DNA of 64,000 bases from Candidatus Hodarchaeota archaeon (GTDB taxonomy: Archaea; Asgardarchaeota; Heimdallarchaeia; Hodarchaeales; Hodarchaeaceae). Shown here piece by piece: positions 1 to 64,000 of this stretch. The stretch is taken from contig JAEOSR010000056.1 of assembly GCA_016840285.1 (NCBI GenBank), positions 1 through 64,000 of the forward strand, in the 5' to 3' direction. Both the position numbers and the translations under genes were made by a program. The notes under the pieces were generated by a model, which was not told the DNA's origin, did no database searches, and saw only the letters and a program-made list of their open reading frames with translations. Position 1 is the first letter of the stretch; every line of letters starts with the position of its first letter.

Positions 1-144
1 AAAGGCAGTAACAAAGATTGTTAGTGTTTCGTTAAAATGTGCTTGGGTGATTGGATCGATAATAAAGCTTCCAGCATAGAAAACAAGTAATACCATAAAA
101 ATACAAAGTATTCCAAACATTCCTTTTTGCTTATTACTTTTCAT
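1..144 (-). CDS. N-terminal part of a membrane protein, cut by the window edge
   Basis: The minus strand reads openly from an ATG at 144 to base 1 (48 codons, no stop). The first residues are basic (MKSNKQKG) and are followed by a hydrophobic stretch of about 20 residues (GILCIFMVLLVFYAGSFII), so this is a signal anchor or first membrane segment. A GGTGAT-type ribosome-binding site (GGTGATGTAAG) lies just upstream, matching the pattern at other starts in this window. The rest of the protein lies outside the window, so no function can be given. Confidence 0.55.
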   Translation of the reverse strand, partial: MKSNKQKGMFGILCIFMVLLVFYAGSFIIDPITQAHFNETLTIFVTAF

Positions 145-475
145 TTTCTTACATCACCTAATCTTAGAGGAGAAAAGGTGAAAGAATAAAAGGCAGGAGG
201 AGTACCGATTATTCAATCACACATCGTTGGAGGAGGGGGAGGGAGGATGTAGAATGATTTTCAAAGGATTCCATATTCCCAAAAAGAATTTTCTCTCCTT
301 ATTCAACCAATCCACACCGATAACTATGGGGATTTCCACCTATAAAAGTTTTATAGAAGTAAGTAATTACTATTGAATTACTATTGGTTTGATTGGTAAG
401 TATCATATTTATATCCCTCTCTCTCTGAAATAGCCTATTATAGTCCTTTTATTCAGGGTTATCTGGTGATAGATA
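145..475. promoter_or_regulatory. Intergenic region with symmetric TATA-like palindrome, 11-bp tandem repeat and G-rich tract
   Basis: No gene is seen here. Bases 340-356 form a perfect palindrome, CTATAAAAGTTTTATAG, which places a TATAAAA box on each strand between two divergent genes. Directly after it, AATTACTATTG occurs twice in tandem at 365-375 and 376-386. A purine-only run with five G-tracts lies at 229-246 and could form a two-layer G-quadruplex. A CT repeat follows near 415-425. I infer a bidirectional promoter or operator. The distances to the flanking starts (about 120 and 196 bases) are long for simple archaeal promoters. Confidence 0.35.
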
Positions 476-715
476 ATGATTTTTACAATAAGTGATCCAG
501 AAGAATTAATGAAATTTGCTGAATCATGTGAATCTCATAGATACAGAGTTTATTATGATATTCAAGAACAAACATATTGGTTAAGACCTACCAAAAGCTC
601 CAAACATCTTGATACAGTCAAATATAGAGGAAAAAAAGAAAACGATTTGATTAAATTCTTGGAAGAGAAATTTACTGTAATTCGAGTAGCTGAAATTTCA
701 TTCATCAAAGAATAA
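476..715 (+). CDS. Small hypothetical protein, 79 aa
   Basis: The ATG at 476 follows a CTGGTGAT ribosome-binding site at the usual spacing for this genome, which supports real translation. The protein is charged and soluble (MIFTISDPEELMKFAESCESH...), with a helix-rich start and a C-terminal half rich in lysine and glutamate. It has no membrane segment, cysteine pair or recognisable catalytic motif. I do not recognise the family. It stands alone between the symmetric TATA-like region and a degraded PLD-like fragment. Confidence 0.5.
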   Translation: MIFTISDPEELMKFAESCESHRYRVYYDIQEQTYWLRPTKSSKHLDTVKYRGKKENDLIKFLEEKFTVIRVAEISFIKE

Positions 716-916
716 TTTAATCAGTTACGCTTTTTCCCTTTTTCCCTTTTTCTTTCATGAGGTAGTTTGGTTTATTCTCGTAAGGTGGTTTTTCTTTTTC
801 TTTCTGCTCAAATTGAAAGAATCTAAAAAAGTCAGGCATACAATTCTTCTATCTTACTAAGATTTTTAAGAACTCTAGATTGATCATAATATAATTTGAA
901 TTAGGATTAGGTAAGG

Positions 917-1072
917 ATGGGTAACAATATCATTTTCATAGCTGACATGGAAATTTACGAGGAAATTGGACAATTACTTGATGAAGCAGAAAAAGAGATA
1001 ATCATTCTTTCCCCTTGGATTCAATTGACAGAGCTGACTATCCTTTCTGTTTCATCTTATACTTTCCTGTAA
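917..1072 (+). pseudogene. Remnant of a phospholipase D-like domain protein
   Basis: A 51-codon frame starts MGNNIIFIADMEIYEEIGQL and continues into an EAEKEIIILSPWI segment. That segment looks like the first strand of PLD-like nuclease/phosphotransferase domains, where a helix (I..LL..A) precedes K-E-I-x-I-x-S-P-W-I. The frame then becomes hydrophobic and stops at 1070-1072 without any HxKxxxxD catalytic motif. No continuation was found in the remaining ~110 bases before the next gene. I read it as the decayed 5' end of a PLD-family gene. It could instead be a genuine micro-ORF. Confidence 0.35.
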
Positions 1073-1182
1073 AAGACCTTTTCTATATCTGATAAAAAGG
1101 TGATAAATGAAAGATCTTCTCCCATAAAAACACATAATTTGTAGGTGAATTTACATCAACCATTAAATTCAGAATTCGACAC

Positions 1183-1566
1183 TTAAATTGATTTTTCTAG
1201 TTCTTCTTCCTTGGATTCCCTTTTTCCCATTTTTTCACCGTGCAGGATCGCACGTCGAAGGGCATCATCAATGAATGCTTCCCTCGATGAAGAATGCCCT
1301 TGTTTGACTAGGTCATCGATTTTCTTCATCACATTCTCTGGTACACTATCAGAATATTGTAGAGAAGCATCAACTTCCAAAGAAGGTTTTTCCACTACCT
1401 CTAATCCTTTTTTTACTAGCGTTTTATGATAGTTTCTTAAGGTTATCCTCAATATCTCGGCTTCTTTTGTTTCCACACTTCTATTTCTCAACCATTCAAC
1501 TATTTCACTGAATTTTAACAGGTCTTCTCCCGACAATGAGACAGATACTTGTTTTCTTTTAGACAT
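1183..1566 (-). CDS. Double ribbon-helix-helix DNA-binding protein
   Basis: This 127-residue protein probably binds DNA as a transcription regulator. Residues ~3-50 (KRKQVSVSLSGEDLLKFSEIVEWL...) show the basic beta-strand and two helices of a ribbon-helix-helix fold. A second copy seems to follow at ~72-110 (SVPENVMKKIDDLVKQGHSSSREAFIDDALRRAI), so one chain could supply both halves of the fold. I start at the methionine of MSKRKQ. The longer frame to 1596 adds a cysteine-rich stretch that does not look coding. The gene is divergent from the AAA ATPase, with a 130-base shared regulatory gap, so it may regulate both itself and that gene. Confidence 0.7.
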   Translation of the reverse strand: MSKRKQVSVSLSGEDLLKFSEIVEWLRNRSVETKEAEILRITLRNYHKTLVKKGLEVVEKPSLEVDASLQYSDSVPENVMKKIDDLVKQGHSSSREAFIDDALRRAILHGEKMGKRESKEEELEKSI

Positions 1567-1633
1567 TGAACATCGACAAAACATTTTCTGAATCATTAAT
1601 AAAATTTTGCACTTTCGTGATAATTACTAGAAA

Positions 1634-1662
1634 AGTTTTTATATGTTATAATTATTGTAATT
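1634..1662. promoter_or_regulatory. Shared promoter/operator between the RHH regulator and the AAA ATPase
   Basis: The 130-base divergent gap holds a TATA-like TTTTTATATG near 1636-1645, about 55 bases before the ATPase start. A short palindrome, AATTA-TTG-TAATT, lies at 1650-1662. Ribbon-helix-helix proteins commonly bind short AT-rich palindromes, so this is a candidate operator for the adjacent regulator. That link is inference. Confidence 0.3.
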
Positions 1663-1696
1663 GTGAATTCAAGTTTTTTATTGGAGATTCATATGT

Positions 1697-2992
1697 ATGG
1701 CACAACCAAAAGCAAATATTCCAAAAGCAATATTTCAAGCGCAAAAACTAGTCCAAGATGCGCGGTCTTATGACCATCAAGATCAATACCAGAAAGCAAT
1801 TGTCTATTACATGCAAGCAACTAAAACTTTCATAGTATTGCTGAAACGTTACCCTCAGATGCCTTTCCACAAGCAATATACTCAAGAGGTTCGACTGTGT
1901 CTACAACGAGTGAAGCAACTTAAACTATGTTTAATGAATTCCACCCAATCACCCAATCATCCTAAATCAGGATGTATCAAATCAAAAGATGATCAAGAAT
2001 ATGCTGAATTACGTAAACGTATCCTTAGATGCCGGATCACTCCTGATCCTAATCTTTCATGGAATGATATAATTGGTCTTGATGAAGTCATCCACCATAT
2101 TCAGGAAACAGTCTTAGTACCTCTTCAACATCCTGAGATCTGGGAGAGCAGTATCAAACCATCCAGATCAATTCTCTTGTTTGGGCCACCTGGGTGTGGG
2201 AAAACACACTTAATTCGGGTACTGGCTGCAGAAGTAGCACCTATTCCTATTTTCAGCCCCCCTGCTGGGATTTTATTATCAAAATGGCATGGGGAAAGTC
2301 AGAAAATGATTCGAGCATTGTATGAAACTGCTTGGGAACACGCACCTTCGATCATTTTCATTGATGAATTTGATGGCATCTTTGGATCAACCAACAATTC
2401 TCGAGGAAGGAATGGAGATTCAGAAGTTTCTAGAATAACAATTCAGATTCAAAAGGAGCTTCAACAGTTTATGGATGGATTATACACCCCACCAGTAAAT
2501 AAAACGGTAACTATTGTCGCCACAAACTTCCCTCAGCGGTTACAACTTGCCCAATTGCGCCGCTTTGATAAGATTCTGTACATTCCACCTCCTTCCCCAA
2601 TAGCGATTATTAAAATGCTGAAGCATTTCTTTCGAAAGGTACCTCAAAATTTTGAAAACCATTTCAAATGTTTATCATATCGGGATTTAAATGGGTATAC
2701 CCCTGATGAAATACTAAAAATTTGTAGTGATGCTTACTATCAGGCACTTAGTAGATCTGATAAGAATAAGCTTCCCGCACAAGTAACTTTCGATGATGTT
2801 TCGTATTGTAGGTCAGGATTAAAACCAATACTTAGGTTTAAAGGGACAAAGGGGGTGGGTACCATATTTTTTCGGATATGGAATGCCAAGTTTGGAAGAC
2901 CCCCAATTGAATATCCCATGGAGCAATGGGAAGAAAAGGATGTAAACCCTTCTTTGCTTCTTAATCTGCGAAAAGCAAAAGAAAGCCGCTAG
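1697..2992 (+). CDS. Vps4/katanin-type AAA ATPase with N-terminal MIT-like domain
   Basis: This 431-residue protein resembles ESCRT-disassembly ATPases. Residues ~8-80 (AQKLVQDARSYDHQDQYQKAI...) fit an MIT three-helix bundle, which in Vps4 binds ESCRT-III tails. The AAA module spans ~115-380 with Walker A GPPGCGKTH (~163), the pore-region segment SKWHGES, Walker B SIIFIDEFD (~220), sensor VATNFP (~273) and an arginine pair LRRFDK. A family-like QVTFDDV...LKP segment closes the core. A ~50-residue basic/aromatic tail is extra, and I see no Vps4 beta domain. The start has a GGAG site. The frame ends in TAG and stays open beyond it into the next gene. The protein is more divergent than a housekeeping Vps4, so it may be a paralogue with another substrate. 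Confidence 0.85.
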   Translation: MAQPKANIPKAIFQAQKLVQDARSYDHQDQYQKAIVYYMQATKTFIVLLKRYPQMPFHKQYTQEVRLCLQRVKQLKLCLMNSTQSPNHPKSGCIKSKDDQEYAELRKRILRCRITPDPNLSWNDIIGLDEVIHHIQETVLVPLQHPEIWESSIKPSRSILLFGPPGCGKTHLIRVLAAEVAPIPIFSPPAGILLSKWHGESQKMIRALYETAWEHAPSIIFIDEFDGIFGSTNNSRGRNGDSEVSRITIQIQKELQQFMDGLYTPPVNKTVTIVATNFPQRLQLAQLRRFDKILYIPPPSPIAIIKMLKHFFRKVPQNFENHFKCLSYRDLNGYTPDEILKICSDAYYQALSRSDKNKLPAQVTFDDVSYCRSGLKPILRFKGTKGVGTIFFRIWNAKFGRPPIEYPMEQWEEKDVNPSLLLNLRKAKESR

Positions 2993-3154
2993 GGGGAAAG
3001 AGGAACGTTTACACAGGAAGATCACGATGTTATTCTAGCTCAGGAAGAAGAAGAACAGCAGCAAGAAGAGGAGGCAGAAAATAATGAACAAGAAACTGAC
3101 CTCGAGGAGCAACCTCCAGAGTTTGATCTTTATGATGTAGCTCCAAGAATCGAA

Positions 3155-6100
3155 GTGGAGGAGCTTCTGGCAGAGTATGAAATGTTTGCACATGAGCTCA
3201 AGGAATTTTTGCCTTCGGATACTATTCTTACTTTAGAAGAGGCCAAAACTGAAGCAGAAGACTTTGCCGAGGATGATGAAAATAACTCGGGTGATACTAT
3301 AAGTATAGACCAGGATACGTTGGTTTTAGAGGCAAAAGTCGAGGTTCAAGAGGTTGAAGAGGAGGAGCTAGAGACTTATGAACTCATAGATACGGAACAA
3401 GAGATCCAAGAAGAGGAGTTAGAGTCAATAAACCAAGAAGAAGTGAACACAAGTATCGAAAATGACTTGTGCGAAGAGGTTGAGGAAGAATCACCGATTC
3501 TAGAAGAAGACCAAGAAATTGAGATCTCGAATATCAATCAAGAAATAGAGGAACTGACTGCTGAAGTAGAAGTAACTGAAATAGAAATACTTCAACTGGA
3601 AAAAGAGTTAGAGTCAATTATTGAGGAAGAGCTAATAACAGAGCAGGTTAAGGAGATTGAAGATGAAGAGTCCACTGAGGAAATACACCAAGAAGAAAAT
3701 CAGATAGAGGAGTATGGTAATGTTACCGATACTGATTGGGAAGCATCAGAGGAGCAAGATCATTGTGATCAGGAAATATTGGATAGTGAGGCCATAGATT
3801 CAACTTCGGTTGAAGTAATAGAACACGAAGAAACGATTTTTGATCAGGAATTAGAGGAAAATCCACTGATTACTCTTGAATATCCGTTTGATGAAGAATT
3901 TGGGGAGCAAGATTATACTCAAGCATCAACATTCGATCAGGAATTGGAGGAAGCTCATGCTAATGAACTTGAATATCAAACTGAGAAAGAGAATGTTGAA
4001 GATCTAGAAAAGCTAGAGGAGACATTAGACCAAAATGAGATAGTAGAAACATCTGAAATCACAGAAAATGAAATACAGTCACAACAATCCATTATTTCAT
4101 CAGAAAAGGCTTATTCAGAAAGTGAGATAATCCAACCAACTTTCCATACATCCACTTCTCAATTAATAGAAATTGCTCATACAGACAATGTTCCTCTACA
4201 ACAAACATTCGGTTTGTCATTCAATGATGAAAATATTCATGATTTTTCTCTTAGCTTACTAGGTAATGAGATAAGTGCCTTAGAGAAAATGTTGGAAGAG
4301 GTTGAATCACCACGTTTGTTAACACAATTTCATCTACAAATAGAGGACGATTTAAAGCAGTCTCTTGAGGTTCAGACTTCTCAGACTATTCATGAACATG
4401 ATAGCTCATTAGAACTTGTTTTTCAAGGGCCCACGATTCCTGAGCCACCTCCGTATGATTTTCAAGCTGAATTAGAAGAACTAGAGGAAGAACAGAATAA
4501 TTTAACAAGAAGGCAACTTCTAAAATCGTTTGAAAAGGCGCAATGGATCCAAATGACTGCTAATTTAGATTTAGCAAAGCAGAAATTACCTGTAATACAT
4601 ACACGTACATCAAATACTCAAAAAGCTGATCTTCTTGAAAAAAAAACAAAACAGACTTTTCAGAACAAGCAGATTTCCCGAAATAAAGAAGATACAGAAG
4701 AACAAATCATAGATGACCATGCTCCTCAACAATCCTCCTCTACTGAAGAAGAGATAAATTTAGTTGTTAAACATGAATCATCTACATTAAGGATTGGAGA
4801 AAAAAACAAGCAAAATATCAAACAAAATACTTTTGAAATAATTAATGAAAGAAGAAATCTTCTGATCAGCAAAGTAATGGAAGCTGGCCTTAATTCACTT
4901 AAGACAGGAAAAAAGTCTTACATTAATAGTTTCATCACTTATTGGAATCAAATTGTAGAGTTAGGAAAACCACCTACAAAAGAGATGGTCGTACTATATA
5001 ATGAAATAAAGGGTAAACATGGAGTGTCTCTATATGTAATCAATTATAAAACTGATCCAGGATATAAAATTAAAGATTACGGTGATTTGCCTAGTATCGT
5101 TGATGAGTGGTTTGCTAGAAAATATACAACATATTTTAAAGAATGGTTAATTTTTAGAGATCAATTGGAGGGAAAGAGTGCTTTTATCAAAGTATGGGTA
5201 AAGGGTTCAAAGAATAGAGAAAAAGAATTATTCTTAATCCCCAATTATGAAGCAACAAAATGGAATGCGAATGGAGTTCCAATGGAACTTTGGAAACCCA
5301 AAAGGTCCTTCATCTTGAGATCGGGACTCTTTACTAAAGTAAAATTTCCACCTCGATATGAATATGATCCAAATAGAAGAAATACTGTTCTAATACGCCA
5401 TCCAGTTAAGGAACGTATAATTAATCGCTTGGAGAATGTAGTTGATAGCAATGGAAAACCAATATATCGATATCCAAAAGAGGTAAGCAGGCATACTTGG
5501 TTTAATTCAGCTTATCAAATAAAATTCGATGAAAATCTAATTGATGAATATTTAGAGGGAATCTATTGGCAAAGAATTAAGACAGGACGAACTCGAGCAG
5601 AGAGATCGTCATTAAAACTTTCAGTTATCAATTATTACGAAAGACTTGGGGAGCGTATTACTTCTCTTACAGATAACATGATCGAATCTGAATTAAATGA
5701 AGCCTTTGAAATTTACTTAGTTGATGAATCAAAAGCTTTATGGGGCATCATTTCATTACTTAATGATGTTGTACCATTACAAATGGTTACAACATTTGAT
5801 GAATGGATAGATAAGTTGAAAACAGAGTTTGGATCTGAAATAGCTAGGATAATTCAACAAGCTAAGTTACAAAATTTAAATAAAATTCCAATAACCTTTA
5901 AATTGACTGATGCAGATAAGTATCAGGGAGGAAAAACGCTCACACGTGATCCAATAAGATTTTGGGTAGAGAAGTATACAGATGGGATCTCTGGCTTTGC
6001 AAAAGCATTAATTGGAGATAACCGCGTCCGAACAGCATTAGAAGAGTTTAGTAGAGCGGTGGATGGAGTTTTTCCATTAGATTTGCCATTAAATGTGACA

Positions 6101-6739
6101 ATAGAGACAAATTGGGCACATAACCCTACCCGTGTTAATATTGTTACTATACCAGATATTGTTGTCAAAGACAAAATAGGCCGAAAATTCTTGGCTTCTG
6201 AAATAGTGCAAAATAAAATCTTGCGAGAAATTGGAGATAACAATGGTCAAATTTCTCCTCGTGATTATTTACTTGAATATTTAAAGACAATGGGCGAATA
6301 TGACCCTAATAATTGCTCAATTAAAAATATTCAACTTGAATTTATACCTAGAGGTAATACTTTAGGTGGAAGGACTGATATAACTAAAGATACAAATGTA
6401 GTGATAATTTCTTATTGGGGAAATGATGTACCTCAAATGGGTCGTGTTCCAGAAATTATTCAGTCATTAAGGATGATAAGATATTTGGACAAAATTGAGA
6501 ATCAAGAAATTATCAAGCAAAAGGTAGTTAATAAACTCAAACAAGGAATTGGTGCTCTGGGATTTCAAAGAAAGATGGATGAGAATACATCAAGAGTTAT
6601 TCAAGAGTTAACTGAGTTAACGAGTGCAGACGGAGAGGTGACTTTTTCTCGAGATTCTTTTTTAGAATTACTTCGCAGATATGGAATGGGCCTAGTTTCA
6701 AATAATTATTCACTGGATGATAAGGAAATCAACCCCTGA
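3155..6739 (+). CDS. Giant acidic protein of unknown function, in frame with the upstream AAA ATPase
   Basis: The protein has at least 1194 residues. The first ~450 are extremely rich in Glu, Asp and Gln, with an imperfect repeat (FDQELEE...LEY occurs twice). A charged coiled-coil-like linker follows. From ~560 to the end the sequence is ordinary and probably folded (for example QLEGKSAFIKVWVKGSKN near 665), but I recognise no family and no catalytic motif. It has no membrane segment or signal peptide. The GTG at 3155 is the first conventional start, yet it has no ribosome-binding site, and the same acidic coding character continues upstream without a stop to the TAG at 2990-2992. Translation may therefore begin at a non-standard codon or by readthrough. 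Its position suggests a partner or substrate of the ATPase. Confidence 0.75.
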   Translation: MEELLAEYEMFAHELKEFLPSDTILTLEEAKTEAEDFAEDDENNSGDTISIDQDTLVLEAKVEVQEVEEEELETYELIDTEQEIQEEELESINQEEVNTSIENDLCEEVEEESPILEEDQEIEISNINQEIEELTAEVEVTEIEILQLEKELESIIEEELITEQVKEIEDEESTEEIHQEENQIEEYGNVTDTDWEASEEQDHCDQEILDSEAIDSTSVEVIEHEETIFDQELEENPLITLEYPFDEEFGEQDYTQASTFDQELEEAHANELEYQTEKENVEDLEKLEETLDQNEIVETSEITENEIQSQQSIISSEKAYSESEIIQPTFHTSTSQLIEIAHTDNVPLQQTFGLSFNDENIHDFSLSLLGNEISALEKMLEEVESPRLLTQFHLQIEDDLKQSLEVQTSQTIHEHDSSLELVFQGPTIPEPPPYDFQAELEELEEEQNNLTRRQLLKSFEKAQWIQMTANLDLAKQKLPVIHTRTSNTQKADLLEKKTKQTFQNKQISRNKEDTEEQIIDDHAPQQSSSTEEEINLVVKHESSTLRIGEKNKQNIKQNTFEIINERRNLLISKVMEAGLNSLKTGKKSYINSFITYWNQIVELGKPPTKEMVVLYNEIKGKHGVSLYVINYKTDPGYKIKDYGDLPSIVDEWFARKYTTYFKEWLIFRDQLEGKSAFIKVWVKGSKNREKELFLIPNYEATKWNANGVPMELWKPKRSFILRSGLFTKVKFPPRYEYDPNRRNTVLIRHPVKERIINRLENVVDSNGKPIYRYPKEVSRHTWFNSAYQIKFDENLIDEYLEGIYWQRIKTGRTRAERSSLKLSVINYYERLGERITSLTDNMIESELNEAFEIYLVDESKALWGIISLLNDVVPLQMVTTFDEWIDKLKTEFGSEIARIIQQAKLQNLNKIPITFKLTDADKYQGGKTLTRDPIRFWVEKYTDGISGFAKALIGDNRVRTALEEFSRAVDGVFPLDLPLNVTIETNWAHNPTRVNIVTIPDIVVKDKIGRKFLASEIVQNKILREIGDNNGQISPRDYLLEYLKTMGEYDPNNCSIKNIQLEFIPRGNTLGGRTDITKDTNVVIISYWGNDVPQMGRVPEIIQSLRMIRYLDKIENQEIIKQKVVNKLKQGIGALGFQRKMDENTSRVIQELTELTSADGEVTFSRDSFLELLRRYGMGLVSNNYSLDDKEINP

Positions 6740-6944
6740 TCTTCATGGAAAGGCAGAAAACAGATCACCAATACATTTAAAGAGAATTCAATGCTAGTTA
6801 ACGTGAGAAAAGGGTAATTTGTATCATTTACCACAAGAGAGAACCTTAAATAGGATGATTGAACTCACAAATAGAGGACACAAAGGTAAACTCATCTAAC
6901 GAGTCGAATGATTTTGGGGGAAAAAAAAGAAATGGATTGAGAGA

Positions 6945-8144
6945 TTACTGATAATTCTGCCATTTCTGGTTGAGATTCGGATCTTTAATGGTCTCAATTA
7001 TATATTGAGCCATTTCTTCTCCAGTACAGCCAGTATCACGACCTGTAATAGTTATTTTCTTTTCGTACTGAGAACAGAGTTCAATCGCTTTTTCTAATTT
7101 CACTGATTGGTCTGTAAATCCAATATGATTAAGGAGTAATGATGCAGCTTTAATTATACTTGTGGGATCAGCAAACCGTTCACGACCCTCATCGACCATT
7201 TTAAGAGCACTTCCGTGCACTGCTTCAAACATTGAGTATTGTTTGCCGATATTAGCTGCCCCTGCAGTACCTAATCCACCTTGAATTTGAGCTGCTTCGT
7301 CTGTGATAATGTCACCATACAGGTTCGGGGCGGTAATAACTCGGAATGAGCTTTGTCGAGCGGGGTCGATGAGCTTCGCCGTCATGATGTCAATGTACCA
7401 GTCGTCGTATTCCACTTCTGGATAGTCTTTAGCTACTTCTTCAGCAACTGCCAAGAATTTACCATCTGTCTTCTTGACAACATTGGCTTTTGTGACTACT
7501 GTGACTTTATTGATTTTGTTCTTCTTTGCATACTCAAACGCTGCTCTGATGATACGATCTGAACCTTGATTTGTGATCACCTTGAAATCGACTGCTAAAT
7601 CATCCGTGACATCAACACCTTTTGAGCCTAGAACGTATGCTCCTTCTGTGTTCTCACGATAAAACATCCAATCAATGTTTTTCTCGGGTACACGAACAGG
7701 ACGAACATTAGCAAAGAGATCTAACTCTCGACGCATTGCCACATTGGCGGACTCAATGTTAGGCCAGCCATACTTGTTTCCTTTCCACGGAGTGGTCGTT
7801 GGACCTTTCAATATCACATGACACTTCTTTAGCTCTTCTAAAACATCATCAGGAATAGCTTTCATCACTTTTGCTCTATTCTCAATTGTCAAACCTTTAA
7901 TATTTCTGATTTCTATTTTTCCTGACTTAATTTGATCCTCCAAGAGGAAATTTAGAACAGCTACAGCGTGTTCAGTAATTTTTGGACCGATACCATCTCC
8001 ACCACAAGCTCCAATTATGATTGGTTTTAAGGCACCATAATCTGTCCAATCGGGCTCTTTTTTCATTCTTTCTACACGTTCTAATTGTTCTTTTACTAAT
8101 TTTCCAAAGTGTTCAGTTGCTTTTTTGATTGCTTCTTCAGACAA
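6945..8144 (-). CDS. icd: Isocitrate dehydrogenase
   Basis: A 399-residue member of the isocitrate/isopropylmalate dehydrogenase family, converting isocitrate to 2-oxoglutarate and CO2 (or the reverse). The substrate segment ESANVAMRRELDLFANVRPV carries the Ser-x-Asn and Arg residues typical of isocitrate rather than isopropylmalate enzymes. ENTEGAYV, the metal-binding region NLYGDIITDEAAQIQGGLG and the nucleotide-site EAVHGSA are also present. The coenzyme (NAD or NADP) cannot be fixed by eye. The start is TTG, with AAGGTGA upstream. It is the third gene after aclB and aclA on the same strand, 58 bases behind aclA, so the three probably form one operon for citrate/2-oxoglutarate interconversion. 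Confidence 0.88.
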   Translation of the reverse strand: MSEEAIKKATEHFGKLVKEQLERVERMKKEPDWTDYGALKPIIIGACGGDGIGPKITEHAVAVLNFLLEDQIKSGKIEIRNIKGLTIENRAKVMKAIPDDVLEELKKCHVILKGPTTTPWKGNKYGWPNIESANVAMRRELDLFANVRPVRVPEKNIDWMFYRENTEGAYVLGSKGVDVTDDLAVDFKVITNQGSDRIIRAAFEYAKKNKINKVTVVTKANVVKKTDGKFLAVAEEVAKDYPEVEYDDWYIDIMTAKLIDPARQSSFRVITAPNLYGDIITDEAAQIQGGLGTAGAANIGKQYSMFEAVHGSALKMVDEGRERFADPTSIIKAASLLLNHIGFTDQSVKLEKAIELCSQYEKKITITGRDTGCTGEEMAQYIIETIKDPNLNQKWQNYQ

Positions 8145-8202
8145 TTTTTTTCACCTTAATTGTACTTCTTCTTGTGTTTATTTGAAAATAAAAAATTGGG
8201 AT

Positions 8203-10035
8203 TCAATCTGCAAAGAGTATTTCATCCCAGGGTTGCCGATATAATGCAGCTCTTTGCCTCTTTTGATCAAAGATATGACCCATCATTCCTATGGATCTGC
8301 CGAGGACGAATAATCCATTAAGAACTTCGCTTTCAACAACATCATTTTTTTCTTCCTCTGAAAAGTCCAAGTTTTCTAGGAGATCCATGAAACAGATTCC
8401 GATACAACCATCAACGTTGAGAATTAAATTATTCCTCTTAGATGTTGTGATTTTTTCAACTTCTAAAGCAAAATCAAGATATGGATGTTTTTCAAAGTTT
8501 GTGAGAACAAATTCCTTCAATAACTTTACACGTACATCAGGGTTCTGAACAGACTTTATTCTATGACCAATACCAGGAATATTAATTCCAACAACGTTTT
8601 TCATATGATCAACGAATTCTTGAGGGGCCATCTTCTTTTCAAGCGCTATTTTCATATATTTCGCAGCATCAGAAATTGCTCCACCAAACCGGGGTCCTAT
8701 TGTAAGAATCCCAGTAGCTAGCGAAGACATTAGATCTCTTCCAGCACGAGCAGTAACTATAGCATTATGAGCCCCTGAGACTGCTGGGCCGTGATCTGAT
8801 GTTAGCTTAACAACAATTTCAATATAATCTTGAGCAAACTTAGGTAACTCTCTTTTAAACCACAGAAGACCTATAGTATATCCAAGAGTTCTATTTTGCT
8901 CAACTATTGAATCAAGACCAACGCCAGAGAACATTGGAACGTCTCCTCGTTCATCGCTGATTGTACATACAACATCAGTCGGTCTTCTTACAATTCCAGC
9001 CTTAGTAGCTTTGGCATAATCCATCGGTAATTGTGGAGGCTCAAATTCTTCTACTGGATCAGTTTTCCCTTCAGCTTTTAGTTTTTCAAAGGTGTCTTTT
9101 ATTTTATCACCGAAATCATCGTAGGATTCGGGAACTATTACTCCTACTTCCGCTAGAGCTTTATTCTTTGCACTAGCTGTTTCCATCTCACTTCCAGCCA
9201 TCGCACCAGCATGGCCAAATTGCAAACCTGATGGGAGGAGTTTAGCTGCTGTTCCAATACACCACATAACTAAGGGTTTTGTGATACGGCCATCTTTTAC
9301 TGCATTTACGATTTCTATTTCTCCAGTGCCACCGACTTCACCAAGACAAACCATCATCTTAATCTTAGGGTTAGCCTCGTACCGAAGTAGATGATCGAGT
9401 AGGGTTGATCCAGCGTATCTGTCACCCCCGATCGCAATTCCTTCATAGATTCCATCAGAGTTTTGCGAAATCGCGAAATTCATTTCATTACTCATACCCC
9501 CACTTTTTGACACAAATCCGACACTACCAGGGCGATAGAGTTTCGAAAGAACAACATTCTCTATTGTTCCTGCAGTATTACCAATTTTAAATGCCCCTGC
9601 TTGTATTCCACCAACTGTAGCAGGACCAATTATTACTTTACCTTTGCTTCTAGCTAATTTATTCATTTCACGACTTCTACGTTCAGGAATTCCTTCTGCA
9701 ATAACAGCCACAGTCTTTATTGTATCAAAAGACAATGCTTCCATTGTTGTTGGATATGCTGAGCGGAATGATGAAAAGTTAATTAAAACATCTGCATCAG
9801 GATGCTTTTTAACAGCAAGGTCTAGCTTTCGATAGATGGGAATTACAATCTCTTTTCCACCCCAAAATACTTTATGGTAACCGATTGCTCCAGTCTGGCT
9901 CGGCCTAATTACCGCGGCAACGGAAGGAGTTTCTCTCTTACATACAAAATCAAAATCAAGCATTCGTTGAATGGCATTACGCTGAAAACCATAGATAATT
10001 GCTCGTGTGTTTCGATTAAATAATTCTGCTGTCAT
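8203..10035 (-). CDS. aclA: ATP-citrate lyase, large subunit (AclA type)
   Basis: 610 residues, the usual length of the AclA subunit in two-subunit ATP-citrate lyases. Residues ~1-330 are succinyl-CoA-synthetase-alpha-like, with the phosphohistidine loop GHAGAMAGSEMETAS. The C-terminal ~250 residues are citrate-synthase-like, with SDHGPAVSGAHNAIVTARAG, GPRFGGAI and the catalytic-region GIGHRIKS. With AclB it cleaves citrate and CoA at the cost of ATP to acetyl-CoA and oxaloacetate. The ATG has a strong GGAGGTTATT site and lies 13 bases behind aclB. In archaea this enzyme is uncommon and would allow a reductive TCA cycle or cytosolic acetyl-CoA supply. Confidence 0.92.
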   Translation of the reverse strand: MTAELFNRNTRAIIYGFQRNAIQRMLDFDFVCKRETPSVAAVIRPSQTGAIGYHKVFWGGKEIVIPIYRKLDLAVKKHPDADVLINFSSFRSAYPTTMEALSFDTIKTVAVIAEGIPERRSREMNKLARSKGKVIIGPATVGGIQAGAFKIGNTAGTIENVVLSKLYRPGSVGFVSKSGGMSNEMNFAISQNSDGIYEGIAIGGDRYAGSTLLDHLLRYEANPKIKMMVCLGEVGGTGEIEIVNAVKDGRITKPLVMWCIGTAAKLLPSGLQFGHAGAMAGSEMETASAKNKALAEVGVIVPESYDDFGDKIKDTFEKLKAEGKTDPVEEFEPPQLPMDYAKATKAGIVRRPTDVVCTISDERGDVPMFSGVGLDSIVEQNRTLGYTIGLLWFKRELPKFAQDYIEIVVKLTSDHGPAVSGAHNAIVTARAGRDLMSSLATGILTIGPRFGGAISDAAKYMKIALEKKMAPQEFVDHMKNVVGINIPGIGHRIKSVQNPDVRVKLLKEFVLTNFEKHPYLDFALEVEKITTSKRNNLILNVDGCIGICFMDLLENLDFSEEEKNDVVESEVLNGLFVLGRSIGMMGHIFDQKRQRAALYRQPWDEILFAD

Positions 10036-10048
10036 CTAATAACCTCCT

Positions 10049-11332
10049 TCAGCTATCTCCTTTGAGTGATAACGGAACAATCTTCGTCATGTGCGTGTAT
10101 CTGTCAAAAACTTCAATAGGAACACCTATTTCTTCACCAACATCTTTCATTAGCTTAAGACCTTCTTTTTCATTTGGTCCACCTCGTCGGACGTAGATTT
10201 TAACATTAGCTTGACGCAGCTTATCCGCAGATTTTTTAAGAGCAGCTACAATACCCATGAAGGTTGCTTTCACATCAGTGAAATTAGCAATTCCACCTCC
10301 TATAAGTAAGACCTTGGGACGTCCTTGAGGATCAGGCTTTTCAGTTAAAACATCAATAATCGTTTGAGCATAAAGTTCTGTATGTTCACGATTAGGATTC
10401 CCTGAATATTCTCCGTAATTGCCTAATTCTTGGGCAAATCCCATATCAGCGATAGTATCTGTATATACAACTGATCCACCGCCTCCAGCGACCATTGTCC
10501 ACACTCGTGCGTCTCTATTCAAGATGGTAAATTTTAATGAAGCCCCTGTTTTTTCATCTAAATCAGAAATAAATTGCTCTTCCTTGGATAAAACCTGTCC
10601 AAAGGCTCTTGGAAATTCAATTGGATTATCTGGGTTTGCCCAGGTATTTATATGTTGAAAACTGGCTGTGTCATCAAGTTTTGCCTTTAAGTCCAACGGG
10701 ACAATTTTTTTATCTCCAGTGATTGCGAAAGGATTTATTTCCAAGAAAGCGAAGTCTTGGTCGACATAGACTTGGTAAAGCCCTTTGATGAATTGTACAA
10801 GTTCATTTCTAAGGTTACCTAATTCTGGGAGCTTACTAGCTAGATCAAAAGATGAGATGTCAGTTTCAATAGGGATAGGGATATGAATGACTTTATCCCA
10901 GTTTTCCTCAACGAAAATACCTCCTTCAAAGGAAAAGTGAATGATGTCATTTTCCATATCAGAAGTTATTGAAACATAAAATTCCTTCTCGTGTGGGATG
11001 AATGGCTCAACTAGGAATCTGTTGAGAGTACCTTTAATACCACCAATTTCTACTTCTTTGTTTAATCTATCAGAACAGAACGATTTCAGTTCATCAAAGT
11101 CTGCGTCTAATAATAATAAATTTGCTTTGCCACGTTTTCCAAAAAGCTGATCAGGCTTTGCTGCAAGCTTATCAGTCTTAAACCAAGGATTATTGGTAAC
11201 TAATTTATTCCAATCAGTATCAGGAGTAATAACCGCAAGTTTCCCATGATAATTGTATTCAGGGAAATATTTTGGTAACTCTGACATTAGTAATTTTTTT
11301 GCTGAAAATTCATATATTGACTTTTGTGCCAT
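10049..11332 (-). CDS. aclB: ATP-citrate lyase, small ATP-grasp subunit (AclB type)
   Basis: 427 residues matching the N-terminal, ATP-grasp/succinyl-CoA-synthetase-beta-like half of animal ATP-citrate lyase. Visible landmarks are the opening AQKSIYEFSAKKLL, FLEINPFAI, the glycine-rich MVAGGGGSVVYTDTI, GNYGEYSGNPN and KVLLIGGGIANFTDV near the C terminus. It activates citrate by phosphoryl transfer through the AclA histidine. It is the first gene of aclB-aclA-icd. A GAGAGGAAAGA site precedes the ATG, and a 302-base divergent region separates it from the larA-like gene. Confidence 0.92.
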   Translation of the reverse strand: MAQKSIYEFSAKKLLMSELPKYFPEYNYHGKLAVITPDTDWNKLVTNNPWFKTDKLAAKPDQLFGKRGKANLLLLDADFDELKSFCSDRLNKEVEIGGIKGTLNRFLVEPFIPHEKEFYVSITSDMENDIIHFSFEGGIFVEENWDKVIHIPIPIETDISSFDLASKLPELGNLRNELVQFIKGLYQVYVDQDFAFLEINPFAITGDKKIVPLDLKAKLDDTASFQHINTWANPDNPIEFPRAFGQVLSKEEQFISDLDEKTGASLKFTILNRDARVWTMVAGGGGSVVYTDTIADMGFAQELGNYGEYSGNPNREHTELYAQTIIDVLTEKPDPQGRPKVLLIGGGIANFTDVKATFMGIVAALKKSADKLRQANVKIYVRRGGPNEKEGLKLMKDVGEEIGVPIEVFDRYTHMTKIVPLSLKGDS

Positions 11333-11634
11333 ATTCTTTCCTCTCTAAATCTATTAAAGAAACATAATTTAGAAAAAGGCAGGAAGTGACGTATGTTTTA
11401 GATTTCCCTCTTATTTACTTACGAGGGAATTCTAGAGTCTAGTTATCAAAAATTGAGAAGTTAATAAGAATTTTATTACAAAAAATGTAATTTACATTCT
11501 AATTACATTTGCATTTTATTGTGGTTAGAAAAAGAATATTAAGTGAAACTTGCTCTTCTTTGCCTCTCGTAAAACATTTGAGGAAAAATTATTATAAAAC
11601 ATTGAAAATTACGGATTTAGTAAGGATGATACTT
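11333..11634. promoter_or_regulatory. Divergent promoter region between aclB and the larA-like gene, with a 7-bp inverted repeat
   Basis: This AT-rich, gene-free stretch must hold the promoters of both the acl operon and the larA-like gene. The arms TTCCCTC (11404-11410) and GAGGGAA (11423-11429) form a hairpin or operator with a 12-base centre. An open frame from 11509 exists in front of the larA-like start but looks non-coding. Confidence 0.35.
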
Positions 11635-12984
11635 ATGTCTTACAAGGATATAACGTTAGCATACGGGGATGAAATGATTTCCAATTTTATCCCGGCTGAT
11701 CTGAATGTACGAGTTCTGGAACCCGAGAAAGCAAAACGTACTTTCACAGATCTCCAAGCTCGTTTTGATGTAATCATCAAAAATCCTGTTGATTCGCCCC
11801 CCTTAGAGGAAATGGTGAAAAATCGACAAAGACCGAGAATAATGATTCTTGTGGATGATGCTACTCGACCCAATAAGCACACCAAAATTCTTCTCCCCAT
11901 TCTTTTAGAAAAATTATTCGAGTATGGTGTAAAGAAAGATGACATTTGGTTAATGATCGCAAGTGGCTCTCATAGCCCACCTTCAGATGATCTTTTGGAA
12001 AACAAGATCCTTGGTTCTGAAATTTACAAAGTATGGAAAAATAATGTCATAATTCATAAACAAGATGAGAATTGTAAAAATCTTGGGACCTCTTCATTAG
12101 GTACACCCATTGAAGTTGATATTGATGTATTGGAATCTGGATTAGTTATCGCTGTTTCAGATAGTGAATATCATTATTTCGCTGGAGTTGCAGGAACCGT
12201 CAAATCATTCTTTCCAGGATGTGCTGGAAAGGAAACTATCGCACGAAATCACCCACAAATGTTTGACAAGGTTCACGGATTTAAACCAGAATGTCGTTTG
12301 GGTAATACTGCAGGTAATCCAGTCATTCAAGACATGATTGAAATGGCTAAGAAGACGAAAAAGATGGTTCCTGTATTCGACATTGATGCTGTTATGGAAG
12401 GAGATGATATAGTAATTTTAAATGCAGGAGACATCAACTCTTTGCATGAAATAGTTCTGGAAACATTAAAACCATTGCGGATAGTAGAGGTTGAGAAAGC
12501 TGCTGACTTAGTCATTGTATCCACAGGAGCATTAAGTATTAACTTGTATCAAGGCGGAAAAGGTTTTCATGCTGGTTGGAATGCAGTCAAACAAGGTGGA
12601 GATGTTTTACTACTTGCCCACTGCCCTTTTGGTCATGGGTCTCAGAATTACTATGACACAATGCAAGAAATTAAGGGTATGGATCTTGATAAAGCAATGA
12701 ATCATGTTATTGAAACAAAATGCAGTATTGAAACCTTTAAAATTGGTAATCAAAAAGTAGTCGATTTACTTCGAATTTTAAAGCGTTGTACTTGTCATAT
12801 AATCACCGAGATGGACAAAGACGAGATTGAGAATGTTTTCCAAATGAAATATGTCTCAAGAACTGGTACGGTTCAAGAGAGTCTTCGTTCATGGATTCAG
12901 AAGTACAGAGAAGAAAAGAATCAAGATCCCCTTGTTTATATTCTACCAGATGCTGGGAATTATATTGATGTGAAGAATCGATAA
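11635..12984 (+). CDS. LarA-like nickel-pincer racemase/epimerase family protein
   Basis: 449 residues from the chosen ATG, a normal LarA length. The start follows the family pattern (SYKDITLAYGDEMISNFIP). Conserved blocks are DDATRPNKH, ASGSHSPP, the histidine and lysine block SEYHYFAGVAGTVKSFFPG and ARNH. In LarA such His and Lys residues hold the tethered nickel-pincer nucleotide cofactor and catalyse 2-hydroxyacid racemisation. Many homologues act on other 2-hydroxy acids, so lactate is not certain. An alternative ATG at 11626 and a longer frame from 11509 exist. The longer N terminus is not LarA-like. No larB/C/E cofactor genes are in the window. Two FAD-linked 2-hydroxyacid dehydrogenases ~10 kb away could use the product. 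Confidence 0.8.
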   Translation: MSYKDITLAYGDEMISNFIPADLNVRVLEPEKAKRTFTDLQARFDVIIKNPVDSPPLEEMVKNRQRPRIMILVDDATRPNKHTKILLPILLEKLFEYGVKKDDIWLMIASGSHSPPSDDLLENKILGSEIYKVWKNNVIIHKQDENCKNLGTSSLGTPIEVDIDVLESGLVIAVSDSEYHYFAGVAGTVKSFFPGCAGKETIARNHPQMFDKVHGFKPECRLGNTAGNPVIQDMIEMAKKTKKMVPVFDIDAVMEGDDIVILNAGDINSLHEIVLETLKPLRIVEVEKAADLVIVSTGALSINLYQGGKGFHAGWNAVKQGGDVLLLAHCPFGHGSQNYYDTMQEIKGMDLDKAMNHVIETKCSIETFKIGNQKVVDLLRILKRCTCHIITEMDKDEIENVFQMKYVSRTGTVQESLRSWIQKYREEKNQDPLVYILPDAGNYIDVKNR

Positions 12985-13008
12985 TGAGATTCTTCACCTC
13001 ATTTTTTA
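12970..13008 (+). terminator. Hairpin plus T-run at the end of the larA-like gene
   Basis: GTGAAGAATC (12970-12979) and GATTCTTCAC (12988-12997) form a perfect 10-bp stem with an 8-base loop that contains the TAA stop codon. A T-run (CATTTTTTATT) follows at once. It looks like an intrinsic terminator. In archaea the T-run alone can end transcription, so the hairpin may instead protect the mRNA 3' end. Confidence 0.5.
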
Positions 13009-13340
13009 TTCTTAAATTACTTTTATATTGAAGATTGACTGTGATTTCGTGTATTTTAACTTCACTTACATTTTAGAAATTTTTTGCTTCTAAATCATTA
13101 TGTGCTATTTATTAGTTATTGTGTTCTCAAGATTACTTTGAATTAAGAATTAAATCATAATATTTGTCTACTATTGTTAACTGAATTTATTTTGTGTTTG
13201 AAAAATAGCCTCTTTTTTTACTATGAAAAAAAAGATAAGATACTATCAACAGGCTGCCAATATATTCCACAGAGCCTTTAGCTTACGATTTTCGTAAAAA
13301 TCGAAAGTCTATCGCAATATAATTGTGATGTGAGCAAAAT
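13009..13340. promoter_or_regulatory. AT-rich leader of the sdh operon with inverted repeat
   Basis: No gene is seen in these ~330 bases. CGATTTT (13286-13292) and AAAATCG (13297-13303) form a 7-bp inverted repeat about 40 bases before the sdhC start. An overlapping alternative stem TTTCG/CGAAA uses some of the same bases. It is a candidate operator or 5'-UTR hairpin for the succinate dehydrogenase genes. The rest is low-complexity AT-rich sequence. Confidence 0.3.
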
Positions 13341-13775
13341 ATGAAAACAGAAATTTCTTCTGAAAGTAAACTTAAACAATTTATACCTAAACATCAAGCA
13401 AGGAGCGCAATATGGTGGGTTCTCCAGCGTCTCTCTGGATTTTTCTTATTCTTTTTCCTATTATTCCACTTGCTGGCAAATCATTACTTAACGGCACTCC
13501 TCCCGGCAGATGTACGAGCATTCGGCGTAGCTTCTTTTGAGGCCGTTCAATGGAAGATGCAATATACTTACTTAGGAATTCCTTTGTACCTCGTAATATC
13601 TCTTTGTTTTGTTACATTTCTAGTCTTTCACATGTTGAATGGGTTTAGAACTGTCACCTTAGATCTGACAACTAACCAGACACTTCGGAAGCTTATTGCA
13701 TTCTTGTTGGTGATCATAGGGTTTGTAGCAATTGCTTATACAATTTGGCTAAATCTTTCAGTCGCTGGTATTTGA
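13341..13775 (+). CDS. sdhC: Succinate dehydrogenase/fumarate reductase cytochrome b subunit
   Basis: 144 residues with three membrane segments (about 30-52, 75-97 and 112-135). The segment WWVLQRLSGFFLFFFLLFHLLANHY and the FHMLNGFR motif carry histidines in the positions used for heme b in SdhC/SdhD subunits. It anchors the flavoprotein and Fe-S subunits to the membrane and reacts with quinone. It is the first gene of a four-gene operon and is followed after 15 bases by a second subunit of the same type. Which of the two corresponds to SdhC and which to SdhD is conventional here. Confidence 0.85.
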   Translation: MKTEISSESKLKQFIPKHQARSAIWWVLQRLSGFFLFFFLLFHLLANHYLTALLPADVRAFGVASFEAVQWKMQYTYLGIPLYLVISLCFVTFLVFHMLNGFRTVTLDLTTNQTLRKLIAFLLVIIGFVAIAYTIWLNLSVAGI

Positions 13776-13790
13776 ATAAGGTGATTATAA

Positions 13791-14324
13791 ATGGTAGAAC
13801 ACAAGGAAAATATACATGATTCACAAATAGACACGAGTAGTAAAGCAGCAAACTTTCTCCAATGGTTCAACCCTTTTGCCCGTGGGATCGGAATGTGGGC
13901 ATGGTTACTTCAACGAATTACAGGGCTACTTCTAATTATGTATGTTGTTTTTCATTTTGGTATGATATTTACACTCGTTGTAGACTCAATTTGGAATTTA
14001 AATGCTGGCCAATTCTACAATGGTCTTATTCATTGGGTTAATTCACCAATTCTTCCCGATATCGCTCCCCTACAATTCGGGGATATTATTATCAATATTC
14101 AAAACATTATTTCTATTGGTTATATGATCGATATTGGAGTAATAGGGATTCTTGTATATCATGGATTTAACGGTATTCGGGTTATCCTATTTGACTTAGG
14201 AATTGGGATTCGCCGTCAAAAAACAATCTTCTGGATTTTATTTATCTTAGGGATTATCATTTGGCTTGTAGCTTTACTGTTCATTCTAATTGTTCCAGAA
14301 ATTGTGATTTTAACAGATAAGTGA
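13791..14324 (+). CDS. sdhD: Succinate dehydrogenase/fumarate reductase second membrane subunit
   Basis: 177 residues with a soluble N-terminal 30 residues and three membrane segments. WAWLLQRITGLLLIMYVVFHFGMIF and YHGFNGIRVILFDLG repeat the QRxTG and H..NGxR motifs of the preceding subunit, so both may bind heme b. The pair forms the quinone-reactive membrane anchor. A GGTGATTATAA site precedes the ATG. The stop lies a few bases before the sdhA ATG, so the subunits are probably translated in a coupled way. Confidence 0.85.
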   Translation: MVEHKENIHDSQIDTSSKAANFLQWFNPFARGIGMWAWLLQRITGLLLIMYVVFHFGMIFTLVVDSIWNLNAGQFYNGLIHWVNSPILPDIAPLQFGDIIINIQNIISIGYMIDIGVIGILVYHGFNGIRVILFDLGIGIRRQKTIFWILFILGIIIWLVALLFILIVPEIVILTDK

Positions 14325-14329
14325 TAATT

Positions 14330-16051
14330 ATGAAAATACAAAGACATTCAATACTCGTAGTGGGGTCAGGTCTTGCAGGGATGCGTGCAGCAGTAGCCGC
14401 TAGAGAGAAAGGAGCAGATGTGGCTGTCGTTTCAATTTGTCAACCAGTCAGAAGCCACTCAGTTGCAGCTCAAGGTGGAATTAATGCGCCGTTGTGCAAT
14501 AATCCAGAGTCAAAGGATGATTCGGTTGAAAAACATGCATTCGATACAGTTAAAGGTTCAGATTATTTAGCTGATCAACCAGCTGTCCTTAAAATGATAG
14601 GTATGGCTAAAGAAACAGTTTACGAACTTGAACATTGGGGATGTCCTTTTTCAAGGTTCGAGGATGGGAGTATTGGCCAAAGACCATTTGGAGGAGCAGG
14701 ATATCCAAGAACGTGTTTTGCTGCAGATCGAACTGGCCACTCTGTACTACATGTAGCGTGGGAACGATCTGTCAAACTCGGTGTCCCTGTTTATGAAGAT
14801 CGCCTTGTTATCCGATTAGCAGTTAAAGACAAGAAAGTTCAAGGACTTATTGTTTATAATTTTAGAACAGGTGATCTTGAGATGTGGGAATGTGATGCAG
14901 TTATTTTCGCCACTGGTGGCGCAGGACAGATTTATGGAGCAACATCTAATGCTTTAAGTTGTAACGCTTTTGGTATGGCGGTAGCATATTGGGCAGGTGT
15001 TGCTCTCAAGGATATGGAATTCATCCAATTTCACCCAACAACATTGTATGGAAATAATGTCTTAATTTCTGAAGCAGCGAGAGGCGAGGGTGGTTACTTA
15101 CGAAATAATAAGGGTGAACGCTTCATGGAAAAATACGCACCAGAAAAAATGGAACTGGCTCCAAGAGATATTGTTTCCCGGTCAATCTATCAAGAAGTTC
15201 TCGAAGGACGAGGATATGGCACAAAAGAAAACGGGTATATCCACCTTGATTTGACTCATTTACCAGAGGAACAAATTCTTGAGCGTCTTCCTCAGATACG
15301 TGAGCTTGCATTAATATTCACTAATCAAGATATGATAAAGGATCCTATTCCTGTTCAACCTGGTTTTCATTATATGATGGGGGGTATACATGTGGATGAA
15401 AACTGTTCCAGTAAAGAGGTAGAAGGCTTTTTTGCTAGTGGTGAATGTTCTTGCGTTTCAGTCCATGGCGCTAATCGGTTAGGTGGAAATTCTCTTCTGG
15501 AATGCGCTGTTATGGGAAAAGTTGCCGGATTAGAGGCAGCTGAATTTGTAAAGGGGGTGACACCATCATCTGAAACAAAGAATATCCTTTTTTCGGAATT
15601 GCAAAAGCAAGAAGCAAAGTTAGATCATTGGTTCAGTGGTGAAGGTAAGGATGACCCTTTCTCAATTATGGAAGAAATGAGAGCTATAATGATGACCAAA
15701 GTTTTTGTCTATCGTGAGGAAGGCCCCCTTACAGAAGCCCTTAACAAGATCAGGAAACTTAAAAAGCGTTTCAAAGAAGGCGCTTATCTTAAGTCTAATG
15801 TTAGAGAATATAATAGAGAATTAGAGTGGGTACTTGCCATTGAAGGCATGCTTGATGTCGCTGAAGTAATTTGTTTAGGTGCTTTGAAACGAACGGAATG
15901 TCGAGGATGTCACTGGCGTCTCGATCATCTCGGAAGAGATGATGAAAACTTCTTGAAGCATACCTTGGTTAATTATGAAGACGGAGAGGTAAAATTGAGC
16001 TACTTAGATGCCGTTATTACAAAATGGGAGCCAAAGGAACGAAAATATTAA
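14330..16051 (+). CDS. sdhA: Succinate dehydrogenase/fumarate reductase flavoprotein subunit
   Basis: 573 residues. The FAD dinucleotide motif VVGSGLAGMRAAVAA opens the protein. HSVAAQGGIN holds the histidine that covalently binds FAD in this family. Active-site blocks are IQFHPTTLYG, SEAARGEGG (catalytic Arg) and HGANRLGGNSLLEC. It oxidises succinate or reduces fumarate. The ATG at 14330 has AAGTGATAATT upstream. A GTG at 14321 would overlap sdhD and is probably only part of the ribosome-binding site. The sequence alone does not tell the physiological direction. Confidence 0.93.
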   Translation: MKIQRHSILVVGSGLAGMRAAVAAREKGADVAVVSICQPVRSHSVAAQGGINAPLCNNPESKDDSVEKHAFDTVKGSDYLADQPAVLKMIGMAKETVYELEHWGCPFSRFEDGSIGQRPFGGAGYPRTCFAADRTGHSVLHVAWERSVKLGVPVYEDRLVIRLAVKDKKVQGLIVYNFRTGDLEMWECDAVIFATGGAGQIYGATSNALSCNAFGMAVAYWAGVALKDMEFIQFHPTTLYGNNVLISEAARGEGGYLRNNKGERFMEKYAPEKMELAPRDIVSRSIYQEVLEGRGYGTKENGYIHLDLTHLPEEQILERLPQIRELALIFTNQDMIKDPIPVQPGFHYMMGGIHVDENCSSKEVEGFFASGECSCVSVHGANRLGGNSLLECAVMGKVAGLEAAEFVKGVTPSSETKNILFSELQKQEAKLDHWFSGEGKDDPFSIMEEMRAIMMTKVFVYREEGPLTEALNKIRKLKKRFKEGAYLKSNVREYNRELEWVLAIEGMLDVAEVICLGALKRTECRGCHWRLDHLGRDDENFLKHTLVNYEDGEVKLSYLDAVITKWEPKERKY

Positions 16052-16061
16052 GGTGAAACGA

Positions 16062-16802
16062 ATGAGTGACACAAAAGAAACTCAAAAAATTACCTTCAAG
16101 ATTAAGCGATTCAATCCAGCAACGGATTATGAACCATATTGGGATAGCTTTGAAGTAGATTGTGATAAAGGGACAACTGTATTAATCGCAGTACAAGAGA
16201 TCATCGCTAAATATGATGGCTCAGTTGCCATGAGGTACAATTGTCGTGCTGGTGTTTGCGGATCTTGCGCAATACTTGTCAATAATAAGTATCGATTAGC
16301 TTGCGAAACTCTAGTTATGGAACTGAAGAAGAAAGAAATCAAATTGGAACCATTGCCATTTTTTCCAGTGATAAAAGACTTGGTAGTTGACATGGATCCC
16401 TTTTATGAGAAACTTCTTGCTATCGATCCTTTCCTAATACGGGATCACTCTAAAGATCCCGAGACTGAAATCATTCAAAGTCCTGAAGAATTTAAAATTA
16501 TCGAAGAAGCAACTAAATGTATTCTATGTGGTGCATGTCATAGTTCATGTGTATCAGTATGGACAGACAAGAATTATTTAGGCCCTGGAGCACTTCTGAA
16601 AGCATTTCGTTTCACTAAGGATACTAGAGATGAAAATACCAAGAACCGTGTTAAACGGGTAACTGCTGAAGATGGAATCTTTCGCTGTCATACAGCATTT
16701 AATTGCGTTGAGGCTTGTCCAAAAGAGCTTAATCCCACAGAAGCCATTCAAGCTTTGAAACGACAATCAGCAAGACAGGCACTTAAATTTTGGTCACATT
16801 AA
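16062..16802 (+). CDS. sdhB: Succinate dehydrogenase/fumarate reductase iron-sulfur subunit
   Basis: 246 residues from an ATG with an AAGGTGA site 10 bases behind sdhA. It carries three cluster motifs in order: a [2Fe-2S] motif in NCRAGVCGSCAILVNNKYRLAC, then CILCGACHSSC, then CHTAFNCVEACPKELNP, the latter two fitting the [4Fe-4S] and [3Fe-4S] sites of the family. These pass electrons between the flavin and the membrane quinone. A longer frame from 16008 overlaps sdhA and adds residues unlike the family start. A T-rich tract near 16850-16872 follows the gene and may end the operon. Confidence 0.92.
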   Translation: MSDTKETQKITFKIKRFNPATDYEPYWDSFEVDCDKGTTVLIAVQEIIAKYDGSVAMRYNCRAGVCGSCAILVNNKYRLACETLVMELKKKEIKLEPLPFFPVIKDLVVDMDPFYEKLLAIDPFLIRDHSKDPETEIIQSPEEFKIIEEATKCILCGACHSSCVSVWTDKNYLGPGALLKAFRFTKDTRDENTKNRVKRVTAEDGIFRCHTAFNCVEACPKELNPTEAIQALKRQSARQALKFWSH

Positions 16803-17061
16803 TTTACTTTCTATCTTTAATGGTGGCAAAAATACAAATAAGGTACCATCATTTCTTTTTCCTCTTTTTTTTAAATAATTTGATGAGAAATCAATTTTAC
16901 GTAAGAATTATTGAGTTTTCGCTAATCTTATTAAGTTAAAATTAAATGATTCTAAAGGCTACATTGTATTCATAAGTTATAAGTAATAGAATTTTTATTA
17001 TGACAAAAAAAAACTTTTTATCAGTTTTTCACATAATATTAGCTTGAGATTTGTGATTACT

Positions 17062-17958
17062 ATGACAGAAACGTTTGATAACACAATAATTGAAGATATA
17101 GTTGTTAAATTGCACAAGTATGCTGCAACTCAGCTACCAAAAGATGTTTCCGCCGCATTAAAAACCATGTATGAACAGGAAACGGAACCAACAAGTAAGG
17201 CTGCGTTGAAAACCATTGTGGATAATTTTACTATAGCGGATGAGACATCTACTCCAATGTGTCAAGATACTGGGATCCATATTTATTATGTCAATATTGG
17301 TGAGAATTTTCCTAAAGTTGTAGGTATTGAAGAGACACTAAGGAAAGCTTCAGCTAGAGCAACCAAGGAAGTCCCTTTGAGACCAAATGCGGTTAATCCA
17401 ATTGTAGGTGGTAATTCTGGGGATAATACAGGGAATCACATTCCATTCATCAATTATGATTTCATTCCTGGAGCTGATTATCTTGAAATTACAGTTTTTC
17501 CAAAAGGTGGTGGATCAGAGAATATGTGCGCTTTGGGAATGCTCAAACCAGGCCAAGGTATAAATGGGATAAAAAAGTTTGTTATTGATACCATTATAAA
17601 CGCAGGTGGCCAACCTTGCCCTCCTGGGGTCATTGGTGTTGGTATAGGTGGTGGTGCAGATATCGCGCTTAAACTGGCAAAAAAGCAAGTAATGCGACCA
17701 ATCGGAGATAGACATCCTGATCCCGAAATAGCTAAGCTTGAAGAAGATCTGTTGAAAGCAATCAATATGACTGGTATAGGTGCAATGGGATTAGGTGGAA
17801 ATGTCTCTACAGCGTTAGATGTAAAGATTGAATATGCTCATCGACATCCAGCTTCACTACCTGCAGCTGTGGCTTATCAGTGCTGGGCTGCTAGAAGATC
17901 AACAGCCCGTATCTATCCAGATAAACGAGTAGAATACCTAACACATAAGGAGGAATAA
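17062..17958 (+). CDS. fumA: Class I fumarase, alpha subunit
   Basis: 298 residues. The enzyme interconverts fumarate and malate with an oxygen-sensitive [4Fe-4S] cluster. Three cysteines in the expected places are visible: TPMCQDTGIHI, GGGSENMCALGML and GGQPCPPGVIGVGIGG. The glycine-rich GAMGLGGNVSTALDVKIE and the AYQCWAARR segment are also family-typical. I take the ATG at 17062; TTG 17044 and GTG 17053 are in frame but add unfamiliar residues. The beta subunit follows after two bases. The split organisation is normal for archaea. Confidence 0.9.
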   Translation: MTETFDNTIIEDIVVKLHKYAATQLPKDVSAALKTMYEQETEPTSKAALKTIVDNFTIADETSTPMCQDTGIHIYYVNIGENFPKVVGIEETLRKASARATKEVPLRPNAVNPIVGGNSGDNTGNHIPFINYDFIPGADYLEITVFPKGGGSENMCALGMLKPGQGINGIKKFVIDTIINAGGQPCPPGVIGVGIGGGADIALKLAKKQVMRPIGDRHPDPEIAKLEEDLLKAINMTGIGAMGLGGNVSTALDVKIEYAHRHPASLPAAVAYQCWAARRSTARIYPDKRVEYLTHKEE

Positions 17959-17960
17959 AA

Positions 17961-18566
17961 ATGGCGGAATTTCATTTTACAACCCCAATTTCAAAGGAAG
18001 ATGTACAAAAAGTTAAGATAGGCGATGTTGTCTACATATCTGGAACAATATTCACTGCTAGAGATGAAGCTCATGAGAGAGCATTACATCTTGCAGAGAA
18101 AGGCGAAAAAATGCCCATTGATTTTGAAAACCTCGCTGTATATCATTGCGGCCCAGTTGTGAGGCAAGTAGGAGATAAATGGGAAATTGTTGCTGCTGGA
18201 CCAACAACCTCCACTCGTATGGATCTTTTTGAAGATGAATTTATTAAAACGTTCAATGTGAACGTTGTTATCGGTAAAGGTGGTATGGGTGATAAAACAG
18301 CCAAAGCTATGAAGGAATATAAGGCAATATACACTGCTTTTGTGGGTGGTGCTGCAGTAGTAGCTGCGAAAGGGATTAAACGGGTTAAAGAGGTTCACTG
18401 GCTAGATCTTGGAACTCCAGAATGTTTATGGGTTCTAGAAGTAGATAAATTTGGGCCTTTAATCGTAGGTATCGATTCAAACGGTGATAGTCTATTTAAA
18501 AATGTAGCTATGAAAGCTCAAGAAAAGTTAGGTAAAATAGGTGAATTTTTAGGCGTTACCTTTTAA
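17961..18566 (+). CDS. fumB: Class I fumarase, beta subunit
   Basis: 201 residues, the C-terminal half of class I fumarase encoded separately. Family blocks are FTTPISKEDVQKVKIGDVVYISG, the AVYHCGPVV region, GPTTSTRMDLFE, VIGKGGMGDKTAKAM and FVGGAAVVAAKGI. With the alpha subunit it forms the active site for fumarate hydration. The ATG has a GGAGGA site that overlaps the end of the alpha gene, so the two are translationally coupled. A tartrate dehydratase role is possible for this family, but the TCA neighbours favour fumarase. Confidence 0.9.
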   Translation: MAEFHFTTPISKEDVQKVKIGDVVYISGTIFTARDEAHERALHLAEKGEKMPIDFENLAVYHCGPVVRQVGDKWEIVAAGPTTSTRMDLFEDEFIKTFNVNVVIGKGGMGDKTAKAMKEYKAIYTAFVGGAAVVAAKGIKRVKEVHWLDLGTPECLWVLEVDKFGPLIVGIDSNGDSLFKNVAMKAQEKLGKIGEFLGVTF

Positions 18567-18655
18567 ATAACCACAATTTAGGCATTATTAACGCGAAATA
18601 AATTCCCTACTAACATATTTTTTTTAGAATTTGTAATTTATTGGAGGTTCACACA

Positions 18656-19777
18656 ATTCGTCTTCTCGAATATGAAAGCAAAGAAATTTTCAATGAGTTT
18701 GATATCCCCCTTGCTGATCGTCTTGTAATCATAAAAGGGGAGAATATCGAAGAAAAAATCAATCAATTTACATTTCCTGCTATAGTAAAAAGTCAAATTG
18801 CTGTTGGTAGCCGAAAGAAGCGGGGTCTCATTAAAATTGCTCAAACAAGAGAGGAAGCTCTTTCAATGTGCAAAGAATTTTTTAGCAGGAAAATTGGTGA
18901 ATATGGAGTTGAAGCAATCCTTATAGAAGGACTTGCTGATATTAAACATGAGTATTATTGCTCCATTGCACTAGATTCATCTGGGCGGCGTTTTGTCCTC
19001 ATTGCGAGTGCAGAAGGAGGTATTGACATTGAGGAGGTTGCTGCCACTCGTCCAGAGGCAATAATCAAAGAAAATATATCCATAGCCGAGGGATTGAGTA
19101 GAGAAGCTGCTGAAGGTGTTGCTGAAAAATTAGGTTTTTCAGGTGCTTTCCTTGATTCAGCAGCAGACCTTTTCCTAAAATTATGGCAAATTACAATTGA
19201 GAAAGAAGCCCAGCTGGTAGAAATCAATCCCTTGGTACTCACTCCTTCAGGATTGGTTGCTGTTGATGGAAAAATGACTTTAGATGACAACGCTGCATTC
19301 CGACAAGAGCTTATAGTAGAATTGCAGAAACATAAGCTTACAGAGCTAGAAAAGACTGCACAAAGAGTGGGATTCTCTTTTGTTGAACTCGATGGTGAGA
19401 TTGGGATTCTAGCAAACGGAGCAGGGTTAACAATGGCTTTACTTGATGTTTTAGCTCAACATGGTCTGGCAGGGATGAATTTCCTCGATGTTGGTGGAGG
19501 TGCCAGCAAGGAACGCGTATATGAAGCCCTTAAACTTATCTACACGATGAATCCAAAATCTGTCTTAATTAACATTTATGGTGGAATTACTAGGTGCGAT
19601 GTCGTGGCAGAGGCTATACTCCAGACAATGAAAGAATTCCCAGATGCTCCACCTATGGTAATACGACTAACTGGAACACGAGAGGCTGAAGGTGTTGCCA
19701 TACTTAAAAATGCTGGGATTGATGCTTATCAAGATATGATGGATGCGGTTGGTAAGCTTAAAGAGGTTATGACATAA
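18656..19777 (+). CDS. sucC: Succinyl-CoA synthetase beta subunit with probable ATT start
   Basis: 373 residues from the proposed start. The ATP-grasp domain opens with RLLEYESKEIFNEFDIPLADR. VEINPLVLTPSGLVAVDGK, the glycine-rich ANGAGLTMALLD, FLDVGGGASKE and INIYGGITRCDVVA follow. It makes ATP (or GTP) from succinyl-CoA, or the reverse in a reductive cycle. A GGAGGT site at 18643-18648 sits 7 bases before ATT 18656, and family members begin at exactly this residue. The only conventional start, TTG 18641, would overlap the ribosome-binding site and add five odd residues. An ATT start is therefore likely. sucD follows after 9 bases. Confidence 0.88.
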   Translation: MRLLEYESKEIFNEFDIPLADRLVIIKGENIEEKINQFTFPAIVKSQIAVGSRKKRGLIKIAQTREEALSMCKEFFSRKIGEYGVEAILIEGLADIKHEYYCSIALDSSGRRFVLIASAEGGIDIEEVAATRPEAIIKENISIAEGLSREAAEGVAEKLGFSGAFLDSAADLFLKLWQITIEKEAQLVEINPLVLTPSGLVAVDGKMTLDDNAAFRQELIVELQKHKLTELEKTAQRVGFSFVELDGEIGILANGAGLTMALLDVLAQHGLAGMNFLDVGGGASKERVYEALKLIYTMNPKSVLINIYGGITRCDVVAEAILQTMKEFPDAPPMVIRLTGTREAEGVAILKNAGIDAYQDMMDAVGKLKEVMT

Positions 19778-19786
19778 GAAGGTGGT

Positions 19787-20653
19787 ATGATGTACATTAG
19801 TGAAGGTTCAAAAGTCGTTGTCCAAGGCATTACTGGTAACCAAGGTAAGTTCCATACCAAATTGATGTTAGAGTATGGAACAAATGTGGTCGCTGGAGTA
19901 ACTCCCAAAAAAGGTGGACAAGAAGTTCTTGGGGTTCCTGTTTACAATGCTGTCCAAGAGGCAGTCAATGAACATGGAGTAAACACTAGTATCATTTTCG
20001 TCCCAGCTCGGTTCACATATGGCGCTGTTATGGAAAGTTTAGATGCAGGGGTCAATATGACATGTGTCATTACCGAAGGGGTTCCTGTTTTTGATATGGT
20101 TCATCTTGTGGAAACTGCAAAAGCAAGAAAATTAAATCTAATTGGCCCTAATACTCCAGGAATGTTAATCCCTGATAAAATAAAATTAGGGATAATGCCA
20201 GGTGACATGGCTCATTTTGGGGATGTTGCGGTCATTGCAAAAAGTGGTACTTTGTCATATGAAATCACAAAAGCCCTTGGCAATGCAAATGTAGGAGTTT
20301 CCGCGTATATTGGAATTGGTGGAGATCCAGTTCGAGGAACAACTTTAACAGAAGCTTTTGATTATTACGTTAAAGATCATGGAACCAGAGTAATCGTATT
20401 AATAGGTGAAATTGGCGGTGACGACGAAGAGAAAGTTGCCCAGTATATCAAAAGCCAGAAATTAGACAAACCTGTGGTTGCTTATATTGCGGGAAAGAGT
20501 GCGCCTGAAGGAAAGCGAATGGGTCATGCAGGTGCCATAATCTCTGGAAATGTCGGTACAGCTCAGGGAAAAATCGATGCCCTTGAAGCTGTAGGCGCCA
20601 AAGTCACTGAAACGCCGTGGGGTATTCCTAAGGCTGTTAAAACGTATCTATAG
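19787..20653 (+). CDS. sucD: Succinyl-CoA synthetase alpha subunit
   Basis: 288 residues. The CoA-binding fold opens with VVVQGITGNQGKFHTKLML. The phosphohistidine loop is GHAGAIISGNVGTAQGK, and GPNTPGMLIP and GEIGGDDEEKVAQYI are further family blocks. It pairs with sucC. AAGGTGG precedes two consecutive ATGs (19787 and 19790); either may be used. It closes the fumA-fumB-sucC-sucD run, which together with sdhCDAB covers the steps from succinyl-CoA to malate. Confidence 0.93.
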   Translation: MMYISEGSKVVVQGITGNQGKFHTKLMLEYGTNVVAGVTPKKGGQEVLGVPVYNAVQEAVNEHGVNTSIIFVPARFTYGAVMESLDAGVNMTCVITEGVPVFDMVHLVETAKARKLNLIGPNTPGMLIPDKIKLGIMPGDMAHFGDVAVIAKSGTLSYEITKALGNANVGVSAYIGIGGDPVRGTTLTEAFDYYVKDHGTRVIVLIGEIGGDDEEKVAQYIKSQKLDKPVVAYIAGKSAPEGKRMGHAGAIISGNVGTAQGKIDALEAVGAKVTETPWGIPKAVKTYL

Positions 20654-20731
20654 TTCTAAAAAAGAGGCCTTATTTTAAAACTAAGATCTCCTCCTCCTTT
20701 TCTTTATTCTCTTGATTGAGTTTTTATTTTT

Positions 20732-21241
20732 TCAGAATGTTCTTAACTTGTTATCTATCAAAGATCTTTGAACTTTTTTTATTAAGCCAAGTTTTCCTAT
20801 TTCAGAATCGGTCAAAGTTCGTCGTTCAACCAAATCGTAAAATTCTCCCTTGATATATTGATAGCGAAATTCAAAAATATCACTGTGTTCACTTGAAATA
20901 ATTACAACAATTTGAGTATCGCAATGGGGACATGATAACACTGGGAAGTTGCTTAAAAGGGATGAAGACGAAACATAGATAATATCCCCTGTTTCAGGAA
21001 GATCTCGATAACAATTTTTCATAAATGGAAGGATAATTTGTAGACAATTTGGACAAGCCCATTCTTTTATCACATACTGCAAAAAAAGCTGAATCAATGA
21101 GTTAAGAGATCCAACAAGCTCCCGATTAAGTAATTGTTCGATTTTCTCTTTGTGGAAGTAGGCATTCCAAACTAGATCAGCATAATTGTGTTTAATATGC
21201 TGTCTAAACACTATTGGATCCATTAAGTGTTCATACTTCAA
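20732..21241 (-). CDS. Hypothetical zinc-ribbon protein
   Basis: 169 residues, soluble. The central part has two cysteine pairs (WACPNCLQ and LSCPHCDTQ) about 45 residues apart, the usual layout of a zinc ribbon. The N-terminal ~70 residues are helical. The C-terminal part is charged, ending in KKVQRSLIDNKL. The arrangement recalls CpXC-type domains, but I cannot assign the family firmly. It is convergent with sucD and divergent from the CoA-transferase gene. A GGTGAAAG site precedes the ATG. Confidence 0.6.
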   Translation of the reverse strand: MKYEHLMDPIVFRQHIKHNYADLVWNAYFHKEKIEQLLNRELVGSLNSLIQLFLQYVIKEWACPNCLQIILPFMKNCYRDLPETGDIIYVSSSSLLSNFPVLSCPHCDTQIVVIISSEHSDIFEFRYQYIKGEFYDLVERRTLTDSEIGKLGLIKKVQRSLIDNKLRTF

Positions 21242-21381
21242 CTTTCACCACGCAGCTACAGATCCACTTTTATTTCCTAAGGACAATTATTTATTTTTGA
21301 CGAATATCGAGATAATACCTATCATACTTTTATAAAGATAATGCTGGAAGGTTGAATTCAGAATAAAATTAGGTGAAAAAT

Positions 21382-23142
21382 TTGACGTTTTTCTCTCAAG
21401 ATTTTGAATCTAAGCTGAATAGTTATCAAAAAGTATATTCTGATAAGCGTACTAACCTTTCAAGCGCAATAGAGGAGATATTGAGAGCACAAATGCAGCT
21501 TTATTTTGCTTGCATCAGTGCTCTACCCTATTCATCCATCAGGGAAATTATTAGACTTGTAGATGATAAGAATTACCAGTTTGAAGTAATTTCCTTAGGT
21601 TCAGCTAGTCAAATTCAGATGTTAATCGCAGAAGAATTAGTATCAAAGGTGATTACAAGCTATGTCGGAGATGTTTATCCAAGACCAGGAATATCACCAG
21701 TTTTTCAACGTGCTGTGGATAGTGGTCTCAAGATTGAGCAGTGGTCCTTGATGGTTATCGCTCTTCGTTTATACGCTGGTGCCCTTGGTCTCCAATTCAT
21801 TCCAACTACATCACTCATTGGTAGTACGATGGCAATTGATAATCAAGATTTCTTTAAAACAATTTCAAATCCTTTTAATCCCACCCAAAACGTTGCTATT
21901 GTGGAGGGACTAGTTCCTGATATAAGCTTCGTTCACGTCTGGGCTGCTGATCAATTGGGAAACGCTGTTATATTTCCACCTTACAGTGAGAACCTCTGGG
22001 GTTGTTTTGCAAGTAAAAAAGTTATACTAACAACGGAAAAGATTCTAACTACGGATTCTATTAGAAAAATAGCTAATACTCATCAATGTCTCACACTCCC
22101 AGGGACAATAGTAGATTTTGTGGCTGAATCACCGTTTGGAGGACATCCTGGCTCTCATTACGGTCCAAGAGGAGCTGGTTATAATATCGATCTCGATCAT
22201 CTAATCGATTTTAGAGAATCAGCAAAAGAGTCAGAGAAAATATCTTCTTGGATGAAAGAATGGGTACATAATACAAATGCAGAATCTTATTTACAGAAAG
22301 TCGGAATAGAACGTCTAGCTACAAACTGTGGATATTTGAATGAATCTTATTGGAAATGGCTCGTAATAGACAGGAAAGACATTATACAATCAGGTCATCC
22401 TGCTACTCCAGTTGAAAAAATGATTTGGGTTGCTACAGAAATTATAAAGGAACGAGCTCTGGAGAAAGAGTATTCAACACTCTTGGCTGGCCAGGGGGCA
22501 TCCAATCTTGCAGCCTGGTTAGCAGCATATTCCCTCCACGAGACTGGTCATGACATTAATCTTCTTGCAGAAGTAGGTTTTTATGGGTATCAACCCAAAC
22601 CAGCAAGTCCTTATATCTTTGAATTCAATAATCTTCGTTCTTCTACAGCCATTGTCGATTCTATCATTACTTTAGGGGCGTTATTACGTAGAACAAAGAG
22701 TCTTGGTGTACTTGGAGCTGGCCAAATTGATCAATTTGGAAATATTAATTCCACTAGGGTTGGTTCTTTTACTCTATTTGGATCTGGGGGTGCTAATGAT
22801 GCAGGATCAAATGCTGATGAAATTATCGTGCTTATTCCTCTTAAAGCTGGAAGGTTTCCCATTGAAGTACCTTATATCACAGTTCTAGGTAAGAACGTTT
22901 CTGTATGTGTAACAACTGAGGGGATATTTGAAAAACATAAACACGAGACATTTGATTTCACTGGATACATTGGAGATGTTTCAGATGAAGATCAGATTAT
23001 TAACGATGTAAAGGAAACTATCAGCTGGGATTTAGAGATAAGAAGACCTATAAAGCAATTCAAATCACCTTCAGCGGACTGGTTACAGTTTCTTAGGTCA
23101 TTTGATCCCAATAGATACTTTTTAGGACGCTTTACAAAATAA
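21382..23142 (+). CDS. Fused two-domain CoA-transferase (glutaconate CoA-transferase-like)
   Basis: 586 residues. Residues ~1-300 resemble the alpha subunit and ~330-586 the beta subunit of class I (Gct-type) CoA-transferases, normally two genes. The beta half shows LLAEVGFYGYQPKP, with a glutamate where the catalytic Glu-thioester residue is expected. It also shows LGAGQIDQFGNINSTRVG and LFGSGGANDAGSNA. The alpha half has the SPFGGHPGSHYG block. It would move CoA between organic acids; the substrate is unknown. TTG 21382 lies 5 bases after AGGTGA. A GTG at 21373 falls inside that site. The FAD-linked hydroxyacid dehydrogenases next door hint at 2-hydroxyacid or glutaconate metabolism. Confidence 0.75.
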   Translation: MTFFSQDFESKLNSYQKVYSDKRTNLSSAIEEILRAQMQLYFACISALPYSSIREIIRLVDDKNYQFEVISLGSASQIQMLIAEELVSKVITSYVGDVYPRPGISPVFQRAVDSGLKIEQWSLMVIALRLYAGALGLQFIPTTSLIGSTMAIDNQDFFKTISNPFNPTQNVAIVEGLVPDISFVHVWAADQLGNAVIFPPYSENLWGCFASKKVILTTEKILTTDSIRKIANTHQCLTLPGTIVDFVAESPFGGHPGSHYGPRGAGYNIDLDHLIDFRESAKESEKISSWMKEWVHNTNAESYLQKVGIERLATNCGYLNESYWKWLVIDRKDIIQSGHPATPVEKMIWVATEIIKERALEKEYSTLLAGQGASNLAAWLAAYSLHETGHDINLLAEVGFYGYQPKPASPYIFEFNNLRSSTAIVDSIITLGALLRRTKSLGVLGAGQIDQFGNINSTRVGSFTLFGSGGANDAGSNADEIIVLIPLKAGRFPIEVPYITVLGKNVSVCVTTEGIFEKHKHETFDFTGYIGDVSDEDQIINDVKETISWDLEIRRPIKQFKSPSADWLQFLRSFDPNRYFLGRFTK

Positions 23143-23220
23143 ATTTTCTAGAAATTTTATTTCGTTCTTGAAAAGAGAAATTAAAAAAAAAGAGTGAAAA
23201 GAGTATAAAGTACCCTAAAG

Positions 23221-26184
23221 TTAAGGTTTCTCCAAACCATAAGCGTCTCGAAGAACTTGGGTAGGATGATATATCTCTTTATCAACATTTAGAAGTTGGA
23301 GCTTACATGTTGGACAATCAGTGACCAGAACGTCGATATCATCTCTATTTGCTTCAGGATATAAAGATCTTTCAGCAATCATTTGACTATATTTATAGTT
23401 CTTTGATTTAAAACCCCAAGATCCAATTTGTCCACAACATTCTGTATTCAACGGTTTAAAATCGATAATTCCTAGGTTTTTGAAAAGTTTGATGGAAATC
23501 CCTTTGTTTTCAGTGCTAATAAGATGACACGGTTCATGATATCCAAAACTGACACCATTCGCTTTCCCGTTGAAATCTGTACCTAATTTACCTTCTTCAA
23601 GTAAATTTAGAATATATTCAGAGAAGAAATATGTATTGTCGCTTACTGATTTTGCTTCATCGTTACGATCGAGTGTTTCATAGAGTTGATCTTTTAGAGT
23701 GGCATAGCAAGAACTGCATTGAGTGATAACATCATATCCTTGTTTGACATATTCTGAGAATATGTGTGCATTTTTTTCTCCATTCTTTCTTGCCATTTGA
23801 CCTAGACCATTTGCAAGGAGTGGGATACCACAACAAACTTGTTTTTTAGGAACTACAACTTCAATATTGTTTTTTTCAAGTACTTGAACCTGAGCGATGG
23901 CAATATCAGTGTTTTCAGTATAATTAGCAAAACATCCATGGAAAATTGCGACCTTCTTTGTTGGATTCTCTGGAGGAGGATTCGTTTTTCGATAATTTTT
24001 GAACCATTTTTGGAAAGTATTGCGACGGAACTTCGGAAAATTCGCTTTATGATGAACTCCAGCAAAAAGGTGCATGAAATATTTATTCGGGCCCCACAAG
24101 CCAATATTTGATAAAGGAGAAAATATACTACCTATCTTAGCTATTAATCCATAGTTGCCTGTGAAATAATTACTTCTTGGTATTTTTCCGATGAACGGCC
24201 ATTTTGACTTCTTATAATGGATAGTTTTTACATCGAACATAGCTTTGGGAATATTAACTCCTGAAGGGCAGTCGACTGTGCACATCATGCACGCTCCACA
24301 ATCTTCAATTATTTCTCTAGCTTCTTTAGAATATAAGATGTCGTAATTTAATTGTCCTGATATAATACCTCTCATCAAGTTGGCTCTAGCTCTCGGTGAG
24401 GCTAGTTCCCCTCTGTCATCCCTTTTCACACGGTAGACAGGGCAGTCTCTTTGAGGTAATAAATCCACTGTGCACTTTCCACATCCATGACATTGTTCAA
24501 TTACATCCTTCCATCCCCATTCTGGCTCCCAACAAAGATTTTGTTCCATATCAATAGTTGAATATTCTCCTCCAAAGCGAAGATTGTTCACTATACGGTG
24601 TTCTTTATCAGTAAGTTTTTTATCGGGATTTAGAATATTCTTAGGATCGTATAGTGTTTTTATTTGCCCAAATTTCTCATAGAGTTTTTCCCCGTACAAT
24701 TCTTTAACGAAGTTTATTCTCATCATTCCCTCATTGTGCTCACCAGAAATTGATCCCCCAACATTGATAACATATGAATTTACCTCTTCGGCGATTTTTT
24801 CTACAATTTCTAGATCTTTTGGATTTTTTGTATCTATAAATGGTCGTGTATGAATGAGTCCTTTAGATGCGTGGCCATAAATTGCTGCTTTAACTCCATA
24901 TTTAGGAAAAACATCCTCTCGCAAATGTACCATGTAATTTCCTAGATATTCAAGGGGAACTGTTTGATCCTCTACAAAAGCCATAATTCGACGAGGTTCC
25001 CGAACTCTCTGAAGTAGTGGTACTGCGTTATGTCTAGCATACCATAGTTCAGCTTGTTCTGCTGGATCATCAGAATATCTCATATCGTTAGCAAGTTTTT
25101 CTTGCTCGATAATCAATTTTCTAGTTTTTTCAACTTTCTCACTTCGAATCTTTTCGTCTTGTTCGTCAAACTCTACATAGAGAATGTTATCGACACCTTC
25201 AGGAATAAACTTCTTTAACCCAGGATTCATTTCGATTCCAATTTTAATTACACTTTTCCCTAAAATCTCAATAGCTGCTGCTCCTATTTGGTTTACAATT
25301 AAGTCTACAGCTCTTCCTGAATTACCAAGATTGTCAAAATCCATGACGATTAAGGTCTTATCTATAGGTCTGTCGATGAATCTAAGTTTTGCTTCTATTA
25401 CAACTCCTAATGTTCCCTCTGATCCTAAGAACATATAAGACAAGTTAATCTTATTGTCTTGTATTAAATCTTTTATATTATAGCCACTAACGTTCATTTT
25501 AACCTTGGGCCACTTCTCTGAAATAAGATTTTGCACTTCTGGATTATTAACCATTTCGACTGCTGATTTGTAAAGCTTGGCTTCCAATGTGTCAGCAGCA
25601 GTGATTTCTTTGTATTCTTCCGAACCGATTTCAATAGGACGGGTTCTTATTTCCTCCCCATTACTTAGAATCACGGTCAATTCTTCTACAAAGTCAGCCA
25701 TATATCCATATTTTACAGCATGAGATCCAGAGGAATTTGTTCCTATATTACCTCCAATTGTAGAATATTTTTCTGAAGAATTATCTACATATATAATTTT
25801 TCCTATCTTTGCCAGTTCGTGATTTAAATTTCCCATAATGGCGCCTGTTTGAACAGTTGCGTACGATTCTTCTTCATTTATTTCAATAATTTGGTTCATA
25901 TGATCTCTAATAGTTATTACAATCCCTGGACCTAAACATGCCCCACCCAACCCAGAACCTCCTCCTCTAGGATGGATAGGAATACTTCTGTCATGAGCAT
26001 ATTTTATGACCGCTTTAACGTCTTCTTTATTTTTCGGACGGACAACACAAGAAGGTACAATCCTATAAACACTAGCATCAGTACTATAGAAGTTACGTGT
26101 TATATCATCAATCGCTACTTCCCCTTTTACTCTTTCTTCGAGTTCACTCTTAATTATTTTTGGTTCGAACCTATTTTTAGACAT
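23221..26184 (-). CDS. FAD/Fe-S 2-hydroxyacid dehydrogenase (D-lactate dehydrogenase type), copy 1
   Basis: 987 residues. An FAD-binding PCMH domain (~40-230; VRPKNKEDVKAVIKYAH, HPRGGGSGLGGACLGPG, GTNSSGSHAVKYGY) and an FAD-oxidase C domain come first. Two [4Fe-4S] motifs follow (CHGCGKCTVDLLPQRDCP and CGACMMCTVDCP). Two CCG-type cysteine-rich domains of the GlpC/HdrB kind end the protein (CCGIPLL, CSSCYATL, ECCGQIGSWG, TDCPTC). Such fusions oxidise D-lactate, glycolate or 2-hydroxyglutarate and pass electrons to a carrier. I use the ATG of MSKNRFEPK, which aligns with the paralogue. A longer frame to 26232 lacks support. It is a close tandem paralogue of the next gene upstream. Confidence 0.85.
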   Translation of the reverse strand: MSKNRFEPKIIKSELEERVKGEVAIDDITRNFYSTDASVYRIVPSCVVRPKNKEDVKAVIKYAHDRSIPIHPRGGGSGLGGACLGPGIVITIRDHMNQIIEINEEESYATVQTGAIMGNLNHELAKIGKIIYVDNSSEKYSTIGGNIGTNSSGSHAVKYGYMADFVEELTVILSNGEEIRTRPIEIGSEEYKEITAADTLEAKLYKSAVEMVNNPEVQNLISEKWPKVKMNVSGYNIKDLIQDNKINLSYMFLGSEGTLGVVIEAKLRFIDRPIDKTLIVMDFDNLGNSGRAVDLIVNQIGAAAIEILGKSVIKIGIEMNPGLKKFIPEGVDNILYVEFDEQDEKIRSEKVEKTRKLIIEQEKLANDMRYSDDPAEQAELWYARHNAVPLLQRVREPRRIMAFVEDQTVPLEYLGNYMVHLREDVFPKYGVKAAIYGHASKGLIHTRPFIDTKNPKDLEIVEKIAEEVNSYVINVGGSISGEHNEGMMRINFVKELYGEKLYEKFGQIKTLYDPKNILNPDKKLTDKEHRIVNNLRFGGEYSTIDMEQNLCWEPEWGWKDVIEQCHGCGKCTVDLLPQRDCPVYRVKRDDRGELASPRARANLMRGIISGQLNYDILYSKEAREIIEDCGACMMCTVDCPSGVNIPKAMFDVKTIHYKKSKWPFIGKIPRSNYFTGNYGLIAKIGSIFSPLSNIGLWGPNKYFMHLFAGVHHKANFPKFRRNTFQKWFKNYRKTNPPPENPTKKVAIFHGCFANYTENTDIAIAQVQVLEKNNIEVVVPKKQVCCGIPLLANGLGQMARKNGEKNAHIFSEYVKQGYDVITQCSSCYATLKDQLYETLDRNDEAKSVSDNTYFFSEYILNLLEEGKLGTDFNGKANGVSFGYHEPCHLISTENKGISIKLFKNLGIIDFKPLNTECCGQIGSWGFKSKNYKYSQMIAERSLYPEANRDDIDVLVTDCPTCKLQLLNVDKEIYHPTQVLRDAYGLEKP

Positions 26185-26663
26185 ACTTTCACTTTCTTTG
26201 TAAATAAACGTCGTGGATTTGTTAGTATTCACACCTTTACAATTGTTAAATCTCTTTAAAAACTATGACCCTTTAAGGGTCAAGACTGGAGTAGTTATGA
26301 AATAATTGAATTATATCCGAAGACATTTTCAACTTTTTCCGTATAGACTCAGTATGAATAGAGTAAGATTCTTAATTGTAAAGACTTTCAAGGAAAAAAC
26401 CCCTCCTTCTCTAGAACAGGACGAGCTCTGGATATTGTTGTTACTTCATCTTTCTAATATACAATATACTAACTCATCCTAAAAAATTGGTAATCATTTA
26501 AAATAGCAAAATAATGGCAGCTGTTCCTCTAGGTGTATTACAGCATAAAAGAGCACGATCTAGCTTTAAAAAGAAGAAAGTTGAAATAGACTCACTTCAA
26601 CTTAGAGGGTTTTCTTCTTCTTTCGTTAGAGGTCCAATTTGAAGACATTTTTAGATTTGATGG
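26185..26663. promoter_or_regulatory. Intergenic region between the two dehydrogenases, with 31-base conserved element
   Basis: This gene-free stretch holds the promoter of copy 1. Bases 26291-26321 are identical to 29794-29824 in front of copy 2. The core is a perfect 13-bp palindrome, ATAATT-G-AATTAT (26302-26314). It reads as a shared operator/promoter kept after duplication. The rest of the two upstream regions is not obviously alike. The segment near 26560-26640 contains short CTTC/GAAG-rich inverted stretches that could end transcription of copy 2. Confidence 0.5.
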
Positions 26664-29630
26664 TTAAAGTTTCTCCAAACCATAGGCATCTCGAAGAACT
26701 TGAGTGGGGTGATATATATCTTTGTCAACATTAAGAAGTTGGAGCTTACATGTTGGACAGTCTGTGACTAGAACATCGATATCTTCTCTATTTGCTTCAG
26801 GATATAAACTTCTCTCAGCAATAATTTGTCCGTACTTGTAATTCTTTGATTTAAAAGCCCAAGATCCTAGCTGACCACAACACTCAGTCTTGAGAGGGAT
26901 TAGATCAATACTATCTACATTCTTCAGTAGATTAACCGAAATTCCTTTGCTTCCAGTACTGAGAAGATGACATGGTTCATGGTAGCCAAAACGAAGTTTC
27001 TTCCCCGTTGTTCCATTGAAATCAGTGTCTAAATTCCCCTCTTCTAAGAGTTTTAGGATGTAATCCGAGAAGAAATAGGTATTGTCTTTAACTACCTTTG
27101 AATCATCGTTACCAACAAGTGTATCGTGTAATTCATCCTTAAGGGTGGCGAAGCAGGAGCTGCATTGAGTTACAACATCATATCCTTGCTTTACATACTC
27201 TGCAAAGATTTTTGCGTTCTTCTCACCTTTCTTTACTGCAACCTGACCGAGTCCATTGGATAGAAGTGGAATTCCACAGCATTTTTGCTTATCTGGAACA
27301 ACTACTTCGATATTATTCTTCTCCAGAACTTGAACCTCGGCAATCGCAATATCTGTGTTTTCGGTGTAATTAGCAAAACATCCATGGAAAATTGCTACTT
27401 TTTTTGTAGGATTTTCAGGTGGTGGATTTGATTTTCGATAATTCTTGAACCACTTTTGGAAAGTTTTTCTACGGAACTTCGGGAAGTTCGCTTTGTGGTG
27501 AACCCCTCCAAAGAGTTGCATCATATACTTGTTTGGTCCCCAAAGCCCTATATTTGATAGAGGTGCGAAAGTACTTCCTAATCTAGCGATAAGCTCATAA
27601 TTACCTGCGAAATAGTGCCCTCTCGGGATTTTTCCGATATAAGGCACCTTTGATTTCTTATAGTGCATGATTTTTGCATCAAACATTACTTTGGGTATAT
27701 TTACTCCAGATGGACAGTCGACAATACACATCATACATCCCGCACAGTCTTCCAAGACCTGTCTAGCTTCTTTTGAGTATAAAACCCTATAATCTAACTG
27801 TCCTGAGATAATACCGCGCATTAAGTTTCCTCGAGCCCTTGGGGAGGCTAGTTCACCCGTACTTGTTTTTTTAGCTCTATAAATTGGACAATCTCTTTGA
27901 GGAATCAATTCAACAGTACATTTCCCACAGCCATGGCAGGATTCAATAATATCTTTGAATCCCCAGTTTTCATCCCAAACTAGATTTGTTTCCATATCTA
28001 GGGTCGAGTATTCAGCCCCAAAGCGCATGTTCTTTATTAAAAGATCCTCTTCATCTGTAATCTTTTTTCCAGGATTAAGAATTCCATTTGGATCAAATTG
28101 TGTCTTTAATTTCCTAAAAATTTCGTAAAGGTCTTCTCCGTACATATCTACGATGAAGTTGACACGATCAAGCCCATCATTGTGTTCACCAGAGACAGCG
28201 CCTCCTATACTGATAACATATGAGTTAATTTCGTCCGCTACCTCCTTTATGATTTGTAAGTCCTTTGGGTCTTTTGTATTAACAAATGGTCGCGTATGAA
28301 CAAGCCCTTTTGATGCATGTCCGTATATTGCTGCTCTTATTCCATGTTTGGGAAATACTTCCTCTCGTAATTTCGTCATATAATGGCCTAAATATTCTAG
28401 AGGAACTGTCTGATCCTCTACAAAGGCCATAATTCGACGTGGTTCACGAACTTTTTGAAGTAAGGGCACTGCATCTTTTCTGACCTTCCAAAGGTTTGTT
28501 TGTTCAACTGGGTCATCAGAAAACCTCATATCTGTTGCTAGTTTTTCTTGTTCAACGATTAACTTTCTGGTTTTTTCGACTTTTTCAGATCGGATCTTAT
28601 CATCCTGTTCGTCGAACTCGATGTAAAGAATGTTATCAACAACTTCGGGAATAAACTGCTTTAAAGAAGGGTTCATTTCAATACCAAATTCAATAACACT
28701 CTTACCAAGCATTTCAATAGCAGCTACTCCGATTTGATTTACCATTAATTCTACAGCTTTTCCTGAGTTAGCAAGAGAGTCGAAATCCATGACTACTAAG
28801 GTTTTATCTATAGGTTTATCTATATACTTCAGTTTAGCCTCTACAACGACTCCTAATGTTGCCTCAGATCCTAAAAATGCTTTTGATAAGTCAACCATCT
28901 TGTCTTTTACCATATCTCTAATGTTATAGCCACTAACATTCATCTTAACCTTGGGCCATTTTTCTGAAATAAAACCTTGTACCTCTGGATTATCTATTAA
29001 GCCGACTACTGATTTGTAAAGATTTGCTTCCAGTGTATCAGCAGAAACTTTATTTTTATATTCTTCAGAATCAATCTCGATGGGATGAGTCTTTATTTCT
29101 TCACCATTACTTAAAATAACCGTTAGTTCTTCAACAAAATCAGCCATATATCCGTACTTTGCAGCATGTGCCCCTGATGAGTTTGTTCCTATCATACCTC
29201 CAATAGAGGCATAATTTTCAGAAGAATTATCAACATATACTATCTTTCCTATCTTTGCTAGTTCATGATTTAAATTCCCACATATAACTCCTGGTTGCAC
29301 AATCGTATAAGATTCATCTTTGTTTATTTCAATAATCTGGTTCATGTACCTTCTAAAGGCAATTACAATTCCAGGTCCTAGACTTGAACCTGTTAATCCA
29401 GATCCAGCTCCTCTTGCATGGATAGGGATTCCCTTACTATTTGCGTAAGTTATTACTTCTTTTACATCTTCTTTGTTTTTGGGGTAAACTATACAAGATG
29501 GCACAATTCTATATACACTAGCATCTGTGCTAAAGAAATTACGACTGATGTCATCAATGGCAATATCTCCTTGGATCCTAGGTTTTAAATCCCTCTCAAT
29601 CGATTTTGGATCGAAAACACTCTTCAGCAT
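26664..29630 (-). CDS. FAD/Fe-S 2-hydroxyacid dehydrogenase (D-lactate dehydrogenase type), copy 2
   Basis: 988 residues, same domain order and near-identical cysteine motifs as copy 1 (CHGCGKCTVELIPQRDCP, CAGCMMCIVDCP, CCGIPLL, CSSCFATL, ECCGQLGSWA, TDCPTC). Differences include HARGAGSGLTGSSLGPG in the FAD loop and several changes in the putative substrate domain (for example SGEHNDGLDRVNF versus SGEHNEGMMRINF). The copies may therefore differ in substrate. The ATG has AAAGTGATAAAGT upstream, like copy 1. The gene is divergent from the CoA-transferase/GNAT gene, and both share the 29794-29824 element. Confidence 0.85.
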   Translation of the reverse strand: MLKSVFDPKSIERDLKPRIQGDIAIDDISRNFFSTDASVYRIVPSCIVYPKNKEDVKEVITYANSKGIPIHARGAGSGLTGSSLGPGIVIAFRRYMNQIIEINKDESYTIVQPGVICGNLNHELAKIGKIVYVDNSSENYASIGGMIGTNSSGAHAAKYGYMADFVEELTVILSNGEEIKTHPIEIDSEEYKNKVSADTLEANLYKSVVGLIDNPEVQGFISEKWPKVKMNVSGYNIRDMVKDKMVDLSKAFLGSEATLGVVVEAKLKYIDKPIDKTLVVMDFDSLANSGKAVELMVNQIGVAAIEMLGKSVIEFGIEMNPSLKQFIPEVVDNILYIEFDEQDDKIRSEKVEKTRKLIVEQEKLATDMRFSDDPVEQTNLWKVRKDAVPLLQKVREPRRIMAFVEDQTVPLEYLGHYMTKLREEVFPKHGIRAAIYGHASKGLVHTRPFVNTKDPKDLQIIKEVADEINSYVISIGGAVSGEHNDGLDRVNFIVDMYGEDLYEIFRKLKTQFDPNGILNPGKKITDEEDLLIKNMRFGAEYSTLDMETNLVWDENWGFKDIIESCHGCGKCTVELIPQRDCPIYRAKKTSTGELASPRARGNLMRGIISGQLDYRVLYSKEARQVLEDCAGCMMCIVDCPSGVNIPKVMFDAKIMHYKKSKVPYIGKIPRGHYFAGNYELIARLGSTFAPLSNIGLWGPNKYMMQLFGGVHHKANFPKFRRKTFQKWFKNYRKSNPPPENPTKKVAIFHGCFANYTENTDIAIAEVQVLEKNNIEVVVPDKQKCCGIPLLSNGLGQVAVKKGEKNAKIFAEYVKQGYDVVTQCSSCFATLKDELHDTLVGNDDSKVVKDNTYFFSDYILKLLEEGNLDTDFNGTTGKKLRFGYHEPCHLLSTGSKGISVNLLKNVDSIDLIPLKTECCGQLGSWAFKSKNYKYGQIIAERSLYPEANREDIDVLVTDCPTCKLQLLNVDKDIYHPTQVLRDAYGLEKL

Positions 29631-29793
29631 ACTTTATCACTTTCTTTCCTTTGGAAACAGTCATAGAATTCTTATCATTGGTTTTGTAACAGTTTTAAAC
29701 TTCGCTTAAAAACTCTAACGCTCAGAATAAAGGAGTTTACCATTAACTATTGTTAAAAAAAGCCTTCCCTTAAAATGGTAATTATTAAATGAT

Positions 29794-29824
29794 GTAGTTA
29801 TGAAATAATTGAATTATATCCGAA
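29794..29824. repeat. Second copy of the 31-base conserved element with 13-bp palindrome
   Basis: Identical over 31 bases to 26291-26321. It lies 164 bases upstream of dehydrogenase copy 2 and 130 bases upstream of the divergent CoA-transferase/GNAT start, so one bound regulator could act on both genes. The palindrome core is ATAATTGAATTAT. Confidence 0.55.
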
Positions 29825-29923
29825 AAAAAGAATAGGTAAGCCCAAATAAAATTCTTGAAAAATATATCGATACAAGATATAATTTTATTAAAAACCAGAC
29901 AATATATTTTTTCAAGGTGGTTT

Positions 29924-31846
29924 TTGCTGTATCAACCAATTGAAGCAGATGAAGCTAAAATAACTACGCCTGATTCAGCGCTTTCTCATATAAAGCCTGG
30001 AGATCGAATCTTCGTTGGAACAGGATGTGCCCAACCTCGGTTTTTGATCCTTCATCTCTCAAACATGGAGACTCGTACCGAGGATAATGAGATTTATCAT
30101 GTAATTTCCTATGGTTCAGCTCCTTATGTCAAAGAACAGTATATAAAACGATTTCGCTATAATAGTTTCTTTATTACCGATAACATTAGAGGAGCAGTAA
30201 GAACAGGAAGAGCTGATTACACTCCGGTATCCTCTAGGAAGCTCCCAGAGTTATTTCGAAAACGACTTCTTCCTATCGATGTTGCCTTAATTCAGACTTC
30301 TATGCCAAATGATTCAGGGTATGTCAGTTTAGGAATTAGTGTTGATATCACTAAGTCAGCTGTTGAAAATGCTCAGTTAGTGATCGCAGAAATAAATCCT
30401 GAAATGCCTGTGACACATGGTGATAGTTTAATTCATGTATCCGAAATTAATTATATGGTAGAGAACCGTGCACCACTGCAAGAATGGATTCCCCCTCGAA
30501 CAACCCCTCAAATAGAGCGCGTTGCAAGAAATGTTGCTACATTAATAGAGGATGGCTCAACGCTCCACTTTGGTATTGGTAATGTACCTAGTGCTGTTCC
30601 AAAATACCTTTTAAAGCGAAAAAACTTAGGAATCCATTCTGAATTAATTACAGATTCCATCTTAGATTTGGTAGAGTCTGGGGTGGTGACAAATTCAGAG
30701 AAAATCCTTCATAAAGGAGAAACCATATCAGCTTTTTGTTTAGGGACTCAAAGATTGTACAGGACGATCAACAATAATCCAAATTACAAGTTTTTTTCTT
30801 CAGAGTACGTTTTAGATCCAGATGTAATCTCCAAGAACCCTAAAATGGTGACAGTAAATTCTGCTATGGAAATTGATTTAACTGGTCAAGTGGCAGCTGA
30901 CAGTCTGGGTCATTATCTTTACAGCGGTATAGGGGGAGCTGTGGATTTACATAGGGGGGCCTTAAGATCAGAAGGTGGGAAAGTCATTATTACGTTACCA
31001 TCTACATCTAGAGACGAGGAGAAATCTCGAATTGTGCCCCATTTATCACCAGGGGCAGGTGTTGCCATCACACGAGCTGATATTGAGTATGTAGTTACTG
31101 AATATGGGATTGCATATCTTCATGGAGCTACTCTCAGAGAACGTGTTCTTGCTATGATTGAACTGGCACATCCCAAGTTTCGAAAAGAACTATTAGAAAA
31201 AGCAAAGGAATACGGCTATTGTTATCAAGATCAGATTTACAATGATCCCCCAGATATTATGTTATACCCTCTAGATTGTCAAGAATACTTTAAGTTAAAA
31301 CACGGACCCTTGGTTCGGATCAGACCAATTTTAACGAGTGATGAAAATAAGCTGAGAACTTTTTTCTATTCTCTATCCGATCAAAGTAGGTATTCAAGAT
31401 ATTTTAGCGCAATTAGAGCTTTACCCCATGAAAAAGCACAGAAAGAAGCAAATATTGATTTTTCTAGGGATATGGGAATAGCTGCCTTCCTAGGGCCAAT
31501 ATCTACTGAACAGATAATTGGAACAGGTCATTTCTATATTTTATATGATAATCAAACTGCAGAGATTTCTCTGCTTGTCCATGAAAAATATCGAAATAAG
31601 GGACTTGCTAGATATTTCCTTGAATATCTTACGAAACGTGCCGTTGAACGAGGTGTAACTCGTTTTGTGACAGAGTTGATTATGGGTAACCGTGCTGCTA
31701 TTCACTTGTTGAAATCCTTTGCCCAAAGTGGATTAGCAAAAAATGCAAGAATTGAAAGAGCTGATGAAGTTACTATCCTCAATTGGGAGGTTCCAGAGTT
31801 TCCTGATCATATGGAACAAAAATCCCTAAGATATCTATTCGAATAA
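29924..31846 (+). CDS. Acetyl-CoA hydrolase/CoA-transferase fused to a GNAT acetyltransferase
   Basis: About 640 residues. Residues ~1-450 are an acetyl-CoA hydrolase/4-hydroxybutyrate CoA-transferase domain (SHIKPGDRIFVGTGCAQP, LHFGIGNVPSAV, YSGIGGAVDLHRGA, VVTEYGIAYLHG). Residues ~465-625 are a GNAT fold with the acetyl-CoA loop EKYRNKGLARYFLEYL. The GNAT part may acetylate a protein lysine or regulate the CoA-transferase; this fusion type is known in bacteria. AAGGTGG at 29914-29920 points to TTG 29924 or CTG 29927 as the start. The frame is open from TTG 29855. The substrate acid is unknown. Confidence 0.8.
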   Translation: MLYQPIEADEAKITTPDSALSHIKPGDRIFVGTGCAQPRFLILHLSNMETRTEDNEIYHVISYGSAPYVKEQYIKRFRYNSFFITDNIRGAVRTGRADYTPVSSRKLPELFRKRLLPIDVALIQTSMPNDSGYVSLGISVDITKSAVENAQLVIAEINPEMPVTHGDSLIHVSEINYMVENRAPLQEWIPPRTTPQIERVARNVATLIEDGSTLHFGIGNVPSAVPKYLLKRKNLGIHSELITDSILDLVESGVVTNSEKILHKGETISAFCLGTQRLYRTINNNPNYKFFSSEYVLDPDVISKNPKMVTVNSAMEIDLTGQVAADSLGHYLYSGIGGAVDLHRGALRSEGGKVIITLPSTSRDEEKSRIVPHLSPGAGVAITRADIEYVVTEYGIAYLHGATLRERVLAMIELAHPKFRKELLEKAKEYGYCYQDQIYNDPPDIMLYPLDCQEYFKLKHGPLVRIRPILTSDENKLRTFFYSLSDQSRYSRYFSAIRALPHEKAQKEANIDFSRDMGIAAFLGPISTEQIIGTGHFYILYDNQTAEISLLVHEKYRNKGLARYFLEYLTKRAVERGVTRFVTELIMGNRAAIHLLKSFAQSGLAKNARIERADEVTILNWEVPEFPDHMEQKSLRYLFE

Positions 31847-31854
31847 AGAATGAT

Positions 31855-32814
31855 TCATGCTAAAATGAATGCTAATGCCATCATGATACCAAAAGTAAAA
31901 TGAGTAAGAATCGACATAGCATTAGCAGGTTGTAACTCTTTAATCAGCTTGTAATTTTTTGCTGCTGTTAATATAGCTTTAGTTGCCAAAGGGAGAGTGA
32001 TAAAAGGCAACAACAAGAAAAGAGGAAATATTGTACCAATTATACCTATGGGAAGAAAAGCATAGGCTAAAACCATTCCTGTTAAATAGATTTTAATTCC
32101 TGAATCTTTTCCTAAAACAACAACCAGAGTATTTTTACCTGCTTCTTGATCTGCTTCCTTATCCTGAAATTCATTAAGAAAAAGAACCATAGCGATTAGG
32201 ATAGCAATTGGAATTGATGCAACCAAGCATAATCCCCAGTTAATGTACCCTAATTGGATGAAATAGGCACTTAACACTCCAAGAGGCCCGAAACCAACGA
32301 AGACAGAAATCTCTCCGAGTCCTCGATAACTAAGTTGAACAGGAAGTGCTGTATAAAACAGACCTAACAATACTGCAGTAGCTAAGAATAATAATAACAT
32401 AAATCCTCCTGTATTAACGATAATAAAGAGAGCAGTCACAATACCAACCAGATAACATATCATTGATGCGATCAGAATCTGACGTGGGGCCAGTACATTA
32501 TTCTGAATCATTCGTGAGCCACCATTGAAAGGGGAAAAATTCTGATTCAGGTCATCCGTGGGTTGATCAAAATAATCATTTGCTAGATTGGTACCAGCAT
32601 GAATGGCTACACCTGCAAGGAGAGTTAAAAATCCTAAAAGTGGATCAAAAATTCGTGCATCATACCAAGCGATTGCCATTCCAAGTACAAGGGGAACAAC
32701 TGAAGCTGTGAAAAAGGGCGCTCGGAGAGCTTGAATCCAAATAATAATACGACCCATAAGAGAATGATTTAACTGGGTTTTTACTGTTTCTATATTGAGA
32801 GTAAGATCACTCAT
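31855..32814 (-). CDS. menA: MenA-like UbiA-family prenyltransferase
   Basis: 319 residues with about eight membrane segments. The first aspartate-rich prenyl-diphosphate site is NLANDYFDQPTDD and the second is DKEADQEAGKNTLVVVLG. Their spacing and the GKxTL following the second motif fit 1,4-dihydroxy-2-naphthoate polyprenyltransferases, which make demethylmenaquinone. Other archaeal UbiA enzymes (lipid or heme pathways) are possible. I use the ATG at 32814 with an upstream AGGAG. An extra 43 residues open to 32943 look non-coding and would overlap the next gene. Menaquinone would serve the SDH complex encoded ~16 kb away. Confidence 0.75.
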   Translation of the reverse strand: MSDLTLNIETVKTQLNHSLMGRIIIWIQALRAPFFTASVVPLVLGMAIAWYDARIFDPLLGFLTLLAGVAIHAGTNLANDYFDQPTDDLNQNFSPFNGGSRMIQNNVLAPRQILIASMICYLVGIVTALFIIVNTGGFMLLLFLATAVLLGLFYTALPVQLSYRGLGEISVFVGFGPLGVLSAYFIQLGYINWGLCLVASIPIAILIAMVLFLNEFQDKEADQEAGKNTLVVVLGKDSGIKIYLTGMVLAYAFLPIGIIGTIFPLFLLLPFITLPLATKAILTAAKNYKLIKELQPANAMSILTHFTFGIMMALAFILA

Positions 32815-32936
32815 GCTTTCAAAGTCTCCTAGTGAGATTATTGATAAAATAGATTCCATGCAGGAATTTAAGAGATGACTTGATAACTCCTCGTTTGCAA
32901 CGTTTACAAAGTTTACTTGAAATGAGAGATTTTTAA

Positions 32937-33146
32937 ATGCCACGAACTACCGTATTATCCATAAGAATCAATAAATCTACTAGGGAGATTCTTGAAAAAA
33001 ATGCTAAGATTTTGAACCTCAAAATTAGTGTCTTAGCAGCAAGAGTTCTTGAGGAGAGGACCGAATCATGGGCAAAAGAATATGCTGAAAGAATATACCA
33101 CGAGTTAGGACTTAATGAAAAGAATTTAGAGGGTTATTATCAATGA
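32937..33146 (+). CDS. Small ribbon-helix-helix protein
   Basis: 69 residues. The basic strand MPRTTVLSIRINKSTREILEKNAK and the helix pair after it match the ribbon-helix-helix fold of antitoxin-like and transcription regulators. The acidic/aromatic tail (SWAKEYAERIYHEL) may bind a partner. Its TGA stop overlaps the ATG of the next membrane-protein gene (ATGA), so the two are translationally coupled. No ribosome-binding site is seen; it may be leaderless. No toxin family is recognisable next to it. Confidence 0.65.
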   Translation: MPRTTVLSIRINKSTREILEKNAKILNLKISVLAARVLEERTESWAKEYAERIYHELGLNEKNLEGYYQ

Positions 33147-33922
33147 ATGGATGGCTAGAACTCTTAATTCTTCCTTTACCTTTAGTACTTACAGCTAGTC
33201 TAGCTTTTCTAAATTTCTTAGTCTTTTTTAGAAATTATCGTCAGAAAGAAGAAATAATAATGGTTCATATTGCCATAACATTTCTTTTCGGAGCTGTAAT
33301 CTTCATACTCTTATTTATGGCAGTTCTCCTTCCCCAATCTTTTCAGCTCCAAGTCTTCTTAATTACAAACATATTCGTTTGGTTATTATTTCTTGAAGTA
33401 GGGAACTCTTATCTCTCAGCATTTCTCAATCGGTCAAGAGAAATAGAACGATATTTGATACCAGTATTTGGCGCGGCCATTGGATCAGCTGCATTAGTTG
33501 CTATTAAACCAGATATTTATCTATTGGAAATTACTTTGAACATAGAACTTTTAGTATACTTTATGGCTATAATTTCTCTTTTATACATTTTTATCAGAGC
33601 AATTGTGCGTATAAACTCCGTACTTGATCAATTTGATGGTGAAGAACTCAAACTTTTAGAATTAACACAGTTGATTTTTCTCTTAGGAACCTGCTGTGCA
33701 GGATTTACTTTCTTTACATGTTTTTCTTGGATCGTAATCAAGGGAGTACATAATTTATCTTTAGATATAGTAACTTGGGAATTGATAGACTGGATAACAT
33801 ATCTTAATTTACCGATGTACGCGGGAATTTTACTTGGAGCCTTACTCCGATCTTTAAAAATAGATTTTGAACAGATTGATGTTCCAACGATTCTTAATGT
33901 ACTTGACTCACCTCAAGAGTAA
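33143..33922 (+). CDS. Seven-helix membrane protein of unknown function
   Basis: 259 residues with about seven hydrophobic segments (roughly 5-27, 40-62, 68-92, 103-123, 132-155, 174-198 and 220-238). The C-terminal tail is short and acidic (DVPTILNVLDSPQE). The layout is like 7TM sensor domains such as HisKA-associated 7TM modules, but no kinase or output domain is attached. It overlaps the upstream small RHH gene by four bases. The RHH/membrane pair may be a sensor-regulator unit; this is inference from the coupling only. Confidence 0.6.
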   Translation: MNGWLELLILPLPLVLTASLAFLNFLVFFRNYRQKEEIIMVHIAITFLFGAVIFILLFMAVLLPQSFQLQVFLITNIFVWLLFLEVGNSYLSAFLNRSREIERYLIPVFGAAIGSAALVAIKPDIYLLEITLNIELLVYFMAIISLLYIFIRAIVRINSVLDQFDGEELKLLELTQLIFLLGTCCAGFTFFTCFSWIVIKGVHNLSLDIVTWELIDWITYLNLPMYAGILLGALLRSLKIDFEQIDVPTILNVLDSPQE

Positions 33923-33953
33923 TATCTCCCTATGTGCTTTTTGTTGTATTTCT

Positions 33954-33981
33954 GAAAATTTAAAACAGAAAATTTAAACCA
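33954..33981. repeat. Direct repeat upstream of hypC
   Basis: GAAAATTTAAA occurs at 33954-33964 and again at 33968-33978, a 14-base period, about 55 bases before the hypC ATG. It may be a promoter element or protein-binding site. Nothing else is seen in this gap. Confidence 0.25.
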
Positions 33982-34031
33982 TAAGAATGAGATCATTCAC
34001 ATGATTAAATAAAGGGTTGTAATAGCTTAAG

Positions 34032-34295
34032 ATGTGTCTAGCAATTCCTGCGCAGGTTAAGAAATTTATTGACGACAATTTCATCGTTGCTGATTTTGGA
34101 AAGGGAGTTAGTCGTGAAGTTAGTATTGCACTAATGCCTGAAGAGGTAAAGGTAGGGGATTGGATTTTAATTCATACTGGATATGCTGTTTCCAAAATGG
34201 AGCCAGAAGAAGCAAAAGAAACCCTAGAGATGTGGGAGGAAATTTGGAGGCTTGAGGAAGAGGAAAAGGAAAAATCATCAATAAGCGGTTCATAA
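34032..34295 (+). CDS. hypC: Hydrogenase assembly chaperone HypC/HupF
   Basis: 87 residues. The family hallmark MCLAIPA at the N terminus is present; after methionine removal its cysteine binds the iron-cyanide carrier. VADFGKGVSREVSIALMPEEVKVGDWILIHTGYAVSKMEPEEAKETLEMWEEI follows the family closely. It carries the Fe(CN)2CO unit with HypD to the large subunit of [NiFe]-hydrogenase. It converges on hypE with a 9-base gap. No hydrogenase, hypD, hypF, hypA or hypB is in the window, so the target must be encoded elsewhere. Confidence 0.93.
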   Translation: MCLAIPAQVKKFIDDNFIVADFGKGVSREVSIALMPEEVKVGDWILIHTGYAVSKMEPEEAKETLEMWEEIWRLEEEEKEKSSISGS

Positions 34296-34304
34296 TTGAT
34301 CTAA

Positions 34305-35351
34305 TCAACATACTCGGGGAATTGGTTCCCCAACTGGCTTGTCGAGAATTCTATGACCCCCAATGGCAGTTTTCATGAACACTTTTCCTACTCTTTCTTT
34401 TCGTGCCTCACCAATTATTGCTGCATCTTGACCTAACGGGGAGGATTTTAATATTTGAAGCACTTCATTCGCATCATCAGGATTGACTGCAATAATTGCT
34501 TTCCCCTCACAGGAGACATTCAAAGGATCAATACCAAAGATTTCTGATACGACTCTGACTTCTTCAGAAATAGGTATCTGACTCTCATTGATCCAGATAG
34601 AAACTGATGATTTATCAGCCCATTCTGCTAAAACTGCTGTCAATCCTCCTCGTGTTGGGTCTTTCATGGCATGAACACGATATTTCAGGATAGGTAAGAT
34701 CAGTGGACTCAATGCAGCTACATCTGATCCAAGGGTAGTCTCAAGCTCAATTCCTTCCCGACTGACCAACATCGCAAATCCATGATCTCCTAATGTGCCT
34801 GTAGTAATTATTTTGTCGCCTGGTTGTATTAACCTATCCATAATTCGTTTTCCTGCGGGAAGAATTCCGACTCCAGTTGTATTAATGAAAATTTCTGCTT
34901 CAACCATTGTACTTTGAGGTAAGACCTTCGTATCCCCCGCAATGATACCAATATCATGTTCTGCAGTTATTTCTGATATCGTATCAATAATAGTCGCTAA
35001 CTGTGAAAATTGAAAACCTTCCTTAATGATTAAGGCTAATGTAATCGCGATGGGTTTTGCTCCCATCATTAATAGATCATTTATTGTTCCTGCTGCTGCC
35101 AATGTCCCGATATTGCCACCTCGAAAGAACAAAGGAGAAACAGTATATGAATCTGTGGTAATAACTAAGTCTTTAGATGGAACATCAAACGGGATAATGG
35201 CTCCATCATCATAAGATTCGACCCCAACACCTCCCAAGATTTTTTTAATTTTTATTCTTTCCGTAATAAAATCTAGCAAAATATCCATCTTTTTCCCCCC
35301 CTGTCCCATGTCCAATTCGACGATTCTGTCATTAATTGTTTTTTTAGCCAT
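34305..35351 (-). CDS. hypE: Hydrogenase maturation protein HypE
   Basis: 348 residues of the PurM/AIR-synthase fold. GVGVESYDDGAIIPF and VITTDSYTVSP form the nucleotide-binding start, and MKDPTRGGLTAVLAEWA is the conserved loop. The protein ends in IPRVC, whose terminal cysteine is carbamoylated by HypF and dehydrated to thiocyanate, the cyanide source for the hydrogenase iron. The ATG at 35351 is preceded by AGGTGTGAAG. GTG 35363 falls in that site. The gene converges with hypC. Confidence 0.93.
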   Translation of the reverse strand: MAKKTINDRIVELDMGQGGKKMDILLDFITERIKIKKILGGVGVESYDDGAIIPFDVPSKDLVITTDSYTVSPLFFRGGNIGTLAAAGTINDLLMMGAKPIAITLALIIKEGFQFSQLATIIDTISEITAEHDIGIIAGDTKVLPQSTMVEAEIFINTTGVGILPAGKRIMDRLIQPGDKIITTGTLGDHGFAMLVSREGIELETTLGSDVAALSPLILPILKYRVHAMKDPTRGGLTAVLAEWADKSSVSIWINESQIPISEEVRVVSEIFGIDPLNVSCEGKAIIAVNPDDANEVLQILKSSPLGQDAAIIGEARKERVGKVFMKTAIGGHRILDKPVGEPIPRVC

Positions 35352-35502
35352 GATTTTCTTCACACCTATTGATTGTGATGTGAAACTGAAAACTAATTTC
35401 TATTTTAAACCACCTCTAAGGTATAATTATCTAATTTTCGTCAAAAAGAAAACCACTTTTAATAAAACACTTAAAGTCAAAAAAAAAGGAAATTGAGGCC
35501 AA

Positions 35503-37059
35503 ATGACTGATCAATCCTACGACTGGGTGCTATACAACGCGAGTATTATCACAATGGATCCAAATATGGAATCAGCTGAAATGATAGGGATTAAGGCTGA
35601 TAAATTTACCTATGTTGGTGAATATCAATCAAAAATGATCAAAAAAGCGAATTCTGTGTTTGATGCCGAAGGAAAGACGATTATCCCAGGATTTATTGAT
35701 CTTCATACGCATCTTTGGAAAGAGGCACATATCATTTCCATCGATTTAGGTTCTTATCAGACATATGAAGAAGTAATTAAGCGACTTGATAATGAAGTAA
35801 AATCTAGGAAACCAGGCGAATGGGTGTTTGCTTCAAATTGGGATGAATCTAAATGGAAGGATCGAAAGGAATTTCTCACAAAAGAAGCACTTGATGATAT
35901 TAGCCCCCAGAATCCTTTATACACACATAGAGAAGATGGTCATTTAGTTGTTGTTAATTCTCTTGCTCTAGAAAAGCTATCTATTTCAAATTCTCATCCT
36001 GGCGTTGAAAAGGATTCTTCAGGAAAACTAACTGGAATTTTGAAAGATGTTTGGTTAGATTTATCTTTGTATTATAAGGAAAAAATTCCCAAGAGTATAG
36101 AAGAGTCATGCTATATTGCAGCTTCAAGAGGAATTACTGCAGCAGTTGATAATTTGACAATTATTCCTTCAGGACAAAAAAATCTAATGCATGCATATTT
36201 CCAACTAGATTTGAAGGATAAATTACCAATCCGAGTCTTTCTCAATCCAACGCGGGAATTGATGAATGAGTTTACAACACTGGGATTGAGACGAAATTGG
36301 GGCTCCTCAAAAGTACGATTCTCAGGTTTTAAAGGTTTTTTTGATGGTGCACTGGGAGCACATACAGCTTTAATCAGTCTTCCATATCAAGATGCGGAAG
36401 GAAATGGAGATCAATTTTTGGATGAAGATGAACTCATTTCTCAGATTGTTTTTGCAGAAGAGCATGATTACACACTTTGTATTCACGCAATTGGGGATCT
36501 GGCTATAGAAAAACTTCTTTCTTGTTACGAAAGGGGGATCAAAGACGCTGGAAAAGATTCGACTTCCCGTAAACACCGAATTGAGCATGCTGAAATGATT
36601 ACTGATACTCAAATTCAGAAAGCGAAAGACTTAGGGATCCTTCTTTCCATGCAACCTAATTTTCTTAAATGGGAGTACCCAGGAGAACTTTACGAAACAC
36701 GACTGGGAAAAAAACGATATATGACTTTAAATCGGTATTCAACCATTTTAAAAACCGGGGGGAATCTCTGTTTTGGTTCCGATAATATGCCACTTTCTCC
36801 TTTCTATGGAATCCAAAAGGCTATCAGCTTCCCCAGGCCTGATGTGAAAATCTCAATCAAGGAGGCAATCCAAGCCTATACAATCAATAATGCTCAAGCA
36901 TTATTTATGGAATCCAAATTGGGGAGTATTACTAAAGGAAAATATGCAGATTGTGTAATCTTATCAGAGTCTCCTTTCGAAATTGGCCCAGAACAGTTAG
37001 ATGATAGCTTGATCGAAAGTACAATTGTAGGAGGAGAAAAGATTTACTCTAAATCTTAA
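35503..37059 (+). CDS. Amidohydrolase of the YtcJ-like family
   Basis: 518 residues. A beta-sandwich N terminus (YNASIITMDPNMESAEMIGI) leads into the metal-binding motif PGFIDLHTHLW. Further metal/catalytic blocks are HREDGH, LCIHAIGDLA, RIEHAEM and GSDNMPLSP. The composite C-terminal sandwich (ITKGKYADCVIL) closes the fold. Members hydrolyse amide or amidine bonds in varied small molecules; no substrate can be named. It is upstream of a nucleotidyltransferase with a 65-base gap and could share its transcript. Confidence 0.82.
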   Translation: MTDQSYDWVLYNASIITMDPNMESAEMIGIKADKFTYVGEYQSKMIKKANSVFDAEGKTIIPGFIDLHTHLWKEAHIISIDLGSYQTYEEVIKRLDNEVKSRKPGEWVFASNWDESKWKDRKEFLTKEALDDISPQNPLYTHREDGHLVVVNSLALEKLSISNSHPGVEKDSSGKLTGILKDVWLDLSLYYKEKIPKSIEESCYIAASRGITAAVDNLTIIPSGQKNLMHAYFQLDLKDKLPIRVFLNPTRELMNEFTTLGLRRNWGSSKVRFSGFKGFFDGALGAHTALISLPYQDAEGNGDQFLDEDELISQIVFAEEHDYTLCIHAIGDLAIEKLLSCYERGIKDAGKDSTSRKHRIEHAEMITDTQIQKAKDLGILLSMQPNFLKWEYPGELYETRLGKKRYMTLNRYSTILKTGGNLCFGSDNMPLSPFYGIQKAISFPRPDVKISIKEAIQAYTINNAQALFMESKLGSITKGKYADCVILSESPFEIGPEQLDDSLIESTIVGGEKIYSKS

Positions 37060-37124
37060 ATATTTCTCGAAATCATCTCTTTTTAGTTCAATTAAAAAAA
37101 ATCAATATTTCACGTGGAAGCAAA

Positions 37125-38246
37125 ATGACACTATTGGAACTAGTAGAATGCCTTAAAAAAGAAGCTATAAAACGAAATCCTGATAAGATCGCCATTATCA
37201 TTCTTTATGGCTCCACTGCTCATAAAAAAGATAATCAATTTTCTGATCTCGACATGTACGCAATCGTTGATAACAAAGAAAATACTGATCTTCCTTGGGA
37301 ATTTATTTTTCAAGATCATACAGTAGACTTTTGGAAAATGGATTGGAAACAAGCTGAAAAGATGGCTTCAGGAACACAAAGTAGTAGTCCTTGGACTGTG
37401 TCAGCTGGATTATTTAATTATGGTAAGGTTTTGTTTTTTCGATCTGAATCTGATAAAATCCATTTTAACTCGTTAATAACAAAAACTCGACGCACTGAAG
37501 AAAAAAATCTGAACCAGATAATAAAGGATTTCAATACTGGATATTCTCATCTTGAAGAGATTAAGATTGCAAAAAGGAATAATGATCTTCTCTCCGCGCG
37601 TTGGGCTGTTTGGCAATTAATAAATAAATCTGTTAGGAAGCTTTCTCTTCTTAACAATTCCTTTTTAATGAAGAATTGGGGTTCAAATCTACACGAGGTT
37701 TTTCAATTCGCGATATTACCTCCCAATTATCCAAAATTAGTCACAACTCTTAGTACAACGAATAATTTTGATGAAATGATTAAATTAGGACGAGAATTGA
37801 TGAATAGTATTCGAGAATTAGTATTAAAGAAACAACAGAATTTTCTTATAGATCAAAATACTGAAAGAAATGCTTGTAACAATTATATTAGCATGAAAGC
37901 ATACATCAATAAGATCTTATCAGCTTGTCATAAAAGGGATATACTTGCAGTCAGTTATGCTGCTACAGAACTCCAAATATGGATTGCTGAGGAGCTTGCT
38001 CAATACGAGGGAAATCTAATAGTAAATGTTGATAATTTTAATTTCTTTGAGGAAATCAAAACTTTTTACCATCAACTAATGTTACCTAATCTTATGGAGT
38101 GGATATCCCAAGGAGATTTCCAAAAAATTGAAAAAACCGCTAAAGAACTTGATTTTCAATTACACGACTTCTGTAAAAGCCGAAATTCAAAGATTTCAAG
38201 ACTTAATAATCTAGGTGAAGTGAAGAAATATCTGAATAATAAGTGA
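37125..38246 (+). CDS. Polymerase-beta-type nucleotidyltransferase with helical C-terminal domain
   Basis: 373 residues. Residues ~20-60 hold the nucleotidyltransferase core IIILYGSTAHKKDNQFSDLDMYAI, with the GS...DxD metal-binding motif. The third carboxylate is probably in VDFWKMDW (~70). The C-terminal ~250 residues are helical, like the substrate domain of aminoglycoside adenylyltransferases and related stand-alone enzymes. The substrate could be a small molecule, protein or RNA; drug resistance should not be assumed. The stop lies 5 bases before the start of the next gene. Confidence 0.75.
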   Translation: MTLLELVECLKKEAIKRNPDKIAIIILYGSTAHKKDNQFSDLDMYAIVDNKENTDLPWEFIFQDHTVDFWKMDWKQAEKMASGTQSSSPWTVSAGLFNYGKVLFFRSESDKIHFNSLITKTRRTEEKNLNQIIKDFNTGYSHLEEIKIAKRNNDLLSARWAVWQLINKSVRKLSLLNNSFLMKNWGSNLHEVFQFAILPPNYPKLVTTLSTTNNFDEMIKLGRELMNSIRELVLKKQQNFLIDQNTERNACNNYISMKAYINKILSACHKRDILAVSYAATELQIWIAEELAQYEGNLIVNVDNFNFFEEIKTFYHQLMLPNLMEWISQGDFQKIEKTAKELDFQLHDFCKSRNSKISRLNNLGEVKKYLNNK

Positions 38247-38251
38247 TTATA

Positions 38252-39223
38252 ATGAATTCACGCCCACGAGTTCTATGTACTCATAGAATCCCTGAAACAG
38301 GTCTTAATATTCTTAAGAAAACGATGGAAGTAAAGATTTTGGATGAGAATCTTCCTATTGATTCTCAATTGCAAGAATTACTGCCAACAGCTGACTATTT
38401 AGTGCCACTCCTCTCAGTAGATATAACGGAAAAATACATGGATAATGCCCCATCACTTAGAGGAATTGCGAATTATGCTGTTGGATATAACAATATTGAT
38501 ATCAACGCAGCTAAAAAACGAAATATTCTCGTGACAAATACTCCTGGTGTATTGACAGATGCAACTGCAGATCTTATCTGGGGATTGATTCTCGCAATAA
38601 CACGTAGAATTGTAGAGGGGGATAAGATCTGCCGTGATGACAATTTTTCCGGATGGTTACCTGAGTATTTACTTGGTTTTGAGATCACTGGAAAAACTCT
38701 TGGGATAATAGGTCTAGGCCGTATTGGAATTGCAGTAGCAAAACGAGCATTAGGTTTTGATATGAGTGTTCTCTATCATTCTAAAACTCGTAAACGTGAT
38801 ATTGAAGATGAGCATAACCTAATTTTTAAGAAAAATCTCGAGGATGTGCTAAAGGAAGCAGATATAATAAGCCTAAATGTTCCATACACACCAGAGACAC
38901 ATCACTTAATTTCTGAGCGTGAATTATCAATTATGAAATCCTCTGCATATCTCATTAACACTGCTCGAGGTAGGGTGATCAATGAAAAAGAGCTAATTGT
39001 TGCTTTAAAAAACAAGGTAATAGCAGGAGCAGCATTAGATGTATTTTATGATGAACCTTCCATTCCTGCAGAGCTAAGAGATTTACAAAATGTTGTGTTG
39101 TCTCCCCATATTGGATCTGCTACGACTCAAGCACGCAATGCCATGGCTAGAATGGTAGCAGATAATATTCTAGCAATAGAACGAAGAGAACAACCTCCCA
39201 ATATTATTCCTGAAATGAAGTAG
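38252..39223 (+). CDS. D-2-hydroxyacid dehydrogenase (glyoxylate/hydroxypyruvate reductase type)
   Basis: 323 residues. The NAD(P) motif GLGRIGIAVAKRA, the substrate-site residues in NYAVGYNNID, the NTARGRVINEKEL block with catalytic Arg, the Glu in VFYDEPSIP and the catalytic His in LSPHIGSAT are all in place. It reduces a 2-oxoacid to the D-2-hydroxyacid or works in reverse; glyoxylate reductases look most alike. The ATG at 38252 follows AAGTGATTATA, which overlaps the end of the nucleotidyltransferase gene. Confidence 0.85.
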   Translation: MNSRPRVLCTHRIPETGLNILKKTMEVKILDENLPIDSQLQELLPTADYLVPLLSVDITEKYMDNAPSLRGIANYAVGYNNIDINAAKKRNILVTNTPGVLTDATADLIWGLILAITRRIVEGDKICRDDNFSGWLPEYLLGFEITGKTLGIIGLGRIGIAVAKRALGFDMSVLYHSKTRKRDIEDEHNLIFKKNLEDVLKEADIISLNVPYTPETHHLISERELSIMKSSAYLINTARGRVINEKELIVALKNKVIAGAALDVFYDEPSIPAELRDLQNVVLSPHIGSATTQARNAMARMVADNILAIERREQPPNIIPEMK

Positions 39224-39224
39224 A

Positions 39225-40052
39225 TTACTCTACCTCCTTAACACGTTGCTGTTTCAGCAATTTGCTTATTTTCGTAAAGATTTCATTCCAATCTATAAGA
39301 ATAAATCCTGCGATTAATAACACAGTGAGAATCCATACAACAGTACTAAGTACTATCTCCCCGAAAGATGTTGGTTGAATCACGCCTGTATCTATCACCC
39401 TCAAATCAATGCCATATAGTCTGAAAAAAAATTGGCCAAGAGTTGTTTCGCTAGCAGCAGAGGCTATAAAAGCGGTTGTGCATGTCAACGTAACCTTACC
39501 TATGAAACAGAATAATAAAACTTTCCATAGTGTATAATTTGCCAAACCTAGTACAATCATGAAGGCATCATCAGGTAATGGTGTTGCAGCAAATAGAAAA
39601 ATAAGAAATGGCGCATAGCCCTTTTCTACCCATTGATTCATTCTCTTTAGTTTTTCTGATTCCTTTAAGGTCTTTTCGCCTGCTCTACCCAAGACCCATG
39701 CTGTAAGTTCTCCAATTGATGCTCCTAAACCAGCAGAGAAACCAAGTATAAGAAGCATTACTGGATTGTTGTGAATATCCGGGAGAAGACTGATCAATAC
39801 AAGGGCAAAAAGATAAGGTATAGGAAAAATAATTGTGAAATTACCGAAAATACTGATAATAAATACTCCAATATTAATCCCAAGAATACCATATTCATCA
39901 TAAAATCTGTAAACAAACTGATATAATTCCATTCCAATATTGATTTTAAAGTATAATACCGCAATAATGGCTCCAACAGTCAATATAATGACTACACAAA
40001 TAAAAATTTTCCCTAATAAGACTGAATCCTTCCTGTCTTGTTCTATTACCAA
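39225..40052 (-). CDS. DedA/VTT-like membrane protein
   Basis: 275 residues with five or six membrane segments. The conserved region FLIFLFAATPLPDDAFMIVLGLANYTLWKVLLFCFIGK matches the SNARE-associated (VTT/DedA) domain, where a proline-rich re-entrant loop and charged residues are typical. Members are proposed lipid scramblases or proton-coupled transporters. The TTG start has a strong GGAGGAT site. The gene converges on the hydroxyacid dehydrogenase (1-base gap) and follows the zinc-finger membrane protein on the same strand. Confidence 0.75.
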   Translation of the reverse strand: MVIEQDRKDSVLLGKIFICVVIILTVGAIIAVLYFKINIGMELYQFVYRFYDEYGILGINIGVFIISIFGNFTIIFPIPYLFALVLISLLPDIHNNPVMLLILGFSAGLGASIGELTAWVLGRAGEKTLKESEKLKRMNQWVEKGYAPFLIFLFAATPLPDDAFMIVLGLANYTLWKVLLFCFIGKVTLTCTTAFIASAASETTLGQFFFRLYGIDLRVIDTGVIQPTSFGEIVLSTVVWILTVLLIAGFILIDWNEIFTKISKLLKQQRVKEVE

Positions 40053-40116
40053 AAGAATCTATCCTCCTGATATTTTGATTTAGAGGGAAAGAGGAGAGAA
40101 AGGAAGTCAAAGAAAG

Positions 40117-41790
40117 TCATTGAACTTGGAGTAAATCTCCTTTGCAATAAGGACAACGTGTTACTCCAGTCTCAGTGATAGTATTATAGCAATCTCCACA
40201 AATTTTTCGTGAACATTGTTCGCATTCATACGCAGAGTCGGTCGAGGGATGTTTTTCATTGTCTAATTGACAGAAGAAAGCTTCTCTTTCATCAGGGAAA
40301 TACTTGTAGGGTTTGGTTTCCTGTTCGATCTTAGTCCCGCAGTGTTTACAATATCGGCTTTCAGGGATTATGGTTTTACCACAGCTACGACAATTCTTAG
40401 CAGAGGCAGGTGTAGTGATTGTTGATACCCCGTAATCTCGTCCAGATAATTTTGCCCCACAATTCACACAATAAACATCACCAAGTTTGGAAGGTGAATT
40501 ACACCTATGACATTTCTTGGGTGTCTCAACCTGCACAGTTTCTGTTGTTGTTGGAGTTATGGACACTGGAGTAGTGGCTACAGCAGTTTCAGTTGGCGGG
40601 GGGGTTTTCTTAGCTGTTCTTCTTTGAATTATAGCTACAATTAGTAAAATTACGATAATAATGCCAATAATGAGTAAAATTGGTGAAAAATCTTTCCATT
40701 TTTGGTCATATGTGACTCCCGTGTTATAGGAGACATCAAATGTGATATCAACTGATTCTGCTGGGTTGACAAAGGCATCAAAGTATACAAAGAAATACCA
40801 GTCACCACTTTGGGGAACTACATAAGATGATTGCTCTACAAAATCAGTATTCTCATAAACTACATCAGCTTCACTGAAATCGAATGAACCTTCTGCTGTA
40901 TATTCCACGCTAAGATCGATACTCACTGGAGAAGAACCACTATTATACCACACAAGATACCAGTCTTGAGCATAAGGTATATCATATTCACCAGTTACAT
41001 TGTCTCCAGATGAAGCTGTGAACACAACATCAGGATAAATAGTCTCCCAATTATTCCAACGGTTCAGTTCATTAGCATCGGCAATGAAAAATTCAATAGG
41101 TCCACCAGAAGTTACGGTGAATTGAAAATATAAATAAGAATTCTCTTTTAAAAAATAACCCAGATATTCATAGTCATGATCCCCATCAACTATCATATCA
41201 TTTTCTTGATAACTACCAGTTCGTTGTTTATTCGGCTTAAATTGTTCAAAAGGTTGATCCCAGATTAAAAAGGTTACATTTCCTGGTATAGACTGCATGT
41301 TATAAGTAATAGATTGTCCATTTGACAGATATTCCTTTTCATACCAATACTCGTTATAGAATAAAGTCTGGGTGTCAGAATAAGTCACAACACCACTTGA
41401 GGAAGCGTTTGAAAAGGGAAACCAGAAAGCTACTCCAACGAGAGGAAGAATAACTAGTAATGCAATGATTGCAAGAACTGCTCCACCTCCCCAGTAAACT
41501 GGAGCAAAGTACCACGGCCGATAAGGATATCCCCACCACCAGTGCCAGTGCCACCATCTACGATACCATGGTCGATAGTATCCCCCCCAATAACGACGAT
41601 GATGAGGTCTATGATAGCTTCTACCCCTAGGGGCACGTGATACGGTACGACGTGATCCTGTGCGACCGAAAGGACGACCAGAAGATCGAACACTTCCTAC
41701 TCGGAAACTTCGGCTTCCACCTCGGAAACCGCCACCACGAAATCCACCACCACCGCCTCCACCTCGGAAACCACCACCACCACGAGGCAA
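40117..41790 (-). CDS. RGG-rich membrane protein with extracytoplasmic beta domain and zinc-finger tail
   Basis: 557 residues with a striking layout. Residues 1-~65 are RGG/Gly/Arg repeats, like RNA-binding RGG boxes. Residues ~60-100 are rich in His, Trp, Tyr and Arg. A membrane segment lies at ~105-128. A ~225-residue beta-rich region follows, then a second membrane segment near 375-392. The tail has two double-cysteine zinc ribbons (CHRCNSP..CVNCG and CRSCGK..CKHCG) and a final RING/B-box-like cluster (CQLDNEKH..CEQCSRKICGDC..CPYC). The TTG start has GGAGGA upstream, inside the end of the CBS gene, so the two are coupled. No known family covers the whole protein. Confidence 0.7.
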   Translation of the reverse strand: MPRGGGGFRGGGGGGGFRGGGFRGGSRSFRVGSVRSSGRPFGRTGSRRTVSRAPRGRSYHRPHHRRYWGGYYRPWYRRWWHWHWWWGYPYRPWYFAPVYWGGGAVLAIIALLVILPLVGVAFWFPFSNASSSGVVTYSDTQTLFYNEYWYEKEYLSNGQSITYNMQSIPGNVTFLIWDQPFEQFKPNKQRTGSYQENDMIVDGDHDYEYLGYFLKENSYLYFQFTVTSGGPIEFFIADANELNRWNNWETIYPDVVFTASSGDNVTGEYDIPYAQDWYLVWYNSGSSPVSIDLSVEYTAEGSFDFSEADVVYENTDFVEQSSYVVPQSGDWYFFVYFDAFVNPAESVDITFDVSYNTGVTYDQKWKDFSPILLIIGIIIVILLIVAIIQRRTAKKTPPPTETAVATTPVSITPTTTETVQVETPKKCHRCNSPSKLGDVYCVNCGAKLSGRDYGVSTITTPASAKNCRSCGKTIIPESRYCKHCGTKIEQETKPYKYFPDEREAFFCQLDNEKHPSTDSAYECEQCSRKICGDCYNTITETGVTRCPYCKGDLLQVQ

Positions 41791-41795
41791 GAGAC

Positions 41796-42776
41796 TCAGT
41801 CCTCCTTGGTTATTGTAAGGCTCTCACGAAAGAAGATATCCCGTGAAACTGCTGCAATTAGGAAAATTATCGCTAGTCCACTGAGGAGAAGTCCTATGAT
41901 ATCGAAAGTAATAGTGCCAGAGACCCGTAACATTCCTACCGACGAGATCAAAAGAAATATTATCCATTCTAACAGCAAATTTGTGATACCTACAATAAAT
42001 CCAATTGTTTGCCAATTTCTGGTTAATTTTACTTGGTTATAATCAGCATTAGCCCAATGAAAGACTAAAAAAGCGCTAATAATCCCAAGAATTAAAAAAA
42101 TAATACCGTAAATAAACACTACAATCCATAATAGACTGAATTCACCTGGAACATTGAAGTAACGTAACCAAAAACCTCCTCCTCCACGAGCATCAAATAA
42201 ATAATAAGTTGCTAATTCGTTAGGAGAACCCATGACTGGTGCGTTTAAAAACCCTGAAATGCCAGCTAAAGGTGCTAGTATACCACAACAAAAATACAGT
42301 AGAGTCATTAGAAGAGTGAAACTATAATTCGCGAAACGAGGATTATTAACTGCAATAAATCCTCTTTGGTCTTCATATTTCTCCGGTAAATACCCCCAAC
42401 AGTCAGTAATTGTAGCAACACCAATTAATTCATCTTTTTCTATAACAGGGATGATTGAGACATCTAGATCACGCATCCGAGTGAAAGCAGTCGATACAGG
42501 GGTATCATTGGTTACAGGATCAATGGTATACATGACTTCAGTGATTTTTGACGTTTCTGCTGACAATCCTTCAGCCACAAGTCCTGTCACAATATCGAAA
42601 TCAGCAATTACACCTAAAACCTTCTTATCGTCTTCTTCATCAACTACAACCAAATCAGGTATTCCTAGCTCTTTCATCTTTAAAGCTGCATCTTTAACTG
42701 ATTTATTGGCAGTGATAGTGTCATATTCATCATCAATTGTTAAATCACGAACAAAAAATTCTTTATCTTTTGCCAA
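41796..42776 (-). CDS. CBS-domain membrane protein
   Basis: 326 residues. Residues ~8-130 form a pair of CBS domains (TANKSVKDAALKMKELGIPDLVVVD and VMYTIDPVTNDTPVSTAFTRMRDLDVSIIPV), which usually sense adenine nucleotides. The C-terminal ~180 residues have four membrane segments (about 150-175, 210-240, 265-285 and 295-315). The coupled downstream gene encodes the RGG/zinc-finger membrane protein, so they probably form one complex. The start is TTG with GGAGGT at a rather long spacing. Confidence 0.7.
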   Translation of the reverse strand: MAKDKEFFVRDLTIDDEYDTITANKSVKDAALKMKELGIPDLVVVDEEDDKKVLGVIADFDIVTGLVAEGLSAETSKITEVMYTIDPVTNDTPVSTAFTRMRDLDVSIIPVIEKDELIGVATITDCWGYLPEKYEDQRGFIAVNNPRFANYSFTLLMTLLYFCCGILAPLAGISGFLNAPVMGSPNELATYYLFDARGGGGFWLRYFNVPGEFSLLWIVVFIYGIIFLILGIISAFLVFHWANADYNQVKLTRNWQTIGFIVGITNLLLEWIIFLLISSVGMLRVSGTITFDIIGLLLSGLAIIFLIAAVSRDIFFRESLTITKED

Positions 42777-43126
42777 TTTACATCAAAACCTCCGATCTGA
42801 GTAAATTACTTGAGTGGAGTACCTCAAAAATAAATGATTTAAATTTTAACCTTACGGAATTTTAAGAATATTAGTAATTGAATATCATTCAATGACTGTT
42901 CACCCATACGGAACCTACTAACTAGAAATGAGAATATCGGAATTTTTTGTTCCACAATATCATAAAAATGAGATTTAACCCGAAGGCTCAAAAATAAGTA
43001 CTTAAATATGCTATGAGAAACCTTAAAGAGAGATTAAATTAGAATCAATATAATCTATGATCTAACTACATGATAATACATAAGACTTGAAGATTATAGC
43101 CGCAAATCAGACTAAAGGGTGATAAT
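42777..43126. promoter_or_regulatory. Divergent promoter region with 17-bp inverted repeat
   Basis: No gene is seen. ATTGAAT-ATC-ATTCAAT at 42877-42893 is a perfect inverted repeat with 7-bp arms. It lies between the CBS/RGG membrane operon and the PhoU-like/Pit operon and could be an operator for either. The remaining sequence is AT-rich without a clear second element. Confidence 0.35.
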
Positions 43127-43789
43127 GTGTTTTTTAGAAGAGATAAGAAGTTAATGAAACGAGGTGAAGAGCTCTTTGATCAGCTCGCAAAAGAACTCCA
43201 AGTTGCTTCAGCAAAATTGGCAGCTGCGATTAAAATGTGGTCAGACCATGAAAACACCCCTGATGCTCGAAATAAAGTTTGTCAATTAGAAGATGAAATC
43301 ATAGAGGCAGAAAGGCGCTGTGATGAAATTAAAGAAGAGCTAATTAATAGCATCTTTTCTAAAGGAGCTTATTTACCACAAGCTACCGAAGATCGTCACC
43401 GACTTGTACGTTATATGGATACTATAGTCAATCGAACTGAAGTTGTCATTAGACGACTGGTTTCGAAACAAGATTTTCCTGGACGTATTCCACACGAAAT
43501 GCCTATTTTAGCTGAAAAAGTTCATCGCTGTACTGATTACCTTCAAGATGCTCTAAAATATATAGATAAGGATTATGATAAAGCCCAAAATTACGCGAGT
43601 AAAGTTGATATAATGCGCGAAGAGGCACGAGATCTAGACTTTCATATCTTTGGTCGCCTTCATTCACCTGATTACACTCCTAAAGATGCAGCATATCTGT
43701 ATACGATATCAGTGAGTATGATCAAGGTTGCTGAGGCAGCTGAAATAACGGCTGACTATATTTCAACTATGGCCGTGAAATATGGCTAA
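43127..43789 (+). CDS. PhoU-like (DUF47) phosphate transport accessory protein
   Basis: 220 residues, all helical, with the DUF47/PhoU pattern of two three-helix bundles. EDEIIEAERRCDEIKEELINSIF and MREEARDLDFHIFGRL are the metal-binding-like acidic segments. Proteins of this type are encoded with PiT transporters and are thought to gate or regulate them. GTG start after GGGTGATAAT. The Pit gene follows after 45 bases. Confidence 0.85.
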   Translation: MFFRRDKKLMKRGEELFDQLAKELQVASAKLAAAIKMWSDHENTPDARNKVCQLEDEIIEAERRCDEIKEELINSIFSKGAYLPQATEDRHRLVRYMDTIVNRTEVVIRRLVSKQDFPGRIPHEMPILAEKVHRCTDYLQDALKYIDKDYDKAQNYASKVDIMREEARDLDFHIFGRLHSPDYTPKDAAYLYTISVSMIKVAEAAEITADYISTMAVKYG

Positions 43790-43834
43790 ACTCACAAGGA
43801 GAAGGACAAATTTCAACCACGTTGAGGTTATATT

Positions 43835-44857
43835 GTGATTGAGATTATTATTCTCGCATTTGCAGTGCTAATGGCCTTTGGAGTTGCGTTTGCTGCAGGT
43901 AGTAATGATGAGATGATGGCGCCAGGAGTAGCGGCTGGTGCTTTCTCTTTGCGAACAGCTGTAATTTTAGGAGCCATTTTTTCAGTTCTAGGTGTATTTC
44001 TAGGGGAAGCTGTTGTAAAAACTTTAGGTGACGATTTAGTAAAAGGCAATAGTTTGACGGATTCAATGATCATTACTGTTTTGCTGGTTATGGTAATCAT
44101 ACTTGTGGGACATGTGACAATTATGCCCCTACCGATATCTACTACTCAAACGGTGGTTGGTGCAATTGTAGGAGTCGCTATTGCGGCTGGTTTGACCTAT
44201 TCCAAATGGGGAATAGAAGCTGTTGATTATGGGGTGCTTTTCTTAATCTTTCTGGGATGGATTTTAAGTCCCATGATTGGTTTTATCGTTGCTGCTACAG
44301 TTCATTTATGGATAAAACGTCTTGATGAGTCAGTTGAAGTCACAGGTAGACAGAAAAAAGATCGCGCATACATATATGCTTTAGGACTATTTTTAATTAT
44401 TAGTACTGCATCAAGGGCTGGAAATGACGTAGCAAACTCTATCGCGCCAGTTTTGGGTTTAAAAGTACTCGAAGGTGAATCTATAACAACAAACATGTGG
44501 GTAATGATGCTGATAGGCGGCTTTGGCATGGCCTTAGGCCTAATAATAATAGGAAAAATAGTAATTCGGGTGGTAGCAAAAGAACTTGTTGAGATGAATC
44601 CAACTTCTGGACTTTCTTCAATGATTTCGGTTACACTTATAATGACAATAGGTACACTTCTAGGATTCCCCTTAAGTGGAACTCATGTTCTAATTGCAGC
44701 CATGATTGCTGTTGGTTGGGCTGAAAGGTCACCTATTCAAAAACAGATGGTGAAGATGATAGTTATATCATGGATAGTAACTGTGCCCATCGCGGCTGTA
44801 CTTGGAGGAGTGATGTGGTTCGGTGTAAACTGGCTATTTATTGGATTAGGATTGTGA
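43835..44857 (+). CDS. pit: PiT-family inorganic phosphate transporter
   Basis: 340 residues with about ten membrane segments. The two inverted signature motifs are present: GSNDEMMAPGVAAGAFSLRTAVILG near the start and RAGNDVANSIAPVLG in the middle. PLSGTHVLIAAMIAVGWAE belongs to the second repeat, and PLPISTTQTVVGAIVG to the first. It imports phosphate by cation symport. GTG start. The 3' end overlaps the convergent cdc6 gene by 12 bases. Confidence 0.9.
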   Translation: MIEIIILAFAVLMAFGVAFAAGSNDEMMAPGVAAGAFSLRTAVILGAIFSVLGVFLGEAVVKTLGDDLVKGNSLTDSMIITVLLVMVIILVGHVTIMPLPISTTQTVVGAIVGVAIAAGLTYSKWGIEAVDYGVLFLIFLGWILSPMIGFIVAATVHLWIKRLDESVEVTGRQKKDRAYIYALGLFLIISTASRAGNDVANSIAPVLGLKVLEGESITTNMWVMMLIGGFGMALGLIIIGKIVIRVVAKELVEMNPTSGLSSMISVTLIMTIGTLLGFPLSGTHVLIAAMIAVGWAERSPIQKQMVKMIVISWIVTVPIAAVLGGVMWFGVNWLFIGLGL

Positions 44858-46120
44858 AGAATCCTCAATCAAATGGTTTAAGGACTGAATGATCTCGTTC
44901 ACAGGGATATCACGAACTCGTATAGTTGTGACCCGCCCCATAGATCGTCCGTTTTTATGACGATTCTCTACCTCTTGTTGAATGATACCTAATCGTCCTA
45001 AATCTTTCAGGTAGGCCCATAATTGGGTTTGGCGCCTCGCGCGAACACCTGCTTCCTCACAAACGCTCATATAGGAGTTTTTTACCTCTGGAGTGGTCAC
45101 AAATGGTCGATTATCGCAGAGAAGTTTGGCAATGCTTAATAATAGTAATTTCTGATGGGTGTTCAAATCTTCAACAACTGATTTTTCAATGGGAAGTACA
45201 GAAACAACTGCTTTGCGTACATGCTCAACGGTGACTTGATCTTTTTTTTCTCGGTCAGCTAGTTTCGCAGCTCGCCATAACAATTCAATAGCAAATCGTG
45301 CATCTCCATATTCTTCTGCTAAGCCTGCAATGACTTCAAATAGATCATCATCATAGCTATCTTCACGGAGTCCAAGCTCAGCACGGGAGTTCACAATATC
45401 GAAAAGCTGGTTTCTAGTGTAAGGAGGGAAAGCAATGAAATTTCTACCAAGGGACGAGATGGTTGAGGAATCAAGATGATAGCGAAAATTCTTGTCTCGG
45501 GTGCAACATAATAGGTTGAAACGAGACTCTGTTTGATTACCAGGAAAATTAGAAAAATGATCATTATGAATCTTAGTGGTCTCTCCTTCTTCAATCCGCG
45601 ACAAAGCATAAAGAAAATCAGTTCGCTCATCAGGGATCAGGTAATCAATTTCATCTAATACAAGTAGAGACACCAAATTTTGCTCATAGAGTAGTAAAGA
45701 AAACATTCTCAGCAGCTCATCAACTGAGAAGCCTCGTAAAGGAAACCCAGGAACTAGTTGTCTTAAAACCGTTGTTAAGATCAAATGTGGAGTCTTGGTC
45801 TTGCGACAATTCACATGGAAAAATCGAAAACTGGGGTCTCCTGGTTTATGCTCTGCTTTTAGATATCTGGTAAGATCTGCTCCGAATGCCCTAGAAATAA
45901 CCGTTTTTCCAGTACCCACTGGTCCGTAAAGCACAACTTTCCTGCTGCTCGCCGTAGGTTCAGTAATGATCGATCTAAAATAATTGACCAGGCTTTTCAT
46001 TTCCTCCTCCCGGTGCCAAAGGTGATTCGGAATGTAATTAGATGCAAACACCTTTTCTCCAGACTCTGTGAACACTGATTGAAAGTCAGTAAAAAGAGCA
46101 GAAAAATTTGTACTAGACAT
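44846..46120 (-). CDS. cdc6: Orc1/Cdc6 replication initiator
   Basis: 424 residues. AAA+ core with Walker A GPVGTGKT (~70), Walker B SLLVLDEIDYL (~165), sensor LLCCTRD and a lid helix block (EEYGDARFAIELLWRAAKLA). A winged-helix C terminus (~330-410) binds origin DNA. The family binds origin recognition boxes and loads MCM, and origins usually lie beside the gene. Here the ~70 bases upstream end in an IscB element, and the original upstream region would be beyond it. The ATG at 46120 has AAGGTTGTGA upstream. Confidence 0.9.
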   Translation of the reverse strand: MSSTNFSALFTDFQSVFTESGEKVFASNYIPNHLWHREEEMKSLVNYFRSIITEPTASSRKVVLYGPVGTGKTVISRAFGADLTRYLKAEHKPGDPSFRFFHVNCRKTKTPHLILTTVLRQLVPGFPLRGFSVDELLRMFSLLLYEQNLVSLLVLDEIDYLIPDERTDFLYALSRIEEGETTKIHNDHFSNFPGNQTESRFNLLCCTRDKNFRYHLDSSTISSLGRNFIAFPPYTRNQLFDIVNSRAELGLREDSYDDDLFEVIAGLAEEYGDARFAIELLWRAAKLADREKKDQVTVEHVRKAVVSVLPIEKSVVEDLNTHQKLLLLSIAKLLCDNRPFVTTPEVKNSYMSVCEEAGVRARRQTQLWAYLKDLGRLGIIQQEVENRHKNGRSMGRVTTIRVRDIPVNEIIQSLNHLIEDSSQS

Positions 46121-46191
46121 ATGGTTCACAACCTTCGTCGCAAGGAAACCCAGTTGATTTATCTCTGGGAGGAATTACGACAATATTCTTT

Positions 46192-47484
46192 CTATTGGAA
46201 TGATAACCCTTTTCCATGGGTTCTCAACTCTATTTTTTTAACACTAACACTTTTGATTTTCTTTTGCTGGTTAGGAGTATATAGCATAACACGGGTGCCT
46301 TTACAATGCGTTCCTTTGACTCGATATAATCCATTATTATATTTAACATGATCATTGCGTTGATAGGGATATCGTTGCTTACGTATTGCTGGTTTGAATC
46401 TTTTTCTGTTCAATTGAAGACACCGATTATTTCGGCGAATCTGTTTGACTCGATAAACTTTTGAGAACGTTTGACTCGTACCACTAGCAATGACAAACGC
46501 ATCATTAACGTGTGATTTAGATAGACCTAGTCGTGTTCGCTGATATTTCGTACGATCGCCATAGGTATACTGACAATCTGATCCTAATAGATCGATCATC
46601 TTCTGACGAACAATATTCATGAACGTCGCTCCTTTGAAGGATTCCGTCGCTTTCTTCTGGATTTCCAGCATTCTTTTTTGTAGTTTCAGACTACACTCGT
46701 CAGCCATCTTATTCCCTTTTTTCTGATTGCATTTCCGACACGCAATCGTGAGGTTATCAATTCTATTGTTTGAAATTTTAGATATAGGTATAATATGGTC
46801 AATTTCAAGTGGTATATCCGATTTCCCACAATAGGCACACTTATGTCCCCATTTTTCTAATAGATAATTTCGGACAGTATAGCCAAACAACGTGCCTTGT
46901 TGATATTCCACTCCTTGAATCTTCGGATTCTGCATTTTCTGAGTATCAAATGAAGCAACTTCAACAATTGTTTGTGCTATAGGCAGAATCTGTTTGATCT
47001 TCTCCACTAATCGGATATGTGTATCTAACTTATGTCTAATGCTGGGTGCTAACCAGCTTTTCAGTTGTGTCTTTTTCCAATGGTCATGTCGTGGTTTACG
47101 ATACCATAACCTACTTCTCCGATTTCGACGATACATTCGTCGGTCGTCTAATTTCTTGGAAACATCCATTCGAAGTACTACTTCGCCTGCAATTAGTTCT
47201 TTCTTTTCAGTAATCGCTGAAAAACCAATCTTGGAATAACCCGCATCAATCCCAAGTGTTATAGGTTGCTTTGTTTCTTCAGTCGGATAGTTCAATTGTA
47301 TTGTGAATGGTGTTCGTCTTATTACCTTCGCTTTTTTATCTTTTAATAATATTCGTGCTTTACATGGTCTTGTTGGCATGAGTGGTTGCCCACGCATGTT
47401 CAACACATAGACAGGTACCTCTTGTGAGTCCTGTCTCTCCCTTTTCAGGGGTAGGTTCTCTTCGCCAAGGTTATTAGTTATCAT
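46192..47484 (-). CDS. iscB: IscB RNA-guided HNH/RuvC nuclease
   Basis: 430 residues from ATG 47484. Domain order is that of IscB, the ancestor group of Cas9. A PLMP domain (VYVLNMRGQPLMPTRPCKARILL) opens the protein. RuvC-I GIDAGYSKIGFSA (Asp ~80), an arginine-rich bridge helix RRMYRRNRRSRLWYRKPR and RuvC-II VEVASFD (Glu ~175) follow. The HNH domain is CAYCGK..LEIDHIIP..CRKCNQKKGN and RuvC-III is HVNDAFVIAS (His ~325, Asp ~328). A C-terminal target-motif-reading region (YPYQRNDHVKYNNGLYRVKG) ends it. All catalytic residues are intact. The frame stays open to TTG 47601, but that part overlaps the probable guide RNA. No TnpA transposase is near. The nuclease would cut DNA matched by its omega RNA. 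Confidence 0.88.
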   Translation of the reverse strand: MITNNLGEENLPLKRERQDSQEVPVYVLNMRGQPLMPTRPCKARILLKDKKAKVIRRTPFTIQLNYPTEETKQPITLGIDAGYSKIGFSAITEKKELIAGEVVLRMDVSKKLDDRRMYRRNRRSRLWYRKPRHDHWKKTQLKSWLAPSIRHKLDTHIRLVEKIKQILPIAQTIVEVASFDTQKMQNPKIQGVEYQQGTLFGYTVRNYLLEKWGHKCAYCGKSDIPLEIDHIIPISKISNNRIDNLTIACRKCNQKKGNKMADECSLKLQKRMLEIQKKATESFKGATFMNIVRQKMIDLLGSDCQYTYGDRTKYQRTRLGLSKSHVNDAFVIASGTSQTFSKVYRVKQIRRNNRCLQLNRKRFKPAIRKQRYPYQRNDHVKYNNGLYRVKGTHCKGTRVMLYTPNQQKKIKSVSVKKIELRTHGKGLSFQ

Positions 47485-47725
47485 CTCGCAGGATGCACTG
47501 AGTCTTTCAACTCTGTTTAGCAATCCACTTGAAGAACGTGAGACTAGAGAAGCATCTCCATGTGTGTTCTCCAACTCTACTAATAACTTAGATATCGTCA
47601 AATTTCTTTAACCTCTCTTAGGCTAATCAACTAATTGCTCTTACTCCTCACGGTGCAAGCCCAGATGCTTAAACGCTGGGTAATTGACATTTCTGTCGGA
47701 TTTTTTTCATCACTTTCGCCGTAAG
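47400..47725 (-). ncRNA. Probable omega RNA (HEARO-type) of IscB
   Basis: IscB guide RNAs lie directly upstream of the nuclease gene and may overlap its 5' end. On the minus strand this stretch shows GACA-GAAA-TGTC (47686-47697), a stem with a GNRA loop. CCCAG...CTGGG (47660-47680) is a second stem, followed by a CTTGCACCGTGAGG stretch. A long-range pair ACTAATAAC/GTTATTAGT (47470-47478 with 47579-47587) closes a central domain that reaches into the open frame. The order of compact hairpins and a long-range stem agrees with HEARO/omega RNA architecture. Ends are approximate; the guide would be the bases 5' of the scaffold, near 47720-47745. Confidence 0.6.
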
Positions 47726-48071
47726 TATCTACATATTCTAGAAATACATTGGGATACTTTAAACGTTAAGGAGACTAATTTCCAAGTAATAGTGGCAATG
47801 TATTACCTTAGTTTACACTTTTTTACCAGTACAAAAACCTGGCGACTTTTATTTTAAGAAGAGATGTGATTGATAATGAAAATCAGAACATTACGGTTGA
47901 GGGTCGTATGATAGTATAGTTCTGCTAGTGTTATTACTGATTAATACTAATATCTACTCTTATTATAACTATAGAGATCATTATTTCCTTTGGTAACCTA
48001 TTGTACCTAAGAATGAGTGTTCATTGAAAGTGAAAGCTAAGGACCTATTCAGTGAGAATTATTCTTCTTTT
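47726..48071. other. Gene-free region between IscB element and histidine kinase, with inverted repeats
   Basis: This is the region that would have been upstream of cdc6 before the IscB insertion, so a replication origin is conceivable. AATACATTG (47743-47751) pairs with CAATGTATT (47796-47804), and AGTATC (47724-47729) pairs with GATACT (47753-47758). The remainder is AT-rich. I do not see a repeated G-rich origin recognition box. Confidence 0.3.
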
Positions 48072-51000
48072 TCAGAATTTTTGTGATTCTACAGTATTTG
48101 TTCTCGGAATCTCGACAATAAAGGTGGCTCCCAAACCTAGCCCTTTACTTTGTGCTGTAATTCTTCCTCCGTGTGCTTCCAGTGTTTTCCGACATAGATA
48201 CAATCCGATACCTGTACCAGTCGCTGAAAATTCAGTCGGGATACTTACGAATTGGTCAAAGATAACCTCCAAATTTTCAGGTTCAATCCCCGCGCCATTA
48301 TCAGAAACTTCAATTTTGATATAAGATTCTTCTATCTTTGATGTTACTCTTATTCTTCGATGATCTTTATCCGTTTGTTTAATAGCGTTACCAACAATAT
48401 TGTCTAACACCTGTTGCAACCTGTGTGCATCCCCAGCGATGATTATTGATGAATCTTCTAAGCATCCTTGGAACTCAAACTGATTTCCTAATAGTTGATG
48501 GTAAGGTTCTAATGTACCCTGCAGAAAGTCACACAAGTTCATTGAGGTTTTTTCTATTTCAAAACTACCTCGTTCAATTTGGCCGATTGCACTCACTTTG
48601 CTTGTTAATCGTTCTAATCTATCTAAATTGCTTTTCATAACACCTAAAATATTCGTGATCCGTTTCTGGGCTAAATCATTGAGATGTTCAATTAAAAAGT
48701 CGCAGTATCCTGTAAGAACGGTCAATGGGGTTCTGAGTTCATGGCTGGTCATCCAAACAAAGCTATCACGTCGTTGTTCTAGTTCTTCTCTAGTTTTTTC
48801 TGCTCTCATTCGATCAGTGATGTCAGTAGTAATAACACCTAGTCCTTCACCTACTTTGAAAGCTCGAACAGAAAAGTACTTATCTCCAATTCTCGGAGTA
48901 GAATAGATGTCATCGCTATCATATGGAATTCCTGTTTTTATTACCTCCAAATACTTGTCAAACCTCTCAATGTTCCGAAGAGCGGGGAAAATATCTAGAA
49001 GGTTCTTCCCTACAACTTCCTCTTTAGATAATCCAAGCCCTCTCAACCCAGCTTTGTTCATATCAATGAAATTCAAGTCTGAATCAAGGAGGGTAAATCC
49101 GTCGGTGGCTGACTCCATAAACTTTCGTAACCTTTCTTCACTTTCTTTTAATGCATCTTGAACTCGTTTACGATCAGTGATGTCTCTGACAATCGCTAGA
49201 ACTGCATCTTCCCCCTGATAATGAATCATTCCAAGGTTTAATCCCACTTCTAATGGAGTCCCATCTTTCCTAATTAGTTTTGAATCATAAATAAGAGGAA
49301 CTTTCTTACCAGCTAATCGTGCCTTACGACGCTTATTGATTTCAGGAAGGACTTCAGGATGAACAACCTGTGCATACGGCGTGTTTAGGAGTTCTTCAGT
49401 TCTATATCCAAGCAACTGTGCAAATCGCCGATTATTGAATATAATTTTGTCGCCTAACTTGCCACCCTGGACAATTACAATTCCGTCTTGTGCTTGTTCC
49501 ACAAGATTTCGATATTTAGCCTCACTTTCACGTAAAGCTTCTTCTGTTTGTTTTCGCTTAGTAATGTCCCTAAGGATCGATAATAATGAAATACTTCCAT
49601 CTAAATTTCTAAAAGGTGTATCAATTATGTCATAGGTTTTTTGATTTTGAGTGCGAGTCTTTTCCCAACGAACTGTTTTCCCATCAAGAATTTCTTTTAT
49701 TGTGCACCAAGAACACATCTTATCAAATTTATTAAAATATTCATAACATGTTCTCCCTTCTACAGAACCAAATTCTCTCTTAAGAGCATCATTGACGAAT
49801 TCAATTTCAAATTGGGAGTTCACAATATATATTCGATCGTTGGTTGAGTTTAAGATATTGTAGAAATTCTCCCTTTCATTACGTAATAGTTCTTCTGCCT
49901 TTTTTTGCGGCGTTATATCAATCGCAATACCACCAAGCAACCGTTCTTTATTTTTTCGCTTAATTGGGAATTTGTATGTTTGGTAGGTGTTTGCAACATT
50001 ATGTTTATCGATTAATTCTTCCGTTATAATCTGTAATCCTTCATTCAAAGCTTTTTGATCATCAGCTATCATTTTTCGAGCAGTTTCTTCTGGGAACAAT
50101 TCCATGACGGTTTTTCCTATCCACTTCTCTCCTCCAAAGACATCTTTCAGATATTTATTCGCATAAAGCGTTACTGAATCCTTGTCTTTAATGAATGCTG
50201 CAGCAGGTAGATGATCCATGAATTGAGTAAATAATTCTTGGTTTTCCCTTAATGCTTCTTCGGCTCGTTTTCGATCTGTGATGTCTTGAAGAGTACCGTA
50301 AACACCTCTCCTATTTTGTTTCTCATCATAAAACTTCTGAATTGATTCTTGAATCCAATGGATATTACTGTTTTTATCTATAATACGATACTCTCGTTGA
50401 GTTGCTCTCTGAGATGAGGACATAAATTTTTCAACATCATCCCCTACCCATTGGCTATCATCAGAGTGGATTAGTTGATTAAACACGATTTCTCCAGAAA
50501 TGAATTCCTCCTCGGTATACCCAGTTATTTCTTCTATTCTCCCAAGGAAGAAACCTGCTGAAAAATCCTCATATCCTTTGAACGCAATGCCTTGAAAATT
50601 CTCTAAAAAGGATCGATACTTTTCCTCACTCTCTCGGAGTGCTTTTACCATCTCAATGCGATCAGTAATATTTACTATAGAAACGATAAGTCTTGTAAAA
50701 GTCTCTTCGTATCCAGGAATAAGAGTTAGTCTAACTAAAACATGAATCTTATCGCCTTCTAAGGTGTAATTGACTGTTTCAATTTCAAATGTTGGTTTTC
50801 CTTCTAAGAGAATTATTTCTTTAAATGCCAAGAGAGTTTCTTTCCCGAAGACAACTGACATATCTTGAAGTAGATCTTCTTTCCTCTTAGCCTTATACAG
50901 TTTTAATGTAGCAGAATTTATATCAAGTATTCTTACCTTTGTGATAATTTTCTTAACTTCTCCAGGATGAATTTCAAAGTATTCTCGGAGATTTTTTATT

Positions 51001-52715
51001 CCATTTGACATTAATTTATCAATGTACTGTTTAACATTTGAGCCGTCCAACTCCCACAAACTAATTGGAGACTCATTAAACAACATTCGATACCTTTCTT
51101 CACTTCTCTGGAGTTGTTCTTCTGCGATCTTATTCTGCGTTATATCTTGCATTGTAGAAAGGATTACCTTTTGGCCTCCCTGCTCCACTATTTGAGCATT
51201 GAGTACAACATAGTATTCTGTTCCATCTTTTCTTTTGCGTTGTACTTCCCAACCTTTAATTGATCCTGAACTTAGTAATTTTTGAAGAGTTATCTTACGA
51301 TTTTCTGGATTAACATATGTTTCATTTAAATCAACTATTGCAAGTTCATCAGCCGAATATCCCATAATTTCACACGTTTTCTGGTTAAAGGCAATTGCTT
51401 CTCCATCAACCGTGGAAATCCCAATACTTATGGGAGCTGATTCAAAAAGAAGTCGGTATTTCTCCTCTGATTCCTTCAGGGCTTCTTCTACTTTTTTCCT
51501 CTCCGTGATGTCTCTGAGGATACTAATTAGCTTAAAATCATCGTTCTCTTCAATAATTCTTCCTGAAACTGACATCGGAACGTAATGGTCATCTTTATGC
51601 TTTGCTCTGTATTCAAAATTATATATTTGTTTTCCTGTGAATACTTTTTGGAAAACCTCTAAGGCTCTCCCCATATCATCTGGATGGATAAAGTCAAATC
51701 CGCTCTTTCCAATTTCCTCCTCTGGTTGGTAACCAAGAACTTCAACCACTTGAGGACTAATGAAAGTGAAATTCCCCTCTGAATCTAATTCTATAACAAT
51801 ATCAGAAAGGTTATCTATTAAACTCCTATACCTCTCTTCACTCTCACGTAATGCTTCTTCAGTTAAAACGCGATCAGTAATATCTTCAACACTCCCTTCA
51901 TAACAAATAATTGTTCCTTTTGAATCCTTTATAGCTCTTGCATTCTCCCTGATGTATATTGATGTCCCATCAGAATTCTTTAGCTCAAATTCTAACCCTT
52001 TAACTTCTCCCTTTGCGTTAATTTCCTCCAAAAAACGATTTCTTTGATAATTTCGTCTAGTTGCCAGCTTATCAGGATCCAACGATAATAAATCTTCAAA
52101 AGAAGACAAGCCTACCTGTTTGACAAATGTAGGATTCGCTGCGAGAAATTTATGATCGGGTGTGCTACGATATAAACCAATCGGTATGTTTTCGAATAAT
52201 GATCGATATTTTTCTTCACTTGTACGTAACTTCTCCTCCACTTCTTTCTGTTTAGTTATATCAGTCCAATAGCCCACAATTTCGATGGGGTTCCCCTGTT
52301 TGTCTCGAATAAGAGAAGCTTCGTCCATCATCCAAAGGTAGGAGCCATTTTTGTGTTTAAAACGATAGGTCTCACTATAATGTTCGCTCTGAACTAGACC
52401 CTCAAATATATCTACTGATCGTTGTCTATCATCAGGATGGATACCGTTTATCCAGAAACTTGGATTATCTATAAACTCATAAGCTTCATAACCAATAATT
52501 TCCTTTACGTTCTCGCTCATAAAGGTTGTAGGGAAGTTACCCCAGGATTCACAAGAGAATATTATTGCTGGACTGGATTTAAGCAGAAATTGGAGTCTTG
52601 TTTTTGTTTTTAGAAAATCTGCTTCTGTTTTTCTTTGATCAGCAATTTCTAATTCAATTTCTCTCTTTACATCCTCGGGGATGTCGTCTCTTTGTAATAG
52701 GGATTCGAGAGTCAT
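48072..52715 (-). CDS. Cytosolic sensor histidine kinase with about ten PAS domains
   Basis: 1547 residues without a membrane segment. Repeated PAS/PAC units end in the usual coupling helices (DITKQKEVEEKLRTSEEKYRSLF, DITDRVLTEEALRESEERYRSL, DITERKKVEEALKESEEKYRLLF and so on). I count ten such units over residues ~40-1305. The kinase core follows: phospho-acceptor box TSHELRTPL (~1325), N box QQVLDNIVGNAIKQT, G boxes DNGAGI and GTGIGLYLCRK. Stacked PAS domains usually sense redox state, light or small ligands. No response regulator is adjacent. Units differ in sequence, so they are not recent copies. Confidence 0.88.
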   Translation of the reverse strand: MTLESLLQRDDIPEDVKREIELEIADQRKTEADFLKTKTRLQFLLKSSPAIIFSCESWGNFPTTFMSENVKEIIGYEAYEFIDNPSFWINGIHPDDRQRSVDIFEGLVQSEHYSETYRFKHKNGSYLWMMDEASLIRDKQGNPIEIVGYWTDITKQKEVEEKLRTSEEKYRSLFENIPIGLYRSTPDHKFLAANPTFVKQVGLSSFEDLLSLDPDKLATRRNYQRNRFLEEINAKGEVKGLEFELKNSDGTSIYIRENARAIKDSKGTIICYEGSVEDITDRVLTEEALRESEERYRSLIDNLSDIVIELDSEGNFTFISPQVVEVLGYQPEEEIGKSGFDFIHPDDMGRALEVFQKVFTGKQIYNFEYRAKHKDDHYVPMSVSGRIIEENDDFKLISILRDITERKKVEEALKESEEKYRLLFESAPISIGISTVDGEAIAFNQKTCEIMGYSADELAIVDLNETYVNPENRKITLQKLLSSGSIKGWEVQRKRKDGTEYYVVLNAQIVEQGGQKVILSTMQDITQNKIAEEQLQRSEERYRMLFNESPISLWELDGSNVKQYIDKLMSNGIKNLREYFEIHPGEVKKIITKVRILDINSATLKLYKAKRKEDLLQDMSVVFGKETLLAFKEIILLEGKPTFEIETVNYTLEGDKIHVLVRLTLIPGYEETFTRLIVSIVNITDRIEMVKALRESEEKYRSFLENFQGIAFKGYEDFSAGFFLGRIEEITGYTEEEFISGEIVFNQLIHSDDSQWVGDDVEKFMSSSQRATQREYRIIDKNSNIHWIQESIQKFYDEKQNRRGVYGTLQDITDRKRAEEALRENQELFTQFMDHLPAAAFIKDKDSVTLYANKYLKDVFGGEKWIGKTVMELFPEETARKMIADDQKALNEGLQIITEELIDKHNVANTYQTYKFPIKRKNKERLLGGIAIDITPQKKAEELLRNERENFYNILNSTNDRIYIVNSQFEIEFVNDALKREFGSVEGRTCYEYFNKFDKMCSWCTIKEILDGKTVRWEKTRTQNQKTYDIIDTPFRNLDGSISLLSILRDITKRKQTEEALRESEAKYRNLVEQAQDGIVIVQGGKLGDKIIFNNRRFAQLLGYRTEELLNTPYAQVVHPEVLPEINKRRKARLAGKKVPLIYDSKLIRKDGTPLEVGLNLGMIHYQGEDAVLAIVRDITDRKRVQDALKESEERLRKFMESATDGFTLLDSDLNFIDMNKAGLRGLGLSKEEVVGKNLLDIFPALRNIERFDKYLEVIKTGIPYDSDDIYSTPRIGDKYFSVRAFKVGEGLGVITTDITDRMRAEKTREELEQRRDSFVWMTSHELRTPLTVLTGYCDFLIEHLNDLAQKRITNILGVMKSNLDRLERLTSKVSAIGQIERGSFEIEKTSMNLCDFLQGTLEPYHQLLGNQFEFQGCLEDSSIIIAGDAHRLQQVLDNIVGNAIKQTDKDHRRIRVTSKIEESYIKIEVSDNGAGIEPENLEVIFDQFVSIPTEFSATGTGIGLYLCRKTLEAHGGRITAQSKGLGLGATFIVEIPRTNTVESQKF

Positions 52716-52911
52716 CTTTTACACTATGAGATAAACGCAATTTTATGTTTTAAACATTGAGTTATACCTTACTGGTAACCTGAATCATCATTTCAAGTTT
52801 TTCTCAATCTAAATTCAATTAATGGCAAGAATACACTTCAATATGAAAAAATTATATATAAGAAGAGAATCAAATCGTAATTACTTGATCTTTAGGAGTG
52901 TTAAGACATAA

Positions 52912-53745
52912 ATGATTGAAATTAAACCAGAATTATGTATCAAATGTGAATATTGTGTTGATACTTGCCCCTCAAATATTTTTAAAATGGATCAAAACAT
53001 CGTAAGAGTTGATTTTGAAGAGTATTGCATTTTATGTGGGCACTGTATAGCCATTTGCCCTGAAGATGCCATCAGACATGATAAACTTAATTACACACTA
53101 TTTCGAGAGATTCTAAGTACCCCTAAAATCAATCCTCAAGATCTGTATACATTGTTTCAAACAAGGCGGTCGATTAGGAATTTCGAAGAAAAACCGATCC
53201 CTAGGGATTTGATAGAACAACTCATATCTGAAGCTCGATATGCTCCAACAGCTAGTAATCTGCAGAATGTTGAATATCTCATTCTACAAAACCAAACTAT
53301 ACCTCCGTTTGTGGAAAAAGTGAGAAATTTCTATGCTGACGTGCTGAAAATCTTCGAATCATCTAAATCTGAGGATCCTACCACGTTACGCCGCATTCGA
53401 AAATGGAACTATTGGTTGACTGAGGCTGAAAAAGGGAGAGACGCTCTTTTCTATAATCCACAGGTTGTAATACTTGTATATGCGCCTTGTTCTGATTCGC
53501 TGGCTTCATTAAATGTTGGTTTTGCTACTGCTTACTTAATGTTGGCAGCACATGCAAACGGATTAGGAACAGTAAACATTGGGTATGCTGTTGAAGCAAT
53601 TCGCCGAAAACCAAAAATAGCGGAAGAGTTAGGGATCTCAATGGAAAAGTTCGGGGTGTTCGCAGTCCTATCGTTGGGTTATCCTGTACATGAATACTCA
53701 AAGATTCCCATTCGCAATCCTGTTTCTATTACTTGGCGTGACTAG
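52912..53745 (+). CDS. Ferredoxin-nitroreductase fusion protein
   Basis: 277 residues. The N-terminal ~60 hold two [4Fe-4S] motifs (CIKCEYCVDTCPSNIF and CILCGHCIAICPEDAI). A nitroreductase fold follows, with the FMN-binding start LFQTRRSIRNFEEKPIPRDLIEQLISEARYAPTASNLQN and the GLGTVNIGYAVEAIRRKP region. The cluster part probably feeds electrons to FMN from ferredoxin. Reduction of a quinone, nitro compound or other organic acceptor is typical; the physiological acceptor is unknown. It stands alone, divergent from the kinase gene. Confidence 0.85.
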   Translation: MIEIKPELCIKCEYCVDTCPSNIFKMDQNIVRVDFEEYCILCGHCIAICPEDAIRHDKLNYTLFREILSTPKINPQDLYTLFQTRRSIRNFEEKPIPRDLIEQLISEARYAPTASNLQNVEYLILQNQTIPPFVEKVRNFYADVLKIFESSKSEDPTTLRRIRKWNYWLTEAEKGRDALFYNPQVVILVYAPCSDSLASLNVGFATAYLMLAAHANGLGTVNIGYAVEAIRRKPKIAEELGISMEKFGVFAVLSLGYPVHEYSKIPIRNPVSITWRD

Positions 53746-54094
53746 ATCATTAAGAATAAACAATTCGAACTTAACAATCTTAACGTGATGTGTCAAATCT
53801 TAGAGTGAGATCATCGAAAATGACGAAAATGGATAGAACAGACTGTTTCTTTAACATGGAATGAAATATTCGTTTAAACGTTGTGATTCCATCTCAAGTA
53901 TTAATAAAATTCCCATCCATTTCTTGAATCTTCTTTCTCGTCATAGTTAATCTTTTGCGGGTCTGCATTTTCCTCAGTAGCATTAGTAATGAGCAAATTA
54001 CCCCAGTACCATATTGACTTTACACTCTGTTGAGTTAAAAATGCGCTTAGTATTACGTTATCTATCCTAAAACACATTCAAGGTGTGATCAATT
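53746..54094. other. Gene-free region upstream of radA
   Basis: About 350 bases without a supported gene. A 10-bp palindrome CGTTTAAACG lies at 53871-53880. The part next to radA ends in AAGGTGTGATC, the ribosome-binding site. I see no RNA gene or repeat. Confidence 0.3.
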
Positions 54095-55204
54095 TTGCCG
54101 CCTCGTAAAAGAAAGACAATATCGCGCAATAAGAAAGGGGAAGAGAAAGAGAACTCTAAAGAATCTGAAGTAGTGACGACTTCTCTGAATAATGATAGAG
54201 TAAGCTCCTCTCCAATGTTGTCAAAAGACAAGAAAGCAGGAACACATGATATCGGGGATCTTCCAGGTATAGGGCCCGCTACTGCAAAGAAACTTCAGGA
54301 TTCAGGATTTGGGACGTTGGGGTCCCTTGCAACAGTGAGTGTTGGGGAATTGGTCGCAGTTGGTAACCTAGGAGAAGCTACATCTAGGAAAATCATTCAA
54401 GCTGCCAGAGATGCGTTAGATTTTGGGTTCACAACGGCTGAGGAAGTCTTAGAACGCCGTAGGAATATGTTAAAAGTCACTACTGGATCTGCTTCATTAG
54501 ATGATCTCTTTGGAGGTGGAATTGAAAGTGGATCCATGACAGAATTGTATGGGGAATTTCGTACAGGAAAAACTCAGATCGCTCATCAACTGTGCATCAC
54601 AGCCCAGCTTCCTCGTGAGATGGGTGGTTTGAATGTGGATGATAAAGAACCTATAAAAGTGGTTTATATTGATACTGAGGGAACTTTTCGTCCTGAACGA
54701 ATTCTTGATATGAGTAAACGGTGGGAAGGCGATCTGGATATTAAACAAGTCCTGAAAAATATCATGCACGGCAGAGCTTACAATAGTGACCATCAAATGG
54801 TCTTAGCGGAAAAAGTTGCTAAAGACAGTCAGACTGAAAGGATCGGACTTCTGATAGTAGACTCTCTCATCTCTCATTTCCGTGCTGAATACGTAGGTCG
54901 GGGGACTCTTGCCGGACGCCAACAAAAATTAAATCAGCATATCCATACTCTTCTCAAAGTGGCTGAGGTCAGTAATCTAGCTGTGATTGTCACTAATCAA
55001 GTTCACTCCAAACCTGATATGTTTTTTGGTGATCCCACCGCTCCTGTTGGCGGAAATATTGTTGCTCATGCAAGTCACACTCGTGTGTATCTTCGAAAAT
55101 CTAAAGGTGAGCGTAGGATCGCTAGAATCGCTGACTCTCCGCTACTTCCAGAAAATGAAACCGTTTTTGCTATAACCGGTGATGGTATAACTGATGTAGG
55201 ATGA
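54095..55204 (+). CDS. radA: DNA repair and recombination protein RadA
   Basis: 369 residues. A basic, lysine-rich tail (1-~45) is longer than in most RadA. A helix-hairpin-helix domain follows (LPGIGPATAKKLQDSGFGTLGSL). The recombinase core has Walker A GEFRTGKTQ, Walker B LLIVDSLISHFRAEY, the linker FTTAEEVLERR and the DNA-binding loop region GDPTAPVGGNIVAHASHTRVYLRKSKG. It forms filaments on single-stranded DNA and performs strand exchange. TTG start with GGTGTGATC upstream. Confidence 0.95.
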   Translation: MPPRKRKTISRNKKGEEKENSKESEVVTTSLNNDRVSSSPMLSKDKKAGTHDIGDLPGIGPATAKKLQDSGFGTLGSLATVSVGELVAVGNLGEATSRKIIQAARDALDFGFTTAEEVLERRRNMLKVTTGSASLDDLFGGGIESGSMTELYGEFRTGKTQIAHQLCITAQLPREMGGLNVDDKEPIKVVYIDTEGTFRPERILDMSKRWEGDLDIKQVLKNIMHGRAYNSDHQMVLAEKVAKDSQTERIGLLIVDSLISHFRAEYVGRGTLAGRQQKLNQHIHTLLKVAEVSNLAVIVTNQVHSKPDMFFGDPTAPVGGNIVAHASHTRVYLRKSKGERRIARIADSPLLPENETVFAITGDGITDVG

Positions 55205-55335
55205 TTTCCTCTTCCCCCTTCTTTTAAAAAAGAGTCAATTATTCTTCCCTGTATACATAGTGCACATTATATACGTTATTATATAAGATAATGAAGTAAA
55301 ATCGGATCCATACTAATGGACTATTAGTGATCTTC

Positions 55336-55944
55336 ATGAACGGCTCTGATTTAATCCCTTGGGTAAATTTCATCTCATTACAAGTTAGTGCACTGATGTT
55401 TGCTTATTTCAGCATCATTAGTGTGATGCCTGTGACTCGTGAGGAGAAACGAGGAGAGAAAGCTTGGAAAGAGTGCTATTGGTTTCGATTAATAATGGGT
55501 ATCTTTGTGTGTATAATGGTTGTTAATACTATTCTTTGGATCTGGTTTCCTGTACCCGAACTTAATTGGCATTTTCATCCTGATCCACTCTTTGGATTTC
55601 TCATTGGAGTTATTATCACCATTCCATGCATTGTAATATTGATTAAAGCCATGCAGGATGGAGGTGAGGAGCATATGAAGCCATCAAAAGCAACTGAGCT
55701 ACATGGTGGAATATATCAGCATATCCGTCATCCTGGCGTTTTGGGGGAAATGCCCTTGTACATCGTTGTTGCTTTGTTTGTTAATTCATTATTCCTTGTC
55801 CTTTGGATGATACTCTTCATACTTTGTTATGTTCCAATCTACATCTATTTTGAAGAGAAGGACTTGATTAAGCGATTCGGGGCTCCCTACATTGAATATC
55901 GTAACCAAACTGGCGCCTTAATTCCTAAGTTTTGGAAAAAATAA
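55336..55944 (+). CDS. Isoprenylcysteine methyltransferase-like membrane protein
   Basis: 202 residues with about five membrane segments. The C-terminal block GGIYQHIRHPGVLGEMPLYIV and the FEEKDLIKRFGAPYIEYRNQTGALIPKFW stretch match the SAM-binding signature shared by ICMT, PEMT and NnrU-like proteins (HPxxxG, ..EE..L...G..Y..Y). It probably methylates a lipid or small substrate at the membrane. Asgard genomes also encode small GTPases, but prenyl-cysteine as substrate is speculation. ATG 55336 follows AGTGATC. Confidence 0.72.
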   Translation: MNGSDLIPWVNFISLQVSALMFAYFSIISVMPVTREEKRGEKAWKECYWFRLIMGIFVCIMVVNTILWIWFPVPELNWHFHPDPLFGFLIGVIITIPCIVILIKAMQDGGEEHMKPSKATELHGGIYQHIRHPGVLGEMPLYIVVALFVNSLFLVLWMILFILCYVPIYIYFEEKDLIKRFGAPYIEYRNQTGALIPKFWKK

Positions 55945-56107
55945 GTCTGGGATATTTGTCTTAGTTTTCCTTTAATTTCCCTTAGGGATTTGGCTGCACT
56001 CTTCCATTTTATTTAATATGTGTGATTCAATCTACTTTTCAGAAAACTTTATAGATAATGATAAGTTCCTTGTCAAGAATATCTGATATGGATTGTTGAT
56101 CGTAATC

Positions 56108-56614
56108 ATGGGTGGCTGTTCATTCGTTATCACGGGGCAAAAACAGGCAGGAAAGTCCACCTTATGTTGGCAGGTGTTAGAATACCTGAATCAAAAACAT
56201 GTATCAACAAGTGGGGTAATCACACTACAAAATGACAAAAAGTGGTTTTTTTTAATAACTGAAAACGTAAAAATTCCTTTTGAGGCAAATGAAATAGACG
56301 ATTTCATACCAATTGGTCAGTTTCGGATTCATAAGAATAATCTTAAACGTACAATCAATAACATTCAAGCGAGTTTGGACAGTGATTATCTGTTCGTTGA
56401 TGAAATTGGTCTATTAGAGCTCCAGGGGAGTGGATACTTTCCCATACTTAATGCTGTATTATCACGTGAACAGGGAAATATCCTAGTGGTAAGAGAAAGC
56501 CTCTTAGATGACTTTTTCTCTCAATTTCCCCAAACCAAGAGTTATAAAATTATTCGAGTTGTGAATCGCGAAACATCATTACCACTCAATATAATGAAAA
56601 AGCACATCAGTTAG
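56108..56614 (+). CDS. THEP1-like nucleoside-triphosphatase
   Basis: 168 residues. A P-loop sits near the N terminus (FVITGQKQAGKSTLCWQVLEYL) and a Walker B-type LFVDEIGLLELQGSGYFPIL in the middle, the arrangement of the THEP1/DUF265-type NTPases. ILVVRESLLDDF follows, as in the family. The P-loop is slightly unusual (GQKQAGKST). Members hydrolyse ATP/GTP, and their cell role is unclear. I prefer ATG 56108; in-frame TTGs at 56093 and 56096 would add a few residues. Confidence 0.7.
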   Translation: MGGCSFVITGQKQAGKSTLCWQVLEYLNQKHVSTSGVITLQNDKKWFFLITENVKIPFEANEIDDFIPIGQFRIHKNNLKRTINNIQASLDSDYLFVDEIGLLELQGSGYFPILNAVLSREQGNILVVRESLLDDFFSQFPQTKSYKIIRVVNRETSLPLNIMKKHIS

Positions 56615-56713
56615 CAATTAATACCTAATTTGATACAGTTCCAAATATCATAATTCATATGATGAAATTTAGAGTAGCGATCAAGGATTTCTCACGATGA
56701 AGTGGTGAAAAAA

Positions 56714-58225
56714 ATGGCAAAAGAAGAATATATAGGTGCAGTAGATCAGGGAACCACAGGTACACGCTTTATGGTCTTCGATAAGAATAGTAACCTAGTC
56801 GATTCACATTACAAAGAACATGAACAGATTTTTCCCCAACCAGGGTGGGTTGAGCATAATCCTATAGCTATCTGGACAAAAACTCAACTAGTTATGCGGG
56901 AAACTCTCAAAAACGCTCATATTAAACTTAAAGATTTAGGTGCGATCGGTGTAACCAATCAACGTGAAACCACAATTGTCTGGGATCGTTTAACAGGTCT
57001 TCCCATTCATAATGCTGTTGTCTGGCAGTGTGTTCGAACAGCTGAAATCTGTGAAAATCTCAAGAGAGAAGATTTAGAACCTCTAGTTAAAGAGCGAACT
57101 GGCCTAGTCATAGCTACTTATTTCTCTGGTCCTAAAATTCGGTGGTTGCTGGACAATATCCCAAGAGCTTCGTCAAAAGCTGAAAAAGGCGAGTTAATTT
57201 TTGGAAACATCGATACATGGTTAATTTGGAATTTAACTGGAGGTGTTGATGGGGGAGCACATGTGACTGATGTCTCAAATGCTTCTCGCACCATGTTAAT
57301 GGATCTTAGAACGCTTGATTGGGATGATGAATTGTTAGAACAATTAAAGATCCCTCGTTCCATGTTACCTGAAATTAGGCCGTCAAGTGATCCAAATATT
57401 TATGGTCATGTAGTTATGAAAGGGATGGATGGTAATCCACCTATTTCTGGAGACCTTGGAGATCAACAAGCAGCCCTATTTGGCCAAACATGTTTTGATC
57501 CAGGCATGGCAAAGAATACTTATGGAACCGGAAATTTTTTATTATTAAATACTGGGGATAAAATTGTTCACTCCGATTTGGGGCTTCTTACCACTGTAGC
57601 TTATGGGATAGGGAAAGAAACCATCTATGCACTAGAGGGAAGTATTGCAATTAGTGGTGCAGCAATTCAATGGCTTCGAGATCAATTGAAATTCTTCTCC
57701 TCTGCTTCTGAATCAGAAGAGCTCGCTGCATCCGTCGCTGATAATGGTGGAGTGTATTTTGTACCTGCATTTGTTGGTCTTTTTGCTCCACATTGGGATA
57801 CTACTGCACGAGGCACATTAGTTGGACTTACAAGAGGAAGTAGTCGTGCTCATATTACGCGAGCTGTACTGGAATCCATTGCTTTCCAATCATTAGACGT
57901 TTTCCATGCTATGGAGAAAGATAGTGGTATTAAGCTTCAAAGTTTGCGAGTAGATGGCGGAGCTTCCAAGAATAATCTTCTAATGCAGATCCAAGCTGAT
58001 TTACTAAATATTGAATGTGTTCGTCCACAAATTGAAGAAACTACTGCTTTGGGAGCAGCTTATTCTGCTGGACTTGCTGTGGGTCTCTGGGATCTTAATG
58101 AGTTACGTGAGAAATGGATTGTAGATCGGGTCTTTACACCTCAAATGAATGAGGAGAAGCGCCAAAAAATGACATTCCTTTGGAATAAAGCTATTGAAAA
58201 AGCAAAAGGGTGGATTGAAAAATAA
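56714..58225 (+). CDS. glpK: Glycerol kinase
   Basis: 503 residues of the FGGY kinase family. VDQGTTGTRFMVFD (ATP/phosphate loop), FPQPGWVEHNP, TNQRETTIVWDRLTG, DQQAALFGQTCFDPGMAKNTYGTGNF, the LEGSIAISGAAIQWLRD block and RVDGGASKNNLLMQ are all typical of GlpK rather than of sugar kinases. It makes sn-glycerol-3-phosphate from glycerol. In archaea this serves glycerol catabolism, since archaeal lipids start from the opposite enantiomer. ATG 56714 follows AAGTGGTGA. No glycerol-3-phosphate dehydrogenase or facilitator is nearby. Confidence 0.93.
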   Translation: MAKEEYIGAVDQGTTGTRFMVFDKNSNLVDSHYKEHEQIFPQPGWVEHNPIAIWTKTQLVMRETLKNAHIKLKDLGAIGVTNQRETTIVWDRLTGLPIHNAVVWQCVRTAEICENLKREDLEPLVKERTGLVIATYFSGPKIRWLLDNIPRASSKAEKGELIFGNIDTWLIWNLTGGVDGGAHVTDVSNASRTMLMDLRTLDWDDELLEQLKIPRSMLPEIRPSSDPNIYGHVVMKGMDGNPPISGDLGDQQAALFGQTCFDPGMAKNTYGTGNFLLLNTGDKIVHSDLGLLTTVAYGIGKETIYALEGSIAISGAAIQWLRDQLKFFSSASESEELAASVADNGGVYFVPAFVGLFAPHWDTTARGTLVGLTRGSSRAHITRAVLESIAFQSLDVFHAMEKDSGIKLQSLRVDGGASKNNLLMQIQADLLNIECVRPQIEETTALGAAYSAGLAVGLWDLNELREKWIVDRVFTPQMNEEKRQKMTFLWNKAIEKAKGWIEK

Positions 58226-58235
58226 TTTTCTTTGA

Positions 58236-58961
58236 TTACTTCTCCTCTGCTAAAAAAAGATGAACAGCTCCTTCCATTTCAAGTAAAGTTTCATAAATAG
58301 CGTCTGGTTCGGTCTTAAGTAGGGTGTCAGGGGTACAATAGCCAGTTGTAAGTGCAAATGTGGTGATTCCTACTGTCTTCCCTGCAATAATGTCCCCCCC
58401 TAAATCTCCAATCATCGCACAACTTCGAGGTGTATTTGTTAGTTGAAATTTTCGGAGAAAATGTAGAAATCCCTCCTCTTTGTGTTTTTCAAACTCTCCC
58501 GAGGCTAAAATTCTATCTGTTGAGAAATAATTTGTGTCTTTGAGATGCTTGGCTAGAAAGATGTCAATTTTTTTTCGTGGAGAATCACTCACAATAGCTA
58601 ATTTTATTCCAGACGAATGTAATCGCTTAAGAGCAATTAGGGTGTCTTTTGTTGGTTGAGCCAAGGAAAATTGTCTGGACTGATTTCTTATAACATAAAA
58701 CAACGCTCTCAAAGATTTGATATGACCAAATTCAAACGCCCGTGAAACTTTATACAGGGTCTTTACGATTTTCCATTTCACATTTTTTTCTTGTGGGCCG
58801 AGCTTGGAGAAAGTTACCTCATCTGCTTTTGAGATTACATGAGTAAGATCAACCTGTAAATATTGTGCTAACAACCCAAAGTAAAATTGTTTAGTATCAA
58901 CCAACGTTCCATCAAAATCAAATATTATCGCTTTTATCGGTATGTAAACTAACTGGGGCAT
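58236..58961 (-). CDS. HAD-family phosphatase
   Basis: 241 residues. Motif I is IIFDFDGTLVDTK, motif II is LAIVSDSPRKK, a lysine lies in the EFEKHKEEG region, and motif III/IV is CAMIGDLGGDI. A helical cap sits between motifs I and II, as in phosphoglycolate phosphatase-type members. The substrate is unknown. It converges on glycerol kinase with a 10-base gap, which permits but does not prove a role in glycerol-phosphate or glycolate metabolism. Confidence 0.8.
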   Translation of the reverse strand: MPQLVYIPIKAIIFDFDGTLVDTKQFYFGLLAQYLQVDLTHVISKADEVTFSKLGPQEKNVKWKIVKTLYKVSRAFEFGHIKSLRALFYVIRNQSRQFSLAQPTKDTLIALKRLHSSGIKLAIVSDSPRKKIDIFLAKHLKDTNYFSTDRILASGEFEKHKEEGFLHFLRKFQLTNTPRSCAMIGDLGGDIIAGKTVGITTFALTTGYCTPDTLLKTEPDAIYETLLEMEGAVHLFLAEEK

Positions 58962-59125
58962 GAGACAACTATCCCAAGGGTTACTAGGTTAACTACCTGA
59001 CTAAAATAAAAACACTTTGGCATATTTCTTTGTGTCTACCATAAAGAAATTTTTTATTATCTGTGAAATTCTTTGAGTCTTCACAGATATATTTCTAATT
59101 CCTTTGATATTTTTGAGGTATTTTA

Positions 59126-60082
59126 TTGAAATTTGACCTTAATGATCCACTAGCTGGATTACCCTCTCTTAAAACAGATATTTGTGACTCTCATGTGCAT
59201 ATCTGGGATGCTGAAGCGTTTAATGATCTAAAGAAGTGGGGCCATCAATTTGGGGTTAAACGGTTCATGGGTATTGCTCAACCTGAAGTGAAGAAAACTC
59301 TGGAGCAGAATGGAAAAGCTTCTGAAATTGTTTTTGCATATTACTTGCCTATGCAAGCGTTTGCTGAAAAAAAACCTGACCGAATCATAGAAGCTGTCGA
59401 TGAAGCCCATAGTCTAAACTATACACTCACCAAAACTTGGTTCGGTCCAAGACAGATCGACTTCTATAATACCGATAAGCTCGTTTCTATTTCAGATCCC
59501 ATCTTTGAACCAATTTTTACTCGAATTGAAGATTATGGTCTTCCATTAGATATTCATGTTGCTGACCCTGATATCTGGTACGCTACCAAATATCAAGATT
59601 CTGAACGTTATCGCACAAAAACTCAAGCGATTAACGATTTTAACATGGTACTTGAAAGCCACCCCGCTCTTAAGGTAATAAGTGTTCATTTTGGGTGTTT
59701 GCCTGAAATTCATAATTTAACGCAATTAGAAGAGATTTTTAAGAAATTTCCTAATTTTTATGTTGATACAGCTTCTACAAAGTGGATCGTACGTGAACTG
59801 GGGAAAGATCCTCAAAAAGCCCGAGATTTCATTGTCCGTTACCAAGACAGAATTCTTTTTGCTACTGATTTGTCTGTTGGATGGACAGATCGTCCTGAAG
59901 ATTATTTCTCTACTCGATACTGGGCACAACGGTTATTCTGGGAGACCAACGTCCAGAAAGTGGAGTTACCCTTTTCAGATGAAGACAATCCAAATCCTCC
60001 CACCTTTATAAACGGATTGAATCTCCCTCAGTCCGTACTCAATCGTATTTACTGGAAAAATGCTGATAATTTTTTTAAGTGA
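59126..60082 (+). CDS. Amidohydrolase-2-type metal-dependent hydrolase
   Basis: 318 residues of a TIM-barrel hydrolase. The first metal motif is CDSHVHIWDAEAF. Further metal ligands are probable in PLDIHVADPDIWY, VISVHFGCLPE and the late aspartate LFATDLSVGW. The order agrees with the amidohydrolase-2 family (decarboxylases and lactone hydrolases), and no substrate can be named. The TTG start has GAGGTATTTTA upstream. It stands before the DapB-like dehydrogenase gene with a 94-base gap and may belong to the same pathway. Confidence 0.75.
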   Translation: MKFDLNDPLAGLPSLKTDICDSHVHIWDAEAFNDLKKWGHQFGVKRFMGIAQPEVKKTLEQNGKASEIVFAYYLPMQAFAEKKPDRIIEAVDEAHSLNYTLTKTWFGPRQIDFYNTDKLVSISDPIFEPIFTRIEDYGLPLDIHVADPDIWYATKYQDSERYRTKTQAINDFNMVLESHPALKVISVHFGCLPEIHNLTQLEEIFKKFPNFYVDTASTKWIVRELGKDPQKARDFIVRYQDRILFATDLSVGWTDRPEDYFSTRYWAQRLFWETNVQKVELPFSDEDNPNPPTFINGLNLPQSVLNRIYWKNADNFFK

Positions 60083-60176
60083 AACCTTGAAAAACACTTA
60101 AAAAAAAAGAAAACATTTTATGTTGAATGATTAAGTTCTTATTCGAAGTTTCACAACACAAAAGAGTCAGATTCCG

Positions 60177-61208
60177 ATGAAAACCAAATTTAATGTGATT
60201 CAAGTAGGATTAGGGCCGATGGGTAGGCGAATAACGAAGTTATTAGTCAAACGTGAGAATATCGATTTAATTGGTGCTGTTGATATTGACCCAAATCTTG
60301 AAGGTAAGAAATTGGGTGAAATTCTGGATCTTCCAAGTGTACCAGAAATAAGGATCGATTCGAATCTTACAAAGTTTTTAATCAAGAAACAAGCCGATGT
60401 TGTGATAATTTCGACCTCCTCCTCACTTGAAAAGGTTGCCCCCCTTATCATAGAGGCGATAAAGGCTGATAGCAACGTTATTTCTATTTGTGAGGAATTA
60501 TCCTATCCTTTTGAGTATCATCCAGATCTTTCTGACGAAATCGATGAACTTGCTAAAGCCCATAACGTGTCCGTGGTTGGAACAGGTATAAATCCAGGTT
60601 TCTTGATGGATTTATTGCCCATTGTATTGACAGCTCCCTGTCAAACTGTTCAGAAGATTACTATAACACGAATGATGAATTCTGCAAAAAGACGTGGACC
60701 ATTCCAAGAAAAAATCGGAACTGGGCTTTCGACTGAGGAGTTTCGGGAGAAAATTGACCACAGGGTAATAACAGGTCATGTTGGTTTAACACAGTCTATC
60801 CAAATGATTCTTTCTGCGCTGGGTATGACAAGCGAGGAAATAATTGAATATCCTCCAGGCGCAGTCTTGGCAGAAAAGGATATCACAACTTCTTATTGTA
60901 CCATACCCAAAGGATTCGTATGTGGACTTCAAAGTAAGGCTGTGGCTAGAAAGAATGATGAAGATTTGATAATATTAGATTTCACTGCGTATGCAGGAGA
61001 CCATGAGGAATATGATAGTGTTGTCATTGAGGGGGTTCCACAAATTTCACAAAAAATCAAAGGTGGAGTTCATGGAGATTTAGGCACTGCCGCCGTGGTT
61101 GCTAATATAGTTCCATTAATATTCTCCGCAAATCCTGGTTTACATACGATGAAGGATATTCCAGTTCCATGCAATACTGCGGGGATTTGGAAGGAAATAA
61201 ATGAATAA
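60177..61208 (+). CDS. DapB-like NAD(P)-dependent dehydrogenase
   Basis: 343 residues. The Rossmann motif VIQVGLGPMGRRITKLL is followed by AVDIDPNLEGKKLGEIL, ADVVIISTSSSLEKV and VVGTGINPGFLMDLLPIVL. The whole is longer than DapB and resembles the 2,4-diaminopentanoate dehydrogenase group, which deaminates an amino acid-derived diamine in ornithine breakdown. Without the ornithine-pathway neighbours (OrtA/B and so on) the substrate stays open. It ends 23 bases before the thiamine-binding-type gene. Confidence 0.75.
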   Translation: MKTKFNVIQVGLGPMGRRITKLLVKRENIDLIGAVDIDPNLEGKKLGEILDLPSVPEIRIDSNLTKFLIKKQADVVIISTSSSLEKVAPLIIEAIKADSNVISICEELSYPFEYHPDLSDEIDELAKAHNVSVVGTGINPGFLMDLLPIVLTAPCQTVQKITITRMMNSAKRRGPFQEKIGTGLSTEEFREKIDHRVITGHVGLTQSIQMILSALGMTSEEIIEYPPGAVLAEKDITTSYCTIPKGFVCGLQSKAVARKNDEDLIILDFTAYAGDHEEYDSVVIEGVPQISQKIKGGVHGDLGTAAVVANIVPLIFSANPGLHTMKDIPVPCNTAGIWKEINE

Positions 61209-61231
61209 TAATTCTAAAAAATGGTGATTAA

Positions 61232-61540
61232 ATGAGTACTAAGATCATAGCGGAAATTACAACTTATCCTGTTGGAGAAGGGACAAGTTTGAGTAAATAT
61301 GTAAAAGAAGCAGCAAAAGAAATTGATGCATACAAAGGAATACGAGTCATTCATCATCCGATGGGGACTGTGATTGAAGCTGATTCTCTTGATATTGTTT
61401 TTGATGTAACAAAGCGAGCTCATGAAACTATCTTAAAAACTGGAGCTCAGAGAGTTCTTACTCAACTTCGTATTGATGATCGTCGAGATAAATCCCGGAA
61501 AATGGAAGATAAGGTCGCTGCGATCTCCACTGAGAGTTAG
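61232..61540 (+). CDS. MTH1187/YkoF-type (DUF77) thiamine-binding-like protein
   Basis: 102 residues of a ferredoxin-like fold. The family pattern is clear: IIAEITTYPVGEGTSLSKYV at the start, a central GIRVIHHPMGTVIEADSLDIVFDV, and a late TQLRIDDRRDK. Related proteins bind thiamine or its hydroxymethylpyrimidine part, or act as small tetrameric metabolite sensors. GGTGATTAA precedes the ATG. The stop overlaps the end of the convergent winged-helix gene by four bases. Confidence 0.82.
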   Translation: MSTKIIAEITTYPVGEGTSLSKYVKEAAKEIDAYKGIRVIHHPMGTVIEADSLDIVFDVTKRAHETILKTGAQRVLTQLRIDDRRDKSRKMEDKVAAISTES

Positions 61541-61887
61541 TGGTCTACAGAGATTATGGGAGCTCTTTTATCTAATCCTGCTAGTATTGTTCTCAGTGAT
61601 TTTGTATACTCCTTTAAAGCCCTTCTGCCATCTTTAGTAATATGAATAACAGTTCTTGGACGAAGATTCACGAAAGTTTTTTCTCTAGTAACAAAACCGA
61701 TCGAGTCTAGTTTTGTTAAATGACTATTTAAGTTTCCTGATGTTACTCCCAATCCTTTCTGAAGTACACTGAATGCAAGAGAAGAATTTAGATGAAGTAA
61801 CATCAGGATTCCCAGACGAACTGGTTCATGAATAGTGGAATCCAGTGCACTAAGGAGTTCTTCCATTAATGTTGGATTCTCTTCCAT
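61537..61887 (-). CDS. Winged-helix transcription regulator
   Basis: 116 residues. The ArsR/MarR-like winged helix is clear: IHEPVRLGILMLLHLNSSLAFSVLQKGLGVTSGNLNSHLTKLDSIGFVTREK, then a wing and a C-terminal dimer helix (RRALKEYTKSLRTIL). This compact type, with recognition helix GNLNSHLTKL, is common in archaea beside membrane proteins. CAGGTGAT precedes the ATG. It is transcribed with the membrane protein upstream (16-base gap). Confidence 0.85.
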   Translation of the reverse strand: MEENPTLMEELLSALDSTIHEPVRLGILMLLHLNSSLAFSVLQKGLGVTSGNLNSHLTKLDSIGFVTREKTFVNLRPRTVIHITKDGRRALKEYTKSLRTILAGLDKRAPIISVDH

Positions 61888-61903
61888 TCTATCACCTGAT
61901 CTT

Positions 61904-62587
61904 CTAATTATGTCTCCTTTTGTATTCAGCCAACCTACCTACATTCCAATAAGTTAACATACTTACTCCAATTAAAATAAGACCAAAAATAGTACAAAAG
62001 AGAAACATTGCCAATTCTGGTGTTCCTGGATAGATCAACACAGATGATAGAAACCCGAGAATTAGGGCAAAAATCCCAAATGTGAGTAATCCTGATTGTA
62101 ATTGTGTGTTTCTCGTTTTTAAGTAAAGGATTCTGCTGGTAAGCAAAAATCCAATACAGACGGTGATTCCCCAAATTGTAGGTATTAATTGAGGATTAGA
62201 ATTGCCAAAAATGACCACTAATAAATGTGTAAGGGCGAACAATCCAATAATTATTACCCCTACCTTTCGGTAAGCTTTATTCCAGTTGATAAAACCAGGT
62301 GATAATCCAGTAGTAAAAATGATAACTCCAAGAAGGGGTAGAAGATAGATAAGCCATAAACCAAAAAGTAGGACAGGTTCAACATCGGGAGCTAATCCGA
62401 GAATGAAGAAAGTGGAATCCACAGACAGGAAACGATAACATACATACTCAATCCAACCTCCAATTATGGTAATGAATCCAGTAAGAGCTAAGAATAACAA
62501 CATTCGGTTTATTTCCATTTTTTCTTCGAATGCGACGATTTTATCTAAAATTTCAAGAGTAGGCTCCAAATCAGGTAGCAAATCCAT
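61904..62587 (-). CDS. Membrane protein paired with the winged-helix regulator
   Basis: 227 residues with an N-terminal soluble helix (DLEPTLEILDKIVAFEEKMEINRM) and six membrane segments. It has no recognisable transporter or enzyme motif. Its tight pairing with the winged-helix gene suggests a membrane sensor for that regulator. ATG 62587 follows a GGGTGATAGG site; GTG 62596 belongs to that site. The gap beyond, 62588-62956, is AT-rich, and an open frame ending at 62955 there is not convincing. Confidence 0.65.
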   Translation of the reverse strand: MDLLPDLEPTLEILDKIVAFEEKMEINRMLLFLALTGFITIIGGWIEYVCYRFLSVDSTFFILGLAPDVEPVLLFGLWLIYLLPLLGVIIFTTGLSPGFINWNKAYRKVGVIIIGLFALTHLLVVIFGNSNPQLIPTIWGITVCIGFLLTSRILYLKTRNTQLQSGLLTFGIFALILGFLSSVLIYPGTPELAMFLFCTIFGLILIGVSMLTYWNVGRLAEYKRRHN

Positions 62588-62956
62588 TCCTATCACCCTA
62601 TTCCTCGTTTTGTTTTACCGATATGATATGTACAATAGCATATTAAGTGTTAGTTTGTGCTACAAAGAATTCTCCCAGAGAAAACAACATTGGTTCTTTT
62701 ATGAGTAAAAATAATTTCTCATTTATGAACTATAAGTACCCTTATAAGTACTTGAGCTCTCAAATAAATGTTGTTATTTATTATTATGGACTTAAACGAA
62801 TTAAAGAGATTAGATACTTAAAATTAAGGTTATTCATTGTTTCTTTTATCTCAAAGGTCGAATTATATCTATATAACGATGAATCTAGCTTTATTAAGGT
62901 TCAGAATTTCTTTTTACCGAATGATGATTGGAGTATTGACGAAGAAGGGGATTAAA

Positions 62957-64000
62957 TTGAAAAGAACTATGTACAGAACATTTATCTCGTTTTTATTCTT
63001 GCTTTTTCTAGTTACTATTCTTGGATTTTATGGAAATATAACACTACAAACAGAGAAAACTTCGGATTTAGATACAAAAATCGATTGTAGGAATCCTAAT
63101 CATAGTATTGTTGAATATAGTGAACATTTGACATATAACGGCCATGAGTATGTTTTGTACGCTAATCCCAAGACGTGGAGTGAAGCAAAAGTTGACTGTG
63201 AATCTCGGGGGGGGAATTTGGTAACAATTACGAGCCAAGAAGAGAATGATTTTGTTAGTAGCTTGACCGAAGAAGAAGATGGTGTCTGGATTGGATTTAT
63301 TGATGAGGTAACTGAAGGTGACTGGCAATGGGTTACTGGAGAGCCTGTTACTTATACTGATTGGGCTTCAGAGGAGCCTAATAACAGTGGTGAGGGTGAA
63401 GATTACGCTTCAATATATAGCTGGGGCGAATGGAATGATCTATCAGATGAAGAAACTCATTATTACATCTGTGAATGGGAAGACAACATTTTTATTAATG
63501 GGAATGCAGACTTCATATCCCAAGCCGCTGCTGAAGATTGGAGTGGAGATGGAAGTAAGGCGAACCCCTACATCATCAACAACAAAGTTTTAGATGGTTC
63601 CAGTGGTGATTTGATTTCGATCAGTAATACTGACTTACATTTCCAAATAATCAATTGTCTCCTAACTAATGGAGGAGGGGCTGGAATTTCTCTAAATAAT
63701 GTTATGAATGGCTATATTTACAGCAATTCAATTCATGATAATAATTGGATTGGGATAAGACTTGAATTTAGTGATAATAACGTCATTTGTAGTAACATTG
63801 TTTATAATTCGAATCCAGTTGGAATTTCCTTGTTCTCTTCAAGTAATGATTCAATATATGACAATCAGGTTTACAATACCGATGGGGCTGGATTTTGGAT
63901 TGAACAAGCATCCAATTATAACACAATTACCAATAATTCCATTGATAGTAATTCTGCAAATGGTATTCTTATAACAGATTCTCATAATACCCTCATTGCC
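62957..64000 (+). CDS. Secreted C-type-lectin plus parallel beta-helix protein, truncated by the window end
   Basis: An open frame of 348 codons runs from TTG 62957 (GGGGAT site; ATG 62969 is an alternative) to the window edge without a stop. Residues 1-30 are a signal peptide (basic start, then FISFLFLLFLVTILGF). Residues ~50-180 form a C-type-lectin domain: YNGHEYVLY, WSEAKVDCESRGGNLVTITS, DGVWIGFIDE, EPNNSG (the EPN calcium/sugar triad), WNDL and YYICEWE. Cysteines pair as in the fold. From ~190 a NosD/PbH1-type beta-helix with N-rich repeats (NGYIYSNSIHDNNWIGIRL and so on) continues past the edge. It should be a surface or secreted glycan-binding protein. Confidence 0.82.
   Translation, partial: MKRTMYRTFISFLFLLFLVTILGFYGNITLQTEKTSDLDTKIDCRNPNHSIVEYSEHLTYNGHEYVLYANPKTWSEAKVDCESRGGNLVTITSQEENDFVSSLTEEEDGVWIGFIDEVTEGDWQWVTGEPVTYTDWASEEPNNSGEGEDYASIYSWGEWNDLSDEETHYYICEWEDNIFINGNADFISQAAAEDWSGDGSKANPYIINNKVLDGSSGDLISISNTDLHFQIINCLLTNGGGAGISLNNVMNGYIYSNSIHDNNWIGIRLEFSDNNVICSNIVYNSNPVGISLFSSSNDSIYDNQVYNTDGAGFWIEQASNYNTITNNSIDSNSANGILITDSHNTLIA

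Follow-up and report, generated by a model that had tools for sequence, protein, structure and literature searches.

An IscB-omegaRNA element inserted just before orc1/cdc6 in a Hodarchaeota archaeon

Introduction

IscB is a relative of the ancestor of Cas9 and an RNA-guided, DNA-cutting protein; ISC transposons were reportedly called bacterial and archaeal by Kapitonov in 2015. According to the accessible parts of the respective papers, a TAM of NTGA was measured for IsrB (PMC9581776) and one of NTAAA for OrufIscB (PMC13180657), the TAM of OgeuIscB is NNRR (PMC9640706), and cleavage by TnpB on plasmids favours retention of the element (PMC11870625).

In this study, we analyzed a 64,000-nucleotide stretch of a Candidatus Hodarchaeota genome (assembly GCA_016840285.1, contig JAEOSR010000056.1; hereafter the window), which contains an IscB element directly before an orc1/cdc6 gene (Table 1). 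First, the locus resembles that of OgeuIscB (PDB 7xht) in its PLMP motif, its split RuvC with an HNH domain, a HEARO RNA directly 5' of the open reading frame, the position of the guide at the 5' end of the RNA and an NNRR-compatible flank 3' of the target, whereas its archaeal lineage, an open frame that runs into the RNA and insertion at a start codon set it apart, and its activity is a prediction. Second, an NTGA-type flank and the same kind of RNA are found with IsrB (accessible part of PMC9581776), but IsrB lacks the HNH domain that the window protein has in full. Third, a flank-derived guide and the predicted attack of the nuclease on the empty site recall the IS200/IS605 elements with TnpB and their gene-drive-like spread (accessible part of PMC11870625), although here the nuclease is an IscB with a 5' guide and a 3' TAM, and the element contains no TnpA. 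Finally, a locus in Heimdallarchaeota CSMAG_1930 has a related IscB with a HEARO-like RNA but also a broken Y1 transposase immediately downstream. The window provides a natural archaeal IscB with exact ends, a natural guide and a natural empty target in a sister genome. Since it comes from the Asgard lineage, which is close to eukaryotes, it offers a ready system in which OMEGA homing could be tested in a non-bacterial setting.

Table 1. Positions of the element, its parts and the adjoining host features in the window
Feature	Positions	Strand	Details	Basis
Whole IscB-omegaRNA (ISC-type) element	46130..47688	-	1559 bp	Empty site, HEARO model start, right-end profile
omegaRNA scaffold (HEARO, RF02033)	47451..47688	-		Covariance match, covariation
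Predicted guide	47689..47708	-	Host flank directly 5' of scaffold; adjacent 16 nt are 47689-47704	
IscB open reading frame	46192-47601	-	469 aa	Open frame, NF040563
Open-frame extension within omegaRNA	47431..47601	-	57 codons	Codon-position counts
IscB protein core	46192..47430	-	PLMP, RuvC, bridge helix, HNH, C-terminal region	Profiles, alignment, dN/dS
Right end with hairpin	46130..46191	-	3' of IscB stop; outer stem GTCG...CGAC, inner stem CCCAG...CTGGG	Sequence
Right flank GTGAAC	46124..46129	-	Candidate TAM (NTGA class); overlaps possible cdc6 GTG start	Empty site; RTGA(A) consensus of 41 sites
orc1/cdc6 gene, entered at its start	44846..46129	-	Start GTG 46129 or ATG 46120	Cdc6_lid, Cdc6_C
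Upstream block with TA-rich boxes	47726..47790	-	Near-identical in window, G019 and G017	Alignment

Results and discussion

IscB protein and omegaRNA

An initial annotation, made from the sequence alone, had described an intact IscB with its omegaRNA, and both parts were identified by profile searches. The protein matched the guided_IscB family (NF040563) with 364.9 bits, well above the curated NCBI cut-off of 175, and its Pfam domains were PF14239 (RRXRR) and HNH. The PLMP motif is located at the N-terminus of the core (P73-L74-M75-P76), and the RuvC and HNH catalytic residues were all present, as had been claimed: D119, E214, H269, H364 and D367 in the numbering of the 469-residue frame. Their counterparts in OgeuIscB are D61, E193, H247, H340 and D343 (accessible part of PMC9640706), a correspondence established by aligning the motifs with those of two IscBs in the PDB, 9k30 and 11hx. 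All five catalytic columns, comprising the RuvC-I, RuvC-II and RuvC-III residues and the HNH histidine, were invariant in a 34-row protein alignment. The reading frame is unbroken, and its core evolves under purifying selection: differences from L269 showed a clear excess at third codon positions (65/47/150 for the three positions), with dN 0.14, dS 0.90 and dN/dS 0.16, and the comparison with L001 gave dN 0.20, dS 1.98 and dN/dS 0.10. Identity as a Cas9 was considered and rejected, the score against TIGR01865 (49.9 bits) being below the NCBI cut-off of 100.

The HEARO covariance model (RF02033) matched over its full length (1-211 of 211) with 94.8 bits (gathering score 83; E 4.2e-18), which was the sole Rfam match at gathering score within the window. 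The lack of a covariance hit, named initially as a refutation of the annotation, was thus not observed. This RNA lies directly 5' of IscB, overlaps the open frame and ends ahead of the protein core. The GNRA loop and long-range stem that had been read on the minus strand upstream of IscB were recovered, the GNRA-type loop being GTGA, and the structure covaries. In an alignment of 28 hand-chosen omegaRNA copies, from which the consensus structure was itself derived, 94.6% of cells were paired, compared with 34.5-43.6% when the structure was slid along the alignment, and both sides had changed in 36 of the 53 pairs (11-21 when slid).

The open frame continues from the core into the omegaRNA, an extension that is also annotated for many database proteins. 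One explanation would be a real N-terminal domain of 57 codons, that is, a dual-coding variant of IscB. However, differences in the overlap were distributed over codon positions as 13/12/16, 23/14/21 and 12/12/11 in three comparisons, and this absence of codon periodicity implies that the sequence of the extension reflects constraint on the RNA and not a function of the protein. Furthermore, standalone RNA copies without IscB gave the same "protein" similarity, 11 of the 12 near-full-length matches listed for genome G003 were interrupted by a TAG early in the matched stretch (residue 53-56), and the accessible part of PMC13180657 describes how IscB orthologues were trimmed of N-terminal insertions if a start existed further downstream. 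Dual coding therefore appears extremely unlikely. In several relatives, a start codon immediately precedes the conserved first strand of the protein (ATG in P0020; TTG in L049, L015 and L057). This codon is missing in the window (47404-47490); thus, translation would begin either within the omegaRNA or at a GTG further on, the latter giving a shorter protein.

The loss of this start position, together with the absence of TnpA, would suit a dead or dying passenger in which RNA and protein are still present but expression is gone. We regard this as improbable, given the unbroken frame, the covarying RNA and the low dN/dS against L269 and L001, although the last value reflects the lineage and not only its most recent step.

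Element boundaries, empty site and predicted guide

Sequence comparison places the host among the Hodarchaeota genomes, in agreement with the Asgard origin that had been assumed: the Cdc6 flanking the element was 94% identical to its orthologue in the sister genome G019, which belongs to the same order, probably Hodarchaeales, as the Hodarchaeota genome G001. Comparison with G019 revealed the insertion. The alignment ran up to 46130 and resumed at 47684, and the two G019 pieces overlapped by 6 bases (L131 10702-10707). Read in the orientation of the element, the window has ...GAAAAAAATCCGACAGAAAT, then the element GTCAATTACCC...CGACGAAGGTT, and then the right flank GTGAACCATATG, whereas in the G019 empty site ...GAAAAAAATCCGACAGAAAT runs straight into GTGAACTCTATG. 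This junction defines the element as 46130-47688, without a target-site duplication and with a two-base ambiguity of the ends due to a GT that occurs both at the left end and in the right flank. The element first marked at 46192..47725 is real, but its limits had to be corrected, with 47688 as the first position of the RNA scaffold. The left end coincides with the first base of the scaffold, at the start of the HEARO model, and the right end scored 41.4 bits against a right-end profile that had the window itself among its seeds. Exact insertion without target duplication and ends conserved between the window and related copies are the properties of an ISC transposon of the IS200/IS605 superfamily, and the layout is that of OMEGA/HEARO elements, with host flank (the predicted guide) at the 5' side of the RNA and a TAM-like flank at the other side.

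The element lies directly before GTGAAC at the start of orc1/cdc6, in the same sense as the gene. The near-identical block upstream, with its TA-rich boxes, is probably the ancestral cdc6 promoter, now placed upstream of the omegaRNA, but replication-origin sequence is a further possibility. Elsewhere in the window, a 1547-residue histidine kinase with many PAS domains (48072-52715) gave broken matches in G019 that cross-matched among its repeats, which suggests repeat turnover, and a 1194-residue open reading frame (3155-6739) had no Pfam match at E 0.001.

The guide was assigned to the flank directly 5' of the scaffold by analogy with IscB (accessible part of PMC9640706). The proposal that a guide and its match could be located at an empty site in relatives was borne out, since all 20 bases are identical in G019 (20/20). 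When the last 14 nt of the guide followed by NTGA were searched at up to two mismatches, the only match in G019 was the empty site, with zero mismatches. A reversed-pattern control also found one place in G019; thus, the weight rests on a perfect match at the right spot. As this spot is the orthologous flank of a sister species, the match also follows from orthology, and alone it is no proof of guide use.

Besides G019, G017 is also empty at this cdc6 site, though its flank has diverged; the insertion therefore appears recent. This bears on the suggestion that the IscB has been kept, as a domesticated regulator or defence nuclease of the host, directed at cdc6 or at foreign DNA. Purifying selection on the core, a place before a replication-initiator gene and the lack of a TnpA nearby would all be compatible with such a role. 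On the other hand, the catalytic residues are intact, related copies are placed alike at other genes, and the element looks young, with no insertion in G019 and G017 and no IscB in 12 of the 14 genomes of the order. Domestication is thus not indicated, and we consider it very unlikely.

Proposed mechanism

We consider it highly probable that the window contains a complete non-autonomous ISC/OMEGA element, recently inserted at an RTGA before cdc6 and predicted to home and to be transcribed from a host promoter. Insertion at this RTGA most likely occurred by single-strand transposition of the IS200/IS605 type, with a transposase that would have acted in trans. The host sequence left of the element would then form the 5' guide of the omegaRNA. 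Since this guide is host flank, the IscB-omegaRNA complex should cut the empty cdc6 allele, where the guide is followed by GTGAAC as the putative TAM, and should spare the occupied one. Cutting of empty alleles would result in the element being retained or copied by homing. Because the element has the orientation of cdc6 and separates the gene from its upstream region, the host cdc6 promoter probably transcribes omegaRNA, iscB and cdc6 together, and cdc6 might be affected by this arrangement.

Placement of related elements at start codons

To describe the right boundary of related elements, we built profiles from 15 seed ends and applied them to the sequences that follow 92 unique RNA copies, a set from which 29 rows below 60 bits and three viral-scan rows had already been excluded. 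Right ends were found for 61 copies (seven of the other 31 had less than 200 nt of sequence), and subtraction of eight weak ends and one double left 52 sites, one of which (L005) has a bacterial title. With a tolerance of up to 2 bases, ATG or GTG was present at the right boundary in 41 of these 52 sites, at the exact profile end in 35 and shifted by one base in six. The RTG was followed by A in 40 of the 41, and by a second A in 33, so that most read RTGAA. This boundary motif, RTG(A), agrees with the NTGA TAM of IsrB and the NNRR TAM of OgeuIscB. Some right ends carried ribosome-binding-like GGAGGT or GAGGT stretches and others did not. The right flanks, compared pairwise in an earlier 50-copy set, were independent except for one 85-base match.

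An open reading frame of 60 codons or more (45 where truncated by the end of a contig) began at the boundary RTG in 25 of the 41 sites, and 22 remained as strict start-codon sites when the joined flanks were also required to have no more than 25 open codons upstream. The same test was passed by about 10% of intergenic RTGAA controls (40/390 in the Asgard set and 8/78 in the G007 set) and by 153/1571 and 42/415 of RTGA/RTGG sites, the control loci being stretches around the elements rather than whole genomes. The excess was significant both in Asgard and others (12/24; Fisher p 4e-6) and in G007 (10/17; p 4e-5). The seeds had been selected by visual inspection, and gene starts are frequent among them; without the seed sites, the effect was weaker but still present (5/16, p 0.023, and 6/13, p 0.004).

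Empty sites in relatives were found for all three Borrarchaeum copies tested and confirm the boundary rule. Among alignments covering both sides, the right boundary fell on the predicted base in 3/3, 1/2 and 2/2 cases; the exception starts 24 bases early, and two further matches cover the right side only. The left ends agree within 7 bases.

Eleven of the 52 sites had no RTG at the boundary, and ten of these were ATAAA, a type of end that fits the NTAAA TAM of OrufIscB. Only L025 among the ATAAA-type sites examined had an open reading frame of at least 60 codons starting within 25 nt. Thus, docking is not universal.

Where the start codon itself serves as the RTGA target, an element would land between the host promoter and an intact gene. 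It is possible, though on balance doubtful, that docking on start codons is a strategy of these archaeal IscB elements, by which they would gain host transcription and a guide against the empty allele and leave the gene translatable. If so, the nuclease in the window would be programmed to attack a replication-initiator gene in its start region. Selection against broken genes, the need for a host promoter and a true target preference are all candidate reasons for the bias, and our data do not separate them. Start-codon placement suggests how such elements could become expressed and tolerated in compact genomes. A literature search, in which most subscription papers were outside reach, found no earlier report of start-codon docking by IscB. 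The original HEARO description by Weinberg in 2009 may already mention ATGA/GTGA integration sites.

An overlap between the IscB stop and a following start, observed in 13 of 143 IscB ORFs from the genome and viral scans (the latter with 79 loci), was also considered as a sign of general docking. We set it aside because 4-nt overlaps are common among unidirectional gene pairs (accessible part of PMC10666635).

Transposase genes

The element is filled by IscB and its RNA and, as had been noted initially, shows no TnpA (Y1 transposase) of its own, unlike the autonomous form of ISC transposons; the other ORFs listed are two short plus-strand frames of 81 and 90 aa that overlap IscB. The Y1_Tnp profile had no match in G001, G005, G006, G017 and G019. 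Matches, fragments included, were obtained in G003 (1), G004 (4), G007 (13), G002 (4) and G012 (1, partial). The CSMAG_1930 locus (L018 299-1695 and downstream; G002:C160:3213-4863), in which IscB is followed directly by a Y1 transposase broken by stops, is a degenerate autonomous-type ISC element.

Distribution of archaeal IscB

Within the order, IscB was found in two of 14 genomes (G001 and G012), HEARO in the same two, and neither in the remaining 12. In an 82-row IscB tree, the window belonged to a fully supported clade of seven rows (with P0001-P0004, P0013 and L001), whose named rows are Hodarchaeota or Hodarchaeales except for one 2.3-kb contig labelled Bathyarchaeia. Of these rows, P0001 is a 96% relative and P0002 a 91% relative. 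The enclosing clade of 46 rows included six with bacterial titles (L005, L011, L046, L047, L056 and L079).

The initial annotation had called an apparently functional IscB in an archaeon notable, IscB being mostly bacterial. An exceptional status of the archaeal copy is not supported: archaeal loci were many among the best 80 of 525, from Borrarchaeota, Sifarchaeota, Methanosarcinales, Diapherotrites and Thermoplasmatota, and IscB-HEARO has already been reported from archaeal genomes (accessible part of PMC12988326). As an ISC/OMEGA element, the one in the window is thus ordinary, and there is nothing exceptional about IscBs in archaea. Some genomes contain many copies, with at least 12 near-full-length IscB matches and several RNA-only copies in Borrarchaeum weybense (G003) and at least 56 IscB matches, of all lengths, in SZUA-158 (G007). 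In B. weybense, locus L021 has two adjacent omegaRNAs (4476-4727 and 4916-5151), one solo with an ATAAA flank and one accompanied by IscB with an ATGAA flank. In SZUA-158, two omegaRNA elements (L284/L306; G007:C99) form a nested insertion, in which one has entered about 24 nt downstream of where the other ends on the right.
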